From NCBI RefSeq assembly GCF_002835935.1, contig NZ_PJCF01000086.1, positions 62,001 through 126,000 on the forward strand: 64,000 nt of DNA. Direction: 5' to 3'. Below the pieces are notes generated by a model. The model ran no database searches and was not told where the DNA came from. It saw only the letters and a list, made by a program, of their open reading frames with translations. A program made the translations under genes and the position numbers. Of the stretch, positions 1-64,000 are shown in pieces. Position 1 is the first letter of the stretch. The number at the start of each line of letters is the position of its first letter. Source of the DNA: Paraglaciecola sp. MB-3u-78. GTDB lineage: Bacteria; Pseudomonadota; Gammaproteobacteria; Enterobacterales; Alteromonadaceae.

Positions 1-60
1 TTCTCGAGAGTCTGCGTCTGTGTAGGATTGATTATCTTGACTCATCTGTGCGTTAGTCAT
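1..60 (-). CDS. Start of a probable CheW-type chemotaxis adaptor (partial)
   Basis: Only the first 20 codons are in the window, running off its left edge. The ATG at 58-60 overlaps the TGA stop of cheA (57-59) in an ATGA arrangement, so the two genes are translationally coupled. The visible N-terminus is polar and low in complexity and is not diagnostic. CheW, the scaffold linking CheA to receptors, is proposed only because this gene follows cheY and cheA in the same operon. A receptor or other che gene is possible. Confidence 0.5.
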   Translation of the reverse strand, partial: MTNAQMSQDNQSYTDADSRE

Positions 61-2003
61 GTTTTTTTACTCTCGGTACTAGGTGGTTTAACTAAGCCGG
101 CCAAGGATTCAACGTCAAGGATCATGGCAACTCCACCGTCCCCCATAATGGTGGCTCCCGCCACACCTGTTACCCGCTTATAATGTTTTTCTAAACTTTT
201 TATCACTACCTGCTGCTGGCCCACTAAAGCGTCCACCAACAATGCAAAACGTTTTTTACTACTTTCAATCAGCACCACTATGGCTTTATCAGGCTCACTA
301 ATGGCATTCTCGATTTCCATGGTTTTATGCAACGGTATCAGTGGCCAATACTGTTCTCTTATCCATAAAAGGTTGTCATTTGAGATGACTTTTATTTGAT
401 CTTTAGAGGGTTGAATCGACTCGACAATATTCACTAGGGGTACCACAAATATTTGGTCGCCCACTGACACACACATGCCATCCACTATGGCTAAGGTCAG
501 CGGTAAATGAATACGAAACACCGAGCCCTTGCCAAAGGATGATTCAATTTCAATGCGCCCGCCAATGGCTTCTATATTTCGTCTCACCACATCCATACCC
601 ACGCCGCGTCCTGAGACATCTGTTACTTCAACTGCCGTTGAAAAACCGGCTTCAAAAATCAGGTCCCACACTTGGCTATCAGGCATGTTTGAGTCGTGTT
701 CTAGTCCATTCTCAACTGCTTTGGATAAAATTCTTTCGCGGTTCAGACCCGCACCATCGTCGGTGATACTAATCTCTATGCTGCCACCACGCTGTTCGGC
801 GCGTAAGATAACAGTACCGGTTTCAGACTTACCCGAGGCTAAGCGCTGTTCTACTGTTTCAATCCCGTGGTCAATGCTGTTTCTAACTAAGTGGGTCAGA
901 GGGTCAACCAATTTTTCAATCATGCCTTTGTCGATTTCGGTGGTTCCACCTTCTATTTGTAAATCGACTTTTTTACCTAATTTGCTAGACAAATCTCGAA
1001 CCACTCGAGGAAAACGATTAAAGGTTACGCTAATAGGTAACATTCGCATTGACATGACTGACTCTTGAATTTCTCGGGTATTACGTTGTAATTCGGCTAA
1101 TGCGGTCTGTAATTTATCTTCTATCTCTCCCGTCACTTCAGAACCAATCATGGCCAACATCGATTGGGTAATAACCAATTCACCTACCAGATTGACTAGT
1201 GAGTCAATTTTTCCAGTGTCCACTCTAATTGAGGCGGACTCAGCTACTTTTTTGGGTTGTTCAGATACTTTTTGGGACGGGTTGTTTTTACTGGGAGTAG
1301 CCCTTGCAGATGCGTCCGAAGTCTTATCTTTGGCATTGGGGTTTCCGACATTTTTATCATGAAAACCATATGCCTTGTTGTTGTCTTGAGGTTTCATAGG
1401 CATGGTTTCAAAAAAGCCAAAGCCATCCTCATCAGCAGCTGCTTTTGGCTGTTCGACAAGTCCAAAATCGTCGACTTCACCACTAACGTTATCAGTTATG
1501 CTCTCAGGGGAAGAGTCTGCTGTATCGACCGGTGGGTCAGATTCAAATAAACCAAAACCTTCTATGTCATCAGAGTCGTGATCCGTTGTTTCTGCAGATG
1601 CATCCAGTCCACTTTCGTCTGCCAGCACTAACTCAAGGGTTTGAATGCCCGCATCAATGCTTTGTTGGTCGACCTCTTCTTTATTTTTATAGGTATCCAG
1701 TGTTTTTTTGAGCAAATCAACAGTTTCAAGTAATACATTCACCATAGCTTCATTTAGCTGGGTGGTCCCCTGGCGGGCTTTATCTAACAGGTTTTCCATT
1801 ATATGGGTCAAACCGGTTAACGCATCGAAGCCAAATATGCCACTACCGCCCTTAATAGAATGAGCGGCACGAAAAATACTATTTAGCTGTTCTGGATCTG
1901 GATGATTTAAATCCAGTTCCATCAGCTGTTGTTCCATGCTATCTAGATGCTCCTGACTTTCATCAAAGAACACACCATGGAACTGCTCCATATCAATAGA
2001 CAT
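57..2003 (-). CDS. cheA: Chemotaxis histidine kinase CheA
   Basis: CheA autophosphorylates on its Hpt histidine and passes the phosphate to CheY or CheB at receptor arrays. The 648 residues show an N-terminal Hpt domain (about 1-105, His48 in FRAAHSIKGG), a long acidic linker (about 120-255), the dimerisation helices (from about 258, IDSLVNLVGELV), an ATPase domain with N-box HLVRNSIDHGIE and a GRGVGMDVV box, and a C-terminal CheW-like domain. A CheY-binding P2 domain is not recognisable. The linker instead carries repeated FG motifs (GFGLF at 149-153, DFGLV at 179-183, GFGFF at 194-198, YGF at 212-214). The ATG has an AAAGGG ribosome site 6 bases upstream. It lies 18 bases after cheY and overlaps the next gene, so it is in one operon with them. 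Confidence 0.95.
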   Translation of the reverse strand: MSIDMEQFHGVFFDESQEHLDSMEQQLMELDLNHPDPEQLNSIFRAAHSIKGGSGIFGFDALTGLTHIMENLLDKARQGTTQLNEAMVNVLLETVDLLKKTLDTYKNKEEVDQQSIDAGIQTLELVLADESGLDASAETTDHDSDDIEGFGLFESDPPVDTADSSPESITDNVSGEVDDFGLVEQPKAAADEDGFGFFETMPMKPQDNNKAYGFHDKNVGNPNAKDKTSDASARATPSKNNPSQKVSEQPKKVAESASIRVDTGKIDSLVNLVGELVITQSMLAMIGSEVTGEIEDKLQTALAELQRNTREIQESVMSMRMLPISVTFNRFPRVVRDLSSKLGKKVDLQIEGGTTEIDKGMIEKLVDPLTHLVRNSIDHGIETVEQRLASGKSETGTVILRAEQRGGSIEISITDDGAGLNRERILSKAVENGLEHDSNMPDSQVWDLIFEAGFSTAVEVTDVSGRGVGMDVVRRNIEAIGGRIEIESSFGKGSVFRIHLPLTLAIVDGMCVSVGDQIFVVPLVNIVESIQPSKDQIKVISNDNLLWIREQYWPLIPLHKTMEIENAISEPDKAIVVLIESSKKRFALLVDALVGQQQVVIKSLEKHYKRVTGVAGATIMGDGGVAMILDVESLAGLVKPPSTESKKT

Positions 2004-2021
2004 ATAAACCCTTTACGTTGT

Positions 2022-2387
2022 TTAACCGAGGACTTTACTGAGCACTTCTAACAATTTTCTGGGGTCAAATGGTTTTACCATCCAACCTGTAGCACCAGCA
2101 GCCTTACCTTGACTCTTAATTGTGTCGCTTGCTTCAGTGGTTAATACCACTATAGGCACAGAGGCATATGCAGACATGGCTCGCAAAGATTTAATCAATG
2201 TCAAACCATCCATCCGTGGCATATTTTGATCGGTTAGTACAAAATCAAAACGGGTATATTTGCATATATCTAAAGCCTCTTGTCCATCTTGGGCTGCTGT
2301 TACTGTATAGTTCGCTGACTTTAGTGTGACCTCAACCATTTGTCTTATAGAGGGTGAATCATCAACTATCAAAATGTTTTTACTCAT
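2022..2387 (-). CDS. cheY: CheY-like single-domain response regulator
   Basis: A stand-alone receiver of 121 residues, the CheY type that takes phosphate from CheA and binds the flagellar switch or another target. The acidic pocket is NILIVDDSP near the start, the phosphoacceptor is Asp53 in LTDQNMPRMDG, the conserved Thr is in VVLTTEA, and the Lys is in MVKPFDP. The frame is open to a TTG at 2402, but the ATG at 2387 gives the usual MSKNILIVDD start of the family, so it is preferred. It is the first intact gene of the leftward che operon, just ahead of cheA. Confidence 0.92.
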   Translation of the reverse strand: MSKNILIVDDSPSIRQMVEVTLKSANYTVTAAQDGQEALDICKYTRFDFVLTDQNMPRMDGLTLIKSLRAMSAYASVPIVVLTTEASDTIKSQGKAAGATGWMVKPFDPRKLLEVLSKVLG

Positions 2388-2489
2388 ATCTATCTCACTC
2401 AATGACTAAGGATTTTTTTGCTCGTTCGTTAACATTCATGTTTTGGCAATTTCAATACTTTTAATCCGGACATGTATTTGCCTGCTATT

Positions 2490-2800
2490 TCTAACTAAAA
2501 AAGTTCTACTTCTCCGGACGACATCGACACAGATGAAACAGGATTGGTGACTTTTTTTGTCGATTTCAGACTATTTTATGAGAAACTCACTAACACCCTT
2601 GCCGTTTTGTGCATTGATTATCTGCAACTGACGCATCACGAACGCCAGTGTTTCTATTGCATAGTCATGAGTTGCCAAAATCCCACTGAGAGTATTCTCA
2701 CATTCAAAAACTAAAGGTTTGCAAAAACCATTGTCTGTAAGGCTTTATGTTTCTCATAAGCATTTTCAATTAACATCTGAGCCACATAACCTGTATAATA
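2490..2800 (-). pseudogene. Possible decayed gene upstream of cheY
   Basis: No intact gene fits the 595-base gap between cheY and 2983. On the minus strand three successive open stretches in different frames read like one broken protein. The first, from about 2800 to 2711, includes MLIENAYEKHKALQTMVFAN. The second, to 2571, includes ENTLSGILATHDYAIETLAF and then FVMRQLQIINAQNGKGVSEF. The third ends near 2498 in SSVSMSSGEVELF and a stop. Joining them needs two frameshifts. The protein family is not recognised. The position ahead of cheY suggests a former che-operon member, but chance open frames cannot be excluded. The rest of the gap (about 2800-2982) is AT-rich with no recognisable site. Confidence 0.3.
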
Positions 2801-2982
2801 AAAATTTTTTTACTAACCGATTAATCCATTACAACTGTCGGAACACGACAACTTCCGAGCTGGCTTTAATTTAGACCCATTAGTACTCTGCTGACTATTA
2901 GTAAAAATACCTAAATTGTATTTTTAGATAACATCAGCTTTTAAAATTTTTACTTAATTGACTAAAATAGTGCAGGTATTTT

Positions 2983-3597
2983 TTGAACAATAAAATAATC
3001 TACATAGTGGATGATGAGGAGAACGTTCGAACTACATTGGAAAATGTTTTTCGACTAGCTGGTTTTATTGTCTATGTTTTTGATAATCCTTTTTCGGCAA
3101 TCTCAGCATCACTTGAAACAAAAAACAGTTGTATTTTGCTTGATTTAAGTATGCCCGAAATGGGCGGCATTGAGTTTCAACAACTTTTGCACGAAAAACG
3201 AATTAGTATTCCGATCGTTTTTTATACCGGTAAAGCAGATATTGATTCAGCTGTCGATGCTATGAGTGGTGGCGCTTTTACCCTTGTCCGCAAACCAGCA
3301 GCAAACAGTGTATTGATTGAAAAAGTGCTGGGTGCCATCAAAATGTATAAGGATCAGGACCCTTTTTCTGATGAATCCGAGCAAGCACATGCAAGTTTAC
3401 AGATCCTTTCAAAACGAGAATTACAGGTTGCTTTGCTGGTCGCCAATGGCGAAACCGCTACAGATATAGCTGAGCATTTATTTATAAGCCGCCGGACTGT
3501 AGAGGCCCATCGTGCGAATATCTTTGAAAAGTTAGAAATTAAGTCGGTTGCCCGCTTGGCTCAATTAGTACTGCTGGCTAAGGTGCATTTAATCTGA
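2983..3597 (+). CDS. FixJ/NarL-type response regulator (receiver plus LuxR-type HTH)
   Basis: A 204-residue two-domain regulator. Residues 1-120 are a receiver with the acidic pair in YIVDDEENV, the phosphoacceptor Asp54 in ILLDLSMPEMGG, Thr in FYTGKAD and Lys in LVRKPAA. Residues 140-204 are a LuxR-type helix-turn-helix (LSKRELQVALLVANGETATD, then SRRTVEAHRANIFEKL). Layout and spacing match the FixJ/TodT group. It should bind DNA when phosphorylated. The start is a TTG at 2983 with only a weak ribosome site (GCAGGT). The histidine kinase at 4728 was probably its close downstream neighbour before the insertion sequence at 3674-4647 landed between them. Confidence 0.9.
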   Translation: MNNKIIYIVDDEENVRTTLENVFRLAGFIVYVFDNPFSAISASLETKNSCILLDLSMPEMGGIEFQQLLHEKRISIPIVFYTGKADIDSAVDAMSGGAFTLVRKPAANSVLIEKVLGAIKMYKDQDPFSDESEQAHASLQILSKRELQVALLVANGETATDIAEHLFISRRTVEAHRANIFEKLEIKSVARLAQLVLLAKVHLI

Positions 3598-3665
3598 TTA
3601 TGAGAAATAATTTGCACTGATGTTTAAAATATTTTGATTTTCCTGTCAGTCATTCTAATGCTTAA

Positions 3666-3673
3666 TTGTTTTA
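3666..3673. repeat. Left copy of 8-bp target-site duplication of the IS1595-type element
   Basis: TTGTTTTA directly precedes the left terminal inverted repeat and recurs exactly at 4648-4655 just after the right one. Eight bases is the usual duplication length for IS1595 elements. Confidence 0.93.
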
Positions 3674-4647
3674 CATGCTTCTCCACTTTGCTCAGGCATG
3701 AACTAAACTGTATATGAAAATAAACAGTTTAAGGGAGTTCGAACATGAACACGCCAGAAGCCAGTTTTTTAACGTGGCAACAGCAATTCAGAACGAATAA
3801 AGATTGTCTCCAGTATCTGAAGGAAATGAAGTGGCCTAATGGGTTTATGTGTCCTCAATGTGGTCACGACAATGGGATTGACCTTCACTGCCGAGAATTA
3901 ACCGAATGCAGCCATTGTCATAAGCAAACATCGGTGATGTCAGGTACTTTATTTCATGGTAGTCATCTACCGTTACTCAAATGGTTTTGGGCACTGTATT
4001 TTATAGGCTCAGACAAAGGCAGTATTTCAGCGTTAAGGCTAAGCAAGCTTATTGAAGTGAATTGGAAGACTGCTCGGCTTATGTTAACGAAAGTGAGAGC
4101 GGCTATGGGACACAGGGATAGCCTCTACCGATTGTCGGGCACAATAGAGTTAGATGATGCCTTTGTTGGCGGTAAGCACAAAGGCAAGCGTGGTCGTGGA
4201 GCAGAAGGGAAAACCCCCATTATCATAGCATGTGAAAACAAGCATAAAAAGGCAGGGTTTATCGCAATGAAAGCGGTTAAAAATGTGAATTTTAAAACAG
4301 TAAAAGAATTTGTATCACATCACCTTTTAGCTAATCAGCATGTCAGAACGGATGCTTATCCTGCGTTAAATATTATAGATAAAACACAGCAACATGAGCC
4401 AAGAGTCACGCCAAGTGAAAAGGTAGACGAATGGTTGCCTTGGGTTCATATCGCGATAGGTAATTTGAAAACGTTTTTGTTGGGCACGTTTCATGGCGTT
4501 ACGGGTAATTACTTACAAGAATACTTGAATGAGTTTTGTTATCGGTATAATCGCCGTTTTGTGGAAAAACAAATACCTAATCGATTGTTAAACTTGGCAA
4601 TTATTCATACTCCTTTAAAATCAACCTGAGTTAAATGGAGAAGCATG
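3674..4647 (+). mobile_element. IS1595-family insertion sequence, 974 bp, complete
   Basis: The element is bounded by 23-bp terminal inverted repeats, 3674-3696 (begins CATGCTTCTCCA) and 4625-4647 (ends TGGAGAAGCATG), matching at 20 of 23 positions. Both ends are flanked by the identical 8-bp duplication TTGTTTTA. It carries one intact transposase gene whose stop codon lies inside the right repeat. It sits between a response-regulator gene and a histidine-kinase gene and breaks neither. Intact ends, an intact gene and an exact duplication suggest recent, possibly still active, insertion. Confidence 0.95.
3745..4629 (+). CDS. IS1595-family transposase (ISXO2-like DDE domain)
   Basis: 294 residues that cut and join the ends of the surrounding element. 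The N-terminal third has a zinc ribbon (CPQCGHDNG, then CSHCHK around residues 37-62). The catalytic ISXO2-like domain follows, with an Asp in TIELDDAFVGGKHKGKRG, a second in VRTDAYPAL, and a C-terminal HIAIGNLKTFLLGTFHG segment typical of the group. The end (YLNEFCYRYNRRF) is the usual family terminus. A ribosome site (AAGGGAG) precedes the ATG by 9 bases. Length is normal and no frameshift is seen. Confidence 0.95.
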   Translation: MNTPEASFLTWQQQFRTNKDCLQYLKEMKWPNGFMCPQCGHDNGIDLHCRELTECSHCHKQTSVMSGTLFHGSHLPLLKWFWALYFIGSDKGSISALRLSKLIEVNWKTARLMLTKVRAAMGHRDSLYRLSGTIELDDAFVGGKHKGKRGRGAEGKTPIIIACENKHKKAGFIAMKAVKNVNFKTVKEFVSHHLLANQHVRTDAYPALNIIDKTQQHEPRVTPSEKVDEWLPWVHIAIGNLKTFLLGTFHGVTGNYLQEYLNEFCYRYNRRFVEKQIPNRLLNLAIIHTPLKST

Positions 4648-4655
4648 TTGTTTTA
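4648..4655. repeat. Right copy of 8-bp target-site duplication
   Basis: TTGTTTTA, identical to 3666-3673, directly after the right terminal inverted repeat. Confidence 0.93.
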
Positions 4656-4727
4656 ATAAGAGTGTCCTCGAGTTAATTTCAAAACCCTTAAGTGTGACTT
4701 GCTTACCTAAAGGAAGTGGTCAATAAC

Positions 4728-5786
4728 ATGCGTTTTTCAGCCAAATTTCTCACCCTATTTATAAGTTTCAGTACCCTGATACTTTTTATAGTGAGTGTGG
4801 CTACTGGCTATTATGTCAACCTTTTACCTCTTTATATCCTGACAATTATCGCCACATCCAACAGCCCTAAAAACACTTTTAAAACAGTATTTTACATGTG
4901 TTTACTGGGTATCTTAATGACTAGTTATCTGGCTCTACCGCAACCCTCAAGTCTAGAGTTAGATGATGTATTGACACCAATTATTGCTCTATTCTCAACT
5001 GTCGCAGCTTATTTATTGCTACGTTCAAGAAATGCCAATCAGTACACTGATACTCAACTACTCATAGATAGGCTGAGGGATCGTCAAGAGATTCAAAAAT
5101 TACAGCAACTTTCAGGTTCCGTAGCCCATGATTTTAATAATGTTATGAGCGTGGTTATGGGTAATGCAGAGTTGTTGAAATATACCTTATCCCAGCCTGA
5201 GAATTCAAAACAATTTATTGATGCCATTTTGGAAGCGGTGCAAAAAGGCATCGACTTGACACAAGATTTATTGTCTTTTGCACAGAAACAATTTTTACAA
5301 CCGGCCGACATTGACTTGAATCAGCTTATTCGCAAACATCTGAGTGACATTGATTTACCCCTAGATGCTAAAAATAAAATCCATTTTACCGAGACGACAG
5401 ATTTATGGATTGCAAAAGTAGACCCTAAGTTTTTGGAGCAGTGTTTATTACATTTAATTCACAATGCGATCCAAGCCAATTCAAGTCATATAGAAATAAA
5501 GGTTTCAAATATTTTCGATAATTCAAGTGTCGAAGATACTTTAGTAGATACGAAGCGTTATTTGTCAATTATTATTTCTGACGATGGGCTTGGCATGTCA
5601 GATCAAAACCTTAGCCGCATTTATCAACCCTTTTTTACCACCAGAAAAGCTGAAGGGGCTAAAGGTTTAGGTTTGAGTGCGGTCTGGGGGGGGTGTCAGC
5701 AAAGTGGGGGGCATATTTATGTTTACTCTACATTGGGAAAAGGTACAACATTCAACATTATTATTCCTGCAACTATGTTCGAGTAG
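4728..5786 (+). CDS. Membrane histidine kinase with HDFNN-type phosphoacceptor
   Basis: About 352 residues. The first 100 hold several hydrophobic segments (FLTLFISFSTLILFIV, YILTIIATSN, FYMCLLGILMTSYLAL, IIALFSTVAAYLLL) and no separate sensor domain, so the signal may be sensed in the membrane or by a partner. A coiled linker leads to the dimerisation helix with the phosphoacceptor His (about 134) in SVAHDFNNVMSVVMGNAELL. The ATPase domain has an N-box (HLIHNAIQANSS), DDGLGMS and GAKGLGLSAVWGG. The frame opens at a GTG (4716), but the ATG at 4728 is preferred, with AAAGGAAG upstream. Likely partners are the FixJ-like regulator upstream or the receivers downstream. Confidence 0.88.
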   Translation: MRFSAKFLTLFISFSTLILFIVSVATGYYVNLLPLYILTIIATSNSPKNTFKTVFYMCLLGILMTSYLALPQPSSLELDDVLTPIIALFSTVAAYLLLRSRNANQYTDTQLLIDRLRDRQEIQKLQQLSGSVAHDFNNVMSVVMGNAELLKYTLSQPENSKQFIDAILEAVQKGIDLTQDLLSFAQKQFLQPADIDLNQLIRKHLSDIDLPLDAKNKIHFTETTDLWIAKVDPKFLEQCLLHLIHNAIQANSSHIEIKVSNIFDNSSVEDTLVDTKRYLSIIISDDGLGMSDQNLSRIYQPFFTTRKAEGAKGLGLSAVWGGCQQSGGHIYVYSTLGKGTTFNIIIPATMFE

Positions 5787-6029
5787 TAAAAAAACACAAC
5801 CAAAAATTCGAGTCACGAACTAAAAACAAACGTTATTACAAGATTCCAGCTGTGCTTTATGGTGAATTCTTTAACCTTTTTTGACTCTTTCTGTAAATCG
5901 ATAGATAAAATGGGCACTCAGAATCAGTAATTCTACGTATTTACCACTCTCCTAATTAATTTAAACTAAATATCAATCTACTGTCACCGCAACACATTAT
6001 GGCGAGCGTTCTTAGAATATGGATTTTAT

Positions 6030-7205
6030 ATGACCACGACAAAAAATAAGATATTAATTGCTGATGACGACCCAGAATTGTTATCACTTATGCAGAGCTT
6101 ATTGTCTCCCCATTTTGAAGTGGTCGTTGCCAAAGACGGTGATGAGGCTCAAAAATGTATAGATAATGAAAAATTTTTATTTTTAATATTAGACATTCAT
6201 CTTCCAAAGGTAACGGGGCTGGAGTTATGCCTAGGCATTTTAGAAAGTACCAAAATACCCAAGCCACATATTGTTATTTTAAGTGGTGATGACAGTTCAA
6301 AAACTATTCGCTCTGCCTACGAATTAAATATTGATGATTATATTATTAAGCCAATAAGTTCCCTTGCCTTTGTTCAAAGAATGCAACGTTTGGAAAGAGA
6401 TATATTGGATCTGGCTAATCTAGAAGATCTTCGCAAGCAAACATTGAATATGGCAGATACTGCTATGCGCCAGGCGTCTGAATACGGAGGTGCATTAGAG
6501 TTAATTGCACGTCTTAACTATATTTCAGACCCCGTTCAACTCGCAAAAGAAGTCGCTGAATATCTAAAATCGTCTGGTTATTTCACCGCCATACAATTCC
6601 GTTCAGAGATGATGACAGTTAATTTTGACATTGATTTAAGTGAATGTTCGGAAGTTGAAATCAAAGTTTTCAACTTATTACATCAACGTGGCCGTATTTA
6701 TAGTTTTGGCCGAAGGATCATATTTAACGATGAGCATGTTTCGATTCTAGTTAAAAACATGCCGCCAGTATCCTCACATTCATACGGTATGTTAGTGGAT
6801 ATAGCAGCCAAAATAGTACCAGCCATAAACAGCCGTTTTATCAGCTTATGTAATGAAAAAGCCATAAACAATAGTGTGACTATTTTGTCTGATGCCATGG
6901 ACATGGTTGCAAAAGGAATTTCAGCAATGGAAGTTGAAAAAAGGGAAATAATACAAGGAGTCATCACCCAAATTAGCAGTAGTTTTCATAAACTTGAACT
7001 GAACGACGAACAAGAGCAATTTTTCATTCATTTGATTGAAACACAACTTCAAAATAAAGAGGTCAGTAGTGACTTTTTAACAGTACGAGATACGCTGGAA
7101 AACTGCCTTACATCGGTTCAATCTGCACAGAAGATGACCTTAGCCACAAACACAGATAATGATGAATCATCACAATCAACGTATCTAGATGTTGAATTAT
7201 TTTAA
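6030..7205 (+). CDS. Response regulator with GAF-like C-terminal half of unknown output
   Basis: 391 residues. Residues 1-120 form a receiver (ILIADDDPE, phosphoacceptor Asp55 in FLILDIHLPKVTG, Lys in YIIKPISS). A helical linker (about 125-165) leads to a region with GAF-like spacing (YISDPVQLAKEVAEYLKSSG, then SFGRRIIFNDEHVSILVKNM), followed by a long helical tail. From memory, the GRR-x-x-FN...VS-x-LVKNMP pattern recurs in poorly characterised gammaproteobacterial regulators. No DNA-binding or enzymatic output is visible. The last five residues are DVELF. The gap to the preceding kinase is 243 bases with no recognisable site. It is the first gene of a tightly spaced set with the next three. 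Confidence 0.8.
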   Translation: MTTTKNKILIADDDPELLSLMQSLLSPHFEVVVAKDGDEAQKCIDNEKFLFLILDIHLPKVTGLELCLGILESTKIPKPHIVILSGDDSSKTIRSAYELNIDDYIIKPISSLAFVQRMQRLERDILDLANLEDLRKQTLNMADTAMRQASEYGGALELIARLNYISDPVQLAKEVAEYLKSSGYFTAIQFRSEMMTVNFDIDLSECSEVEIKVFNLLHQRGRIYSFGRRIIFNDEHVSILVKNMPPVSSHSYGMLVDIAAKIVPAINSRFISLCNEKAINNSVTILSDAMDMVAKGISAMEVEKREIIQGVITQISSSFHKLELNDEQEQFFIHLIETQLQNKEVSSDFLTVRDTLENCLTSVQSAQKMTLATNTDNDESSQSTYLDVELF

Positions 7206-7246
7206 TTTGTATTTTATGAACCTTAGCTATTAAGTGCTGAAACTAA

Positions 7247-8368
7247 ATGCCGAGTGAAATTTTGAACGATAAACTCAACACAAAGCAAGATTTTGATTAT
7301 ATCAATGAATATAAAGGATATGCGCTGTTAGATAATCTTCTGGAAGTAAAACTGCATACCCAAATGATTGGCGATCTGCTGAGTATTGCCACGCTGCCAC
7401 ATAGCATTAAACAGTATAATGCTTACCTTTATTCATTTATTAAGACATTAGTTAACAACGCAAAAACCAGCCATCATGGATGGAGTCAGGAACAACTAAT
7501 ATACGATACTCAACATTATGATTGCGCGGTAAATGTTGAAAAAGACACAGCGACTGGACTTGAACAGACACACTTATTTATGAGTTATTCCTTAAGCTCA
7601 AAATTACAAACACCCTTGTTAGAATTAGCCGAAACTGAAGTCAAAATCAGTGAAATGTATGCCCATATTGGACACGAAATAAATAATCCATTAGCCATCG
7701 CACTGGGAAATTTAGCGTTTTTAAAAAACACATTGCTTGATAACCCTTTAAGCTCGAAAAACACTGATCATTACCTGCATGCTCTTGATAGTAGTTTAGA
7801 GCGCATCCAATCAATCGTTTCAGGTCTTAGATATTTATCCAGTGATACATCCCATGAAGCCAAGTCTGAAGTACATATTTATGATTTACTTGAAATTACC
7901 GAATCTTCAGACCATCCAGTTTCAAAAAAACATGACACAAACCTCAATATAAAACAGGTATCCGTTTCACCAAATTTATCAAACGTGAATGCCGTGATCA
8001 TAGATGATGAACCTATGTTATTAGAAGTGGTAGCTGCTAACTTAGCATCGTTTGGGATGAATGTTTTTGCGACCGATAGTTTCAAAAGAGTGCTGGATGA
8101 AATCAAAAATGGTCAGTATCAATTATTGATCACCGATATGTGTATGCCTGATTGTGACGGTTTGGAGTTAATTAAAAAAGTTAAAAAGCTATCTGCTAAC
8201 AAGGTCAAATGTATATTAATGACGGGTGGCATAGTGAATGGAGTAAACCCTAACAGTTTATATTCTGATCAGATAGACGGTGTTTTAGACAAACCATTTT
8301 GCCTCAATAACTTGTTGGAATTGCTCAACAAATTAGATTTAAAACCGGAGAATCAAGATGTCGGATAA
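7247..8368 (+). CDS. DHp-receiver protein lacking a kinase ATPase domain
   Basis: 373 residues. Residues 1-125 are not recognised. A histidine-kinase-like dimerisation helix follows, with His143 in YAHIGHEINNPLAIALGNL, then a second helix (SLERIQSIVSGLRYL). No ATP-binding domain comes next: there is no N, G1 or G2 box. A short linker leads to a receiver (VIIDDEPML, phosphoacceptor near Asp300 in LLITDMCMPDCDG, Lys in VLDKPF). The protein thus has a phosphorylatable His and Asp but cannot phosphorylate itself, and is best read as a phosphorelay intermediate or decoy (inference). It lies 41 bases after the preceding regulator and overlaps the BLUF gene by 11 bases. Confidence 0.82.
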   Translation: MPSEILNDKLNTKQDFDYINEYKGYALLDNLLEVKLHTQMIGDLLSIATLPHSIKQYNAYLYSFIKTLVNNAKTSHHGWSQEQLIYDTQHYDCAVNVEKDTATGLEQTHLFMSYSLSSKLQTPLLELAETEVKISEMYAHIGHEINNPLAIALGNLAFLKNTLLDNPLSSKNTDHYLHALDSSLERIQSIVSGLRYLSSDTSHEAKSEVHIYDLLEITESSDHPVSKKHDTNLNIKQVSVSPNLSNVNAVIIDDEPMLLEVVAANLASFGMNVFATDSFKRVLDEIKNGQYQLLITDMCMPDCDGLELIKKVKKLSANKVKCILMTGGIVNGVNPNSLYSDQIDGVLDKPFCLNNLLELLNKLDLKPENQDVG

Positions 8369-9020
8369 ATCAATCCTTAGAAAATTTATTCATGACCTCT
8401 CTAATAAAATCATGATTTTAGAAGGTTACATAACACTAGTTAATATAAAACCTGATTTTGACTTAAAGCTGATGATTTCTAAGTTAGAAGAGAATGTTGT
8501 ATCGGTTGTACAGATTTTGGAAAACATGCGGGGATATGTAAAACAGGAGTCCGATGAAACGGCTTTAATCTCCCTGGTCTATAGCAGCAAAGTGAAGGAA
8601 TATATGACTGGCCTTACTCTTGAGTCTGAGCTAGAAAAAATTGAGCTATCTTCCGCTGCAAATAATACACACATCAATGTAACCGGATACTTATTGTATA
8701 TGGATGGCTATTTCATTCAGTACCTTGAAGGTAGCCCTAAGGATGTTGAAACACTCTATTTAAAAATATCCCTCGACCCTCGCCACCATTCGATAACATT
8801 GCTGTCCCACGAAACAATCACAGAAAGATCCTTCAATAAGTGGACTAAACTATACAGAATGAACCTCAATAATCATTCTCAGATCACTGATATTTTGAAG
8901 TCTATTGTAGGTGAAAAACAACGATTATTATCTAAAACAGAATCACTGGCGCTAATTAACTTTGTCGCTTTGATAAATAAAAACAACCCGCCAAACTTTG
9001 AAGGCCGTAATACAGTATGA
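8358..9020 (+). CDS. BLUF blue-light sensor with N-terminal DHp-like helices
   Basis: 220 residues, cytoplasmic. Residues about 68-170 match a BLUF domain, which binds FAD and senses blue light. The flavin-site residues are present: Tyr75 (SLVYSS), Asn103 (ANNTHINVTGYLLY), Gln121 (GYFIQYLEG) and Trp162 (FNKWTK). The position two after this Trp, often Met in the family, is Lys164. Residues 1-60 form a helix pair headed by His12 in RKFIHDLSNKIMILEGYI, resembling the HDxxN phosphoacceptor helix of histidine kinases, but no ATPase domain exists. A GGAG site precedes the ATG. The gene overlaps its neighbours by 11 and 4 bases, so light sensing is coupled to the DHp-receiver and receiver-EAL proteins. 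Confidence 0.9.
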   Translation: MSDKSILRKFIHDLSNKIMILEGYITLVNIKPDFDLKLMISKLEENVVSVVQILENMRGYVKQESDETALISLVYSSKVKEYMTGLTLESELEKIELSSAANNTHINVTGYLLYMDGYFIQYLEGSPKDVETLYLKISLDPRHHSITLLSHETITERSFNKWTKLYRMNLNNHSQITDILKSIVGEKQRLLSKTESLALINFVALINKNNPPNFEGRNTV

Positions 9021-10231
9021 ATATTAAAAGTATTTATATTATTGACGATGAGCCTGATTTATCAGAGCTCATCTCCCAGTTTGCTATGACACACAAAATC
9101 AAAACACATGCAGCTAGTGCTTGGAACAACGTTTGCCTAAAAAAACTGCAAGAAACTGATTTCATTTTACTCGACCTAAACCTTCCTGATTTAGATGGCC
9201 TGGATATTTTAGAACAACTCAAAAAAAACAAGGTAACTGTGCCTATCGTTTTTTGCTCTGGGCAGGATGATAATGTTGTCGATACGGCAGCAGATCTGCT
9301 TAAAGCACATGGTTTAAATTATGCTGGGAAAATATTAAAACCTTTTTCTTTTGCTGACTTTACTAAACTATTAGTTACATTAAATAAAAGGGACGTAACT
9401 AAGGACTTGGTTGCCCCTGAAAGCTCAATTTCCGAAACACCTTTAGATGTACTCGACAAAAAACAGTTACAAAATGCCATTGCAAATAACTATTTTTGTG
9501 TTGTTTTTCAACCTCAGTTCAACTCACAGAATCATCAGTTATGTGGAATAGAATGCCTAGCTCGTTTAGACATACCGGGTAAAGAACGGATCATGCCAGA
9601 TTCGTTTATTCCAGCACTTATTGCCCATGATCTCATTGACGACTTCACATTCAATATTATTAAATATGGCTTAAACGTATTAAATGACTTACCCCTTCCC
9701 AGCGATATAAAAATTGCGTTTAATATTTCTAGAACCTCTTTAACCAATGAGTTCATCACTAAGCTTTGTGATTGCTTTAAACCATTTCGATTTAATGCAT
9801 CTGACTTAGTTTGGGAAATAACTGAAACGGCTGCATTAGAGATAAGAAAAACCACAAAAAAATTGATGACTAAGCTACGATTAAACGGTTTTAATCTATC
9901 ACTGGACGATTTCGGAACGGGTTATTCAACACTCCAAGAGATAGATGCACTGCCATTTAATGAGGTTAAAATAGATAAACAGTTTATTCACTCCATGCAT
10001 GATAAAAAAACCTCTATGGCAATAGTATTGGCAACCATTCAGTTGGCCAAGTTACTTGATTTTAGAGTAGTAGCAGAAGGGGTAGAAACACTGCAACAGG
10101 TTGAGACGCTTAAGTTACTTAACTGTGAAGTTTCCCAAGGTTATTTTTATTCACGTCCTCTAGATAGCTTAGATTTTGAGTCTTTTATACATATAAATAA
10201 TAATCAACAGCAGGAAATGGTCTCCCTCTAG
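9017..10231 (+). CDS. Receiver-EAL cyclic-di-GMP phosphodiesterase
   Basis: 404 residues. The N-terminal receiver (1-120) has IYIIDDEPDL, phosphoacceptor Asp53 in LLDLNLPDLDG, a Ser/Thr position in VFCSGQDD and Lys in GKILKPFS. The EAL domain (about 155-395) hydrolyses cyclic-di-GMP. Its signature is ECLARLD instead of EALxR, with the catalytic Glu kept, and the other key sites are present: FNISRTSL, WEITETAAL, SLDDFGTGYSTL, VKIDKQFI, VVAEGVET and SQGYFYSRPL. It is therefore probably active and controlled by phosphorylation. The ATGA overlap with the BLUF gene points to coupled translation and a light-controlled output. Confidence 0.92.
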   Translation: MNIKSIYIIDDEPDLSELISQFAMTHKIKTHAASAWNNVCLKKLQETDFILLDLNLPDLDGLDILEQLKKNKVTVPIVFCSGQDDNVVDTAADLLKAHGLNYAGKILKPFSFADFTKLLVTLNKRDVTKDLVAPESSISETPLDVLDKKQLQNAIANNYFCVVFQPQFNSQNHQLCGIECLARLDIPGKERIMPDSFIPALIAHDLIDDFTFNIIKYGLNVLNDLPLPSDIKIAFNISRTSLTNEFITKLCDCFKPFRFNASDLVWEITETAALEIRKTTKKLMTKLRLNGFNLSLDDFGTGYSTLQEIDALPFNEVKIDKQFIHSMHDKKTSMAIVLATIQLAKLLDFRVVAEGVETLQQVETLKLLNCEVSQGYFYSRPLDSLDFESFIHINNNQQQEMVSL

Positions 10232-10315
10232 ATGTTTCTAAACTAGAGTGTTTGTGTGGCTATTTGAATAGGAGACGTTGAATCCAAGTTTCAATTAAGA
10301 ATACCATTCACTATA

Positions 10316-11269
10316 TCACTCAGTTGTTCGACCTTTGCTTTGCAGCTCGCTTAATTTAGCTGAATAAACACACCCGCGACCATTCTTTTTTGCCACACTT
10401 AACGCTTTGTCTGCGCTGGCCAACAATAATTCAGGGCTATTCTCAATTGAGGGTAATAAAGCGTAGCAGCCAATGGATAGAGTCACCATTTCGCGCTCAG
10501 CACTAGGGGCATGTGGGAACGCATGATTGGCAATATTTTTGAGTATATTTTCACCTATTTGGTTGGCACCTATTAGATCGGTATCTGGTAGCAAAATAAC
10601 AAACTGGTGCTCTGTATAACGAGCAATAAAATCGGCAGTACGTCGAATCGAACCATGCAAAATACTGGCAATTTTTTTTATGCAATCATCACCCTGTGTG
10701 TGTCCAAAATGGTTGACATAAGGTTTGAATTCATCTATTTCAAGCATTAAAAGCGCCAGTGACAGTTTATTACGCTTGGCACGCAGCCATTCTACTGCAA
10801 GCTTTTCGTCTAATGCTCTAGGATTATATAAACCCGTTATACTGTCAATAAAGGTAAGGGATTGCAGCCTATCGATAGCTTGTTTATGAGCGATATGGGC
10901 TTTGGTTCTAACCGCAACAATGCGTGGGTTTACCGGTTTATGCATAAAATCTGTCGCGCCATAATCAAATATCTTTTGCTCGAAATCGGCCTCATTATGA
11001 CTGGTGATAAATAGTATCGGAATATTGGCCGTTACTTCGTTTGCTTTTAGCTCACGGCAAACCTCAAAACCACTCATACCAGGCATTTCAATATCAAGTA
11101 GAATAATATCAGGCATCTCACTTTCGGCAAGTTTCAAAGCACTACAACCCGAAGTAGCGAATACAATCCGTCCTACTCCAAGAAGCGCTTTACTGGTTGC
11201 CATAATGAACGAAGGATCATCATCAACAATTAAGATGGTGGCAGAATTAAAATCACTTGATAATGTCAT
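10316..11269 (-). CDS. Receiver-GGDEF protein with degenerate active site and intact I-site
   Basis: 317 residues. The receiver (1-125) has ILIVDDDPS, phosphoacceptor Asp59 in ILLDIEMPGMSG, Thr in LFITSHNE and Lys in DFMHKPVN. The C-terminal half has the GGDEF fold (DSITGLYNPRALDEKL, then FGHTQGDDCIKKIA), but the GGDEF active-site loop reads RYTEHQF, so cyclase activity is unlikely. The inhibitory-site pattern RxxD (RTAD) is present five residues before that loop, so it may bind cyclic-di-GMP as an effector (inference). The ATG at 11269 is preferred over an upstream GTG (11278): it forms an ATGA overlap with the hybrid kinase stop and has AGGGAG 8 bases upstream. Confidence 0.88.
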   Translation of the reverse strand: MTLSSDFNSATILIVDDDPSFIMATSKALLGVGRIVFATSGCSALKLAESEMPDIILLDIEMPGMSGFEVCRELKANEVTANIPILFITSHNEADFEQKIFDYGATDFMHKPVNPRIVAVRTKAHIAHKQAIDRLQSLTFIDSITGLYNPRALDEKLAVEWLRAKRNKLSLALLMLEIDEFKPYVNHFGHTQGDDCIKKIASILHGSIRRTADFIARYTEHQFVILLPDTDLIGANQIGENILKNIANHAFPHAPSAEREMVTLSIGCYALLPSIENSPELLLASADKALSVAKKNGRGCVYSAKLSELQSKGRTTE

Positions 11270-14200
11270 TGAACGCACTCCCTATTGATATTTTGAGATG
11301 AAGTAAGCAATGTTAAAGCTTGTTGAAAATGCAGGTCTTCTAACATAGATTCAAATTCCTCAAAGACTTTATTACCTAACATAAAGCGTAAATTTACTGA
11401 ATATTGCTCTACTGTGTCCAGCGCCGATAACTCTTGTTTTTCTAAGGCAATAAATAGCGTCTCTAATTGCTTTTGATCCAGAGGTGTTGCATTTTCAATC
11501 GCAATTTGATCATGTTTTTTTCGTACATTTTGCTGTTGTGATAGAAACTCAGCACTGTTAATCCGTAAATTAATGAGGTTTTTTGCTACCTTTACTAATA
11601 ATGGATTTATTTCACTGGCGTTGTTGCGCAAAGCTATCTCAGCTTCCCCTGCAACTTGATATAATTCCTGAGCACCGATAAGACCGGCACTGCCACGCAA
11701 TTTATGTATGTGTGCTGCCATGGCCAACCTTTCAGACTCATCTAGGTTTTTTGTTGAATGACCGTCTTTAAGGGTTTCCAAATGTTGAAATTCATTAAAT
11801 AGACGTTCAAGAATTGTCACAAACAACACCAAATCACCATTCAGTAAATCAGTATTGTTGGTCATGCCTTCTATATTTGGCCAACTATCACCGATGACTT
11901 CACTGTCTGTGGCGAGACTTTCAAAATTAATAATACGATGTCGATAACACTCAACCAGTTTTCGCAAAGTGTTGATTAATTTTGAAGGCTCAATAGGTTT
12001 AGTTAAAAAGGCATTCATACCTGAAGCGATTCCGCGTTTTCTTTCTTCCACTAAAGTGCCTGCAGTTAGCGCAACTACGGGTAATGTTTTGAGCCCAAGC
12101 TCTTCTCGAATATGCTGTGTCGTTTCCAGACCATCCATTTCTGGCATCTGCACATCCATCAATACAATATCAAACACATCCGGGCTTAAACGTAATTGTC
12201 TCAGAGCTGCTTTACCACTGCTTAATGTGGTCACCTTGGCACCATTTCGAATCAGTATTTGTCCAACCACTTCAAGATTTATGTCACTGTCATCTACTAC
12301 TAATACATTTACCCCTGGTAACCATCTGGCTTTCAGTGCCTCGGTTCGAGTGGCTTCAAGTACTCGTTGAGAATCGTCGGTATGTTTGACAACCGCATCA
12401 TTGACAGCATTAAACAACTGCGCCCCACTTATGGGTTTATATAATATTTTGTCAATCAATTGACCCGTATCTAATGCGGCAATATGCGCCTTTTCATAGG
12501 CTGAAACGACTAACACAGCGGGTAACTTTTTGTTTCCAAGATATGTGTTTAACTTAGACACAGCCTCTAGCCCATCCATTTCTGGCATATGCCAGTCAAT
12601 CATTAGGACATCAGGTAACTTGCGCCCAGACTCAACCAGCGCAATCATCTCTTCAACAAGCACTACACCTGAACTGACACTCCTGACATGCCAACCTAAC
12701 GCTTTAGCATAATCTTCAATCTGTTGACGGTCGATATCATCATCATCTACAACCCAGACGTACAGTGTATTTATACTAGAGTCTAAGGCATGTAGGTCTT
12801 CTTGATTGAGTACTTCAATAGGTAGTGTTAGCCAAAACTGACTGCCTTCATCAGGAATGCTATTGACACCGAGTTCACCCTGTAACAAATCGACCATACT
12901 GCTGACGATTGACAAACCCAAACCGGTTCCACCAAAATGCCTACTAGTACTAGAGTCCGCTTGGCTAAATGGCTGAAAAATACTTTTTTGTATTTCTTTA
13001 CTGACACCAATTCCAGTGTCTGCCACTTCGAAGTAGACCTTAACCCTGTGTTCGGAAAGTGAATGGGATTCGACCACTTTAGCACTAAGCACTATAGTGC
13101 CATGACGTGTAAACTTAATCGCATTGCCAATCAGGTTGGTTAATATTTGACGTAACATTTTGCTGTCAGTATTTATGCAGTCAGGTAAAGTATGGCCGAG
13201 TTGAAGATTAAGTTGTAATCCCTTTAATGCTGCTTGCTCAGAAAATGCACTTTGCAGCTCTTCGAGTAACTCATGGAGCAGACAAGGCTCCTCATTGAGT
13301 TCCATTTCATTTGCTTCGATTTTGGCTAAGTCTAAAACGTCATTGACAATACCTAGTAAGGAGCGCCCAGAAAGTTGCACTTTATCCACTAGATTACGCT
13401 GTGCATCATCTAATTGTGAATCCCCAAGTAGGTATGAGAGTCCAATAATGGCGTTGAGTGGCGTACGGATTTCATGACTCATATTGGCTAAAAAAGCACT
13501 TTTCGCCAAATTGGCTCTTTTCGCTGCATCGGTTGCGTCACGCAATGAACTTTCGATACTTAGCCTTTGTGAAATATTGCGCACCGATGCGGCGACTAAT
13601 AACCTATCATCAAGCTGTACTTCGCTAAGACTGACCTCAACGGGGAACAATGCTCCATCCGAATAACGACCATAAAGTTTCTCTCCATTGTCAATTAGCC
13701 AATCTATCGGATTCTTAACAATTTTTTTCACATGAGCATCATGATTTGCGGCGACATTTTGCGGGACAAGCATATTGATATTCTTGCCCATCATATATTT
13801 ACGGTCATAACCAAATAAGTGTTCAACTTGTGAATTTACAAGCTCTACCACGCCCTTTGAATCAGTAAATATCATGGCTTCAGGAGATAACTCGGTGAGC
13901 CTTTTAAACATACTATCTTTGCCACGCTGAGTCTCTAATTCTAGCTCAGCCTGTGTGGCAATTATCTTGCGCTGATTGGCCACCCAGAATAAATAAACCA
14001 CAATCACACTTAAAAATGTTAAGCCGAGTAATGGTAAAAAGAGGTATAAAAGTGCTAACTCTACTTTTTCATATACCTTTGATGTGAATAACGTCACCTT
14101 AAATGTTGATTTTCCACTTTTGGATGCACTTTCGGCTGACAAAATAGTGCCTGAAGGCCCTTCCCAGGTTTTAATATTTCTATTTTTCAAACCGAAAGGT

Positions 14201-16062
14201 GACCGAACAAGGGTGAATTCATTGTCCCATTGATAAGTCTCATTGAAGTCAGAACGGAAGGTTTTTGCCAAATCTGGATGAAATACATAATCACCACTGT
14301 GATTAATGACATAAATAACATGTTCAGGTTTTGCCAATTCAGCCAATTCAGTGAAGATGGATTTAGCATCAACATTGATAATGATTATGCCAAAGGGTGA
14401 AAAATTCTCATTAAAAACGGGAGTAGCGTAACGCAATGTCGGTCTTATAGGCGTTTCGATGACATCATTTTCCACATTGAGTTCAAGGTCAGAGACCCAA
14501 ATATCTCCTTGGTTCAATGCAAGTGTTTCTTGCAAATAGGAACTATCGCTCTTGTATTGCAACTGTGCTTCGGGAACAACAAAAATACCGTTTTCTGTGC
14601 GCTCTATACGGATCAATTCTCGACCACTGGGATTAGCTCTAATTAGACGCAATTGATACACATCGGGAGACGAAACCATATAGGCTTTAAATACTTCGGC
14701 TAATTGTCCTTTCCAAGCATCGAGGGATAAAAGTGATGTTGGCTTTATTCCCGTATTCGAAGCCCGCACAATGCCTCTAACGGCTGGGGTGGATTGCAAT
14801 AAGGTTAAGTTTTCATCATAGCTTTCATGCTCTCGCTCCATAATTTTCAGACTATGTTGTAGATTTTCTGTGAGATTGGCACTGGTTGATTTAAACTCTT
14901 GTTGCAAATATGACAGAGCACTGGCACCGAACAAAAACACTATTAATATGACGTAGGCTTGAATCAACCTTTTAAAAAAAAGGCTGCTTAAAAAGTAGCG
15001 AATGCCTATGGCTTTAGTCTTGTTTTTAGCTAGCTGGTCACTGTCGCGTTTGATTAAACTTATGGATAATAATAAAGCGACAATACTTGTGCTTATTAGA
15101 CAAATAGTGGCTACCCAAACTGGTGACCATAAGCCCAGAGCTGCAGACATCTCAGTTAAAGAATGACTCTCTAACAGCCAATTACGTCCCATAAAGTGTA
15201 TATCGCGTGTATCACTAAAGGTGGTATATTCGCTCAACACGTCTATAGAATGGGTTGCAAAAAAAGGCTTGTTTTCGGTTTTATCAGTCAACACAACAGA
15301 CATTTCTCGCAGCACCGGCCCCAAATCAGCCAGTACTTTATCCACCACTAGCGGCGCATATGCCCATCCTAACGTGGCTTTTTCTCTTGCATCTGGGGTG
15401 CTCAGGTGCAGTGCTGGATCATAAATAGGTAACAGGGTTAAAAATCCACTCCCCTTCTTTCCTTCTGCTTGCACTAAAGTGATGGGGGCAGTGAGTCTAA
15501 ACTTGCCATCACGGGCCGCAGCAAGCGCCGCATTACGCCGATTTGTTTCAGAGCCAATATCAAGACCTGTTGCACCCTGATTATCTTTTTCGGGGTAAAT
15601 ATACTGAATAATAAAACGATTTTGTTGATGTGCAGTAAGCGTTCTTATAGCAAAGTTTGGTCTTCCATCTGCACGTGCATTGGCAATAAACTTGGCTTCA
15701 TAAGAAGGGCTGACATTACGTATAAGGCCAAAGCCAAGTGCCCCAGGGAATTCGCTTTTTAAATCACGAGAATTAATGTACCGTTCAAAATTTGAGCGTT
15801 TTATTTGATTGATATCTGCGGCTAACATAGCCCCACGAATACTTAGCAAACCATACTCGTATAGCTCAAAACGTTTTATGATAAGTTGTTCAACTGAGTC
15901 GGTTAATTGCTCCACACGGGACTGCATGGCAGCTGTATTTTGTTGATGTATAAACCATGTTGTTAAAATGGTGACTATGATGCCGATAAACCACACAGTC
16001 AACATAGGTAATTTTACTGACCAATTAAAATTTTTGAATACCTTTTGTGGTGTACTTATCAT
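11266..16062 (-). CDS. CHASE/Cache/PAS hybrid sensor histidine kinase with two receivers and Hpt
   Basis: A very large 1598-residue membrane kinase. In order: transmembrane helix (about 19-38), periplasmic CHASE domain (about 70-300), two transmembrane segments (about 311-335, 365-390), a second Cache-like periplasmic domain (about 400-660), a transmembrane segment near 680-700, PAS (about 710-840), dimerisation domain with phosphoacceptor His near 862 (NMSHEIRTPLNAIIGLSYLL), ATPase (LIGNAIKFT, ADTGIGV, GGTGLGLSIV), receiver 1 (Asp near 1154, MIDWHMPEMDG), receiver 2 (near 1300, LMDVQMPEMDG) and Hpt (His near 1452, HIHKLRGSAGL). It forms an internal His-Asp-His relay. Two stacked periplasmic sensors suggest two ligands. 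It overlaps the receiver-GGDEF gene downstream, a likely phosphorelay target. Confidence 0.93.
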   Translation of the reverse strand: MISTPQKVFKNFNWSVKLPMLTVWFIGIIVTILTTWFIHQQNTAAMQSRVEQLTDSVEQLIIKRFELYEYGLLSIRGAMLAADINQIKRSNFERYINSRDLKSEFPGALGFGLIRNVSPSYEAKFIANARADGRPNFAIRTLTAHQQNRFIIQYIYPEKDNQGATGLDIGSETNRRNAALAAARDGKFRLTAPITLVQAEGKKGSGFLTLLPIYDPALHLSTPDAREKATLGWAYAPLVVDKVLADLGPVLREMSVVLTDKTENKPFFATHSIDVLSEYTTFSDTRDIHFMGRNWLLESHSLTEMSAALGLWSPVWVATICLISTSIVALLLSISLIKRDSDQLAKNKTKAIGIRYFLSSLFFKRLIQAYVILIVFLFGASALSYLQQEFKSTSANLTENLQHSLKIMEREHESYDENLTLLQSTPAVRGIVRASNTGIKPTSLLSLDAWKGQLAEVFKAYMVSSPDVYQLRLIRANPSGRELIRIERTENGIFVVPEAQLQYKSDSSYLQETLALNQGDIWVSDLELNVENDVIETPIRPTLRYATPVFNENFSPFGIIIINVDAKSIFTELAELAKPEHVIYVINHSGDYVFHPDLAKTFRSDFNETYQWDNEFTLVRSPFGLKNRNIKTWEGPSGTILSAESASKSGKSTFKVTLFTSKVYEKVELALLYLFLPLLGLTFLSVIVVYLFWVANQRKIIATQAELELETQRGKDSMFKRLTELSPEAMIFTDSKGVVELVNSQVEHLFGYDRKYMMGKNINMLVPQNVAANHDAHVKKIVKNPIDWLIDNGEKLYGRYSDGALFPVEVSLSEVQLDDRLLVAASVRNISQRLSIESSLRDATDAAKRANLAKSAFLANMSHEIRTPLNAIIGLSYLLGDSQLDDAQRNLVDKVQLSGRSLLGIVNDVLDLAKIEANEMELNEEPCLLHELLEELQSAFSEQAALKGLQLNLQLGHTLPDCINTDSKMLRQILTNLIGNAIKFTRHGTIVLSAKVVESHSLSEHRVKVYFEVADTGIGVSKEIQKSIFQPFSQADSSTSRHFGGTGLGLSIVSSMVDLLQGELGVNSIPDEGSQFWLTLPIEVLNQEDLHALDSSINTLYVWVVDDDDIDRQQIEDYAKALGWHVRSVSSGVVLVEEMIALVESGRKLPDVLMIDWHMPEMDGLEAVSKLNTYLGNKKLPAVLVVSAYEKAHIAALDTGQLIDKILYKPISGAQLFNAVNDAVVKHTDDSQRVLEATRTEALKARWLPGVNVLVVDDSDINLEVVGQILIRNGAKVTTLSSGKAALRQLRLSPDVFDIVLMDVQMPEMDGLETTQHIREELGLKTLPVVALTAGTLVEERKRGIASGMNAFLTKPIEPSKLINTLRKLVECYRHRIINFESLATDSEVIGDSWPNIEGMTNNTDLLNGDLVLFVTILERLFNEFQHLETLKDGHSTKNLDESERLAMAAHIHKLRGSAGLIGAQELYQVAGEAEIALRNNASEINPLLVKVAKNLINLRINSAEFLSQQQNVRKKHDQIAIENATPLDQKQLETLFIALEKQELSALDTVEQYSVNLRFMLGNKVFEEFESMLEDLHFQQALTLLTSSQNINRECVQ

Positions 16063-16320
16063 CGAGTGAATTCTACCTCAGGGGCTTACTTGGAAACGTT
16101 TATGTCATAAGCTATCTGTTCAAATAGTCGATGACACCAAGTTAAACTTTATGGAATACAGAATGTTTTACAATCCGTAAAAATACGCATTATGATGAAA
16201 AGATACGTTTTGTTATTAGTCTGAATGGAATGACATATTTTTTCAGTAACGTGAAAAAAAACGCTCAATCAGACCTCTGCTATGCAGATATTCACGAACT
16301 GGTGAGTGGACATGCGCGAC
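16063..16320. other. Gap upstream of the hybrid kinase
   Basis: 258 bases, AT-rich, between the kinase start and the pnt terminator. It should hold the leftward promoter of the kinase, but no clear -10/-35 pair or operator stands out. Short open frames here show no coding character. Confidence 0.5.
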
Positions 16321-16350
16321 AAAAAAATAAACCCGCTAATAAGCGGGTTT
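16321..16350 (-). terminator. Rho-independent terminator of the pnt operon
   Basis: A 9-bp perfect stem (AAACCCGCT at 16329-16337 with AGCGGGTTT at 16342-16350) and a 4-base loop. Read on the minus strand it is followed by ATTTTTTT, so it ends leftward transcription coming from pntB, whose stop is at 16469. The remaining bases up to pntB hold nothing recognisable. Confidence 0.88.
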
Positions 16351-16468
16351 GTTTAACAATGAGTACAATTGGCATGCTGCAGAGGCTTCGTTTATCAGTA
16401 TTTCATTTATCCTTCACATAATACTGACTGGTTTTACCCGCTAGGCATCCACTTTTACTTAGAAATTC

Positions 16469-17875
16469 CTAGTCTGAAAACTGCCTTATGATGCCATTCA
16501 GGGTTTCTTTGGCGTCACCAAATATCATTCGACAGTTAGGTTTGAAAAACAGCGGGTTGTCGATACCGGCAAAACCTGAGGCCATGCCCCGTTTGAGCAC
16601 AAACACGTTTTTCGCCAAATCCGCATTGATCACTGGCATACCGTATATAGGGCTGCCTTTCATTTCTCGGGCTGCTGGATTCACTACATCGTTGGCACCA
16701 ATGACCATGGCTACGTCAAAGTTTTGAATCCGCTTGTTTATTTCGTCCATTTCAAATAACTGCTCATAAGACACGTCAGCTTCAGCTAGTAGTACATTCA
16801 TGTGCCCAGGCATCCGCCCGGCGACAGGATGAATGGCGTAAGCAACTTCAGCGCCGTTGTCTTCTAACAGTTGCTGTAGCTCTTTCATGGCATGTTGCGC
16901 TTGCGCCACTGCCATGCCGTAGCCAGGGATAACTACCACTGATTGCGCCGCTTCGAGCACGTAATACGCATCTTCGGCTGATAGTGGTTTAACTTCCCCC
17001 TCTATCACCATGTCTGTTTTGGTCACTGGCATAAACCCACTAAATAACACATTACTTAAGGAGCGATTCATGGCTTTACACATGATGGTGGTCAGGATAA
17101 TCCCGCTGGCACCTACCAACGAACCGGCCACTATCAGGATGTTGTTATGTAAAGCAAAACCGGCGGCACAAGCCGCTAGCCCAGAGTATGAGTTGAGCAG
17201 TGAAATAACCACCGGCATGTCTGCGCCGCCAATGGGTAGTACCAGCATGATGCCGAATAACAAAGCAAAACCCATAGCCGTATACAACACCACATTAAAG
17301 TCGATGTTTATGCCAGCTAGCATTGTAGGCTGAGCCACAAATAGATAAGCAGAAAAGATAATCGCCAGTACCAGTAGACTATTAAACACCGCCTGACCGA
17401 TGAACGTAATCGAACGACCAGAAATACGCTCACTTAGCTTTGCCCATGCAATCAAACTGCCGGAAAAGGTCACACCACCAATTAACAAGGCCAAAAATGT
17501 CACTATCATAGTGAAAGCGGTAAATTCACTATTAGCCTCAACCGTTGCCCAAGCAACAAACAAACTGGCGAGGCCACCGATACCGTTTAGCAAGGACACC
17601 ATTTCAGGCATGGCAGTCATGGCTATCATCCTAGCGGCAAGCACACCTAATATGCTGCCTGCTAACATAGCAATGGCTATCACCTGAAAGCTAACAATGT
17701 TGTTGTCGAACATAGTGACAACAATCGCAATGAGCATCCCAATGGCAGAAAGCAAGTTACCCTTGCGAGCTGACGAAGGATGGCCTAGCAGCTTTAAACC
17801 AAAAATAAATAAGGCAGCGGCGAGCACATAACTGAAGTTGATCACGAGATCGGTTGTAGTTGTTTCTATCATCAT
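16469..17875 (-). CDS. pntB: NAD(P) transhydrogenase subunit beta
   Basis: 468 residues, normal family length. With the alpha polypeptides it forms the inner-membrane proton-translocating transhydrogenase that reduces NADP+ with NADH at the expense of the proton gradient. The N-terminal 290 residues are a bundle of membrane helices (domain II). The C-terminal 180 residues are the NADP(H)-binding domain III, with VVIPGYGMAVAQAQH, AGRMPGHMNVLLAEADV, VIGANDVVNPAA and KRGMASGFAGIDNPLF. An AGGGAA ribosome site precedes the first of two ATGs. It is the last gene of the leftward pntAA-pntAB-pntB operon, 6 bases after pntAB, and is followed by the hairpin terminator. Confidence 0.97.
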   Translation of the reverse strand: MMIETTTTDLVINFSYVLAAALFIFGLKLLGHPSSARKGNLLSAIGMLIAIVVTMFDNNIVSFQVIAIAMLAGSILGVLAARMIAMTAMPEMVSLLNGIGGLASLFVAWATVEANSEFTAFTMIVTFLALLIGGVTFSGSLIAWAKLSERISGRSITFIGQAVFNSLLVLAIIFSAYLFVAQPTMLAGINIDFNVVLYTAMGFALLFGIMLVLPIGGADMPVVISLLNSYSGLAACAAGFALHNNILIVAGSLVGASGIILTTIMCKAMNRSLSNVLFSGFMPVTKTDMVIEGEVKPLSAEDAYYVLEAAQSVVVIPGYGMAVAQAQHAMKELQQLLEDNGAEVAYAIHPVAGRMPGHMNVLLAEADVSYEQLFEMDEINKRIQNFDVAMVIGANDVVNPAAREMKGSPIYGMPVINADLAKNVFVLKRGMASGFAGIDNPLFFKPNCRMIFGDAKETLNGIIRQFSD

Positions 17876-17881
17876 AGTTCC

Positions 17882-18163
17882 CTACTGCTTTTTCTTGAAC
17901 ATGGCGAGCATTCGGTCAGTCACTAAATACCCTCCCACCACGTTTATAGTCGCCAAAAAGACCGCGAATGCTCCAAGATAAGTGGAGTATTCTCCCATGC
18001 TGTCACTACCAGCTAAGGCCAGCGCCCCTACAACTGTGATACCAGAGATTGCATTAGCACCAGACATCAAAGGCGTATGTAATGTAGCAGGGACTTTTTG
18101 AATCAGTTCAAAACCAACAAAAATTGACAGTAGTAAAATAAATACTAAATATACGGCGTCCAT
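17882..18163 (-). CDS. pntAB: NAD(P) transhydrogenase alpha subunit, membrane part
   Basis: 93 residues corresponding to the C-terminal membrane portion of PntA, encoded separately here as in many marine and alpha-type systems. It has three hydrophobic helices (VYLVFILLLSIFVGFELI, ANAISGITVVGALALAG, YLGAFAVFLATINVVGGYLV) and ends in a short basic tail (MLAMFKKKQ). The conserved HTPLMSGANAISGI segment is clear. Its ATG overlaps the stop of pntAA by one base (TAATG). Confidence 0.96.
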   Translation of the reverse strand: MDAVYLVFILLLSIFVGFELIQKVPATLHTPLMSGANAISGITVVGALALAGSDSMGEYSTYLGAFAVFLATINVVGGYLVTDRMLAMFKKKQ

Positions 18164-19335
18164 TAGAATCCCTCTTTTTTACTTGTGGTTTGATTATTAG
18201 CCTCATAAACAGACTTAAGCATGGCATTCACTACTTGCCCTTGATGAGTAATGATACAGCCAGACTGAACTTCGTCTTCAAGATCCAGCTTAAAAACATT
18301 GTCTTCTTTGTGCCAAAATTCGCTGATTAAATTAAACAGGTTGTTGCTGTACATTTGAGTGGCATGTTTGGCAACCCCATTTGCCCAATATCCAGTGCCT
18401 ATAATGGTCACCCCATTATGCTGGATAATTTCACCGGCTATGGTGCCTTCGACGTTACCGCCATTTTCAGCGGCCATATCAACTATCACACTGCCAGCTT
18501 GCATCGATTCAACCGTTTTTAGGTCGATGAGCATGGGGGGGTTGCGCCCAAATAACTGAGCTGTGGTGATCACAATATCTGACTCGGCAATACATTTAGC
18601 TTGTTCCCGTTGCTGAATTTGCATTTGCTCTGGTGTCAAAGCCTGAGCATAACCCTGCCCTGTCTCACCGGTTTCACCTAAATCGATATGCAAAAACTTG
18701 GCACCCAAGGATTGCACTTGTTCAGCTACCACAGTGCGAGTATCGAATGCCGTTACACTGGCCCCTAAACGTTTAGCCGTAGCGATAGCTTGTAAACCTG
18801 CCACCCCAGCACCTATTACAAATACTTTAGCGGGCTTAAGGGTGCCTGCTGGTGTCATCATCATAGGTAAAACACTATCAAGTTGATTAGCCGCTTGCAT
18901 CACCATAACATAACCAGCCAAACTGGCCTGAGAACTGAGGGCATCCATCTTTTGACAGCGACTAATGCGCGGGATCATTTCCATGCTAATGCTGGTGATT
19001 TCGTTGTCGCACAGACTGGCTACAAAGCCCTTCTCATTAAATGGGTCTAAATAGCTCACGATAAGCGTGTTGGGTTTTAAATGACGGAGATCATCGGTAC
19101 TAAGTTTATGCAAACTAGGCACAATGTCAGCATTGGCTAAGATATCAACGCGACTCGTCACAATCTCTGCCCCAGCCGCTACATATTCTTCATCACTCAC
19201 ATGGATATGCTTACCGATACCGGCTTGCACATGCACAGTAGCACCCAATAATTTGTATGCCTTAACGTTTACTGGTAACACAGCACAACGTTTTTCCTGT
19301 GGCTTAAGCTCAGCAGGGAACCCAAGAATTGTCAT
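18163..19335 (-). CDS. pntAA: NAD(P) transhydrogenase alpha subunit, NAD-binding part
   Basis: 390 residues of soluble domain I, which binds NAD(H). It is related to alanine dehydrogenase. It starts with the typical MTILGFPAELKPQEKRCAVL, has the nucleotide-binding turn VFVIGAGVAGLQAIATAKRL followed by an acidic Asp (TAFDTR), and VIVDMAAENGGNVEGT. It is split from the membrane portion, which is the next gene. The ATG has a GAGG ribosome site. It is the first gene of the operon. Confidence 0.96.
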   Translation of the reverse strand: MTILGFPAELKPQEKRCAVLPVNVKAYKLLGATVHVQAGIGKHIHVSDEEYVAAGAEIVTSRVDILANADIVPSLHKLSTDDLRHLKPNTLIVSYLDPFNEKGFVASLCDNEITSISMEMIPRISRCQKMDALSSQASLAGYVMVMQAANQLDSVLPMMMTPAGTLKPAKVFVIGAGVAGLQAIATAKRLGASVTAFDTRTVVAEQVQSLGAKFLHIDLGETGETGQGYAQALTPEQMQIQQREQAKCIAESDIVITTAQLFGRNPPMLIDLKTVESMQAGSVIVDMAAENGGNVEGTIAGEIIQHNGVTIIGTGYWANGVAKHATQMYSNNLFNLISEFWHKEDNVFKLDLEDEVQSGCIITHQGQVVNAMLKSVYEANNQTTSKKEGF

Positions 19336-19716
19336 AGAAACCTCAAAAGTTAATGTACTTTAATAAATATGGCTTATTTAAGAGTAGAATGTAAATTCAT
19401 AGTATTTATAGTGGGTATGAAATTGGATGCTGTTTAGCGAACGAATAAGGAAACAGCCATCATTTGACATTAGTATTACCAGTGGCCATTTTTAAATCTA
19501 ATTTTTGTTGTATTTATGTTATACGTTGTACCTACCGCTCAAATATGGGCTTAGGCTAGCCTCATAAGCCTACAGACACAGGTTTATTAATATTTCTACT
19601 GGTCGCTGCTGATCAAAATTTCATTACCAATAATAATTACAATATTATGTCATCTCAAAATGTATATTTATGTGATTTAACTGATAAGATCTGGTTTATT
19701 TTTTTAAAGGTATATT
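19336..19716. other. Divergent gap between pntAA and the RDD gene
   Basis: 381 bases, AT-rich, presumably holding promoters for both directions. No convincing gene, hairpin or operator repeat was found. Confidence 0.5.
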
Positions 19717-20232
19717 GTGAAATCTTCGCACCCACAACACATTCGAGCAAATTTCTTACGCAGACTAGCTGCCATGGTGTATGACGTTTTAGTTGCTGTT
19801 GCTGTCGGCATGTGTGCGGCAATGATAATGGTAGTAGCTATGTTGATACTAGTAGAAAATAATATCTTGAGTAATCAAGGTTATGAGGGTTTTAGTGAGC
19901 TAATGCAGCATTCCTTTGCCTACAAACTAATCCTGCAAGTTTGGGTAGGTTTATGGGTAGTAGGCTTTTTCTTGTGGTTTTGGCGAAATGGTGGTCAAAC
20001 TATAGGTATGAGAGCGTGGCGCCTACGTTTATTTAGTACCAATGACAAACCTTTTGGTTATAGACGCGCACTGTTGCGTTTAATATGTTCATTTGGCGGA
20101 TTAGGTACTATTTTAGTGTTATTCGATTTCAAATCTAAACAATCATTGCAAGACAGGATCGCTAATACTGAAATATTGGTGCTTAGCAAAGAAGATAACC
20201 ATCATTCATCTTGGGGCAAGATTCAAGAATAA
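19717..20232 (+). CDS. RDD-family inner-membrane protein
   Basis: 171 residues with the RDD pattern: Arg in FLRRLAAMVYD with Asp in the first helix, long hydrophobic helices (VLVAVAVGMCAAMIMVVAML, ILQVWVGLWVVGFFLWFW), the conserved GGQTIGMRAWRLRL turn and a third helix. It ends in SKQSLQDRIANTEILVL. The family is widespread; some members have been linked to transport or stress, but the role here is unknown. The start is a GTG at 19717 with AAAGG 6 bases upstream. It converges on lptG with 11 bases between stops, the position this gene commonly has beside lptFG in this order (from memory). Confidence 0.88.
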   Translation: MKSSHPQHIRANFLRRLAAMVYDVLVAVAVGMCAAMIMVVAMLILVENNILSNQGYEGFSELMQHSFAYKLILQVWVGLWVVGFFLWFWRNGGQTIGMRAWRLRLFSTNDKPFGYRRALLRLICSFGGLGTILVLFDFKSKQSLQDRIANTEILVLSKEDNHHSSWGKIQE

Positions 20233-20243
20233 ATGGGCAGACG

Positions 20244-21311
20244 CTAGCCTTTCCTTTGCAACATATAGATTGAAAAAGCAGCAAATACTAAGCTGGGTAA
20301 AGCCGCCCCCATAAACGGCGGCAGATGGTAAACCAAGCTTAAAGCACCAAAGACTTCATTACTCACAAAAAATCCAAAACCGGTTAACACCCCTAAGATG
20401 ACTCGCGCACCCATAGTGACGCTGCGTAACGGCCCAAAAATAAACGACAAAGCCATTAACAACATTACACCCACAGATAAAGGTTGCAGTACTTTTCGCC
20501 ACAGGGCCAACTCGTATCGACTTGGATCAAGACTGTTATTATTACTATAGTTAACATACTCAACTAACCCCCGAATCGACAGCGCTTCAGGTTTGACTGT
20601 TACCACGCCAAGTTTGTCTGGTGTGAGTGTTGACAACCACACACCTTTTTCAAGTTGCTTGAATCGGATCCTCTGATCGCCAATAAAGGTGTATTTGACT
20701 TGCTCTAATTGCCAACCCTTCTCGCTATAATTCGCCTGCAAAGCACTGGTGATTTGTCTTAGCACCAGATTCTCATCGAACTCGTACACATTCACTTTAC
20801 GCAAAGTCTTGGTATCGACCACTTCACCGATACTAACGAAGTTCTCACCATCCTTTGCCCAGGTTATTTTGTCAGAAGCAAATAAGCTACCGCCAGAAAT
20901 AGCCTGAGTACGAATTTCTTTCGCTTTTGTTTCTGTAACAGGAGCCACCCATTCACCGATAAACATCACAAATAACATCATTAACAGAGCTGATTTCATA
21001 GCAGAAGTAATAATATTCCATCGGCTTTGACCGGCGGTTTGCATCACAACCAATTCGCTGTTGCTTGCCAAGATCCCCATGCCTATTAACCCTCCAATCA
21101 GGGTAGCCATAGGGAAAAACTGTTCTAGCTCTCTGGGTAAACTAAGTAACACATACACTGAAGCGACGGTCATATCATAACTGCCACGCCCTACCTGTTT
21201 CATTTGTTCAATAAATTTAATTAAGGCGCTCAAGCCTACCAATACACTCAAACTCAGTGCAGTTGTCGCCAACAATGTCTTAGCGATATACACATCGAGT
21301 ATTTTAAACAT
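20244..21311 (-). CDS. lptG: LPS export ABC permease LptG
   Basis: 355 residues. LptG pairs with LptF as the inner-membrane permease of the LptB2FG transporter, which extracts lipopolysaccharide for transfer along the Lpt bridge. It begins MFKILDVYIAKTLL and has two N-terminal and four C-terminal-side membrane helices flanking a periplasmic beta-jellyroll (about 130-260). The conserved FFPMATLIGGLIGMGILASN cytoplasmic coupling region is clear. The ATG at 21311 is preferred over that at 21317 because AAGGAG lies 6 bases upstream. It overlaps lptF by 8 bases. Confidence 0.95.
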   Translation of the reverse strand: MFKILDVYIAKTLLATTALSLSVLVGLSALIKFIEQMKQVGRGSYDMTVASVYVLLSLPRELEQFFPMATLIGGLIGMGILASNSELVVMQTAGQSRWNIITSAMKSALLMMLFVMFIGEWVAPVTETKAKEIRTQAISGGSLFASDKITWAKDGENFVSIGEVVDTKTLRKVNVYEFDENLVLRQITSALQANYSEKGWQLEQVKYTFIGDQRIRFKQLEKGVWLSTLTPDKLGVVTVKPEALSIRGLVEYVNYSNNNSLDPSRYELALWRKVLQPLSVGVMLLMALSFIFGPLRSVTMGARVILGVLTGFGFFVSNEVFGALSLVYHLPPFMGAALPSLVFAAFSIYMLQRKG

Positions 21312-22413
21312 GGACATCTCCTTTTAATCGAGCGCGCAGCTTTACGCCAAAAGGTCGCCCTTTTAGTAATAATGCCGCTCCAATAGATAACAGCACTGCA
21401 TGCACCCACCATAATCCAAGCTGAGGAGGTATATTGCCATCTTCCAATGCCTTGCGGCCCGCCATTAGCAGCATAAAATAGCCTAGGTATAGCATCAATG
21501 CAGGAAACATTTTCCCGAAGCGACCTTGTCTAGGATCAGCGGCACTGAGAGGCACCGCAATCAGTACTAAAAAGGGTAGCGATAAAGGAATGGCAATACG
21601 CCAATGAAGTTCTGCTAGAGCATCTACCGATGGGTCCGATATCAAGTCGGCGGTTGGATAGGCACTTAATTTTCTGCGCTTTTTTTCAGGCTGTTGTTCG
21701 GCAATTTGAATTTGATACTCTTCAAACTCAACAACGCGATAATCTTGCCTACCCACTTCACCTTCATATTGTTTGCCTTGGTTAAGTATCAGTTTTTGGG
21801 CGCCATTTGCTTGCTCTTGTATGCCTCCGCTGTTGGCATAAACAATTCGCACGTTTTCAGAATCGGAGTCATTATCTCTTTGTGCTAGAAAAACTTTTCT
21901 TAAGGGGCTTTGACTATTATCGATGTCATGTACAAATATCACCGCTTGCTGATTGGCAGTTTGTTCGAAACGTCCAGGTATCAAGCTTGTTAGGCCACTT
22001 TGTGCACCGACCTTTTCTTCAAGTTGATAAGTACTTTCAACGGATAAAGGCGTTAACCACAGCGTTAAACCCGCTGTGAATAAAGCCATAAAAAAAGCAA
22101 GGATCAGCATAACACGGGTGATATACCATTCACTGATGCCACATGCCCGCATGACAGTCATCTCACTGTCGACGTACAGCCGGCCATGTGCCAACATAAT
22201 GCCCAGAAAAAGGCTGAGTGGTAACACTATTGATGCTAAAACCGGCGAATACAGAGCCAAAAAACCTAAAACTAAGCCAGCAGGGATTTCACCTTCTGAC
22301 GCATCAGCCAATACTCTGACAAATTTCTGTGTAATAAAAATAGCCATCAACAGCATAAAAATTGCCAGTTGAGATTTCAAAGTTTCTTTCATTAAATAGC
22401 GGAAAATCAGCAC
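21304..22413 (-). CDS. lptF: LPS export ABC permease LptF
   Basis: About 369 residues, partner of LptG in the lipopolysaccharide exporter. The frame is open to 22449, but the family start (V/M-I-I-RYL-x-ETLKSQLAI) matches the GTG at 22411-22413, giving VLIFRYLMKETLKSQ; a GGATG site precedes it. Membrane helices at both ends flank the jellyroll domain. LPLSLFLGIMLAHGRLYVDSE matches the coupling helix, and PLSAADPRQGRFGKMFPALM the C-terminal conserved loop. It is divergent from pepA across about 250 bases, the classic gammaproteobacterial arrangement. Confidence 0.95.
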   Translation of the reverse strand: MLIFRYLMKETLKSQLAIFMLLMAIFITQKFVRVLADASEGEIPAGLVLGFLALYSPVLASIVLPLSLFLGIMLAHGRLYVDSEMTVMRACGISEWYITRVMLILAFFMALFTAGLTLWLTPLSVESTYQLEEKVGAQSGLTSLIPGRFEQTANQQAVIFVHDIDNSQSPLRKVFLAQRDNDSDSENVRIVYANSGGIQEQANGAQKLILNQGKQYEGEVGRQDYRVVEFEEYQIQIAEQQPEKKRRKLSAYPTADLISDPSVDALAELHWRIAIPLSLPFLVLIAVPLSAADPRQGRFGKMFPALMLYLGYFMLLMAGRKALEDGNIPPQLGLWWVHAVLLSIGAALLLKGRPFGVKLRARLKGDVHV

Positions 22414-22661
22414 AACACATCCAAGGGAAAGTAGTATTTTTAGTGGCACTATGGGAAATTTTAAGTAAACTTAACGTTTTCACAAGTTTAATTTATAAAT
22501 TGTACGTATTTAAAGCACTCAGCCACGATCTTATTTACAGATTATGTCCGGCTGAAGTTAATCTTACAATAATATAGCTGTATTACCCAATGTCACCTTT
22601 AAATTATTCATTAAAAGGAAGAATGGTTGCAGTATTATTCATCATGTAACGAGGATTCAAA

Positions 22662-24167
22662 GTGGAATTTAGCGTAAAAAGTGGCAGTCCAGAAAAACAA
22701 CGCAGCGCCTGTATTGTGGTGGGTGTGTTTGAGCCTAGGCGTCTCACATCTGTCGCCGAACAGCTCGATATTATTAGTGAAGGCTATATTAGCAACTTAC
22801 TCAGAAGAGGGGATTTGGAAGGTCAAGCCGGTCAAATGTTGTTGCTTCACCATGTTCCTAACATCTTAAGTGAACGAGTATTGTTGGTAGGTTGTGGCAA
22901 AGAACGCGAACTAGACGAGCGTCAATACAAACAAATCATCTCCAAAACGATTAAAACGCTCAATGAAACAGGTTCGATGGAAGCGGTTAGTTTCTTGACT
23001 GAATTACATGTTAAAGGTCGCGATACCTACTGGAAAGTGCGTCAAGCCGTAGAAGCGACACAAGATTCTCTATACACCTTTTTGCAGCTTAAAACCAAAA
23101 AAGGTGAATTACGTAGACCACTTCGAAAAATCGTTTTTAATGTATCCACACGTCGCGAGTTATCCATTGGCGAACGAGCACTTGAGCATGGTTTAGCCGT
23201 AGCAAAAGGCGTTAAAACGGCGAAAGATGTTGCCAATATGCCACCGAATATTTGTAATCCTAAATATCTACTTGAGCAAGCAGAAGGTTTAGCCGTCACT
23301 TATGAAAATCTGCATGTTAGCTCAGTGAATGAGAAACAGATGGACGAGTTAGGTATGCACTCATATTTGGCGGTGGGCCGTGGCTCTGTGAATGAGTCAA
23401 TCATGACTATTATGGAACATAAAGGTGGGCCATCAGATCAAGCGCCAATCGTTTTAGTCGGTAAAGGATTAACCTTCGATTCTGGTGGTATTTCTATCAA
23501 ACCAGGCGAAGCCATGGATGAAATGAAATATGACATGGGGGGTGCAGCTGGGGTATTAGGCGCAATGCATACCATCAGTGCTCTGAACCTGCCAGTTAAT
23601 ATTGTCGGTATTCTAGCGGGTTGTGAAAACATGCCTGATGCCAACGCATACCGTCCCGGTGATATTTTAACCACTATGTCAGGCCAAACAGTTGAAGTGC
23701 TCAATACCGATGCCGAAGGACGTTTAGTATTATGTGATGCATTAACCTATGTAGAACGTTTTGATCCTGAGTTGGTCGTGGATGTTGCTACATTAACGGG
23801 GGCTTGTGTTGTGGCTTTAGGCAAACATGCTAGTGCCGTATTCAGTAACCATAATCCTCTTGCTCATGAATTGATCAATGCATCTGAACAAAGTGGCGAT
23901 AAGGCTTGGCGTTTACCTTTATGGGATGAATACCAAGACCAAATCGAAAGTCCTTTTGCCGATATGAGTAATCTCGGTGGCCGTCCTGCAGGCGCGATTA
24001 CGGCAGCCTGTTTTTTATCTCGTTTTACTCGCAAATATAACTGGGCTCATATGGATATTGCAGGCACAGCTTGGGTTGGCGGTAAAGAAAAAGGGTCAAC
24101 AGGTCGGCCTGTACCTATGTTATCTCAGTTCTTAATGAACCGTGCAGGTATTGAAACTGAAGATTAA
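22662..24167 (+). CDS. pepA: Leucyl aminopeptidase (M17)
   Basis: 501 residues, cytoplasmic two-zinc aminopeptidase that removes N-terminal residues from peptides. In some bacteria it also binds DNA. The C-terminal catalytic domain shows the metal and active-site segments [26 protein letters not shown] and the signature [10 protein letters not shown]. The start is a GTG at 22662 with GAGG upstream. Divergent from lptF and followed by holC and valS, as in most relatives. Confidence 0.97.
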
Positions 24168-24194
24168 TCACGCCCTTTAGGAACCACTTCGTAT

Positions 24195-24662
24195 ATGTCA
24201 AATGTAACGTTTTATCTGCTTGATGAAACAGACGACACACACCAACAGCCAGCGCACTTTGCGCTGGCTTGTTTGTTGGCGACCCGCTGTTATCGGAACA
24301 AACAAAAATGTTTAGTTTATTGTGAAGATCAACAACAGGCCGAACAATTTGATGAATTATTATGGCAGTTGCCCAACGATGCCTTTGTTCCCCACAATTT
24401 GGCCGGAGAAGGTCCGATAGGCGGCGCCCCAGTTGAAATATGTTGGCAAACACCCAGCCAATTTAATCGACCCATACTCATTAATTTAGCTGATAACATT
24501 CCCGATTTTCATCAACGATTTAGACAAGTCATTGATTTTGTGCCTGCAAAAGAGCAACTCAAACCTCAGGCCAGAGAACGATATAAACAATATAGAGCGG
24601 CAGGTAATCAACTCGATACCCTACCCGCCTCAAGCATTAACGAGGCACACAATAATGGATAA
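24195..24662 (+). CDS. holC: DNA polymerase III chi subunit
   Basis: 155 residues. Chi links the clamp loader to single-stranded DNA-binding protein during replication. The N-terminal segment [11 protein letters not shown] is typical, followed by [20 protein letters not shown] and [11 protein letters not shown]. It lies 27 bases after pepA and overlaps valS by 8 bases, the conserved pepA-holC-valS order. Confidence 0.94.
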
Positions 24663-27507
24663 GATATTTAATCCACAAAATATAGAACGCGATATATACC
24701 AAAAATGGGAAGAAAGCGGACAATTTAAACCTTCTGGAGAAGGCGAATCCTACAGCATCATGATACCGCCCCCAAACGTGACGGGCAGCCTGCATATGGG
24801 CCATGCGTTTCAACAAACGATTATGGATGCGTTAACCCGATACAAACGTATGTCGGGCAATAATACCTTATGGCAAGTGGGCACTGACCACGCAGGTATT
24901 GCCACTCAAATGGTAGTGGAGCGAAAGTTAGCAGCAGAGAATAGCCCCACTCGTAAAGAATTAGGCCGCGAGGCTTTTATCGACAAAATTTGGGAATGGA
25001 AAGCCGAGTCAGGTAATACTATTACCAACCAGATGCGTCGCTTAGGTGCCTCAGTGGATTGGGAACGTGAGCGTTTCACCATGGACAAGGGGCTTTCAAA
25101 CGCAGTAAATGAAGTATTTGTGCGCCTGCATTCAGAGAACTTAATCTATCGCGGTAAACGCCTAGTTAACTGGGATCCTAAGTTTCATACCGCCATATCC
25201 GACCTAGAAGTTGAAAGTAAAGACAAAAAAGGTCACATGTGGCACTTTCGTTATCCTTTAGCTGATGGGGTTAAAACGACTGATGGCAAAGATTACCTAG
25301 TAGTCGCAACAACCCGACCTGAAACAGTGTTAGGTGATACTGGTGTAGCCGTTAATCCGGAAGATCCCAGATATAAAGACTTGATTGGTCAGTTTATCGA
25401 TTTACCTTTAGTGAATCGTCGTATTCCTATCGTTGGCGACGAACATGCAGATATTGAAAAAGGCACAGGCTGCGTAAAAATAACCCCAGCCCATGACTTT
25501 AACGATTATGAAGTCGGTAAACGTCATCAATTACCGATGATCAATATTTTGAGTTTCTCTGGTGAAATTCGCCAGCAAGCTGAAATATTCGATACTAAGG
25601 GTGAAGCAACTGATGCCTTAAATTCAGCCATACCTGAAGAGTTTCAAAACTTAGACCGTTTTGCAGCCCGCAAAGCCATAGTGGCCAAATTGGATGCAAT
25701 AGGCTTATTAGAATCAGTAAAAGACCACGACTTAACGGTGCCTTATGGTGATAGAAGTGGTGTGGTAATTGAACCTATGTTGACCGACCAATGGTATGTA
25801 CGTGCAGCATCTTTAGCTAAAGTCGCTGCAGATGCCGTCACCAATGGCGAGATTGAATTTGTACCTAAACAATATGAAAATATGTACTTTTCTTGGATGA
25901 ATGATATCCAAGACTGGTGCATTTCCCGTCAATTGTGGTGGGGCCATAGAATACCAGCTTGGTACGATGAACAAGGTAAGGTGTATGTGGGGCGCAACGA
26001 AGCAGAAGCCCGTGCAGCAAATGGCTTGGCCGCTGATGTCGTACTCAGACAAGATGACGATGTATTAGATACTTGGTTTTCCTCTGCGCTGTGGACGTTT
26101 TCTACACTAGGTTGGCCTGAAAATACTGAAGACTTAAAAACTTTCCATCCTACTGATGTGTTGGTCACCGGTTTCGACATCATTTTCTTCTGGGTAGCCA
26201 GAATGATCATGATGACAATGCATTTTGTAAAAGATGAAAATGGCAAACCACAAGTGCCTTTCAAAACAGTGTATGTGACCGGCCTTATTCGTGACGATGA
26301 GGGTAATAAGATGTCTAAATCAAAAGGTAATGTTATCGACCCTTTGGATATGATAGACGGAATTTCCCTCGAAAATTTACTCGAAAAACGCACCGCTAAT
26401 TTGATGCAGCCAAAAGAGGCTGAAAAGATCAAGAAACAAACAGCAAAGCAGTTCCCTGATGGAATAGAGTCCCATGGAACAGATGCTCTTCGTTTTACCC
26501 TTGCAGCACTTGCCTCTACCGGCCGAGATATCAATTGGGATATGAAACGCTTAGAAGGCTACAGAAACTTCTGCAACAAATTATGGAATGCCAGTAACTT
26601 TGTGCTGATGAATACCCAAGAACATGACTGTGGATTTAACTCAAATTCCCATATGAGGCTCTCACTTGCAGATAAATGGATCATCGGGGAATACCAAAAT
26701 ACGATAAAGACTTATCGTGATGCCATGGATACCTACCGTTTTGATATTGCCGCACATACTTTATACAAATTCACCTGGGATCAGTTTTGTGGTTGGTATA
26801 TAGAATTAACCAAACCTGTTTTATTGCAAGGAAGCGAAGAACAACAGCGCGGTACTCGGCATACTCTCGTCACTATCTTAGAGTCTTTACTAAGATTGAT
26901 GCATCCTATTATACCGTTTATTACAGAGACTATTTGGCAAGATGTATCTCCTTTGGCTAACTGTCATTCTGCCACTATCATGAATCAGGCTTACCCTGAA
27001 TATGATGCTGCCAAGGTTGATGCCACAGCGATGCAAGATCTGGAATGGGTCAAAGCGTTTGTATTATGCATTCGTACAATTCGCGGTGAGATGGATATCG
27101 CCCCAAGCAAACCGTTACCTGTATTGCTCCGTAATGCCTCTGCTGAAGACATAAGACGGCTTGAAGAGAACGGGATATTTTTACACGCAATTGCCAAGCT
27201 AGAGTCTGTGACAGCTTTAAGTGAAGATGACAAAGCACCGGTTTGTGCTACATCTTTATTGGCCTCACTTGAAATTATGATCCCCATGGCAGGCTTAATT
27301 GATAAAGATGCGGAATTAGCGAGGATTGCCAAAGCCTTGGATAAATTAGAAAAAGATTTTGCTCGTACGCAGGGTAAACTTTCTAATGAAAAGTTTGTGA
27401 GTAATGCCCCTGACGTTGTGATTGAAAAAGAAAAAGCTAAGTTAGCAGATTTCACCATGCAGATGGGCAAACTACAAGAACAGCGCAGCAGCATTGAATC
27501 TTTATAG
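24655..27507 (+). CDS. valS: Valyl-tRNA synthetase
   Basis: 950 residues, a class I aminoacyl-tRNA synthetase charging tRNA-Val. The ATG at 24655 gives [20 protein letters not shown], the normal family start; the frame is open further upstream but only in the shadow of holC. The HIGH-type motif is GSLHMGHAF (about residues 45-53) and the KMSKS motif is NKMSKSKGN (near 551). An editing domain lies between, and the C-terminal coiled coil ([18 protein letters not shown]) is intact. Full length, no oddities. Confidence 0.97.
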
Positions 27508-27528
27508 GGTGTAGTGATGAGTAGGGGA

Positions 27529-27552
27529 TGTGTTATCAATAGGGGTAACACA
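27529..27552 (+). terminator. Hairpin after valS, weak terminator candidate
   Basis: TGTGTTATC (27529-27537) pairs with GGTAACACA (27544-27552) through one G-T pair around a 6-base loop. No T-run follows, so intrinsic termination would be weak. It could instead act as an mRNA-stabilising end. Confidence 0.35.
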
Positions 27553-27613
27553 TTCTCGCTATCTTTAGTTCTGTGATAAAATTCAATAGAAGATTTTTAC
27601 GAGGAAGGAGAAA

Positions 27614-29116
27614 TTGGCCATATACTTTCGGCGCTTAATCGTTTTGCATATACTTTTAATGAGTATAGTGGCAAGTGCCGCTGCTACAACTGAAAAACAC
27701 TTAACCTTAGTCTTTGCTGGTAATATGCCTGACATAAGTAAACATACTTATGGCACCTTCACAGACCTTTCAGGTTTACTAGAAAAAATCAGAGCCAAAA
27801 AAACGCCGACTATTTTTACCTTTGGCGGAGGTAGTTTAGGGCCTAGTCCTTTTTCCAGTTTAGACAAGGGCTCTCACATCATTGACATTCTCAATACCTT
27901 AGAGCCTGATTTAATGACGCTCACCAAACGTGAGTTTAGCTATTTCGAAGATGAGCTTACATTGCGCTCTTATGAGGCGGCATTCCCAATCGTCAGCAGC
28001 AACCTTTATGACCCACTCATTAATAGTAACCTCGAAGGCATTTTAACTAGTCTCATTGTCGAAAAAGAAGATGTGAAAGTGGGGTTTATTTCAATTCTAG
28101 ACGAAGATGTGGTTGAAGAGTATTCACTAAAAAGAGCCAGTGTACTTGAACCCCGAGAGGTTATTCAGCAGCAAATTGACCTTCTCAAACAAAAAGGCGC
28201 TGAATTATTGGTGTTAGTTTATTCAAAAGAAAGGGATTATTACCAAACTCTTATATCTGAAAATCAAATAGATTTTGCTTTACGGATATTGCCAACATCT
28301 GCAAGTAACCACACTCAACTTCAGCCTAACAGGGTGTATTCTATTTCAAGCAAAGAGCCAATAATAGTACTTCGTATTAGTTGGCAGGCTAAGGGACAAG
28401 AGAAAAAAATCACCATTAAAACGTCAAAACATAATTCTGCGTATATACCTACTAAACCAACCACTGCATTGTTGATTGATGAATACAACCAACGACTCAA
28501 CCGACTTCTAAACCAAGAAATTGGTTTTTTTGGAAGTGAAATACTCACATCCAGAAGTTTAGTCCGAACCAGGGAAATGCCCTTTGGAAACTTTATTGCT
28601 GACGTACTAAAAGACTATGCTAAAACAGATATTGGGTTAATCAATTCGGGAATGATCCGTGGTGACAAACGTTATACCAAGGGCTCAATCATTACCCGTA
28701 AAGACATTGCCACAGAGTTACCTTTTAGGGAACATATCGCAGTTTTATCTGTGACAGGTGCACAATTAATACAAGCTTTAGAAAATAGCGTCAGTCAAGT
28801 TGAACACGCTGAAGGACGTTTTTTACAAGTATCGGGTATTTCATTTACTTATTCCCTTGAAAAACCTGCTGGCAAGCGGATACAAAGCGTACACATTAAT
28901 GGAAATACATTAAACCCTGAGCAAAAGTATTCGGTCGCCACCTCTGATTACCTAGCCAACGGGGGGGATGGTTACGATGTTTTTCAGAATGCACTACACA
29001 ACGATAAGTACACTCATAAGTCTTCTGGGGTGTCACATGCTGTCACTCGAATGATACAACTGCAAAAAACAATTGAGCCTAAAGTTGAATTCAGAATAAG
29101 GCGAGTAGCTGAATGA
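27614..29116 (+). CDS. Secreted 5'-nucleotidase-like protein with degenerate metallophosphatase site
   Basis: 500 residues with an N-terminal signal peptide (FRRLIVLHILLMSIVASAAA). The whole resembles the UshA/5'-nucleotidase family. The C-terminal substrate domain is well kept (PFGNFIADVLKD, LINSGMIRG, GGDGYDVF). In the N-terminal metallophosphatase domain the metal-binding D-x-H position reads VFAGNMPDI and the expected GNHE motif reads TKREF, so catalytic metal ligands appear lost. It may be a nucleotide-binding periplasmic sensor rather than an enzyme (inference). The start is a TTG at 27614 with AAGGAG 4 bases upstream. It overlaps the next gene, a diguanylate cyclase, by ATGA. Confidence 0.85.
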   Translation: MAIYFRRLIVLHILLMSIVASAAATTEKHLTLVFAGNMPDISKHTYGTFTDLSGLLEKIRAKKTPTIFTFGGGSLGPSPFSSLDKGSHIIDILNTLEPDLMTLTKREFSYFEDELTLRSYEAAFPIVSSNLYDPLINSNLEGILTSLIVEKEDVKVGFISILDEDVVEEYSLKRASVLEPREVIQQQIDLLKQKGAELLVLVYSKERDYYQTLISENQIDFALRILPTSASNHTQLQPNRVYSISSKEPIIVLRISWQAKGQEKKITIKTSKHNSAYIPTKPTTALLIDEYNQRLNRLLNQEIGFFGSEILTSRSLVRTREMPFGNFIADVLKDYAKTDIGLINSGMIRGDKRYTKGSIITRKDIATELPFREHIAVLSVTGAQLIQALENSVSQVEHAEGRFLQVSGISFTYSLEKPAGKRIQSVHINGNTLNPEQKYSVATSDYLANGGDGYDVFQNALHNDKYTHKSSGVSHAVTRMIQLQKTIEPKVEFRIRRVAE

Positions 29117-30747
29117 CTGTTTTAGCTACAAAAAAAGGCGCGCGTATTTCACTGGTAAAAGTATTCAGCGGCGGCTTAGTGGGAATATTGTGTATTTTTA
29201 TCCTACTCAGTTATTTTACCTTTACGCGTTTACTTAGTTTTGAATCAACACTGACACATATATCTGACAAATCTTTACCTAACCTCATACTGATAAGTCA
29301 ACTCTATAGTCAAGCAGCCACACTATTAGAATCTACAGCGATTTTGTCTAAATCTTCATCAAATGCGTCAAATCGTTTAGCGGAAAAGCAACTCCAAACC
29401 AACCTTATTAATGTTCGTCAGGCGGCAGAAAAAATCTTCAAAAATGAGTTTTTAGATACCCAACTAGACACCATCGCTATGGAATTAGATGAACTATCTG
29501 CTTTGATAGAAAATCGTTTGCAGACTCTAAATAATATCGAATTTTTAAGAACACAAATGTATGAGCTTAACACTCATGCCCTTGATCTTGAAAATCAACT
29601 TTCACCAGCCTGGGCGTTGGGGGTTTCGCAAGTATTAGTCAATGTGAGCAGAGCATTGAATGAGAAAAAGCTACAAAGGGTGAGGTTCTTATTTATTCTA
29701 TTAAAGAAGCAACTTAACGAACTAAGTGTTCTTTTTGCCAAAGGACAAAATAATGCTGAAAAGCGTCAATTAACAAATCAATTCAAAACATTACTTTTTA
29801 GTGAAAATGGCATGGAAGCATCAAAAATACAATATTTGCGTTTAAACGGAAGAGCCATAGGTAGAGAAAATTTCGTACATAACTTAATTTTAGATTATGT
29901 GGCACAACTTGGTTTTGTGACCAATGAAACAGAACAAAACATCACCCTACAAGTCGCCTCTTCTGTTATCAAAATGAAACAACAGACCCAACTCATCAGG
30001 TCTATCTTGATAGGTGGCGTTATTGTTCTGTTATTTATAGTCGTCTTGTTTCAACAAAGGGTCCTTAAGAGGATCCGTCTTTTCAATCACATAGTGCGCC
30101 GCGAAACCCAAGGGTTTGAGAATCAAACAGTACTTGATGGGAATGATGAAATTACTGATTTAGCTGAAGCCTTTAATGAATTCACTCAAACAATTGAAAT
30201 ACAAAAGCAAAAGCTTGAACAACTTTCGATGTCAGATGGACTAACCGGTATTGCTAATCGCAGAGCTTTAGATATTCGTTTAAAACATGATATTAAATTA
30301 TCCGTTAGGCAAAAATCTGGTGTCGCCTTATTGCTCATGGATTTAGATTGTTTCAAACTGTATAACGATAATTATGGTCATATAGCCGGAGACCAATGTT
30401 TAAAGGATGTATCTAAGCTTATTGGTGATTCACTGCATCGAGATAGCGACTTCGTTGCCCGATATGGAGGTGAGGAATTTGTTTGTGTGCTGCCAAATAC
30501 TGATGCAAAAGGAGCACAAGAGATAGCGATACATATCATTGAAAAATTGAAAAATATGGCGCTGCCACATAAATACAGCAATGTGGCAGACTACGTGACT
30601 ATGAGCATTGGCATTGCGACGTCACAACCTAATAGTATATTGACACCAGAAGCGATCATTAGACAAGCCGACTCTGCCTTGTATGCTGCTAAAGAAACAG
30701 GCAAAAACGCATATAGCCTATATTCCCCGGCTATCAATTCGAAGTAA
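29113..30747 (+). CDS. Membrane diguanylate cyclase (GGEEF) with periplasmic helical sensor
   Basis: 544 residues. A transmembrane helix (about 17-38) is followed by a long helical periplasmic region (about 40-290), a second transmembrane helix (LIGGVIVLLFIVVLF, near 300-318), a HAMP-like linker and a GGDEF domain (from about 375: LSMSDGLTGIANRRALDIRL). The active site is RYGGEEF, so it should make cyclic-di-GMP from GTP. The product-inhibition site RxxD (RDSD) is present five residues before it. It is translationally coupled to the periplasmic nucleotidase-like protein, which may be its sensory partner (inference). The 3' end overlaps the convergent DUF3016 gene by 14 bases. Confidence 0.92.
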   Translation: MTVLATKKGARISLVKVFSGGLVGILCIFILLSYFTFTRLLSFESTLTHISDKSLPNLILISQLYSQAATLLESTAILSKSSSNASNRLAEKQLQTNLINVRQAAEKIFKNEFLDTQLDTIAMELDELSALIENRLQTLNNIEFLRTQMYELNTHALDLENQLSPAWALGVSQVLVNVSRALNEKKLQRVRFLFILLKKQLNELSVLFAKGQNNAEKRQLTNQFKTLLFSENGMEASKIQYLRLNGRAIGRENFVHNLILDYVAQLGFVTNETEQNITLQVASSVIKMKQQTQLIRSILIGGVIVLLFIVVLFQQRVLKRIRLFNHIVRRETQGFENQTVLDGNDEITDLAEAFNEFTQTIEIQKQKLEQLSMSDGLTGIANRRALDIRLKHDIKLSVRQKSGVALLLMDLDCFKLYNDNYGHIAGDQCLKDVSKLIGDSLHRDSDFVARYGGEEFVCVLPNTDAKGAQEIAIHIIEKLKNMALPHKYSNVADYVTMSIGIATSQPNSILTPEAIIRQADSALYAAKETGKNAYSLYSPAINSK

Positions 30748-31291
30748 CGAGCTCTTTATTGGCAATTTTTTGATCTATATACGCGCCGAATTCTTGTTTA
30801 AACCAATGTTGTAACATGTTTTTTTCGAAACGCAAGGACTCACTTTTGAAAAAGTGACTGCTGCGATCTAGAAATGACATATCTTTGAGTTTCACTGCTG
30901 CCTGTTGCACGACTTCGCCAGACTCATCCAATAACTGATAGCTAAAATCGATCCTTGGTATATCAATATTCTTAACGATCCGTACATCGGATCCACCGTT
31001 ACCCAAACCAACAAAGGAGGCAGGCCAGACTTGTCCAGCCAGATCAAGATCACTGACTTTCATTAGTAATTTTTGATTATTAGGTAACGTCAATGCCAAC
31101 TCATTCATATATTCGTTAATCTGTTCAAAGGTCGATTCTCTGAATCTTTTACGGGACTCATTGCTAGGCCTAACATCACGGTATTTTTCTGGTTTGTCCC
31201 ATTCAATTTCAACTTCTGCTTGGGCCAACACTTGACTAGTTAAACCTAATGTCATTGCAGAAATAATCAATCCATTTAATATTTTCATCAT
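30734..31291 (-). CDS. DUF3016-type secreted protein
   Basis: 185 residues with a signal peptide (MMKILNGLIISAMTLGLTSQ, cleavage near VLAQA). The mature part matches what I recall of DUF3016: WDKPEKYRDVRPSNESRKRF near the start and FVGLGNGGSDVRIVKNIDIP in the middle. Function is unknown; predicted periplasmic. Its 3' end overlaps the convergent diguanylate cyclase gene by 14 bases, so the two transcripts form complementary ends. Confidence 0.85.
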   Translation of the reverse strand: MMKILNGLIISAMTLGLTSQVLAQAEVEIEWDKPEKYRDVRPSNESRKRFRESTFEQINEYMNELALTLPNNQKLLMKVSDLDLAGQVWPASFVGLGNGGSDVRIVKNIDIPRIDFSYQLLDESGEVVQQAAVKLKDMSFLDRSSHFFKSESLRFEKNMLQHWFKQEFGAYIDQKIANKELVTSN

Positions 31292-31493
31292 AAATCCCCT
31301 ACGTTAAGGTAGTTGTCAGTATTGCTCTTATACCTGAATATATACTGAATCTAATTCAAATAAGTTGCAATAGGGTCTATTTATCTTTCATTTATAGATC
31401 CTAGGCCAAAACAAAAAAGCCGGATTATACCGACCAAAGATGACAACTCGTATCGAGCCGTAAAAAACAAAGTCAGCCAACATTTAACACTGA

Positions 31494-33509
31494 TTAAAAA
31501 GGCCCGAATACTGCCGCATCTTCTGCCCAAGTGGTATGCCACACTTGATTGCCGTGAATATAGTAGACGTTATCACCATGGATAATACTTCTGTCCTGCC
31601 AACCACTAGCATAAGGCTGTTCATTCACGTCAGGACGCACTTCACTCCGTTGAATCAACTCAGGGTTGTTAGATGTGGTATCGACTTCAAGCAACATTAA
31701 ACTATTGGATGCAGCCCAAAAACCGGTCTGCTCATCGGAAGATATATTCCAACTCTCAACAGGTAAAGCGAACTGGTAACTGCCATTATTATTTAGCACA
31801 GAAAGTGCGCGATAATCATATTCAACCGGGGTATAACTGCTGGGTTTAACAATACTGTTAACTTCAACAGGGTGAGCTGGATCGGATACATCAAATAAAC
31901 TAATTTTCATACCCTCTTGAGTCACAGGCTCAGCGGTTACCTCTCCATTTTCAGAGATATTGTTAACATTAACCTGCTGACCTACTCCAAGTAGATATCC
32001 GTTATTTAAAGGATGCAAATAGCTAGAAAACCCAGGAATTTCTAATGCGCCTAACACCTTAGGGTCATTAGGATTTGCTAAATCAAGAACATAAAGCGGG
32101 TCTATTCTTTCGAAGGTGACTATATAACCTCGGTCTCCAAAAAATCGAACGGCAAAAATATCTTCACCGGGCTTTCCTATTGGCTCTGGGAATGTGTCAT
32201 TGGGTAACGAAGCCAAAATAGTCAACTCACTGCCTTGCTGACCTAAGATTGAAAGTTTATGTGATGGCCCACCTGTAATGTAATCACTGGTCACTATTCG
32301 TAAATTATCATCTTGCTCACTTAAACGCAGATTAGGCGCGCCTCGCCAACCAATAATGCCATCTACCTTACCTGTTGCCTGATAGGTCAAATCTGTGTCC
32401 AACGCCACTTTATGCAAAACAGTGTGATTATCCACAGATGAACTTAGATACAAGTTTGCCTCAGACATATACACCATGTTTGCCACCGAACTGATGCAAC
32501 TCGACTGAATATCATTGGGATCCGTTAAGTTAATTCTGCTTACTGTTAAAAGATGGGCATACCCATCTTTATCAGTAGCTTGAGCTGGGATCACGCAGTC
32601 TTCAGTTGAATTTAAAGGAGTGCCTTGATCGCCATTTAGATAGATTTTTGGCATGAGTTGCGAGTCTGGCGTATTCAAAATAGTCAAATAGTTGGCCAGT
32701 AACTCTTGTTCTGTGCTGGCATTTGGGTTCAGCCCCTCAAGATAGGCGGTATAGCTGGTTACTAGATATAGATCATCGCCTATTCGCCGACTCGACACCA
32801 TTGCACCATCAATCTTGATATTGCTCACTGAAGAAGGATGACTCGGTACAAAGGTGTCGTAAATATCTAAGCTTAATTTACGTTCATTTGGCGCCCAAGG
32901 TTCAGAGGCAAAGGAAAGAGTATCAATGCTGTAATATTGAGTGTTTGTACTTAACACCGCTAACCTATCATTATGCTGATACATGCCTTCTATATTCGAA
33001 TTCTTATCCACCAGAGGCAATTCACTTACTGCATTTAACGAAAAATCATTTTGCCTCTCTAACACTCTGACCTTTGACTGATAAGTGCCTCCTTCACCCC
33101 ATTGCGGATAAGCCGCCAGATATAATACATTTCCATCGTATTCTATACGGTCTGCTTCATCGACCCCTGATTCTTGAGTATTAGTGGTAGAGAAATTGTT
33201 GTTTGCACTATCTTGGCTCACTGCGGGTTCGGCCACCCCTTCTTTAAAGTTATTGGCATATTCAAATGCAGCTGAATAAATACCATTTTTAATAAAACGG
33301 CTAACGGACTGTTGACCCGCTTTAACCAAAGGTCCATCAAATGAAGTAGCCGAATTAAGCTGCGGTGGCTCAGTGGGTATTTCAATTATAGGCTCGTCAA
33401 TAACGGGGGCTGCCTCATCGGAACAAGCTGCTAATACAAAAACAAGCATCAGGATGATAACCACACAAAGCAGATCACCAACATTAGTTTTTTGGGGTTT
33501 TAGCAGCAT
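31494..33509 (-). CDS. Beta-propeller lipoprotein (secreted C-terminal beta-propeller family)
   Basis: About 671 residues. An N-terminal lipoprotein signal ends in the lipobox LAAC (LVFVLAACSDEAAP). The body is the secreted beta-propeller type found in bacteria and archaea: ESGVDEADRIEYDGNVLYLA, then TSDYITGGPSHKLSILG and VLDLANPNDPKVLGALEIPG. Function is unknown; probably membrane-anchored outside the cytoplasm. The frame opens at a TTG (33515), but the ATG at 33509 with GAGAGG 9 bases upstream is preferred. The 201-base gap downstream holds no clear terminator. Confidence 0.88.
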   Translation of the reverse strand: MLLKPQKTNVGDLLCVVIILMLVFVLAACSDEAAPVIDEPIIEIPTEPPQLNSATSFDGPLVKAGQQSVSRFIKNGIYSAAFEYANNFKEGVAEPAVSQDSANNNFSTTNTQESGVDEADRIEYDGNVLYLAAYPQWGEGGTYQSKVRVLERQNDFSLNAVSELPLVDKNSNIEGMYQHNDRLAVLSTNTQYYSIDTLSFASEPWAPNERKLSLDIYDTFVPSHPSSVSNIKIDGAMVSSRRIGDDLYLVTSYTAYLEGLNPNASTEQELLANYLTILNTPDSQLMPKIYLNGDQGTPLNSTEDCVIPAQATDKDGYAHLLTVSRINLTDPNDIQSSCISSVANMVYMSEANLYLSSSVDNHTVLHKVALDTDLTYQATGKVDGIIGWRGAPNLRLSEQDDNLRIVTSDYITGGPSHKLSILGQQGSELTILASLPNDTFPEPIGKPGEDIFAVRFFGDRGYIVTFERIDPLYVLDLANPNDPKVLGALEIPGFSSYLHPLNNGYLLGVGQQVNVNNISENGEVTAEPVTQEGMKISLFDVSDPAHPVEVNSIVKPSSYTPVEYDYRALSVLNNNGSYQFALPVESWNISSDEQTGFWAASNSLMLLEVDTTSNNPELIQRSEVRPDVNEQPYASGWQDRSIIHGDNVYYIHGNQVWHTTWAEDAAVFGPF

Positions 33510-33661
33510 AGTCAAATACCTCTCTGTATAAATGATATAAAAATATAAATAAGTATAGCTAATGTGATGTATTTTTTATGTTCGAATTTGATACTAATTG
33601 TGAATATTTGTAACCCAGTAACAAGCACCGCAAAAACTCTGCTAGGCTACGCATATCATCA

Positions 33662-34020
33662 ATGCCAAGGTTTTTATTTTTGTACATTGTGTTATTTCGT
33701 TTATTGGTTTTATTTTGTTTGTTTTTCCCCAGCACAATACTAGCTTGCTCGGGAGATGAAACATGCATCGAGAAAAGCAGTTGGCACCTTGGAATAGCAT
33801 TGGGAATAGGCGTTAAAACCAATCCACTGGTGGATGGGGACAATATCCCTTTGGTTATTATGCCAGACGTAGCTTGGTACGCAGAACAAGCCTACTTTGA
33901 TAATGGCGAGCTGGGGTACCAATGGTTAAACCAACCCAAAATTGCATTTTAAACCTTTATACAACCTGACCGAGAACGTGCATTTTTTTAGTTTTTTGCA
34001 TCCTGCCAACATCCTTATAG
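33662..34020 (+). pseudogene. mipA/ompV-like gene remnant
   Basis: The first 96 codons encode a signal peptide and the start of a MipA/OmpV-type outer-membrane barrel (WHLGIALGIGVKTNPLVDGD, then AYFDNGELGYQWL). The reading frame hits TAA at 33950-33952. It continues in frame as PDRERAFF before a second stop, and then in another frame, after the T7 run near 33983, as SFLHPANILIG. That reads like further MipA sequence, so one nonsense change and one frameshift are inferred. About 250 residues would be normal; the middle and end are lost. The remnant joins directly to the tail of a response-regulator gene. Confidence 0.75.
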
Positions 34021-34078
34021 GATAAAAACCATTTGGGGCAAGGGGTTCTTTTTTGTCGCAGACGCCTGGGACGATTAA
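34007..34078 (+). pseudogene. Last codons of an OmpR-type response regulator
   Basis: The frame RIKTIWGKGFFFVADAWDD followed by TAA is the C-terminal wing of an OmpR/RstA-family DNA-binding domain (family pattern R-x-K-T-V-W-G-K-G-Y-x-F). Everything upstream, receiver and most of the wHTH, is missing, apparently removed by a deletion that fused this tail to the mipA remnant. It lies 6 bases before the kinase remnant, as expected for a former regulator-kinase operon. Confidence 0.75.
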
Positions 34079-34084
34079 CTTTTT

Positions 34085-34821
34085 ATGGCTCGCCTATTCA
34101 TCAGTATGTATCTATTTATTGCCTTATCTTTGGTGGGTTTGAGCGCAGGCCTTGAACGCATATTTTTCACTGAGTCAGACATATCTAATACGCAACTGTT
34201 AGGGCCTGTATTTGAGGAAGCCAAACAACAAAATGTCGATATGCCAAAGTTTATTCAAAGCTTAGGCGGCACGCATACATTACGAGATTTAGGTGATATT
34301 GCTTGGTCAGATAGTGATTTAAATAAATTAAACAATGGGCGAGCAATCGTGCTCAGCGACTCAAGTGTTACAGAGCAAATTTATATTCTTGATAGTACAA
34401 CCCAGTTGCTAGAAATATCATTGCCGATTAACAGACCTGACTCTGGGAGATTTTTGTTATACTGCGTCATATTTTTTTGTTATTAGGTGGCGTTATCGCA
34501 TTTTGGATTTGGCCATTATGCCGTGACTTATCACACCTTGAAAAAACGGTTTCAAACGTCAAGCCCGATGGCAGTATGGTTCAAAATAATATTCAGATAT
34601 GTATAGAAGACGACGGTGTACGCATTCCTCATGCGAAGGGTGAAAAAAATTTTTCACCCTTTTGTCGTCTTGATGAATCTCGAGATAGACAAAAAGGTGG
34701 AGCCGGTCTTGGTTTAGCTATTGTAAAAAGAATTGTCGATTGGCATCAAGGAGATTATTTTGTAACCGATGGGGAGCTGGGGGGAGCTAAATTCATCATC
34801 ACCTTGCCCAATTCTTTTTAG
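34085..34821 (+). pseudogene. RstB-like histidine kinase remnant (frameshift plus internal deletion)
   Basis: The first frame (34085-34486) encodes MARLFISMYLFIALSLVGLS, a transmembrane start, then a periplasmic sensor. A one-base shift near 34441-34450 moves the continuation to another frame, which reads ILRHIFLLLGGVIAFWIWPL (second transmembrane helix) and HLEKTVSNVKPDGSM. This joins abruptly to the end of an ATPase domain (IEDDGVRIP, GGAGLGLAIVKRIVDWHQGD). The dimerisation domain with its His and the N-box, roughly 150-180 residues, are missing. The G1 box also has an Arg where Gly is usual. Non-functional. Confidence 0.88.
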
Positions 34822-35183
34822 CTAAATTTGTTAAGCATACCTTTGCGGTTGATTTCACCACAGACGTGACGCAAATTGCTCCCATAAATGTAAGGGTTTT
34901 TATCTCCAGCATGGCAATAATGTTGATTAAAATTCTTAAGTTCAGTTTTTGTGCTAGTGATTTTATATAAGTATTCTGTTTGCGGCTCGGTTAAATCTTG
35001 AACATGGGCCGTAATTTCATTTCTAAACTTGGCTAATTTTTGATTATCGATGGTCATAGATATGCCATGTATCCACTGTGAAGTGGTCGTTTGCATGTCC
35101 GACAACCAAAATTGCACAAACGCACTGCGTAAAATCATTATCAAAGCCAAAATTTCAAACGTAACTACAACAAAACGTAACAT
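34818..35183 (-). CDS. Small membrane-anchored protein of unknown function
   Basis: About 121 residues, not recognised. An N-terminal hydrophobic helix (MLRFVVVTFEILALIMILRS) anchors a mostly polar extracytoplasmic part containing WIHGISMTIDNQKLAKFRNE and a Cys pair (HYCHAGDK ... RHVCGEI). The frame is open further upstream to a GTG at 35225, but the ATG at 35183 puts the membrane helix at the very start and has GAGA 8 bases upstream. Its stop overlaps that of the convergent kinase remnant. It looks intact despite lying in a decayed region. Confidence 0.6.
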   Translation of the reverse strand: MLRFVVVTFEILALIMILRSAFVQFWLSDMQTTTSQWIHGISMTIDNQKLAKFRNEITAHVQDLTEPQTEYLYKITSTKTELKNFNQHYCHAGDKNPYIYGSNLRHVCGEINRKGMLNKFS

Positions 35184-35307
35184 ATAGTATGTCTCAAAGA
35201 CCATTAACTCATTATAAGAATCCACATGTTACGTGATACTGGCACAGTAAAACATACTCAATAGTTATGCCTTTTAATAACAACGAATAACAATCCCTGA
35301 GTTAAAG

Positions 35308-35540
35308 TAACCTAAACTCTGGTTAAGACGTGCCGCCTCCCTTAAGTTAATTGCAGTAATAACAGTATGTTAGATAGTATTAGTTGCATTGCAAAGACAT
35401 TGAACACATCCAGTGCTGCTATTATTGCGTATATCGAGGCGAATCTGTGAAGCAATAGCGCCCTATTGTAAGCAAGTTCAACAAAGATAGGCGCAATAAT
35501 AGTTGTGCTGGACGGTATGGCTTATCCAGAGTTCAGGTTA
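35308..35540. mobile_element. MITE-like element with 26-bp inverted ends flanked by TA
   Basis: 35310-35335 and 35513-35538 are inverted repeats matching at 21 of 26 positions (outer ends ACCTAAACTCTGG and CCAGAGTTCAGGT), each flanked by TA. Inside, 35409-35429 and 35492-35512 form a second inverted pair (17 of 21), the right arm abutting the terminal repeat, and CAATAG/CTATTG form a small central hairpin. There is no coding capacity in 229 bases. TA flanks and inverted ends fit a Tc1/IS630-type non-autonomous element; that family call is inference. The rest of the 35226-35572 gap shows nothing else. Confidence 0.6.
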
Positions 35541-35572
35541 AGTATAAAAAGACTGATTGGGATCAGTATATT

Positions 35573-36943
35573 CCAATTAACAAATGAGTCTTAAGTAAGT
35601 AAATTTTTAGGCTCGTTTATTCTGTTCAAAGATCTGGTTAAATAATTCATTACGTTCTTTTTGAAGTAATTCAGCACAAGCATTATCTGTCATTTCCATA
35701 GCTTGCTCATCTAGTATTTCAAAATGAAAGTCTGCTTTCAAATATGTTTTGGCATTGGGTAAAGATTTTAGTTTTTCATAGGGCGTCATCATACTTTTGT
35801 AAGGGTAAGTTTTACGTTGTTTCCCTTTATCATCAGTGGTGACTTCAGGAAAGAAACAAGGTCTATGATAATTGATATACGGGTAAAGATATTTTAAATT
35901 AAACGTATTGATTAACGGTGCCCATTTCTGTGGAATATGTGTGTAACCAAACTGTTTTCTTACAATTGATGCATTTTTACTTTCTGCTAAGGCATTATCG
36001 TTTGAGTGTCTTGAGCGTGATTTAGTGAGCTCTATTTCAAGTTTGGTGAGTAATTTACACACGTGTTTGTTGATGTATTCAGAGCCATTATCTGAATGAA
36101 ACCCTTTGATAATAAAAGGAAATGCGGCCATCATTTGCGTTAGTACTGGAATGAGGTAACGCTCACTAATACGTTCAACTGAGCAAACAACCTCAAACTG
36201 TGTCACCTCATCAACTGCATTAATATGATACACGCCTTTTTGTTTATCTAGGTCTCCTTGGTGCACGGTATCAATACGAATATAGCCAGGCTCGCCGTTG
36301 GGTTGAGGTTTACGCCGTTCGCCAATAGGCACTTGTCTTGATTGTGTTTTTGTGAAGTGTCTGCGTTGTTTTTGGTAGCCTTGAGAGTGCCTCAAGTTAT
36401 ATAAATGTGAAACAGAGATAGTGGCAAGCATTTGGTATTCTGATTGCTCAAACGTATTGTAGGCACGCTCCAACAGCTTTTTAGTGGCATGACCACAGAT
36501 ATCATCATGCCTTGCGTCCATTTCAGCCAGTAGCTTAATATCCTTTGTACTGTAAATGGTTGAAAAGCCGTTAGTTCGGCAAGGTTGCCAGTTAATTCTG
36601 CCGACGTCCTTGTATTGTTTTATCAATCGAGTGAGTTGCTGCCGCGAGTAGCCTGTCACCTTTTTAAGGTATTGATTGACGATCCCTTTGTCGGTTTTTT
36701 TTAACGTGATATAGCGAAATTTTATCAATGTTTTTTGAATGAATTGATATCGCTGATTTTTATCACCTAAAACGGTAAAGGCGACGGCTTGGTTACCTTG
36801 AATAAAGCGTTCAAGCTCTTCAATAGTGGTGAGGTTTTCTATATTCATGATCGCTTGCATCTTATGATCATGAACAGAATTTAAGTCTTTAGACGCATTT
36901 CATTTTGGAAACACGCAATTAGTTAAGACTCATTTCATATTGG
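35573..36943 (-). mobile_element. Insertion sequence with integrase-type transposase, about 1.37 kb
   Basis: The ends carry imperfect inverted repeats: 35573-35594 (CCAATTAACAAATGAGTCTTAA) pairs with 36923-36943 (TTAAGACTCATTTCATATTGG) apart from a short indel; the core AAATGAGTCTTAA is perfect. A subterminal direct copy of the right end lies at 36890-36908 (16 of 19). One transposase gene fills the element. No target duplication was found, so exact ends are uncertain. The right end cuts into a secreted hydrolase gene whose 5' part is missing. Confidence 0.75.
35607..36860 (-). CDS. Integrase-core DDE transposase (IS481/ISNCY-like)
   Basis: 417 residues. The N-terminal half has helix-turn-helix segments (YLKKVTGYSRQQLTRLIKQY, then YQMLATISVSHLYNLRHS). 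The rve-type catalytic core has Asp in RIDTVHQGDLDKQ, Asp in FHSDNGSEYIN, and Glu in HSNDNALAESKNASIVRKQF. The C-terminal region (YINYHRPCFFPEV, then TPYEKLKSLPNA) is typical of this group. The frame is intact, so it may be active. The exact IS family cannot be settled by eye. ATG at 36860; a second in-frame ATG four codons in is an alternative. Confidence 0.88.
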   Translation of the reverse strand: MQAIMNIENLTTIEELERFIQGNQAVAFTVLGDKNQRYQFIQKTLIKFRYITLKKTDKGIVNQYLKKVTGYSRQQLTRLIKQYKDVGRINWQPCRTNGFSTIYSTKDIKLLAEMDARHDDICGHATKKLLERAYNTFEQSEYQMLATISVSHLYNLRHSQGYQKQRRHFTKTQSRQVPIGERRKPQPNGEPGYIRIDTVHQGDLDKQKGVYHINAVDEVTQFEVVCSVERISERYLIPVLTQMMAAFPFIIKGFHSDNGSEYINKHVCKLLTKLEIELTKSRSRHSNDNALAESKNASIVRKQFGYTHIPQKWAPLINTFNLKYLYPYINYHRPCFFPEVTTDDKGKQRKTYPYKSMMTPYEKLKSLPNAKTYLKADFHFEILDEQAMEMTDNACAELLQKERNELFNQIFEQNKRA

Positions 36944-37249
36944 ACAAGGCTACGGGTAGTCTATAGTGTTAATTTGTCCTATACTAGGTTAGAAGGTTTT
37001 ACTAATACAACGGGTCAATGCAGGTCGGTTACTTTCGTTATTATTGAAAATGAATGCAATAATCCAGAGACTTTTGTTTTTTGGGACCAGATTCACCCAA
37101 CTACTGCTGCTCATGCCGTTTTAGGTAAAGAGGCATTTCGCTTAGTTTCCTCTGATAGTGTATTGGCCAAAGAAGTGACAGCGCCCGCCGTGTTTATGCT
37201 GTTTTCCTTGAGTTTAATAGGTCTAGCTTTTACTAGAAAATCCAAATAA
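36944..37249 (+). pseudogene. C-terminal stump of a PEP-CTERM SGNH/GDSL hydrolase
   Basis: The open frame emerging from the insertion-sequence end encodes EGFTNTTGQC, then TFVFWDQIHPTTAAHAVLG, where D-x-x-H is the block V catalytic pair of SGNH hydrolases. It ends in a sorting-type tail VTAPAVFMLFSLSLIGLAF followed by TRKSK. The N-terminal half, with the nucleophile Ser, oxyanion blocks and signal peptide, is absent and was probably lost with the insertion. The tail resembles the PEP-CTERM signal of the protein at 49975-50637. Not expected to be functional. Confidence 0.8.
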
Positions 37250-37455
37250 GACTGCTTTAAGGAACATGCTTTAGTGAGCATTGTTGATTAGATAAATTGA
37301 CAATGTTCACCGCGGTAACCTGATTATCATCCTCATGCAGTGTGAATAAATACGATAGTAATTAAAAAATCTCCAGCTGTGACGTTTTGACAACTTGATT
37401 CTATCCTTGTTGCATAGAAAGGGCGTAGCGTTTATTATTTAATATATTATAATAA

Positions 37456-40400
37456 TTGGTAGTCAATGTGAATTCTTCTACAATATTCCTGAACTATTTG
37501 GTCATAATTAACCCAATCACTAGGCAGGTTAAGCGAAATTTGGGCCTAATTTCCTTGCCATTTTTTCTACTTTCTTTCATCGTTAATGCCAACACTCAAT
37601 TTGAAAATGTCACCGTTGCCGCTGGATTACAAGATTACATTGCCGATAGTGGCGATATCCACGGCCCTGGTGCGGTGTTTACTGATTTAAATTCAGACGG
37701 TTTGCCTGACCTTTATTTGCTGCGTGGCAGCACAGTGTTTAATGCTAGTAGCCCAAATGAGCTGTATATCAATGATGGCAACGGCAGCTTTTATCGACTT
37801 CCAAATGATGCAGGCGCGGGTGATGACGGAGCAGCAACAGGCGCCATAGCTGCGGATTATGACAACGATGGAGACGTCGATCTTTATGTACTCAACTTCA
37901 ATGGAGCGAATGTACTGCTTCAAAATCAACTTTCTGATACCGGCACATTCTCATTTATCGATCACACACCTTCAACAGCCCCTACTAATAGTGATGCAAA
38001 CCAAATAGGACTAGCCGGTGCTTTTGACGATAATGCTGAGTTCGGTAGTATTTTACTTGATAACTCTTTAACAGCAGCATGGTCAGATGTGGATCGAGAC
38101 GGCGATTTAGATTTGTTTGTCGGTAATCACGATTCATTTTGTTTAGAAGGGAACGCGGAAGGCCCCTCTGGTTTACCCGGACAACGTGATATTTTTTATA
38201 GAAACAACGGTGATGGCACTTTTTCAGATGTTACGGTGCATTTTGATGTGACTGGATATCAAAGCAAATCTGGGCAGACCATGACTAGCGGACAGCATTT
38301 TAGTTCCTCTATTGCCATTGTTTTCGCAGATTTTGATAACGATCTTTGGCCAGATTTATTGGTTACTAACAAAGTTGGCGGTAGTGATGATCGCAATATG
38401 TTGTATCGTAATCTGGGCGATGACGCGATTGGCAAGTGGCTAGGCTTTGAATTAGTTACTTATGATCTTACCCAAGCGTTTGGTCACAATAGTGGTTCTG
38501 CAATGGGTGTAGATGTTGGTGATCCAGATAATGACGGCGACCTTGATATTTATATTTCGGGGGCTGGTGGGACAACACCGGGCTCCATAGGTAAAAATGA
38601 TTTTTGGGTAAATCAATTTAGCGAAACTGGCGAGCTAAGCTTTATTTATAGTTCAGAGCTACCAGCACTATTTTCATGGGGCGTGCAGTGGCAAGACTTT
38701 GATTTGGATGGCAGGCAAGACCTGCATGTTGCGAGCCATGGCGGCTTGCAAGACCGATATTACAGCAATCAGCCGTCTGGTTGGAAAGAGCAAGCTAGTA
38801 TTGCAGGCATTGATCAACAAAAGAACTCAAGAGCAAACGTCAGTGCCGATTATAATCGAGACGGCTGGCCTGACATTTTTGTCGTCAATAAATCAGAGAT
38901 GTCTGCGCTATACAAAAATCGCTCTGAAATAGATCATCCAGATCGTCGATATCTTGTGCTCTCGCTCGAGGGAAATCCAGAATTATCAGGTCCTTACCGC
39001 AGCAACCGAAGCGCAATTGGGGCAAGAGTAAGGGTAATGGCCGACGTTAATGGCAACGGTTCAATCGAGAGCCATGAATTTCAGATCAGAGAAGTGGTTG
39101 CCGGCTCTAGTAATGCAGGAAGTACTTCCAGTCACGAATTGGAATTTGGTTTGGGCTTGGCACAACAAGCTCAAATTGAAGTCAAATGGCCTAGCGGTCG
39201 CACAACGGTTATGGTTAAGCAAACCAATCAACATCTTCAAATTATTGAAAGCATTGGCTCAGGGGAGCTATTGAAAAATGGTGATTTTGCTAGTGAAAAA
39301 AATCATTGGAAAACCAGTGTTGGTGGTTCAGCAAGTGCAACTTGGCAACTTGAAGATGTGACGCCAAACAACAAGGCAATAAGTGTTGATATAAAAGCGC
39401 TTGATAGCCAGCCATGGAACGTAATGCTGCAGCAAAGTAACATTGCTATAGAAGAGAATCGAACATATCGTTTACATTTTCGTGCCCGTGCTAGTGTCCC
39501 TAATAGTGGCTTAATGGCTACCGTAGGTCAGAATTACACGCCATTTAGTCCTATTGGCTTAAATAAATATTTTGCACTTACCACACAATGGCAAAATTAC
39601 AGCGTGACTTTTCAAGCAACAAGCAGCGATATAAACGCCCGCATAGCATTTCTACTTGGCTTTGGAGAACAGCGCAAAGTCTGGATTGACGAGCTTGAAT
39701 TAATCTTAGTCCCGCAATTATTACCAAACACAGAATTGATTAAGAATGGAGACTTTGAGTCACTTGAGTTTTCATTTACTACCCTCGCGATGGGAAATGC
39801 TAGTGGCTTAACAGTTAATAAAGAGGCACTTTCGCCCACAGGCAGTAAAGCGGTTTCAGTTGAAATGGTGAATGGCGGCTCTGAATCTTGGGAAGTTCAG
39901 TTAGGCCAAAAAAGTATCCCTATTGTCGCCGGTCAAAAGTATCTTCTTACTTTCGGTGCAAAAGCTGCAACATCAGGGTCCATTGCAACACTCTTGATGC
40001 AAGACTCTCCACCTTGGAGTAATCTTGGCCATTACGCACAATTCGATGTAAGCACCGAATGGCAAAGTTACAGTGTATTATTTGAAGCGACGGTTAGTGT
40101 AAGCTCTGCCCGACTGGCTTTTTTGCTCGGCGGCAATGACGGAAAAAAAGTTTGGCTCGACAGAATTAGCTTAAAACCTTGGGTGCCGCCTCCTGTGCAA
40201 GCTATTTCTCCAGCGGAACTTTTACCTAATGGAGGATTTGAGCAGGGATCTTCTGGATGGCGTTTTGAGTCGTTTAATTCTGATAGTGTTGATTGGGCAA
40301 TTGATCCAACTACTGCCAGCCAAGGACTTCGTTCATTGCGCGCTTCTATCAACAATGCTAGTGGTGTTGCATGGCATATCCAACTAATTAACGAAGGTCA

Positions 40401-42756
40401 CTACATTGAAAAAGGACGGGAGTATCGAATTTCTTTCGACGCAAAATCTGACGTTCCCGGTTTTGCATTGCTTTCTGTTGACCAAAATCACGCGCCATGG
40501 CAAAACTTAGGCTTGAAACAAGCCATACCGCTGACTACTGAATGGCAAACGTTTGTCATTGAATTCACGGCAACGGCAACTGACAGCGATGCGAGAATTT
40601 CAATACAATTGGGAGACGGCCCTTTATCACGCAATGTATGGGTTGATAACGCAGGAGCCACAGCTAATTGTGGAGTTGCGTTCGTCCCTCCTGCAAATTT
40701 GACGATTATCCAAGGTTCAGGAACAGGTAACTTTGTTACGGGTGACCAGATCCCTGTAAGTGCTATTGCTCCAGAAGAAGGCTATTACTTTTCACATTGG
40801 ACGAGCAGTGGTGGTGGAACATTTGCCAATCCCGAAGATATTAATACCATTTTTACAATGCCTGATAACCCAGTAACCTTAACCGCAAACTTCCTCCCAG
40901 GCGTTGCACCGGCAACTGATGTGTCTGCAGCAAGGCGCTGGAATGAAGTTTTATTACAAGCGATCAGATCTGACTTTGCAAGGCCTACCATCCACGCTCG
41001 AAATCTATTCCATACATCTTCAGCGATGTATGACGCTTGGTCTGCATTCGCTTTAACGGAAAAGCCTTGGTTATTAGGACGCACACGATCAGGTGTCTCA
41101 TGCGACCTTTTGCCATTTAATGTGCCGAATAATACAGAAACTGCCCGTGCCGAAGCTATCAGTTTTGCAAGCTACCGATTATTGCGGCATAGGTTTGCTA
41201 GTTCTCCAGGCGCCGAGCAAATTATTTTAGACTCAAATGCCTTGATGTCGATGTTGGGTCATGATGTGGACAATGTATCAACAGACTATGTAACGGGTTC
41301 TGCAGCGGCACTCGGCAATCATATCGCACAATGCTATATTGAGTTTGGCTTAGCCGACGGAGCTAACGAACAAAATGATTACATCAATACTGTTTATCAG
41401 CCCGTTAATCAGGCGTTGGAACCGCAGCTGCCGGGCAATCCGAATATTGTTGATCTAAATCGTTGGCAACCACTGAAACTTGAGGAGTCGATAGATCAAT
41501 CTGGTAATCAGATAAGTACAATGCCTGAATTTCTCGGTCCTGAATGGGGACAAGTTATCCCCTTCGCGCTGTCAGATAATGATTTATCCATTTATACACG
41601 TGATGGTTTCGACTATTGGCTTTTTCATGACCCAGGTGCACCACCAAGCGTTGAATCTGATATGTATAAATGGGCTTTTTCTCTTGTCTCTATATGGTCA
41701 GCACATTTAGACCCGAGCGATGGCGTGATGATAGATATATCCCCTGCTAGCATCGGTAATATTCAGCAACTACCTACTAATTTTGATGATTATCCAGAGT
41801 TCTATGACACTTATAATGGCGGTGATCCCAGTATTGGGTATACAGTTAATCCAGCGACTGGCCAACCATATACTCCGCAGCTCGTACCTCGTGGTGATTA
41901 TGCAAGAGTATTGGCTGAATACTGGGCTGATGGACCCAGTTCAGAAACACCACCAGGTCATTGGTATGTGCTTCTCAATGAGGTGAGTGATCATCCTATG
42001 CTTGAGCGAGAGTGGAATGGTGCAGGCGCTGAATTGAATAAACTTGAATGGGATGTCAAAAGTTACTTTGTACTTGGAGGTGCAATGCATGATTCTGCGA
42101 TTGCAGCCTGGGGCGCAAAGGGATGGTACGACTATATTAGACCTATAAGCTCGTTGCGCGCTATGGCTGACTTGGGTCAAAGTACAGATAGTAATTTGCC
42201 TTCATGGCATCCTAATGGCATAACGTTGCATCCTGGTTACGTTGAGCTAATTGATTTTAACGATCCGCTTGCGGGGCAAACGGGAGAAAACATTGGCAAA
42301 ATAAAGGTCAACGCATGGAAGGGTCCTGACGCTATTTTAGACCCTGAAGTAGACGAAGCTGGTGTCGAGTGGATTCTGGCTGAAAACTGGTGGCCATATC
42401 AACGACCTAGCTTTGTAACACCTCCTTTTGCGGGTTACGTATCAGGTCATTCAACTTTCTCTAGAGCGGCAGCTGAGGTGTTAACAAATATTACAGGAAA
42501 TGAGTATTTTCCGGGTGGCATTCATTCATTTGTTATTCCCCAAAACGATTTTCTTGTATTTGAAAATGGCCCTAGTATAAATATGTCATTGCAATGGGCA
42601 ACCTACAAAGACGCTTCAGATCAATGCAGTTTGTCGAGGATTTGGGGTGGTATTCATCCGCCTTTAGACGATATACCTGGTCGCATTATGGGCGCGAAGA
42701 TAGGAGTAGATGCATATATATATGCTAACTCGTATTTTAATGGATCAATGGATTAA
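37456..42756 (+). CDS. Giant secreted FG-GAP/UnbV, CBM-like and vanadium-haloperoxidase/PAP2 fusion
   Basis: 1766 residues. A signal peptide-like stretch (LISLPFFLLSFIVNANT) is followed by FG-GAP/VCBS calcium-type repeats (about 60-490, e.g. DYDNDGDVDLYVLN), an ASPIC/UnbV domain (about 510-590), three tandem jellyroll CBM-like modules (starting LLKNGDF, LIKNGDF, LLPNGGF; about 605-1060) and an InlB-like repeat (near 1075-1145). Last comes a PAP2/vanadium haloperoxidase-type domain with all vanadate-binding motifs: K-x6-RP (KGWYDYIRP, near 1554), SGH (GYVSGHST, near 1661) and S-R-x5-H (SRIWGGIH, near 1727). It is predicted to be an extracellular halogenating or phosphatase enzyme that binds polysaccharide (inference). 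The start is uncertain, TTG 37456 or GTG 37468. Confidence 0.85.
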   Translation: MVVNVNSSTIFLNYLVIINPITRQVKRNLGLISLPFFLLSFIVNANTQFENVTVAAGLQDYIADSGDIHGPGAVFTDLNSDGLPDLYLLRGSTVFNASSPNELYINDGNGSFYRLPNDAGAGDDGAATGAIAADYDNDGDVDLYVLNFNGANVLLQNQLSDTGTFSFIDHTPSTAPTNSDANQIGLAGAFDDNAEFGSILLDNSLTAAWSDVDRDGDLDLFVGNHDSFCLEGNAEGPSGLPGQRDIFYRNNGDGTFSDVTVHFDVTGYQSKSGQTMTSGQHFSSSIAIVFADFDNDLWPDLLVTNKVGGSDDRNMLYRNLGDDAIGKWLGFELVTYDLTQAFGHNSGSAMGVDVGDPDNDGDLDIYISGAGGTTPGSIGKNDFWVNQFSETGELSFIYSSELPALFSWGVQWQDFDLDGRQDLHVASHGGLQDRYYSNQPSGWKEQASIAGIDQQKNSRANVSADYNRDGWPDIFVVNKSEMSALYKNRSEIDHPDRRYLVLSLEGNPELSGPYRSNRSAIGARVRVMADVNGNGSIESHEFQIREVVAGSSNAGSTSSHELEFGLGLAQQAQIEVKWPSGRTTVMVKQTNQHLQIIESIGSGELLKNGDFASEKNHWKTSVGGSASATWQLEDVTPNNKAISVDIKALDSQPWNVMLQQSNIAIEENRTYRLHFRARASVPNSGLMATVGQNYTPFSPIGLNKYFALTTQWQNYSVTFQATSSDINARIAFLLGFGEQRKVWIDELELILVPQLLPNTELIKNGDFESLEFSFTTLAMGNASGLTVNKEALSPTGSKAVSVEMVNGGSESWEVQLGQKSIPIVAGQKYLLTFGAKAATSGSIATLLMQDSPPWSNLGHYAQFDVSTEWQSYSVLFEATVSVSSARLAFLLGGNDGKKVWLDRISLKPWVPPPVQAISPAELLPNGGFEQGSSGWRFESFNSDSVDWAIDPTTASQGLRSLRASINNASGVAWHIQLINEGHYIEKGREYRISFDAKSDVPGFALLSVDQNHAPWQNLGLKQAIPLTTEWQTFVIEFTATATDSDARISIQLGDGPLSRNVWVDNAGATANCGVAFVPPANLTIIQGSGTGNFVTGDQIPVSAIAPEEGYYFSHWTSSGGGTFANPEDINTIFTMPDNPVTLTANFLPGVAPATDVSAARRWNEVLLQAIRSDFARPTIHARNLFHTSSAMYDAWSAFALTEKPWLLGRTRSGVSCDLLPFNVPNNTETARAEAISFASYRLLRHRFASSPGAEQIILDSNALMSMLGHDVDNVSTDYVTGSAAALGNHIAQCYIEFGLADGANEQNDYINTVYQPVNQALEPQLPGNPNIVDLNRWQPLKLEESIDQSGNQISTMPEFLGPEWGQVIPFALSDNDLSIYTRDGFDYWLFHDPGAPPSVESDMYKWAFSLVSIWSAHLDPSDGVMIDISPASIGNIQQLPTNFDDYPEFYDTYNGGDPSIGYTVNPATGQPYTPQLVPRGDYARVLAEYWADGPSSETPPGHWYVLLNEVSDHPMLEREWNGAGAELNKLEWDVKSYFVLGGAMHDSAIAAWGAKGWYDYIRPISSLRAMADLGQSTDSNLPSWHPNGITLHPGYVELIDFNDPLAGQTGENIGKIKVNAWKGPDAILDPEVDEAGVEWILAENWWPYQRPSFVTPPFAGYVSGHSTFSRAAAEVLTNITGNEYFPGGIHSFVIPQNDFLVFENGPSINMSLQWATYKDASDQCSLSRIWGGIHPPLDDIPGRIMGAKIGVDAYIYANSYFNGSMD

Positions 42757-42772
42757 TTAAATTTTAGCCTAC

Positions 42773-43744
42773 TTATAATAATAGAGATTTATAACGAATA
42801 GAGCCTCTAAGTAGTTGAATAAAATTACAAGAATCTTTAACAAAATAAATGCCTACTCTTATCAATCGCAGAGGGCCTTTAAGCGCTTGCGTTTTTTCAC
42901 TCCCCCTCGCAAAACAATAGGGTAGTAGTAACAGCAAGCTAAACCAACTGATGACAATCCCTAGGAGGCCTATAAGAGCTATACTGTAGGTTGCTTGCGT
43001 GTAATCAAAAAAGTATCTCATATAAAAAAAGCGACGAGTTTGTGGAAAGTCTTTTGGGATACGTGGCACCACCATCATGCGCTTATCAAATAACCATTGC
43101 CAAGGCGTTACTTTTTCAACAACATGGAACACGGTTGCTTCTTCTGAAAAGCGACTCTCCCACCCGAGTGATTTAACTTTCCAAGCGAAGTCGGTATCTT
43201 CACCACCAAGAACAACCATCGATTCTGGGTGTTCATCTGCCCTAAAAGCGCCTACCTGTAGAAAAGCTTCACGACAATAAAAAATGTTCAAAGTTTGGTA
43301 AATGAAACTCTCTTCACGAAGCTCAAAAGAACGGTTGAATACACTATGCTCGGCCCCGGGTGCTGGCAAGGTTTGTCCTTGAACGAGTCCTACCCCTTCA
43401 GAAAATCTAAGTACGCCAGATCGCAACCACTCAGGAACTGCATCGCAATCACTGTCCATAAACGCGATAATAGTGCCCACAGAATTCTGTGCACCCATTG
43501 TGCGAGACGGACCGGGGCCTTCGGCTTTTTTCCTTAAACAAATCAGTCGACATTGGGCGTCAGCCGCTAGTGATAAAACTAATTTCTCGTTAGTATCATC
43601 AGCCGAGCTGTCTACAACAATGATTTCAAAAAGATGTGCGGGGTAGTCTTGCTGAATACAAGATTCCACCGCTTTTTTTAACAGTTCTGGCCTTCCATAT
43701 GCCGGGATAACAATACTCGCCTGAGGTAGTTCAGAATTGTCCAT
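42773..43744 (-). CDS. Family 2 glycosyltransferase, membrane-associated
   Basis: 323 residues. The GT-A nucleotide-sugar fold is clear: SIVIPAYGRPELLKKAVESC at the start, VVDSSADD, and the metal-binding acidic motif in AFMDSDCDAVPEWL. VLGGEDTDFAWKVKSLG matches the acceptor-side ED motif. The C-terminus has membrane helices (ATYSIALIGLLGIVISWFSL). It should add a sugar to a lipid-linked repeat. It lies 14 bases after the glycosidase lipoprotein gene in the same leftward operon, and converges on the giant haloperoxidase gene. Confidence 0.9.
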   Translation of the reverse strand: MDNSELPQASIVIPAYGRPELLKKAVESCIQQDYPAHLFEIIVVDSSADDTNEKLVLSLAADAQCRLICLRKKAEGPGPSRTMGAQNSVGTIIAFMDSDCDAVPEWLRSGVLRFSEGVGLVQGQTLPAPGAEHSVFNRSFELREESFIYQTLNIFYCREAFLQVGAFRADEHPESMVVLGGEDTDFAWKVKSLGWESRFSEEATVFHVVEKVTPWQWLFDKRMMVVPRIPKDFPQTRRFFYMRYFFDYTQATYSIALIGLLGIVISWFSLLLLLPYCFARGSEKTQALKGPLRLIRVGIYFVKDSCNFIQLLRGSIRYKSLLL

Positions 43745-43758
43745 TTCCTGTTTAATCC

Positions 43759-46044
43759 CTATTTTCTTTTTAGCTCTATACTAGTTACAGAGTGTTTAGG
43801 AAAAGTGAAATTAAACTTGATTGCAGCATCGTCAATTGGATAGGGATTTAAAGTTACTTCATTCATCGAGCCATAATCGAAACGGCCATTTTTTGAGCCT
43901 TTAGCTTGTTTACCCCACTTTAATCCTGGCACAGCAATTACCTTTGAACCAGTATGAGAATCGATATCTACCCCACCTAAGATCCAACTAGTTGCATCTT
44001 GCTTTGGAACGAAGTCTTTGAGTTGAATACTGGTCAATATGTCGGCATCAAAATGTTTGTTAATTCCAATTACATATAAAGTGTTACCGTCTTCGCTTAA
44101 ACTCGAAATAACATCCAAAAACGGCACATCATCTTGACCTTCAGACCACCCAATTGAAGGAGTATCCATGGTAGGACTTTGCGCGTTCGTTGAAACCAAC
44201 TTAGTACCAAAATGGGTACTAAATATCTCAAATGCGTAAGCGCGAGGCGTTGGAATCCACTCCGGCGCCGGCGGGAAAGTGTTATTAGCCGAAGATAACC
44301 AGCCTAAAACACTAAAATCATTCAACATCCAAAACGCTGCCATTTTAGTTTGCGGCGATTCAATAAATGATTTTAATGTACTCGCTGAGAAAATCGCAGA
44401 GCCCAAAGTTTTCGGGTGGTCGACGTAATCACCAGCATGGAAAAATTGAAATATGGGGCCCCATTCAGTTACAGCAATAAAAGGACGCTCTTTTTCATTA
44501 GGATAGAATTCACGCAATTCCTCCTCCATTTTATTTAAGTTTTTAGATATAGCTACTGGCCTACCCATCATCGCTTTATAAACCGTGCTTATAGGCTTAT
44601 TTTTATGGTCACCGGTGAGAATAGGTGCGTATGCATTATGGATAGAAACAAAATCGAAGTGTCCCTGCATTTTTTTATACACAATACGATTCCAATTTTT
44701 GTAATCCATTTGCTTGTAGTCACCTTGATTGATACCACCAATAATGCCAATTTGGATACGCGGATCTGCTTTGCGCATTGCCTTGGCAAACAAGAGAGCG
44801 CGCTTTGCATATTTTTCTGGGGTTAAGGTGACCGCCTTTGATACAGCATTTCCATTATTAATATATTGTTCGTTGCCAATTTCCCAATACTTGACTCGGA
44901 GAGACTTTTTATTAACGTATTCTATCCATTCAACTGCATCTTGGGGTGTTCCATTGGTAAAGTTAACCGCAAAGATCAAATCGGCACCCAAATCGTCGGC
45001 CATTTCAATGACCTCATCAGTACCGAAATTGGGTACAGATGCATCCTCTTTCCCGGCTTCATGTTTTATTTTTGGACGCTCGTTATACGGGCCTATACCA
45101 TCCTTCCAGTCATAAAAGTCTGAGTATATGCCACCAGGATATCGAATTAACTTTAAGCCCATTTTTTTGGACAAGCGTATAATTTCAGGGTCAACTTGGC
45201 GTTCTTTTTCCTGCCATAGGCTTGTTGCATTCCAACGCCATTCTATATTTCCACCAAATAGTTCCGATGGAATATCTCTAAGTTGATTGCCTGCATCTAC
45301 TTCTACAGACGCTAACAACTGCTGAGGGTTTTTACTTGGTTTCCAAGGTTTACCATCATGTTTTATGGCGCTTTGAAAGGGCTCCTTGACGGATACTTGT
45401 TCAGTGAAATTCTTATCTAATCTAACTGAAATGTTATCAAACCACGCTTTTCCTGTATTGCCTGCAACCCAAACAGACAAATAAAGCTTTACGTCATTGC
45501 CATTTGGTACTTCGTAGGAGTCTTCATACCAAGCCCATTTTTTGTCTGACGATGAATGAAATAGCATTTTAAATTGACCTGACTTACCATCAACGACACT
45601 GACCATGCCGACTAAGGCATTGGCACCAGCATCTACCGCCATACTGCTACCGAAGTAGATGGTCTTTCCTTTCAAATTAGTACTATTAATCTCCTGCGCG
45701 ACGGCTAATGGCTGTTTTTTATCGTTGTTACCATTGGGCTGCAATAAAAGTGAATAACTACCATTGAGCCTAAAAGAAGTGTCCTGCACTACAGTGCCCT
45801 TTTTACCGGTAGTACCAAGGTTTCTGACCCACGCGAGCGGGATTGTAGAGTTAGTCGTCGATACAAGCTCAAAGCCACCATTTTGAACAAAGTCTTCATT
45901 AAGGCCTTCGGCTGGGAACGGGCTTGAGCCACCTGACTCAAAGTCAGCTCCAACAGAATCACCGCAACTAAATAAAGCGATTAAAGAAAAGGTTAGAACA
46001 GATATTAGTGACGCTTCTTTAGTAAGGGATTGATAAAAAGACAT
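43759..46044 (-). CDS. GH-A clan glycoside hydrolase lipoprotein (arabinofuranosidase-like)
   Basis: 761 residues. The signal peptide ends in a lipobox-like LFSC (IALFSCGDSV), so it is probably anchored in the outer or inner membrane. An N-terminal CBM4/9-like jellyroll (about 50-210; NGGFELVSTTNSTIPLAW) is followed by a TIM barrel with GH51-like features: RYPGGIYSDFYDWKDG, the acid/base Glu in YWEIGNEQYINNG (near 390) and the likely nucleophile Glu in VTEWGPIF (near 526). A C-terminal beta domain completes it. Exact family and substrate cannot be fixed by eye; an arabinose- or xylose-type residue is plausible. Its location among polysaccharide genes suggests trimming or turnover of the product. 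Confidence 0.82.
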   Translation of the reverse strand: MSFYQSLTKEASLISVLTFSLIALFSCGDSVGADFESGGSSPFPAEGLNEDFVQNGGFELVSTTNSTIPLAWVRNLGTTGKKGTVVQDTSFRLNGSYSLLLQPNGNNDKKQPLAVAQEINSTNLKGKTIYFGSSMAVDAGANALVGMVSVVDGKSGQFKMLFHSSSDKKWAWYEDSYEVPNGNDVKLYLSVWVAGNTGKAWFDNISVRLDKNFTEQVSVKEPFQSAIKHDGKPWKPSKNPQQLLASVEVDAGNQLRDIPSELFGGNIEWRWNATSLWQEKERQVDPEIIRLSKKMGLKLIRYPGGIYSDFYDWKDGIGPYNERPKIKHEAGKEDASVPNFGTDEVIEMADDLGADLIFAVNFTNGTPQDAVEWIEYVNKKSLRVKYWEIGNEQYINNGNAVSKAVTLTPEKYAKRALLFAKAMRKADPRIQIGIIGGINQGDYKQMDYKNWNRIVYKKMQGHFDFVSIHNAYAPILTGDHKNKPISTVYKAMMGRPVAISKNLNKMEEELREFYPNEKERPFIAVTEWGPIFQFFHAGDYVDHPKTLGSAIFSASTLKSFIESPQTKMAAFWMLNDFSVLGWLSSANNTFPPAPEWIPTPRAYAFEIFSTHFGTKLVSTNAQSPTMDTPSIGWSEGQDDVPFLDVISSLSEDGNTLYVIGINKHFDADILTSIQLKDFVPKQDATSWILGGVDIDSHTGSKVIAVPGLKWGKQAKGSKNGRFDYGSMNEVTLNPYPIDDAAIKFNFTFPKHSVTSIELKRK

Positions 46045-46176
46045 TTGTTTGGTGCTCCTTAATCAAAAACAACTTGATTTTTATTTTATAGTGCTCATAG
46101 TGAACTTGACGAAGCTGTTTACTATGTCGATGGGGGAGTCTCCAGATAGCAGCGCAAACTTTATGGAAAACGTATT

Positions 46177-47850
46177 ATGGCGCGCATCAGTGTAATAGTA
46201 AATACATTTAACGGCGAGAAAATAATCAATGAAACCTTGCAAAGCATTCTATCTCAAGGCTTTGAAGATTATGAAATTTTACTATGGGATGACTGTTCAA
46301 CTGACACCACTGTTAATATAATAAAGCAAATATCGGACCCCAGGATTCAACTTCATTGTTCAACGAAAAACCAAGGACTAGGCGCTTCACGACTAGCCGC
46401 ATTGAAGAAGGCAAAAGGTGAGTGGGTTGCATTTTTAGATCAAGATGATTTGTGGTCTCCCAATCACTTAACCGCGATTATTGATAAAAGTAACGAGCAT
46501 GAAGATTTTAGTTTCATATATTCCCGAGCGGTAAGGTTTTTCGACAATGGCGATAAAGTAGAATATGACCATCGGCATGAGTTCAAAAAACTCCCAGAAG
46601 GTGACATATTCATAAACCTTATTGAAGATTCATGTTTTATAGCCATGGGCAGTGTTGTTTTCAAACGTAAAGAGTTAAACAATATTGACGATGTCCCTCC
46701 TAATATCACAGCATGCCCCGACTACTATTTTTATTTGAAACTAGCCTACAAAAAACGAGTAGGTGCTGTTCAGGAAGTTGGCTGCCACTATCGAATGTAT
46801 CAAGGCAACATGACAACTCGATATGGCGTAATAATGCAAACAGAAATACTGTGGCTGCTAGATCAATGGCGCTCCTTTATGCCGGACTCTTTGCATCGTA
46901 AACGTTGTAAAATACACTATTCGAATTTAGCATTTTGCCTCTGGAGGCAGAATCATAAAGGAAGGGAAGCACTGGGCATTTTGGTCAAACAAGGATCGTT
47001 TGGGTATTTGTTAGTACGCCCTTTTGCACAAGCATGGCGCAAAATAAAAAGAAAATTTGTCGTCCCTTTTTGGCAGCGGCAGCGCAATGTAACCGTAGAG
47101 TTTATAGGAACCAAAGTATCTGCATTCGATTTTGAGTTTGCGGTCAAAGCAATTAAATCTATGGTTTATAAGAACAATGGTGGTTACGTAAGTTGCGCAA
47201 ATGCTTTTGGTTTAACCATGGCGCATGAAGAACGCGATTATAAAAACATATTAAACAGCGCGGATATTGTCACTACAGATGGCATGCCTGTTGTTTGGGC
47301 ATTGAACGCGATGGGTAATTATTGTGAGCGTGTACACAACGACGACTTAGTATTAACATGCTGTGAACGCTACCCCAAATGGCGCCAAATTCTTGTTGGC
47401 GGCAGAGAAGGCCAGCCTGAGAAAGTCGCAGCTGAACTCAAACGCAGGTATCCAGACGTAGACATAAAAGCCTGCTTTCCAACCCCTCAAAGACCTGTTC
47501 CAAAAGACTATACAGACAGTTTGGTAAAACAAATCGAAGAACTAAAGCCGGATGTGATTTGGGTTGCCCTAGGAACCCCCGCACAAGACCATTGGATGGC
47601 TGAAGTAAACGGCAGGATAAAAGCGCCAATGGTGGCCTGTGGTAGTTTGTTCGATTTGCTTTCGGGGCAAACAAAGCCTGCTCCAGAATGGATGAAAAAA
47701 GCAGGCCTTCAATGGCTATTTCGCTTAACCTTAGAACCTAAACGACTTTTCAAGCGATATGCTTATTACAATAGTAAATATGTTTACTTGGCACTTAAGT
47801 CTGTTTTGAAATATAAGAAATCATCTGAAAGGATTGAACACCGCCGATGA
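46177..47850 (+). CDS. GT2-WecG/TagA fusion glycosyltransferase
   Basis: 557 residues joining two transferases. Residues 1-300 are a family 2 enzyme (ISVIVNTFNGEKIINETLQS, WDDCSTDTTV, FLDQDDLWSP). Residues about 310-550 match the WecG/TagA/CpsF family (GT26), which adds N-acetylmannosaminuronic or similar sugars to lipid-linked intermediates: GGYVSCANAFGLTMAHEERD, ADIVTTDGMPVVWALN, WVALGTPAQDHWM and CGSLFDLLSGQTKPAPEWM. The fusion probably performs two consecutive sugar additions. It overlaps the following GT4 gene by ATGA and is divergent from the glycosidase gene. Confidence 0.9.
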   Translation: MARISVIVNTFNGEKIINETLQSILSQGFEDYEILLWDDCSTDTTVNIIKQISDPRIQLHCSTKNQGLGASRLAALKKAKGEWVAFLDQDDLWSPNHLTAIIDKSNEHEDFSFIYSRAVRFFDNGDKVEYDHRHEFKKLPEGDIFINLIEDSCFIAMGSVVFKRKELNNIDDVPPNITACPDYYFYLKLAYKKRVGAVQEVGCHYRMYQGNMTTRYGVIMQTEILWLLDQWRSFMPDSLHRKRCKIHYSNLAFCLWRQNHKGREALGILVKQGSFGYLLVRPFAQAWRKIKRKFVVPFWQRQRNVTVEFIGTKVSAFDFEFAVKAIKSMVYKNNGGYVSCANAFGLTMAHEERDYKNILNSADIVTTDGMPVVWALNAMGNYCERVHNDDLVLTCCERYPKWRQILVGGREGQPEKVAAELKRRYPDVDIKACFPTPQRPVPKDYTDSLVKQIEELKPDVIWVALGTPAQDHWMAEVNGRIKAPMVACGSLFDLLSGQTKPAPEWMKKAGLQWLFRLTLEPKRLFKRYAYYNSKYVYLALKSVLKYKKSSERIEHRR

Positions 47851-49025
47851 GTAAAATTAGTCATAATTTAGAACAACTCCGCATACTTCATGTATTCAAT
47901 CAACCCAGAAGCGGCGGCGGGTCTCTTGCATCGACTCTAGCTACTATATCAATATTTAAAAAAACCGGACATAACGTAGAAACGTTTACCCGAAAAAGTA
48001 CCGAATTACCTGCGGGATTAAAGGGGAAATGGGCAGCAGCAAGTCGTGCGCTATACAATCCTGAATCTGTGAGAGATTTCAGGGCATTTTTAAAGCGCTT
48101 TAATCCTGACATCGTGCATGCTAACGAGTTCTTTCCACTCGTCTCACCTAATATATTGATGGAATGCAAAGAAAGAGGTATTCCGGTTGTTTTAACATGT
48201 GATGACTATCATTTAACTTGCCCCGCAAGAACTCATTTCCGAAATGGTGAAATATGCACCCTTTGCTTGAATGGGAAAGAATACAACAGCGTTCTAAATA
48301 AGTGTAAAAACAGCTATTCGGAAAGCGCTATCAATGCACTTTACAATTATAATCTCAGGCGAAAAGAAACATATCAAAATACAGTTGACCATTTCATCAC
48401 ATGCTCAGAATTCACCAAGTCGTGGATAATTGAACATGCTAATGTTTCTCCAAATTGTATTACTGCCATTCCCCATTCGATTGAAATCCCTGACACTAGT
48501 GTTAATGCGGGGCAGGGTACTTATGCCTCTTTCGCTGGACGTTTTGTTAAAGAAAAAGGTATTAACACTCTACTTGAAGCCGCAGATATATCTAAAGTCC
48601 CAGTCAAGTTAGCTCGTAACGTCAATCACTTTGTTGATATTGTACTACCAGACACCGCTGATTCTATGGTGACTCACGGAAGAGATGATTTGGCATCCTT
48701 TTACAGAAACGCTCGTTTCTTGGTGTTTCCAAGTAATTGGTTTGAAACTTATGGAGTTGTAGGTGCCGAGTCAATGGCCCATGGCGTCCCCGTTTTAGCG
48801 GCTAAAATTGGTGCTTTAAACAACTTAATTGAGGATGGAAAGACCGGTGTGTTTTTTGAAGCAGGGAATGCCCAAGACCTGGCAGAAAAAATGCGTATGC
48901 TTTGGGAAGACCCAGACTTGTGCAATCGCTTAGGCCAAGCAGGGCGACAATATGCTATAGATAACTGGAGCGAAGAAGTAAATTTCAAGCACACTATGAA
49001 GGTTTATATGAAGGTATTAGCCTAG
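47847..49025 (+). CDS. Family 4 glycosyltransferase (GT-B)
   Basis: 392 residues. The GT-B fold is shown by the N-terminal glycine-rich start ([20 protein letters not shown]), PDIVHANEF and the C-terminal donor site with E-x7-E ([20 protein letters not shown]). A Cys cluster ([18 protein letters not shown]) in the N-terminal half is common to one GT4 subgroup (from memory). It acts in the cytoplasm on lipid-linked sugar chains. Coupled to the upstream GT2-WecG gene by a 4-base overlap; its stop codon and that of the convergent decarboxylase share the palindrome CTAG. Confidence 0.92.
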
Positions 49026-49957
49026 CAATGCTTTCTAAAGTACTCGATGGTTTTTTCTAAACCTTCACGCAACGGAACAATGGGCTCCCACGACAGTTTT
49101 TCTCGGGCTAAGCGCAGGTCTGGTTTGCGTTGTTTTGGGTCGTCATGAGGAAGTGGTCTGTAAACGATCTTGCTTGTGCTCTCAGGAAGTAATTCTAAAA
49201 CTGCTACAGCAAGCTGTTTCATTGAAAACTCAGTATCGTTCCCAACATTCACTGGACCCATGAAATTGGATGTGTTTTCCATCATTTTAGTCATGCCTAG
49301 CAACAAATCATCAATGAACTGGAAACTTCTAGTCTGGCTGCCATCACCATATATGGTGATATCTTGATTAGTTAGGGCTTGTACAATGAAATTTGAAACC
49401 ACGCGTCCATCGTTAGGCTGCATATTCGGGCCATACGTATTGAAGATCCTAATAATTCGAATGTCAATGCCGTGTTGACGATGATAATCCGAAAACAAAG
49501 TTTCTGCACAACGTTTTCCTTCGTCATAACATGAGCGTATGCCGATTGGATTAACTCGTCCCCAGTAGTCTTCTGGTTGAGGATGCACCGTCGGATCGCC
49601 ATAGACTTCGCTGGTTGAGGCTTGCAAAATTGTTGCCCCCACTCTTTTGGCCAAGCCAAGCATATTGATTGCGCCATGAACTGAGGTTTTTAAAGTCTGT
49701 ACAGGGTCATGCTGATAATAAACAGGTGAAGCAGGGCATGCTAAGTTGTAAATTTCATCTACTTCGACATATAAAGGAAAGGTCACATCATGACGTAAAA
49801 ACTCGAAATTATAGCTATCGAATAATTCCTTAATATTCTGCTTATTGCCGGTAAACAAGTTATCGACACAGAGAACGTCGTGTCCCTGGTTGACTAAACG
49901 CTTACATAAATGAGAGCCAATAAATCCCGCGCCGCCGGTTACTAAAATTCGTTTCAT
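49022..49957 (-). CDS. uxs: UDP-glucuronate decarboxylase (UDP-xylose synthase)
   Basis: 311 residues, an extended SDR. It converts UDP-glucuronate to UDP-xylose. The NAD turn is [18 protein letters not shown], the Tyr-x3-Lys catalytic pair is in [13 protein letters not shown], and the family-specific segments are [35 protein letters not shown] and [20 protein letters not shown]. It supplies xylose for the polysaccharide. It follows the PEP-CTERM gene by 17 bases on the same strand. Confidence 0.93.
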
Positions 49958-49974
49958 TGTAGCGTTTAGTTCCT

Positions 49975-50637
49975 TTATTTATTATTTTTAGTCAATTGTT
50001 CCAAGGACTTTCGTCTTAATTGCCATATACCAGCGAGTAATAAAAGCATAAAAACTGACGGTGCAGAAACCCTCTGTATTGGTGTTAATGGCCCAGCTAT
50101 GGTTAATTCAATCTGACCATTTGTCTGGGGGCTAGCGAACAATAACGCATAAGTACTTGGCGAGTTCAGATTTTGAAATGAACCAAAGAAATCTCCACCA
50201 ACGTTTAGGGAAGCGTCAGAAAAAAATATCTGATTACCAAAAGAAGGTAAGAAAACAAAAAAACCAATGTCTCCAGCGCCTGTAAAAACACTTTGAATAC
50301 TATTGTTATCAACATCTATTACAATATTATTATTCAGATTAATTACTGCTTGGTTATTCTTCGCATCTGTCTGGTCAAATACCACGTGCAGATTATTTGT
50401 ATCTGTCACGTCGGCTCCTTCGAAATAAAAACCAAATACGTTGCCAACAAGCCCAAAAGCCTCACCAATGTCTAATATTTCAGTTAGAAAACTGCTGGTT
50501 CCGGTAACAGAGAAATAACCTGTACCGTCAATATCTTCGCTGTAAACGCCGGGAACGGGATTTTGGATAATAGTGGCATTGACTTGAGAACTAAATAAGA
50601 CAGCAAGTGCGATAACAGTCCGATATAAAAGTTTCAT
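49975..50637 (-). CDS. Secreted protein with PEP-CTERM-like sorting tail
   Basis: 220 residues. A signal peptide ([19 protein letters not shown]) is followed by an Asn/Asp/Gly-rich beta-type domain of unknown function with few Cys, then [17 protein letters not shown] and a basic RRK end. This matches the PEP-CTERM pattern of a short motif, membrane helix and Arg cluster, in the VSAPS variant seen in Alteromonadales (from memory). An exosortase would cut the tail; none is in this window. It sits directly upstream of UDP-xylose synthase in the same operon, as PEP-CTERM proteins often accompany exopolysaccharide genes. Confidence 0.82.
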
Positions 50638-50889
50638 TTGTATTTCCTAGTCTGGTAGTTTTCGATGAATTTATTACAAAATAATAATACTTTAGATTGT
50701 TGGAAAAGTATGCAATATTTAAAATCTAAATTTAATTTTCTGATTTATCAAGTAGTTGGAAATAAGCTTAATTGATTAGTGCCTTGAATAAATAGAAAGT
50801 ATAAAAATTTTTGCAAACGATAAAGCATAATTACATAATCAAAAAGTGTTTTTAAATTTCTGATTTTTTAAAAAAAAAGGTAAAGTCGA
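50638..50889. other. Divergent AT-rich gap in the polysaccharide region
   Basis: 252 bases, strongly AT-rich with several A/T runs, between the leftward PEP-CTERM gene and the rightward SDR gene. It probably holds both promoters; no specific site is defined. The A-rich stretch at 50871-50883 just before the ATG includes the ribosome site AAAGG. Confidence 0.45.
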
Positions 50890-51825
50890 ATGTCATTTTG
50901 GTCAGGTAAAAAGGTATTTGTGACTGGTGTATCTGGTTTGATAGGCCAGCATTTACTGGCTCATCTATCAGAGCTTGGCGCCGAACTGGCCTTATTTACT
51001 CACTCTTCGATTATCATGCCAACGGATATTCCAAACTACAATAAATTCAAAGGCGATATTTCAAATAAGCAAGATATCGAAACCGCATTAGTTAAATTTC
51101 CTGCAGATCTTGTTATTCATTTAGCAGCCCAAAGTCAAACATCGAATGAAAATATTCGCGACACCTTTCAAACAAATACGTTAGGTACACTTAACTTATT
51201 CGAAGCCGTCAGCGCTGTTAGGCCTAACGCCAGTGTAATCTTAGCATCCAGCATCGCAGTGCAGTTTCCCGATAACATGTATGCTCCAAGTACATATGCT
51301 GCATCAAAGCAGTGCGCCGAAATTATCGCGCAAAATTACTCTGCAGCTAGAGGTATCAACTGTATGGTAATTAGACTGGGAAATACATACGGCCCAGGTG
51401 ATCACCACAATCAGCGTTTGGTGCCTAGCTTAATACAAGCAATGTTAAATAAAGAGAAAATTCAATTACGCAGTAATATTGATACCGAGACCAACTTGCT
51501 TTATGTAGAAGATGCGGTAAATGGGTTTCTACTCGTCGGGGAATATTTACTGCAAGACAAGCGCCTGTATAGCGCATTGACGCTATGTGCAAATATGAAT
51601 GTAACTACAAGGGAGTTGGTTTCATCTTTATCAAAAATTTTAGACTTATCAGCAAATGTAGCGTTAAATGAAAACTTATCATTAAAAGTCGCTGAACACG
51701 CGATTTTACCATCTGAACTTTTAGTATCAACCTTAGGTTGGCAGCCTAAGGTGAAAATGTCAGATGGGCTAGAGCAAACAGTTAACTATTACCGGCAAAC
51801 ACTTAATATACAAGGAACAGATTGA
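50890..51825 (+). CDS. NAD-dependent sugar epimerase/dehydratase (extended SDR)
   Basis: 311 residues. The nucleotide turn is VFVTGVSGLIGQHLLAHL, followed by VIHLAAQSQTS and a Tyr-x3-Lys pair in TYAASKQCAEI, with RLGNTYGPGDHHNQRLVPSL downstream. It acts on a nucleotide-linked sugar; which one cannot be told. It starts a three-gene rightward operon and overlaps the CDP-glucose dehydratase gene by one base, so it probably acts on the product of that enzyme, as a reductase or epimerase (inference). Confidence 0.85.
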   Translation: MSFWSGKKVFVTGVSGLIGQHLLAHLSELGAELALFTHSSIIMPTDIPNYNKFKGDISNKQDIETALVKFPADLVIHLAAQSQTSNENIRDTFQTNTLGTLNLFEAVSAVRPNASVILASSIAVQFPDNMYAPSTYAASKQCAEIIAQNYSAARGINCMVIRLGNTYGPGDHHNQRLVPSLIQAMLNKEKIQLRSNIDTETNLLYVEDAVNGFLLVGEYLLQDKRLYSALTLCANMNVTTRELVSSLSKILDLSANVALNENLSLKVAEHAILPSELLVSTLGWQPKVKMSDGLEQTVNYYRQTLNIQGTD

Positions 51826-52943
51826 TGAATCGGCTAGCCAATTTTTATAAAGGCAAAAAGGTATTGATTACAGGCCACACCGGTTTCAAAGGCGTTTGGC
51901 TTACTGCTTGGCTAAACCAACTCGAGGCGCAGGTCATAGGATACGCAATTCAGCCACCCAGTGATCCGAATAGTTTCGAAGCATGCCGAATGACTGATCA
52001 CATGACTCATATCTCAGGTGATGTATGCAATGCAAGTCAGGTTGAGGAGGTTTTTGAAACTCATAAACCCGATATTGTCTTCCACTTGGCAGCACAATCA
52101 TTGGTTCGATATTCTATTGATGAGCCGGCTAATACTTATTCTGTTAATGTCATCGGCACAGTCAACGTGCTTGAAGCGGCAAGAAAGTGCGACTCAGTTA
52201 AGGCCGTAATTTCGGTCACTAGTGATAAATGTTATAAAAATCAGAATTGGCAATGGGGCTATCGTGAAACTGACGAATTAGGTGGATTAGATCCATATAG
52301 CTCTAGTAAAGCTTGTGCAGAACTAGTTGTCAGCTGTTTAAGCAACCCGAGGTATCAGAAATCTGCCGGTTCCAAAACGGTTACGCCAATTGCATCGGTA
52401 AGAGCGGGTAATGTTATAGGCGGCGGTGATTGGGCTGCAGATCGAATTATCCCAGATATTTTTCGAGCTATCGTCAATAAAGACGATGTGACTATCCGTA
52501 GCCCCAATTCAACTAGGCCGTGGCAGCATGTCTTAGAGCCTTTAAGTGGATACTTGTGGTTAGGCGTAAAAATAGTAGAGCAACCAGATGCGTTTTTAGG
52601 AGGTTGGAACTTTGGCCCTAAAAATGATGATATTTGGACGGTTCAAGATATCGTAAACGGTATACTTGACCGTTGGCAAACAAAAAACACCAAACTAATT
52701 ATTGATGAGGACAAGTCGGGTGCTGAATCTCAGTTACTGAAACTTGATTGCAGCAAAGCTCAACAGTTACTGGACTGGAGTGCAATATGGAATGTACCGA
52801 CAGTATTGGATGCAATAGTGGCTTGGTATCAACAATACTTGTTAGAACCAAATGCAGACATGTATCCCCTTTTGATTACTCAAATTAAGCAGTATTCAGC
52901 AGATGCTGAGAAAGCTGGTCACGCTTGGGCAAAAGCTCATTAA
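51825..52943 (+). CDS. rfbG: CDP-glucose 4,6-dehydratase
   Basis: About 372 residues. It converts CDP-glucose to CDP-4-keto-6-deoxyglucose, entry to 3,6-dideoxy and branched sugars. The family features are YKGKKVLITGHTGFKGVWLT, PDIVFHLAAQSLVRYS, VTSDKCYKNQNWQWGYRE, the Tyr-x3-Lys in DPYSSSKACAELV and RAGNVIGGGDWAADRIIPD. The ATG at 51825 (TGATG overlap) is preferred to the TTG before it, with AAGGAA 7 bases upstream. The partner gene rfbF, making CDP-glucose, is not in the window. Confidence 0.93.
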   Translation: MNRLANFYKGKKVLITGHTGFKGVWLTAWLNQLEAQVIGYAIQPPSDPNSFEACRMTDHMTHISGDVCNASQVEEVFETHKPDIVFHLAAQSLVRYSIDEPANTYSVNVIGTVNVLEAARKCDSVKAVISVTSDKCYKNQNWQWGYRETDELGGLDPYSSSKACAELVVSCLSNPRYQKSAGSKTVTPIASVRAGNVIGGGDWAADRIIPDIFRAIVNKDDVTIRSPNSTRPWQHVLEPLSGYLWLGVKIVEQPDAFLGGWNFGPKNDDIWTVQDIVNGILDRWQTKNTKLIIDEDKSGAESQLLKLDCSKAQQLLDWSAIWNVPTVLDAIVAWYQQYLLEPNADMYPLLITQIKQYSADAEKAGHAWAKAH

Positions 52944-52965
52944 TAAAAAAATAGGAGAAAATAAA

Positions 52966-54195
52966 ATGGCTGACTCGTTTAAATGCCTTGCATGCAACAG
53001 CAACAAATATCACATGGTACTCGATATGGGGGAAGTCCCTTTAGCTAACGCGTTTGTGCAAAATAGTGAAGATACTGCAGATCAAAATAGAGAACCCTTA
53101 TCATTAGTGATGTGCTTGGAGTGCGACTTACTTCAGATCAAAGATGAAGTAGACAGAACAAAATTATTTAGTAACTATTTGTGGATGACGTCAACTTCAT
53201 CCGGTGCTAAAACACATGCTGAAAACTTATCTGAGCATCTATGGAAAAGATTTGGCAACAATGAAAAGAAACCTTTTTTAGTTGAAGTTGCCAGTAATGA
53301 TGGCTTTTTTCTTGAACATTATAGAGATGCAGGGTTTGATATTTTGGGTGTTGATCCTTCCAACTTTGCAGAAGAAGCCAATGCGCGAGGCTTGCCTTCA
53401 ATAAGAGACTTTTTTGGTGTCGATGTAGTTAATAAAATTTTAGAGACTAGAGAAAAACCAGAAGTGATGGTTGCGCGCAATGTCTTAGGGCATTCCAGTG
53501 AATTACAGGATTTAGTTGCGGGTATGCAAAAACTATTGTCTGCTGAAGGAACCCTGGTATTAGAGCTTCCATATGCTTATATGCTAAGAGCTGAATTGCA
53601 ATATGACACTATATTTCACGAACACCTTTCTTATCTTACTGTTGGTTCATTGCATAACTTATTTAAGCGATACCAATTAAAAATAACCAACGTTGATTTT
53701 GTGCACATGAACGGTGGCTCTTTGATATGCGAAGTGATGCATGAAAATAGTAAGGTGGCGTCGAATGATCAGGCAATGCTCGCGTTTGAGAAGTTTATTG
53801 GCTTAAATACGGTTAATGGATGGGAAAATTTTGCCAAAGACGTCAATAAACAACGAAAAGATCTGGTTGCTTTATTAACTGATTTGAAAAACAAAGGTCA
53901 CAAAGTGGTTTCCTATGGTGCTGCTGCGAAATTTATGACGATGCTAAATTATTGTGATATTGGACCAGACTTAGTCGCAGCTTGTGGCGACGCAAACACT
54001 AGGAAGCAAGGACTTTTATGTCCAGGAGTCCATATTCCTGTGGTGAGCCCTAAGGAATTGATAGACATGAGTCCCGATTTTATACTGATAGGGGCTTGGA
54101 ATTTCAAAGATGAAATAATTAGCGTAATGCGCAACAAATATAATTTTAAAGGTGAATTTATTATGCCATTACCTTACCCTGAAATTATTGACTGA
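52966..54195 (+). CDS. Sugar C-methyltransferase (SAM-dependent, zinc-binding N-terminus)
   Basis: 409 residues. The N-terminal zinc-binding motif has paired Cys (FKCLACNSNKYH, then VMCLECDLLQI), followed by a class I methyltransferase core (FLVEVASNDGFFLEHYRDAG) and the C-terminal domain of sugar C-methyltransferases (VVSYGAAAKFMTMLNYC). Related enzymes methylate C-3 of 4-keto-6-deoxysugars. The frame is open upstream, but the ATG at 52966 with AGGAG 9 bases upstream is right. It is 22 bases after rfbG, so it likely methylates a CDP-ketosugar derived from it (inference). Confidence 0.9.
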   Translation: MADSFKCLACNSNKYHMVLDMGEVPLANAFVQNSEDTADQNREPLSLVMCLECDLLQIKDEVDRTKLFSNYLWMTSTSSGAKTHAENLSEHLWKRFGNNEKKPFLVEVASNDGFFLEHYRDAGFDILGVDPSNFAEEANARGLPSIRDFFGVDVVNKILETREKPEVMVARNVLGHSSELQDLVAGMQKLLSAEGTLVLELPYAYMLRAELQYDTIFHEHLSYLTVGSLHNLFKRYQLKITNVDFVHMNGGSLICEVMHENSKVASNDQAMLAFEKFIGLNTVNGWENFAKDVNKQRKDLVALLTDLKNKGHKVVSYGAAAKFMTMLNYCDIGPDLVAACGDANTRKQGLLCPGVHIPVVSPKELIDMSPDFILIGAWNFKDEIISVMRNKYNFKGEFIMPLPYPEIID

Positions 54196-54203
54196 AAGCA
54201 CGC

Positions 54204-54809
54204 TTAGTGACTGCTTATTTTATACCGTAACTTTCGTCTGATTAGGGTTTTGTTTTTGCCTATATCTCGTTTAGTTTGTAGTAACGGAAATATCTTAACG
54301 TTGTCACTGATTTTTATGGGTCCAGACACGGTTGTGTAGGCGCCTAACTGTACATTATTGCCCAGCCTCGGGCACGCTTCTAATATTGTATCTGCGGACG
54401 CTGTTGAGGAGTAACAAACGGCCAGAGAAAACAATGTAAGACGCTTGCCTGCGCTACCATGAAAAACAACACCAGGAGGATGTGATAGACGACATCCTGG
54501 TCCAATACAACTCTGTGGCGGTATATTTACTTTATGCACAATCTGATTTAAGCGTGCAACAAAAAGACCGAGATTTTTCCATTGATTAACATAGAGGAAG
54601 TGAGCTAAACGGTATAACATCAAACATTGAATTTCAGGCATAAAAAACGCACTTAGTCGTCGCTTAAATCCTTTACCCAAGGCTTTATTCGTTTGGGATT
54701 TCGTTAGGTAACGATTAATATCTTGGCGAATATTGAACCTCAGCCCTTTCCAAAAAGAATGATGATATTTGTCACAATTCTTATGTTCCTGACTATGCTC
54801 ATTTTGCAT
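54204..54809 (-). CDS. Serine-acetyltransferase-like hexapeptide acyltransferase, second copy
   Basis: 201 residues. The N-terminal helical half (FKRRLSAFFMPEIQCLMLYR, then LAHFLYVNQW) and the left-handed beta-helix (IGPGCRLSHPPGVVFHGSAG, then RLGNNVQLGAYTTVSGPIKI) match the CysE-like family used to acetylate sugars. The His in the SHPPG turn is in the expected catalytic area. The beta-helix is less regular than in the paralogue upstream, and the end is Lys/Arg-rich. Its ATG overlaps the end of that paralogue by 11 bases. It is the last gene of the long leftward polysaccharide operon. Probably decorates the polymer with acetyl groups. Confidence 0.8.
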   Translation of the reverse strand: MQNEHSQEHKNCDKYHHSFWKGLRFNIRQDINRYLTKSQTNKALGKGFKRRLSAFFMPEIQCLMLYRLAHFLYVNQWKNLGLFVARLNQIVHKVNIPPQSCIGPGCRLSHPPGVVFHGSAGKRLTLFSLAVCYSSTASADTILEACPRLGNNVQLGAYTTVSGPIKISDNVKIFPLLQTKRDIGKNKTLIRRKLRYKISSH

Positions 54810-55362
54810 TAGAAATCGCCCGATACTCGTGGGCTTCTACCGTCGTGTTGTCTGGCACATCAAACGTAACGGCTACTACAGCACTAATTATTACGTTGTT
54901 ACCTACTGTCACTGGCCCTAGAACTCCGCTATGGGGTTCCAATATCACGTTATCTCCAATCAAGCAGAAACCAGGACCTGCGCCAATATCTTCAAATCGA
55001 CCAGTTTCACCACCTAGGCCAGAGCAAGCGCTAACAGTAAGGTTTTTTCCCGCACTGCCCATCACGGCAACGCCAGCTGGATGGAGCACAACAAACCCCT
55101 CTCCTATATCGGCATGCTCGCTAATATCAGCACCAGTCCATAACAAATTGAAATGCCAAATCATTCTTCCTAGCCAAGATGAACCTCTGGCCTGAAAGTA
55201 ATTAGCTAATCTATAAAACAATACTGCGTGAAAACTGGGATGAAAGTAAGCTGATTTACGATTGCGAATGCCCTTTTCGTTTAACATATTAAGCAATCTG
55301 CGGTGGTCCCAACATATTCGCCTTTTTACTTCACTAAAAGTTAATCTGGGACTAGGAAACAT
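54799..55362 (-). CDS. Serine-acetyltransferase-like hexapeptide acyltransferase, first copy
   Basis: 187 residues with the same plan as its neighbour: helical N-terminus (SAYFHPSFHAVLFYRLANYF), then a hexapeptide beta-helix (ADISEHADIGEGFVVLHPAG, then NVILEPHSGVLGPVTVGNNV). The His in VVLHPAG is the probable catalytic base. A role in serine/cysteine metabolism is unlikely in this setting; O-acetylation of the polysaccharide is inferred. It overlaps both neighbours by 11 bases. Confidence 0.85.
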   Translation of the reverse strand: MFPSPRLTFSEVKRRICWDHRRLLNMLNEKGIRNRKSAYFHPSFHAVLFYRLANYFQARGSSWLGRMIWHFNLLWTGADISEHADIGEGFVVLHPAGVAVMGSAGKNLTVSACSGLGGETGRFEDIGAGPGFCLIGDNVILEPHSGVLGPVTVGNNVIISAVVAVTFDVPDNTTVEAHEYRAISNAK

Positions 55363-56857
55363 CTTTGCGTACTCTAATAATGGTCAAAATCGTGGTTGGA
55401 CTGGTTTGTTTGGTTATTATTGCGATACCTAATAGCAGTATTGGCGATAGCACTAGCTCTAAAGCGCTAGGTAAGTGTATAAAATATTTAAACAACAAAA
55501 TGACAGCAAGGCAACTTATTGCTAAGAAAATCGTGGGTAGAAAGTTAATATTGAGTTTTGCTTTTGCTCTTAGGAAACCAAGTGTGCAAGGAAATACGAC
55601 GAAAGCTTCAACTGCTAGAGATACAAGTGCACAACCAACATAACCATACTCTTCTGCAAAAATACTAACAAAGAATACTTTTATCAACACCGACGCCACG
55701 AAGTAGCCAAAAGCTGCTTTTTCTGCGCCAACAATAAATAATAAAGGCCCCATTGCAGCCGAGAAAGATTTGATTAAGCACATGGCCAACAATATGTGCA
55801 ATGCATCAGTAGCAGTAACTAATTCAGGACTGATTAATCCCATCATGAATTCTGCACCGGGATAGATCCCCGAAAAAGATAAAAAACCTAAAAGCGCGAT
55901 AATGTTAAAAGCATTTTGCGCAGATATTGTAAACTGCCCGCGGTTATTGTTCCAATGGCTAGCAAGGACCGGATAAAATACGGCACCGACAGCCGTTAAA
56001 ATCATAAACATAGGCCACACTAATTTTTGCGCAGCAGAGAATATTGCGACATCCTGCAATGTGCTTAGCTTAGATAAAATCAGAATTTCAGCTGCATTAT
56101 TTACTACAGATAGTAAGCCAATAAAGCCTATCAAATATGATGCTCGCCATAATTGCTTAGCGTCGGCGACCGATGCTGAGCCAATAGTGAGGTATTCGAT
56201 TGTTGATAGCCAAATACAACACAGTAAAAAAATTAAGCGAGACAGCACTAGAGATAGCGCTATACCAATAATGCCGGCGTTTACGTAAAACGATAGGACA
56301 ATGAGTGGGATCATCAGTATGATAGAGATAAACTCGGCCAACATTTCTTTTTCTAGCGTCATGCGCGCTTTAAATACAGCCCGATAAACACTGACAAAGG
56401 CGTAAAAAACTAAACCTAAAGATGCACAAATACCACCAAGCATCAAATTTGATGATGGATTTAAAAGGCTGACAATCGTTATCATTAAAGCGATGCTTAG
56501 CGGAATTTGGAACCCTTTCAACATAAATAGAGTGGATAACTTATGGGTAAACTCGTGCTTATGTTTACTTACTTCTCGAACGAAAACGTCGGTAGTACCG
56601 AAATCTAGTAACCATTCTGCAATCATCATAGTAGCTAACAATAATGAGTATTCTGCAAACGTATTCGCGCCAAAAGCACGCGCTATTATCGCCGCAATCA
56701 CTAGCCGCAGCATCGAATTTATATTGCGGCCCACAGCCAAGACGGCACCGTTTTTCAGCAAGGCCCAATTAGTTGATTTTTTATTGTCATGAGGCAGGGG
56801 AGCCGCCTGCGAGGCGCTGCTTTGAACTTCGGCATGCTCGGACTTATTTGAGATCAT
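55352..56857 (-). CDS. Wzx-type polysaccharide flippase
   Basis: 501 residues from the preferred ATG at 56857, which overlaps the sulfotransferase end by 14 bases; the frame is open further upstream but inside that gene. About 12-14 hydrophobic helices run through the protein (e.g. LRLVIAAIIARAFGANTFAE, FSAAMGPLLFIVGAE), the pattern of oligosaccharide flippases of the MATE-like superfamily. It should flip undecaprenyl-linked repeat units to the periplasm for polymerisation by the Wzy-like protein encoded two genes upstream. Confidence 0.9.
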   Translation of the reverse strand: MISNKSEHAEVQSSASQAAPLPHDNKKSTNWALLKNGAVLAVGRNINSMLRLVIAAIIARAFGANTFAEYSLLLATMMIAEWLLDFGTTDVFVREVSKHKHEFTHKLSTLFMLKGFQIPLSIALMITIVSLLNPSSNLMLGGICASLGLVFYAFVSVYRAVFKARMTLEKEMLAEFISIILMIPLIVLSFYVNAGIIGIALSLVLSRLIFLLCCIWLSTIEYLTIGSASVADAKQLWRASYLIGFIGLLSVVNNAAEILILSKLSTLQDVAIFSAAQKLVWPMFMILTAVGAVFYPVLASHWNNNRGQFTISAQNAFNIIALLGFLSFSGIYPGAEFMMGLISPELVTATDALHILLAMCLIKSFSAAMGPLLFIVGAEKAAFGYFVASVLIKVFFVSIFAEEYGYVGCALVSLAVEAFVVFPCTLGFLRAKAKLNINFLPTIFLAISCLAVILLFKYFIHLPSALELVLSPILLLGIAIITKQTSPTTILTIIRVRKDVS

Positions 56858-57866
56858 CGACTGTTTCACTGTTGATGAATCTGGAAAGCCCATTATCGGC
56901 AATGCGTTGTTCGAGTTTTTTCGCAGCAATACGAACTATGGGGTTGACTATTTTTTTTGCTCTTTTAGCTAAGGGAACTTCAGCTCCTAACCTAGGTTGT
57001 AAATCAAGAAATTTTGATAATGTATCAAAAATAAACGCTGGCTTATCAAATAAATCAGCGTAGCTAATCTCCACTAGCTGATGCGTAGGAATAGATTGAA
57101 TATCAGTTAAATATTTTTCTATGTTGTTTGTAATATCCGCTACAATAAGCTTTGACACTAGCGTTGTGAAGCCAGATTCAGACAAAACTTTACGTAGTAA
57201 TCGAAATATTCCACTTAACGTTTTTGTTACTCTAATATTATTCGATAATAAAGCTAATAGCGGATCTTTGGTGCGAGTAAAGTGTAGCGCATTATTTATT
57301 TCAGAACTGAGTATCTCTGATGGAGACCGCTTAATAAATACAAATTTTGCCTTAGGGAAAGCCTCAGCTAAAAAGGCCCCTTGTCCAATATCCCACGGAT
57401 TTTTCAACATAACGGCCTGTTTCGTTGAGTGTATGAGGGAAAGCTTATCTACTATTTCTTGCAGCAACGTTAAGGTCTCTGGACTACTTGTGAATTGGCC
57501 GCCCCAGCGCTTCAAAATCCAGCCGTATTCTTCTGCGGTCTCAGGGCCTAATTCTAGATTGTCATTTCCTCTTTTTTTATAGCCAAAGCTCTGAAAGTAT
57601 TCATTAATAGTGTTAGCGTCGTTTAAGGCCGTTGCTTGCTGAATTCTTGAAATTAGTTGCGGGTAATAGACAATATCTTGAATGGTTAATTTCGCTGCAC
57701 CGTAGTAATCAGCCATGCTCTCATACAAAAAGGTTGTGCCTGACCGATGCAATCCCATTATAAAAACAAGAGGTTGTTGCGATTTCGGTAAATTTAGCTT
57801 GGTACTGCTTTCAAGGTCTGCAAGTGATGAAAAATCAAATGCTGTCGACTGACGTTTAACACTCAT
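56844..57866 (-). CDS. PAPS-dependent sulfotransferase
   Basis: 340 residues. The 5'-phosphosulfate-binding loop is PLVFIMGLHRSGTTFLYESM and the 3'-phosphate-binding segment is KFVFIKRSPSEILSSEINN. Family length is typical. It transfers sulfate from PAPS to a hydroxyl, here most likely on the polysaccharide repeat, since it lies between the polymerase and flippase genes and overlaps both (4 and 14 bases). Sulfated exopolysaccharides are common in marine bacteria. Confidence 0.9.
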   Translation of the reverse strand: MSVKRQSTAFDFSSLADLESSTKLNLPKSQQPLVFIMGLHRSGTTFLYESMADYYGAAKLTIQDIVYYPQLISRIQQATALNDANTINEYFQSFGYKKRGNDNLELGPETAEEYGWILKRWGGQFTSSPETLTLLQEIVDKLSLIHSTKQAVMLKNPWDIGQGAFLAEAFPKAKFVFIKRSPSEILSSEINNALHFTRTKDPLLALLSNNIRVTKTLSGIFRLLRKVLSESGFTTLVSKLIVADITNNIEKYLTDIQSIPTHQLVEISYADLFDKPAFIFDTLSKFLDLQPRLGAEVPLAKRAKKIVNPIVRIAAKKLEQRIADNGLSRFINSETVDDLK

Positions 57867-59374
57867 AAATGATTCATTTTATTGTGTTTAATACTATTGT
57901 TACGTGCTTCCATAGTCTGACGCCAATAATGAATCACAACAATAATAGCTGCTAAAAGTATAAATATTCTTTGCGGCTGACTTACTCGTAATGAAAAGCT
58001 TAAAAAGCCATCAAAAGCGAATACAACCATCGCGCTAACGCAGGCCGCATTAATCACAAAAAGCCCCTCATTAGGCACTTTGAAATTCTTAATGCCTGCC
58101 CAGACAATGAAGCCCCAAAACCCCATATGTAGAGCTACGCCAAGCAAACCTAACTCACCCCACCATAAAAAATAGATATTATGAACGGGTGGTATCCAAC
58201 CATTGTAAATTTTCTCTGAAAAGCTCAAATACGGTGATAATTCTAGTGTGTAGGCATTAATGCCTACTCCGAACAACCAATGATCTTGTATAAGCCTAAA
58301 AAAGTCCTCCAAAAAGACTTGTCTACCAATTGATGCGTCGTCTTTACTGTCAAATAGTCGGTTAAATATTTTGCCTGCGAACGGTACTAATAGCACTATC
58401 ATTCCGATACCAGACGTAATAGTTGCAAATAGTGCTCTGTTACTAAGGGTTCGGTGAGCAATCATTAGCAACATCAACGTAATGTAACCTAAAGCAAAAC
58501 CAACCCATGCTGAACGTGATTGTGACAAAATTAACCCACATAGCCCAAAAATAATGGCAGCAGCTAAAATCATTCTTAACCAAAACTGTTTAAATATTAG
58601 AAACGAACCAATTAAAATGGGTAACAGAACAGCGATATAAATGCCAAAAATGTTGGCATGCAGAAGCAATGCGCTTGGCCTAAAGGCTAGGGATCCTTCA
58701 ACCGAAGTGTAAGCAAGGTTTTCGATCGTTTTCGCAGTTGTCTCGCCTAAAAATTCAAGCCCGAGAAGGTTGCCCTTCAAGTATTGTGCAATCCCAACAA
58801 TACCCTGCATCAACACACCCAGCGCTAAAGGCGCAACGCATGTATACAGGTGTTTAGGTGTTCTAATTTCATTTACCAACACAATAAACAATAAGGCAAC
58901 TTTACTCATTCTTAGCACTTCATGCGCACCAGATGTCTGCCATGGGCCTTGAATAACGTCAATGATACCGATAAATATAATACCTAACCAAAGCCAAATG
59001 ACCTTAGGAATGCGGTAGCCAGGTATTTTTTTTGTAAACACATCACTTAGTTGCAATGCCAAAAGAACGAATACAAACAAGTCAAATAGCTCAATACGAA
59101 ACGCTTGCTCGCCACCACCTTTAAATACTATTTCTCCAAATTGCTTGCTTAAGGCTAATGGCAGAGAAAACACGAGGAGCCATAAAATGAGTAATCTTGG
59201 ATTAGATGACAGCATCAACAGCACTATCATGCTCAATACTAATATCGAGACGATAACTAACTTGAAGCCGCTAACAAGTAATATTAGCAACAACATTAGA
59301 CCTAAACCCAAAGCAAAGAAAACGGCAAATAACGACTGTAACTTACCTTTGCTTGACAATGTTAGGTGATCCAT
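57863..59374 (-). CDS. O-antigen ligase/Wzy-type polymerase
   Basis: 503 residues with about a dozen membrane helices and a large periplasmic loop near residues 310-400 (HWLFGVGINAYTLELSPYLS, then YNGWIPPVHNIYFLWWGELG). The HN-x-YFLWWGELG-type segment is characteristic of the Wzy_C/O-antigen ligase superfamily. It should polymerise repeat units in the periplasm. It overlaps the sulfotransferase gene by 4 bases and follows the kinase-like gene by 6. Confidence 0.9.
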   Translation of the reverse strand: MDHLTLSSKGKLQSLFAVFFALGLGLMLLLILLVSGFKLVIVSILVLSMIVLLMLSSNPRLLILWLLVFSLPLALSKQFGEIVFKGGGEQAFRIELFDLFVFVLLALQLSDVFTKKIPGYRIPKVIWLWLGIIFIGIIDVIQGPWQTSGAHEVLRMSKVALLFIVLVNEIRTPKHLYTCVAPLALGVLMQGIVGIAQYLKGNLLGLEFLGETTAKTIENLAYTSVEGSLAFRPSALLLHANIFGIYIAVLLPILIGSFLIFKQFWLRMILAAAIIFGLCGLILSQSRSAWVGFALGYITLMLLMIAHRTLSNRALFATITSGIGMIVLLVPFAGKIFNRLFDSKDDASIGRQVFLEDFFRLIQDHWLFGVGINAYTLELSPYLSFSEKIYNGWIPPVHNIYFLWWGELGLLGVALHMGFWGFIVWAGIKNFKVPNEGLFVINAACVSAMVVFAFDGFLSFSLRVSQPQRIFILLAAIIVVIHYWRQTMEARNNSIKHNKMNHL

Positions 59375-59380
59375 ATTGGC

Positions 59381-60352
59381 TCACTTACTTCGCAAGCTTG
59401 ATGATAATGCCCTACCAGAAATTTTAACTAACATGTTGTTGAAGTGTTCAACGCCACAAAGTCTTAGCGTTTTTACTGCACTACGGTATTCTTCTTGGGA
59501 AGTTAGGTTCTCGGTTGTAGACAATACTACTTTCCCAACTTGCGGAGCCACTTTCATACCTGTTGGGCAATCCAACAAATAGCCACCGAAAAATACAATA
59601 TATTCATATTTTTCATGCACTTCCTCAATAAGACTGGCTATTTCTTTCATAAAAAAATCTTCAGATTTATTCTCTAACGACGCATGTAAGCCAGCCGAAA
59701 CAGCAGATAGATAGTCTATACTTTCAGATTTTGATGGCATTATATAGTTAGTCGCGAACTGCTCTTGCGGCAATGGGGTTTCGAAAAGATCGTTTTCTAT
59801 ATAGCGTTCTAATTCTAGTTTTGCGTCTGCAAGAGATAAGAATGGACCCACGGTTATACCTTCACGTGTTTTAAAAAACCAGCCTAAATCTTCTTCAAAA
59901 AAGCGCTTTTCTCTAGCCTCTGGCGGAATATCAACGCTTTCCCCAGCTCGCGAAGTGCAGCCTAATAACTCGGGTAGGCTAGAGCCTGCAATAGTAACGT
60001 CAATAATTAAGACTGACCGTTTTAGTACGCTGCTCAGAGCCATGGTCAACAGCACACAACTGTGTGCGGCATTCTCAACTCGATTAGCACTCACTAGCAA
60101 CAAAGAAGGAGAGTTAGCCTTATCGTGAATCAACTGCAAAGCCATAGTGCGATAAGCGAAGATATCTTCGCTTATCTGCGTGTTACGTTTAGCGCGCCAT
60201 CGAGTCCAACTTCGTTTAAGACTCTGCTTCAATAATGCTATTCCAGATTTAGAGGCTTGTTTGTTGTCACTAGCCTCAGTATTCGTTTGTTTTACCTGAT
60301 GCGTGCTTGCGACCTCAGATAAATGAGTTTGATTCGAGTTAGTGTTCATCAA
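59381..60352 (-). CDS. BY-kinase-like (CpsD/Wzc-type) protein with lost Walker A and inserted DUF6316-like segment
   Basis: 323 residues. The order LLLVSANRVENAAHSCVLL, then SVLIIDVTIAGSSLPELLG mirrors the P-loop region of tyrosine autokinases that partner Wzz proteins, but the Walker A motif (GxxxxGK[S/T]) is absent (SANRVENAAHS) and the Walker A' Asp pair is reduced (LIIDVT). Between residues about 165 and 205 lies GWFFKTREGITVGPFLSLAD, resembling the small DUF6316 domain (from memory). The tail has no Tyr cluster. It is probably a regulatory pseudokinase for polymer export. ATGA-type overlap with the Wzz gene. Confidence 0.75.
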   Translation of the reverse strand: MMNTNSNQTHLSEVASTHQVKQTNTEASDNKQASKSGIALLKQSLKRSWTRWRAKRNTQISEDIFAYRTMALQLIHDKANSPSLLLVSANRVENAAHSCVLLTMALSSVLKRSVLIIDVTIAGSSLPELLGCTSRAGESVDIPPEAREKRFFEEDLGWFFKTREGITVGPFLSLADAKLELERYIENDLFETPLPQEQFATNYIMPSKSESIDYLSAVSAGLHASLENKSEDFFMKEIASLIEEVHEKYEYIVFFGGYLLDCPTGMKVAPQVGKVVLSTTENLTSQEEYRSAVKTLRLCGVEHFNNMLVKISGRALSSSLRSK

Positions 60353-62040
60353 GTCCTGCTATTACTGTCAGTTAAACGTTGCTGCGCGAACCTACCGCGA
60401 AACTGCTCATATAAGGGCTTATCAGATGCATTGGTTCGTATTTCAACAACCGACAATTCTCTGCCTAAACCTGCGTCTAACTCTAGGAATCTAGCGGTAA
60501 CTTTGCTACTCAGTAAACTTTTTATTAAAGCAGCAATAATACCTAATATTACGCCTATTATAAGCGCTAACGGGTATAAGTATTTTGCCTTTGGCCAACT
60601 TTTAGAAGCTGGTGGAACAGCATAATCGACCACACGCATCGTTGGCATCGCCTCTTGTGACGATAAAAATGATATGTCAGCCTGCGAGCGTTTGGTTAAT
60701 AATACTTTATAAACCTGCTGGGCTACACTGAATCGCCTATCGATGTCTCTCAATTGAGAGGCTAATTCAGGCGCTTTAGTTAAGCTTTCTAACATGTCTG
60801 CCTGAATCTGTTTCATCGATTGTATTCCGGCAGCCAAACCTGATAACTCTGATTGCAAACTGGACTGTCGTCTAATTAGTTCGACCCATGTTTGATTAAT
60901 CGCAGTAGTAGTCGAGGTCTCATTTGTGTTTGCATTTTCTTCGATGATTCTATCTACCCCAGCAATTTGATTCACTAACATCGTGATTTCTGGGGAATCT
61001 GCCCGGTAGCGAACAAGATCAGTTACCATTCTGGTTTCAAGCTCAAGTCGCTTCGACTTTGCTGATTCTTTAACCGAATTAAGTTCCGTGGTTGAGCTAA
61101 CAATTTTGCGTTCAGGCTGTATCAATAATTGCTTATTGATTTCGATTAGATTTGCGGTAATCACGTCAATTCTTGTGTCTGTTGCGGCAATTTCAGATTC
61201 CAGATTAACCAATTTTTCTAATTGTTGAGTTTCTCTGAGAAAATCAAATACTAAATTATTATCTCGTAAGAACTTAACTCGTTCTTTCGATGTTTCTAGT
61301 ATTTCTGCGTGTAATTTATCGATGTGCGAGGTTAGTGCCGTAATAGAGCGCTGAGCTTCTTCTTCTAAGGATTCCATCCGCCACTCCATGTAAGTATCAA
61401 TCCAAGTATTAGTTATTTGGTAAATTCTAGGGCTGGGTCCTTTTGCATAAACTTCACCGATTAGAATATCACCTGTGGTTTGCACCACTAATCCAGCGCG
61501 CAAATCGCGAATAGTCTTACCGAGTTCTTTTTGTTCAGGTGTGAGTTGATCGACTTCGCTGGGGCCTAGAATCCAAGACTTAACTTCCTTATATCCTCTA
61601 CCAACATAAGAAATCTCCCAAAAATGAGAAATTTGAGACATAAGAGGATGATATACATCATCAAACTTTAAGTTCTCTTTTTCTATTACGCGTCTTAAAA
61701 CTGTCCCTGACTTCATAAGTTCAATTTCAGTTCTAGCGTCGTTCTTTCGAAATAGGTTCCATTCTTTATAAAACGCGTCACGCTCCGAATCTTCAGAACG
61801 TTCAACCATGATGACGGCTTCAGCGGTATAAATTGGCGGCCAAACATATTGATATAAAGCAGCAAACGCAATAACGCATAGTGTTGTGTAAACTACTATC
61901 ATTTTATGAACAAGAACGGTTTCGAGACCATTTCTCAAAATACTATTGAAATCAAACATGTCGGCTGATTGATTTTCGTAGACCGGCTGGTATAACTCTC
62001 GCCTTCCTAACTGACCGGTTTCAGATAATCCATTTTTCAT
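60349..62040 (-). CDS. Wzz/PCP-type polysaccharide co-polymerase
   Basis: 563 residues. Two membrane helices, near the start (MIVVYTTLCVIAFAALYQYV) and the end (LYPLALIIGVILGIIAALI), enclose a long coiled-coil periplasmic region with the Wzz start (PIYTAEAVIMVERSEDSERD) and the GNVR-type end (LRDIDRRFSVAQQVYKVLLT). It controls chain length and export and normally works with a tyrosine autokinase, here the degenerate protein of the next gene. It is the first gene of the seven-gene leftward operon. Confidence 0.92.
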   Translation of the reverse strand: MKNGLSETGQLGRRELYQPVYENQSADMFDFNSILRNGLETVLVHKMIVVYTTLCVIAFAALYQYVWPPIYTAEAVIMVERSEDSERDAFYKEWNLFRKNDARTEIELMKSGTVLRRVIEKENLKFDDVYHPLMSQISHFWEISYVGRGYKEVKSWILGPSEVDQLTPEQKELGKTIRDLRAGLVVQTTGDILIGEVYAKGPSPRIYQITNTWIDTYMEWRMESLEEEAQRSITALTSHIDKLHAEILETSKERVKFLRDNNLVFDFLRETQQLEKLVNLESEIAATDTRIDVITANLIEINKQLLIQPERKIVSSTTELNSVKESAKSKRLELETRMVTDLVRYRADSPEITMLVNQIAGVDRIIEENANTNETSTTTAINQTWVELIRRQSSLQSELSGLAAGIQSMKQIQADMLESLTKAPELASQLRDIDRRFSVAQQVYKVLLTKRSQADISFLSSQEAMPTMRVVDYAVPPASKSWPKAKYLYPLALIIGVILGIIAALIKSLLSSKVTARFLELDAGLGRELSVVEIRTNASDKPLYEQFRGRFAQQRLTDSNSRT

Positions 62041-62292
62041 GAGTTTTCCTGCTGAGAATTACTAGTTCATAAGCGAATTAACGCGCAACTACTATTGCTC
62101 TTTTTGATTAAGATAATATCGAATTTTTCCTGTCATATCATTCTGCACAATTTTTGGTCTAGTGTCAGTTAAATTTTTAGGATATCATCGTTTTTTACAT
62201 TTTTTTTACTATTGTGTAAAAAAGTTTATGTTGAAATAACAAATGCCTACTTACTTAAGGTTGTATAAAGAAACATTAAGGAACTTAGCTGT
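62041..62292. promoter_or_regulatory. Divergent promoter region of the polysaccharide operons
   Basis: 252 AT-rich bases between the Wzz gene (leftward) and the initiating sugar transferase (rightward). Both promoters must lie here or be further upstream. AAGGAAC just before 62293 is the ribosome site of the transferase. No operator repeat could be defined. Confidence 0.5.
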
Positions 62293-63708
62293 ATGCTTTA
62301 TCACAACGTCAGGATAATGGGATCTTACTTAAGGTTTATTGATGCTAGCGCAATAGCTAGTCTGTCTTTTGTTGGTTTGATTAATTTAGACTTCTTTTCT
62401 GAAATACAAATTAGCATTCGTTCTACCGCAATTTTTGCCTTAATCATATTTTGCGCTTATTTGCTGATGACCTTCCGACATAATATTTATCACGAGCGAC
62501 GCACAGGTAAAATTGTAGACGAGTTGCTAGCACTTGGCGAAGCTATCATTTATTCATTTGCAATTGCTTTGTTGGTAACTGTGTCAGTTTCTTTATTCCC
62601 TATAAATCAATTTTATTTTTTATTGATGGGAATGGTGGCCTCAGGTTGCTTAGGCTTAAGAATATTAGTGCGTGTAGGTATTCGTTATATGCGGAGCCAC
62701 GGCAAGGATTATCGAATTTGGTTATTGATAGGGGCAAATAAGCGCTCAGATGAAATGATCAAATTGGTTAAGCAAAATCCACATTTCGGGGTCAGAATAC
62801 TAGACGTTTATGACCTGATGAATGAGCAAGACCAAGATTTCAAAGCTAGTCATTCACCAAGCACTAAAACTTTAAACGATGTTAATGATTTGAAGCTTAT
62901 TTTGGCTGAAAATGTGGTTGATGAAGTTATAGTATCTTTGCCGCTGAGAACATATTACGATAAAATTCAAAAACTTATGGATATATGTCATGACGCTGGC
63001 ATTTCCATTAAAGTACCTACTGATCCTTTCTCTAAATTAGATGTCAGTTCAAAAGTTGATGATACTGGCGGTGTTTCTGTTGTTACTCAGTATACAGGAC
63101 CTGACAAAATACATATGCTAGCTGTTAAAAGAGTTGTAGATTTGATAGGGAGTAGCCTTGGATTGATTTTCCTGTTACCTGTCTTTTTGATCATCTCAAT
63201 TTGGATTAAATTGGATTCTAAAGGCTCGGTGTTTTACCAGTCCATACGTATAGGATTGCATGGCCGAAAATTTATGATTTTAAAATTTAGAACTATGGGC
63301 GTTGATGCGGACAAAAAGCAAGCTGAATTATCCGATCTAAATGAGTCTGGTGGCGTAGCATTCAAAATAAAAAATGATCCCAGAGTAACCACTCTCGGAA
63401 AATATTTGAGACAGCTCCACATAGACGAACTGCCCCAACTTTGGAATGTGGTTAAAGGTGATATGAGCCTTGTTGGTCCTCGCCCCTTGCCCGACTTGGA
63501 GGCCGCAGGAAACGAGTGGTGGCATAGGCGACGTTTATCAATGCCGCCAGGGTTAACTTGCTATTGGCAAGTGACGGGTGATCACAAAATGCCGTTTAAT
63601 GAATGGGCACTGCTTGATTTGAAATATATTGACACATGGTCATTGTGGGTTGATGTCAAGATATTATTCTCCACAGTAAAGATTTTATTCAAGCGCCAGG
63701 GCTGGTGA
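62293..63708 (+). CDS. Undecaprenyl-phosphate sugar-1-phosphate transferase (WcaJ/EPS initiating type)
   Basis: 471 residues. Four or five N-terminal membrane helices, a CoA-binding-like middle (RIWLLIGANKRSDEMIKLVK) and the C-terminal bacterial sugar transferase domain: KRVVDLIGSSLGLIFLLPVF, FYQSIRIGLHGRKFMILKFR, LHIDELPQLWNVVKGDMSLV and GPRPLP. It places the first sugar phosphate, glucose or galactose type, on undecaprenyl phosphate to start each repeat unit. Divergent from the Wzz-led operon. Confidence 0.94.
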   Translation: MLYHNVRIMGSYLRFIDASAIASLSFVGLINLDFFSEIQISIRSTAIFALIIFCAYLLMTFRHNIYHERRTGKIVDELLALGEAIIYSFAIALLVTVSVSLFPINQFYFLLMGMVASGCLGLRILVRVGIRYMRSHGKDYRIWLLIGANKRSDEMIKLVKQNPHFGVRILDVYDLMNEQDQDFKASHSPSTKTLNDVNDLKLILAENVVDEVIVSLPLRTYYDKIQKLMDICHDAGISIKVPTDPFSKLDVSSKVDDTGGVSVVTQYTGPDKIHMLAVKRVVDLIGSSLGLIFLLPVFLIISIWIKLDSKGSVFYQSIRIGLHGRKFMILKFRTMGVDADKKQAELSDLNESGGVAFKIKNDPRVTTLGKYLRQLHIDELPQLWNVVKGDMSLVGPRPLPDLEAAGNEWWHRRRLSMPPGLTCYWQVTGDHKMPFNEWALLDLKYIDTWSLWVDVKILFSTVKILFKRQGW

Positions 63709-63736
63709 TTTTTTTTATAATGAGTGATATAAAATA

Positions 63737-64000
63737 ATGATTGTTGGAAACGGACTTATAGCTAAAACATTTCAATCTTTTGAAGATAGTAATAATGTTG
63801 TCATTTTTGCATCTGGCGTTTCTAACTCACTTTGCACAGACTCATCTGAATTTGAACGTGAGCGCGAATTATTAAAAGCTATTTGTTCAAAAAAGCCAGA
63901 CTGCAAGCTAATTTATTTTAGTACCTGCAGCATATCTGATCCCGAGCGTCAAGGCACTCAGTATGTTCAACATAAGTTAGATATTGAGTGCAAGTTGAAA
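63737..64000 (+). CDS. NAD-dependent epimerase/dehydratase-like protein (partial)
   Basis: 88 codons from an ATG at 63737 run off the right edge with no stop. The start MIVGNGLIAKTFQSF is an abbreviated SDR nucleotide turn, followed by VVIFASGVSNS, KLIYFSTCSISDP and YVQHKLDIE. The last resembles the Tyr-x3-Lys pair (YVQHK). I recall such SDR relatives in capsule clusters, but the exact reaction is unknown. It follows the initiating transferase by 28 bases on the same strand. Confidence 0.75.
   Translation, partial: MIVGNGLIAKTFQSFEDSNNVVIFASGVSNSLCTDSSEFERERELLKAICSKKPDCKLIYFSTCSISDPERQGTQYVQHKLDIECKLK

Follow-up and report, generated by a model that had tools for sequence, protein, structure and literature searches.

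The window analysed in this study, a 64,000-nucleotide stretch of Paraglaciecola sp. MB-3u-78, carries five same-direction open reading frames, for which the first-pass annotation had given the genes and coordinates correctly, including the exact overlaps of 11 and 4 bases between the last three (Table 1). Its domain assignments were borne out by Pfam for the complete membrane histidine kinase (HisKA plus HATPase_c; the membrane helices were read by eye), for the DHp-receiver protein without an ATPase (HisKA plus Response_reg, no HATPase), for the BLUF domain of the fourth product (residues 70-163, E 4.7e-25) and for the receiver-EAL arrangement of the fifth. The kinase starts either at GTG at 4716 or at ATG at 4728, and its H-box reads HDFNN. 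The IS1595-type element carries 24-bp terminal inverted repeats and a transposase gene at 3745-4629. Since the GC content of the five-gene block (35.5-37.5%) is lower than that of its flanks (40-43%), the block could be a recent accretion.

Table 1. Features of the five-gene block and its surroundings, with positions in the window
Feature	Position	Strand	Description
cheA	57..2003	-	Hpt, H-kinase_dim, HATPase and CheW domains; divergent chemosensory operon
cheY	2022..2402	-	single receiver domain; gene 1 of the chemosensory operon; divergent from the five-gene block
FixJ/LuxR-type response regulator	2983..3597	+	between cheY and the block; membership uncertain
IS1595-type insertion sequence	3673..4648	+	between cheY and HK; outside the system
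Histidine kinase (HK), complete	4728..5786	+	HisKA and HATPase_c (Pfam); hydrophobic N-terminus
RECx	6030..7205	+	Response_reg (Pfam) and uncharacterised tail ending DVELF; conserved che operon neighbour
DHp-receiver protein	7247..8368	+	HisKA and Response_reg (Pfam), no HATPase; H-box HEINN, His143
H-box/BLUF protein	8358..9020	+	N-terminal helix pair with HDLSN (His12, Asn16); BLUF 70-163
REC-EAL	9017..10231	+	Response_reg and EAL (Pfam, EAL E 7.1e-57); RocR-like c-di-GMP phosphodiesterase by homology

The divergent chemosensory operon

The operon on the opposite strand runs past the left end of the window (from cheW onward, locus L064) and has the order cheY-cheA-cheW-Aer2-like receptor-cheR-cheD-cheB, with one cheW preceding the receptor; the families of cheY, cheA, cheW, cheR, cheD and cheB were all confirmed by Pfam. 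The receptor matches Aer2 (3vol, E 3.9e-66) and has, besides HAMP_2 and MCPsignal, three PAS domains that all contain FHxNPxHQ and EW. Its signalling part aligns with Tsr over about 310 residues, a length that we take to suit class 36H, and a second PAS receptor, a candidate for the mcpA-like receptor of F7 clusters, lies downstream in the same locus (L064:7600-9885). Judged by its gene order and its Aer2-like PAS receptor, the operon is of the Aer2/Che2 type (F7-like). For F7 clusters the reported order is cheY-cheA-cheW-aer2-cheR-cheD-cheB, the stage 1/2 clusters of P. aeruginosa, S. oneidensis and V. cholerae share with our locus both this order and an Aer2-like PAS receptor, and what the ancestral F7 (Aer2/Che2) array does is said to be unclear (PMC7184735). 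This chemosensory setting changes the reading of the five-gene block, which is the divergent neighbour of an F7-like operon: by their sequences, the five genes appear to form an output branch of the operon and not a separate light switch.

Conservation of RECx, REC-EAL and the H-box/BLUF protein at che loci

The tail of the second gene product, RECx, had been taken as GAF-like, but Pfam gave no GAF match at E <= 1. When this tail was searched in 295 family genomes, all 14 non-window loci with matches at E <= 1.4e-52 were found to carry the divergent cheY and cheA alongside, and RECx faces the same cheY directly in every one of the 14 close orthologues with loci; the same cheY was present in none of the 15 weaker loci for which DNA was at hand. 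The same-genus sample of 15 other genomes contained no close RECx and a single weak match (E 1.9e-26). Across the loci compared, the position of RECx next to the che operon is conserved.

The REC-EAL protein, in which the receiver and EAL motif residues were found by eye, resembles RocR and PvrR in having a receiver followed by an EAL domain, and its match to RocR is near end-to-end (residues 2-388, E 2e-41). It differs from both in its linkage to che genes and to an H-box protein, and it falls below the NCBIfam cut-off of the PvrR equivalog (NF052596; 178.9 bits versus 580). Genomes with a REC-EAL of this clade at E <= 4.4e-77 number only 8 among the 295, and five of the seven closest non-window REC-EALs are located in the same che locus. 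The gene content varies between che loci, some carrying BLUF and GGDEF genes, and REC-EAL was found in 6 of the 15 loci. As judged by this distribution, a REC-EAL of this clade occurs at che loci frequently without being obligatory, and a c-di-GMP branch would be optional likewise, because REC-EAL was not seen in the other 9.

As a single-protein query, the BLUF protein gave no match in a scan of the genome contigs, but a three-row profile recovered two relatives. H-box BLUF proteins were found in the window, Alteromonas arenosi, Aestuariibacter salexigens and one further genome (G019), at che loci in all four cases. The association of REC-EAL with the BLUF protein was supported, a REC-EAL of this clade being present in the same locus in 4/4 of these genomes; the two genes are adjacent in the window and in Aestuariibacter salexigens, and about 12 kb apart in Alteromonas arenosi and G019. 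The last three genes were not supported as a conserved unit: the triple was seen only in the Paraglaciecola window, because none of the listed DHp-receiver matches, in a search of the 295 family genomes that was swamped by receiver-domain matches, begins before residue 132, and no full-length relative is among them. The DHp-receiver gene may be a local addition to the relay.

As an unexpected lead apart from the above, a C-terminal tail of the form [IVA][DE]LF is common to RECx (DVELF), CheD and some GGDEF proteins. It was rejected as a marker of RECx genomes only, since Aer2-type CheDs elsewhere in the order, as judged by CheD alone, carry the tail.

The two halves of the H-box/BLUF protein

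The suggestion of DHp-like helices in the BLUF protein was supported as far as a helix pair with the HDLSN motif is concerned. AlphaFold2 predicted helices at residues 3-20 and 36-61 (pLDDT of the block 45-74) when 54 rows were supplied (overall pLDDT 77; with 3 sequences the model, at pLDDT 40, was useless). The relation to DHp domains of the HisKA or Spo0B/ChpT-like kind was supported only in part: the helix pair has no Pfam match, a single-sequence HMM test was negative with shuffles scoring higher, and the best 50 of 1176 fold matches (E <= 10) were BLUF proteins or BLUF-containing cyclases. A profile comparison with DHp was suggestive, the real score being reached by 1/300 and 1/600 column shuffles; the rotation control carried no information, since local alignments persist after rotation.

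All four H-box BLUF proteins keep His12 and Asn16 (HxxxN), Gly23 and Leu27. Among the three non-window relatives the N-terminal modules are 45-55% identical and the BLUF halves 11-36%, indicating that the conserved part of these three, on alignment, is the H-box helix pair and not the photosensor. The window N-module is 21-25% identical to the other three, which is below the identity of the window BLUF half to two of them.

The BLUF half of the window protein, beside which the genome has no other BLUF match at E <= 0.001, retains the flavin-site residues Tyr75, Asn103 and Gln121 as well as Trp162, but Lys164 takes the place of the coupling Met two residues after this Trp. The Met is missing in 4/4 H-box BLUF proteins, as against 48 Met and 3 Leu among 51 other BLUFs, and the M93A change at the equivalent position is reported to lock PixD (PMC5899715). 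In the protein of Aestuariibacter salexigens the flavin Tyr is replaced by Cys, and in that of G019, which has no Pfam BLUF match, Tyr, Asn and Gln are all lost. The three relatives each have an ordinary short BLUF gene next door, and the Paraglaciecola genome has none. The BLUF half may be an optional, partly decaying input; that of the window may still bind flavin, but the replacement of Met by Lys has probably changed its output. Light control at this locus is possible, though weakly supported.

A candidate c-di-GMP branch and its alternatives

We put at about an even chance the reading in which the block serves an Aer2/Che2-type (F7-like) chemosensory locus as its c-di-GMP branch and the H-box protein contacts or phosphorylates the receiver of REC-EAL. 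Phosphate from the adjacent HK, from CheA or from both would be passed to the receiver domains of RECx and REC-EAL; the H-box helix pair would bind the REC-EAL receiver, might pass phosphate to it, and would in this way set the hydrolysis of c-di-GMP.

Alternatively, the BLUF protein may be a direct allosteric partner of REC-EAL without phosphotransfer, its helix pair serving only for dimerisation or docking. The overlap of the two genes here and their adjacency in Aestuariibacter salexigens agree with such a partnership, the case for homology between the helix pair and DHp is not secure, and PapB controlling PapA and PixD sequestering PixE provide precedents. In Rhodopseudomonas palustris, PapB, a separate BLUF protein, exerts blue-light control on the EAL phosphodiesterase PapA by protein contact (PMC8846402); split BLUF/EAL control is thus already known, and the first-pass statement that sensor and enzyme are fused in known BLUF-EAL proteins does not cover every case. 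The likeness lies in the separation of BLUF protein and EAL enzyme, but PapB has nothing besides its BLUF domain and PapA is an EAL domain on its own, whereas here the BLUF protein adds an H-box helix pair, the EAL enzyme adds a receiver, and both genes belong to a chemosensory locus. PixD-PixE of Synechocystis likewise combines a BLUF protein with a partner of response-regulator type (PMC5812497, PMC5899715), but PixE is a CheY-PATAN protein of phototaxis and not a c-di-GMP enzyme, and PixD has the Met that H-box BLUF proteins lost. The retention of His12, Asn16, Gly23 and Leu27 in four proteins that do not all keep the flavin residues speaks against this partnership, since a helix used for dimerisation only would have no need to keep a His, and we consider it unlikely.

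About as unlikely is the light relay first proposed, in which blue light alters phosphate flow through HK, the DHp-receiver and the H-box/BLUF protein to REC-EAL. It draws on the retained Tyr75, Asn103, Gln121 and Trp162, on the encoding of all His and Asp carriers within one block, and on the uniqueness of this BLUF match in the genome, but it is opposed by the absence of the coupling Met from all four H-box BLUFs, by the loss of flavin residues in two of them, by the short BLUF neighbours that could do the sensing in the three relatives, and by the DHp-receiver, without a full-length relative among the matches listed. Least probable, finally, is an accretion in which REC-EAL and the BLUF protein ended up as bystanders at a hotspot for signalling genes and share no pathway, as the low GC content, the IS1595 element inside the region and the differing gene content between loci would suggest, since REC-EAL, rare as it is, accompanies every H-box BLUF carrier found and RECx lies beside cheY in every close orthologue.

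The c-di-GMP branch may be extended, tentatively and with rather little confidence, to a joint reading in which the F7 system controls c-di-GMP signalling by a dedicated branch of RECx, REC-EAL and sometimes GGDEF proteins. RECx, CheD and GGDEF would be clients held on one hub by the [IVA][DE]LF tail, and the H-box protein would be a new kind of CA-less histidine phosphotransferase, joined to a photoreceptor domain in the course of its loss. If so, the ancestral F7 system would gain a function. RECx, the linked phosphodiesterase and the shared tail are named, testable output candidates for this poorly understood system, and the H-box/BLUF protein would exemplify the loss of a photoreceptor from a signalling protein of which the helical part stays.

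Among the titles and abstract openings listed in searches of open-licence papers, none described a BLUF/REC-EAL/che locus of this kind. Accessory genes in such places are known from Shewanella Che1, which carries CrsR/CrsA linked to RpoS (PMC9855816); here the accessory places are taken by RECx, in 6 of 15 loci by REC-EAL and in some loci by BLUF and GGDEF genes. In Spongiibacter CSC3.9 a BLUF gene lies immediately beside the che cluster, as here, but the main text makes no mention of EAL, c-di-GMP or a histidine kinase; there, blue light raises che gene expression, and not in the BLUF mutant (PMC8805636).

The five-gene block and its chemosensory setting

The five genes of the block, their order, the overlaps of 11 and 4 bases and the main domains were found as the first-pass annotation had stated, and the gene set is real and unusual. 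No GAF match was detected in the tail of the second product, a receiver protein (RECx), for which a GAF-like tail had been claimed. A search with this tail alone gave matches at E <= 0.001 in 109 of the 295 family genomes, and from these 109 we looked at 30 RECx loci including that of the window. Among the 29 non-window loci, cheY and cheA lay directly and divergently beside RECx in all 14 with E <= 1.4e-52, while such a cheY was found beside RECx in none of the 15 weaker loci, one of which (in G043) adjoins a different che-type operon. In two genomes from another family of the same order, a RECx-like protein (27-28% identity) converges on cheB of an operon of the kind that adjoins RECx at the 14 loci. 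In the window, a FixJ-type gene, an IS1595-type element, which could affect transcription of the histidine kinase (HK) gene, and the HK gene itself stand between RECx and cheY. Genome G289 carries a second, weaker RECx (E 2.9e-45) with no che genes beside it; its RECx at L106 is divided into two ORFs of 120 and 244 amino acids, by frameshift, sequencing error or real split.

The families of the che genes in the operon of the window genome, which runs on beyond the left end of the window (L064), were confirmed with Pfam; in relatives, che genes were assigned by BLASTP/BLASTX against those of Alteromonas arenosi, themselves named by eye. The first receptor of the operon matches Aer2 (3vol, E 3.9e-66) and carries FHxNPxHQ and EW in each PAS domain. 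The gene order is in essence that published for the F7 stage 1/2 systems, the function of which is called unclear (PMC7184735).

REC-EAL, the last gene product of the block, matches RocR across residues 2-388, and its translation contains the EAL-type motifs GIECLARL, DDFGTGYS, KIDKQF, AEGVET and QGYFY, which we take to serve catalysis. Matches at E <= 1e-60 were obtained in 14 of the 295 family genomes, the window genome counted. For five of the seven closest non-window relatives (E <= 4.4e-77), REC-EAL is located inside the che locus, either next after RECx (G289, G051, G019 and A. arenosi, G094) or at the far operon end (Aestuariibacter salexigens, G016); those of G014 and G250 are not in a che locus. 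Taking the 14 che-linked loci and the window together, REC-EAL is present at six of 15 and absent from the stretch seen at the other nine. The opposite strand of the window encodes, convergent with REC-EAL, a REC-GGDEF protein, possibly an opposing cyclase, and a CHASE-PAS hybrid kinase of 1598 residues that has two receivers and Hpt.

Judged from these sequences, the evidence moves the reading from the split blue-light phosphorelay proposed earlier toward a chemosensory locus of the Aer2/F7 type with a c-di-GMP branch, in which an H-box protein would carry an optional photoreceptor half. Light control is possible in this strain.

Coordinates of features in the window and at related loci
Feature	Location	Remarks
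IS1595-type element	window 3673-4648	24-bp terminal inverted repeats, 88%; ends about 70-80 bases before HK start
cheY, cheA	window, left of block	opposite strand to block
Operon beyond window	L064	cheW, three-PAS receptor, cheR, cheD, cheB, then second cheW, receptor, cheD
Second cheW, PAS receptor, cheD	L064:6581-10401	downstream of cheB
REC-GGDEF and hybrid kinase	window 10316-16062	
Two-ORF RECx of G289	L106:9812-10968	
Phytochrome-like hybrid kinase	L033:14895-17969	A. salexigens
Tail sites (RECx, Aer2-type CheD, related GGDEF)	window 6030-7205 (RECx end), L064:11725-12348, L033:13260-14288, L109:7659-8681, L149:2297-3337, L150:3630-4667	
PAS-plus-helical protein	L032:11177-12265, L033:12102-13187, L149:3341-4423, L184:3560-4651	

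The H-box/BLUF protein and the DHp-receiver protein

The DHp-receiver protein keeps H-box and receiver and lacks the ATPase. Its listed matches in the 295 genomes all start at residue 132 or later and cover a DHp stretch or the receiver, so that among the matches listed there is no conservation of the triple of DHp-receiver, BLUF and REC-EAL genes, for which conserved co-occurrence had been considered.

Scans with the BLUF protein at E <= 0.001 gave matches in 100 of 295 family, 77 of 394 order and 46 of 369 class genomes. Among the matches listed, only the window genome, A. arenosi and A. salexigens gave an open frame across the H-box; those of G218 and G250 extend to query residues 20 and 23, but via stop codons. 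A fourth H-box BLUF protein, encoded in G019 after cheB and a short BLUF gene, escaped the genome scans, and the counts of carriers are therefore lower bounds. All four are encoded in che loci also holding REC-EAL, and the first three carriers all fall within the eight of 295 genomes that have such a REC-EAL at E <= 4.4e-77 (chance 1.3e-5, kinship ignored).

The first-pass annotation had given the BLUF protein DHp-like helices; the BLUF domain is there, and a helix pair is predicted, which Pfam did not recognize as DHp. The register of the pair fits DHp: HDLSN lines up with the HDFNN or HEINN found in kinases nearby, and Gly and Leu stand at +11 and +15. When a single-sequence HMM built on 13 local DHps was used, the pair did not stand out from shuffled sequences, and many of these had higher scores; profile comparison with DHp gave a probability of 23-26%, a score reached by one of 300 and one of 600 column shuffles. 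We take DHp ancestry of the pair to be likely.

His12 and Asn16 are kept in all four H-box BLUF proteins. The three relatives, compared with each other, share 45-55% identity in the helix pair versus 11-36% in the BLUF halves, a contrast absent from the pairs of the window protein with them (21-25% versus 20-34%). Two positions after Trp, 48 of 51 other BLUFs have Met and three Leu, and the four H-box proteins Lys, Ser, Ser and Gly. The M93A variant of PixD is reported to keep the red shift but lose the protein response, and to act as if fixed in its signalling state (PMC5899715). The flavin Tyr is Cys in A. salexigens; flavin Tyr, Asn and Gln are all lost in the G019 protein, which gave zero Pfam matches at E <= 0.001.

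An ordinary short BLUF gene adjoins the H-box BLUF gene in all three relatives, and no other BLUF was found in the window genome at E <= 0.001. Short BLUF genes follow cheB in at least five of 15 che loci (A. arenosi, A. salexigens, G019, G123 and G011), a lower bound because as little as about 1 kb past cheB was seen (G051). The A. salexigens che/BLUF/REC-EAL locus is adjoined by a bacteriophytochrome-like hybrid kinase (PAS_2-GAF-PHY-PAS-HisKA-HATPase-receiver), possibly a second light input in this species.

A C-terminal tail common to RECx, CheD and GGDEF proteins

Each of the 15 RECx proteins linked to che genes has D[IVA]ELF at its C-terminus, an end that many weaker homologues share with small changes, and at the same 15 loci the CheD between cheR and cheB ends in [IV][DE]LF followed by 0-2 residues. 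The GGDEF protein of the A. salexigens locus (L033) matches five GGDEF proteins, itself counted. Four of them end in DVDLF, DIDLF, DIDLF and DAELF; the fifth (L109:3037-4575), whose match spans just 170 residues, lacks the tail, as does the REC-GGDEF of the window. Fifty genomes of the order gave 25 CheD places, and [IV][DE]LF was found at 15 of these, every one in an operon with a receptor ending in W[EA][ESA]F; one further CheD has LEMF, and the tail is absent at nine places, three of which (L176, L179 and L180) also follow receptors with a W[EA][ESA]F-type end. The [IVA][DE]LF tail, found on RECx, on CheD of the Aer2 type and on related GGDEF proteins, resembles a docking peptide. It might dock on CheY, as FliM and CheZ peptides do, or else use the same pocket as the GWEEF end of Aer2. 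In P. aeruginosa, this GWEEF end is bound by CheR2 and CheB2 (PMC7698151). The second CheD of the window genome, which has a longer end, shows DVDMC where the tail would be. A conserved PAS-plus-helical protein adjoins BLUF genes at four loci, and three of the four end in DDELF or DELW.
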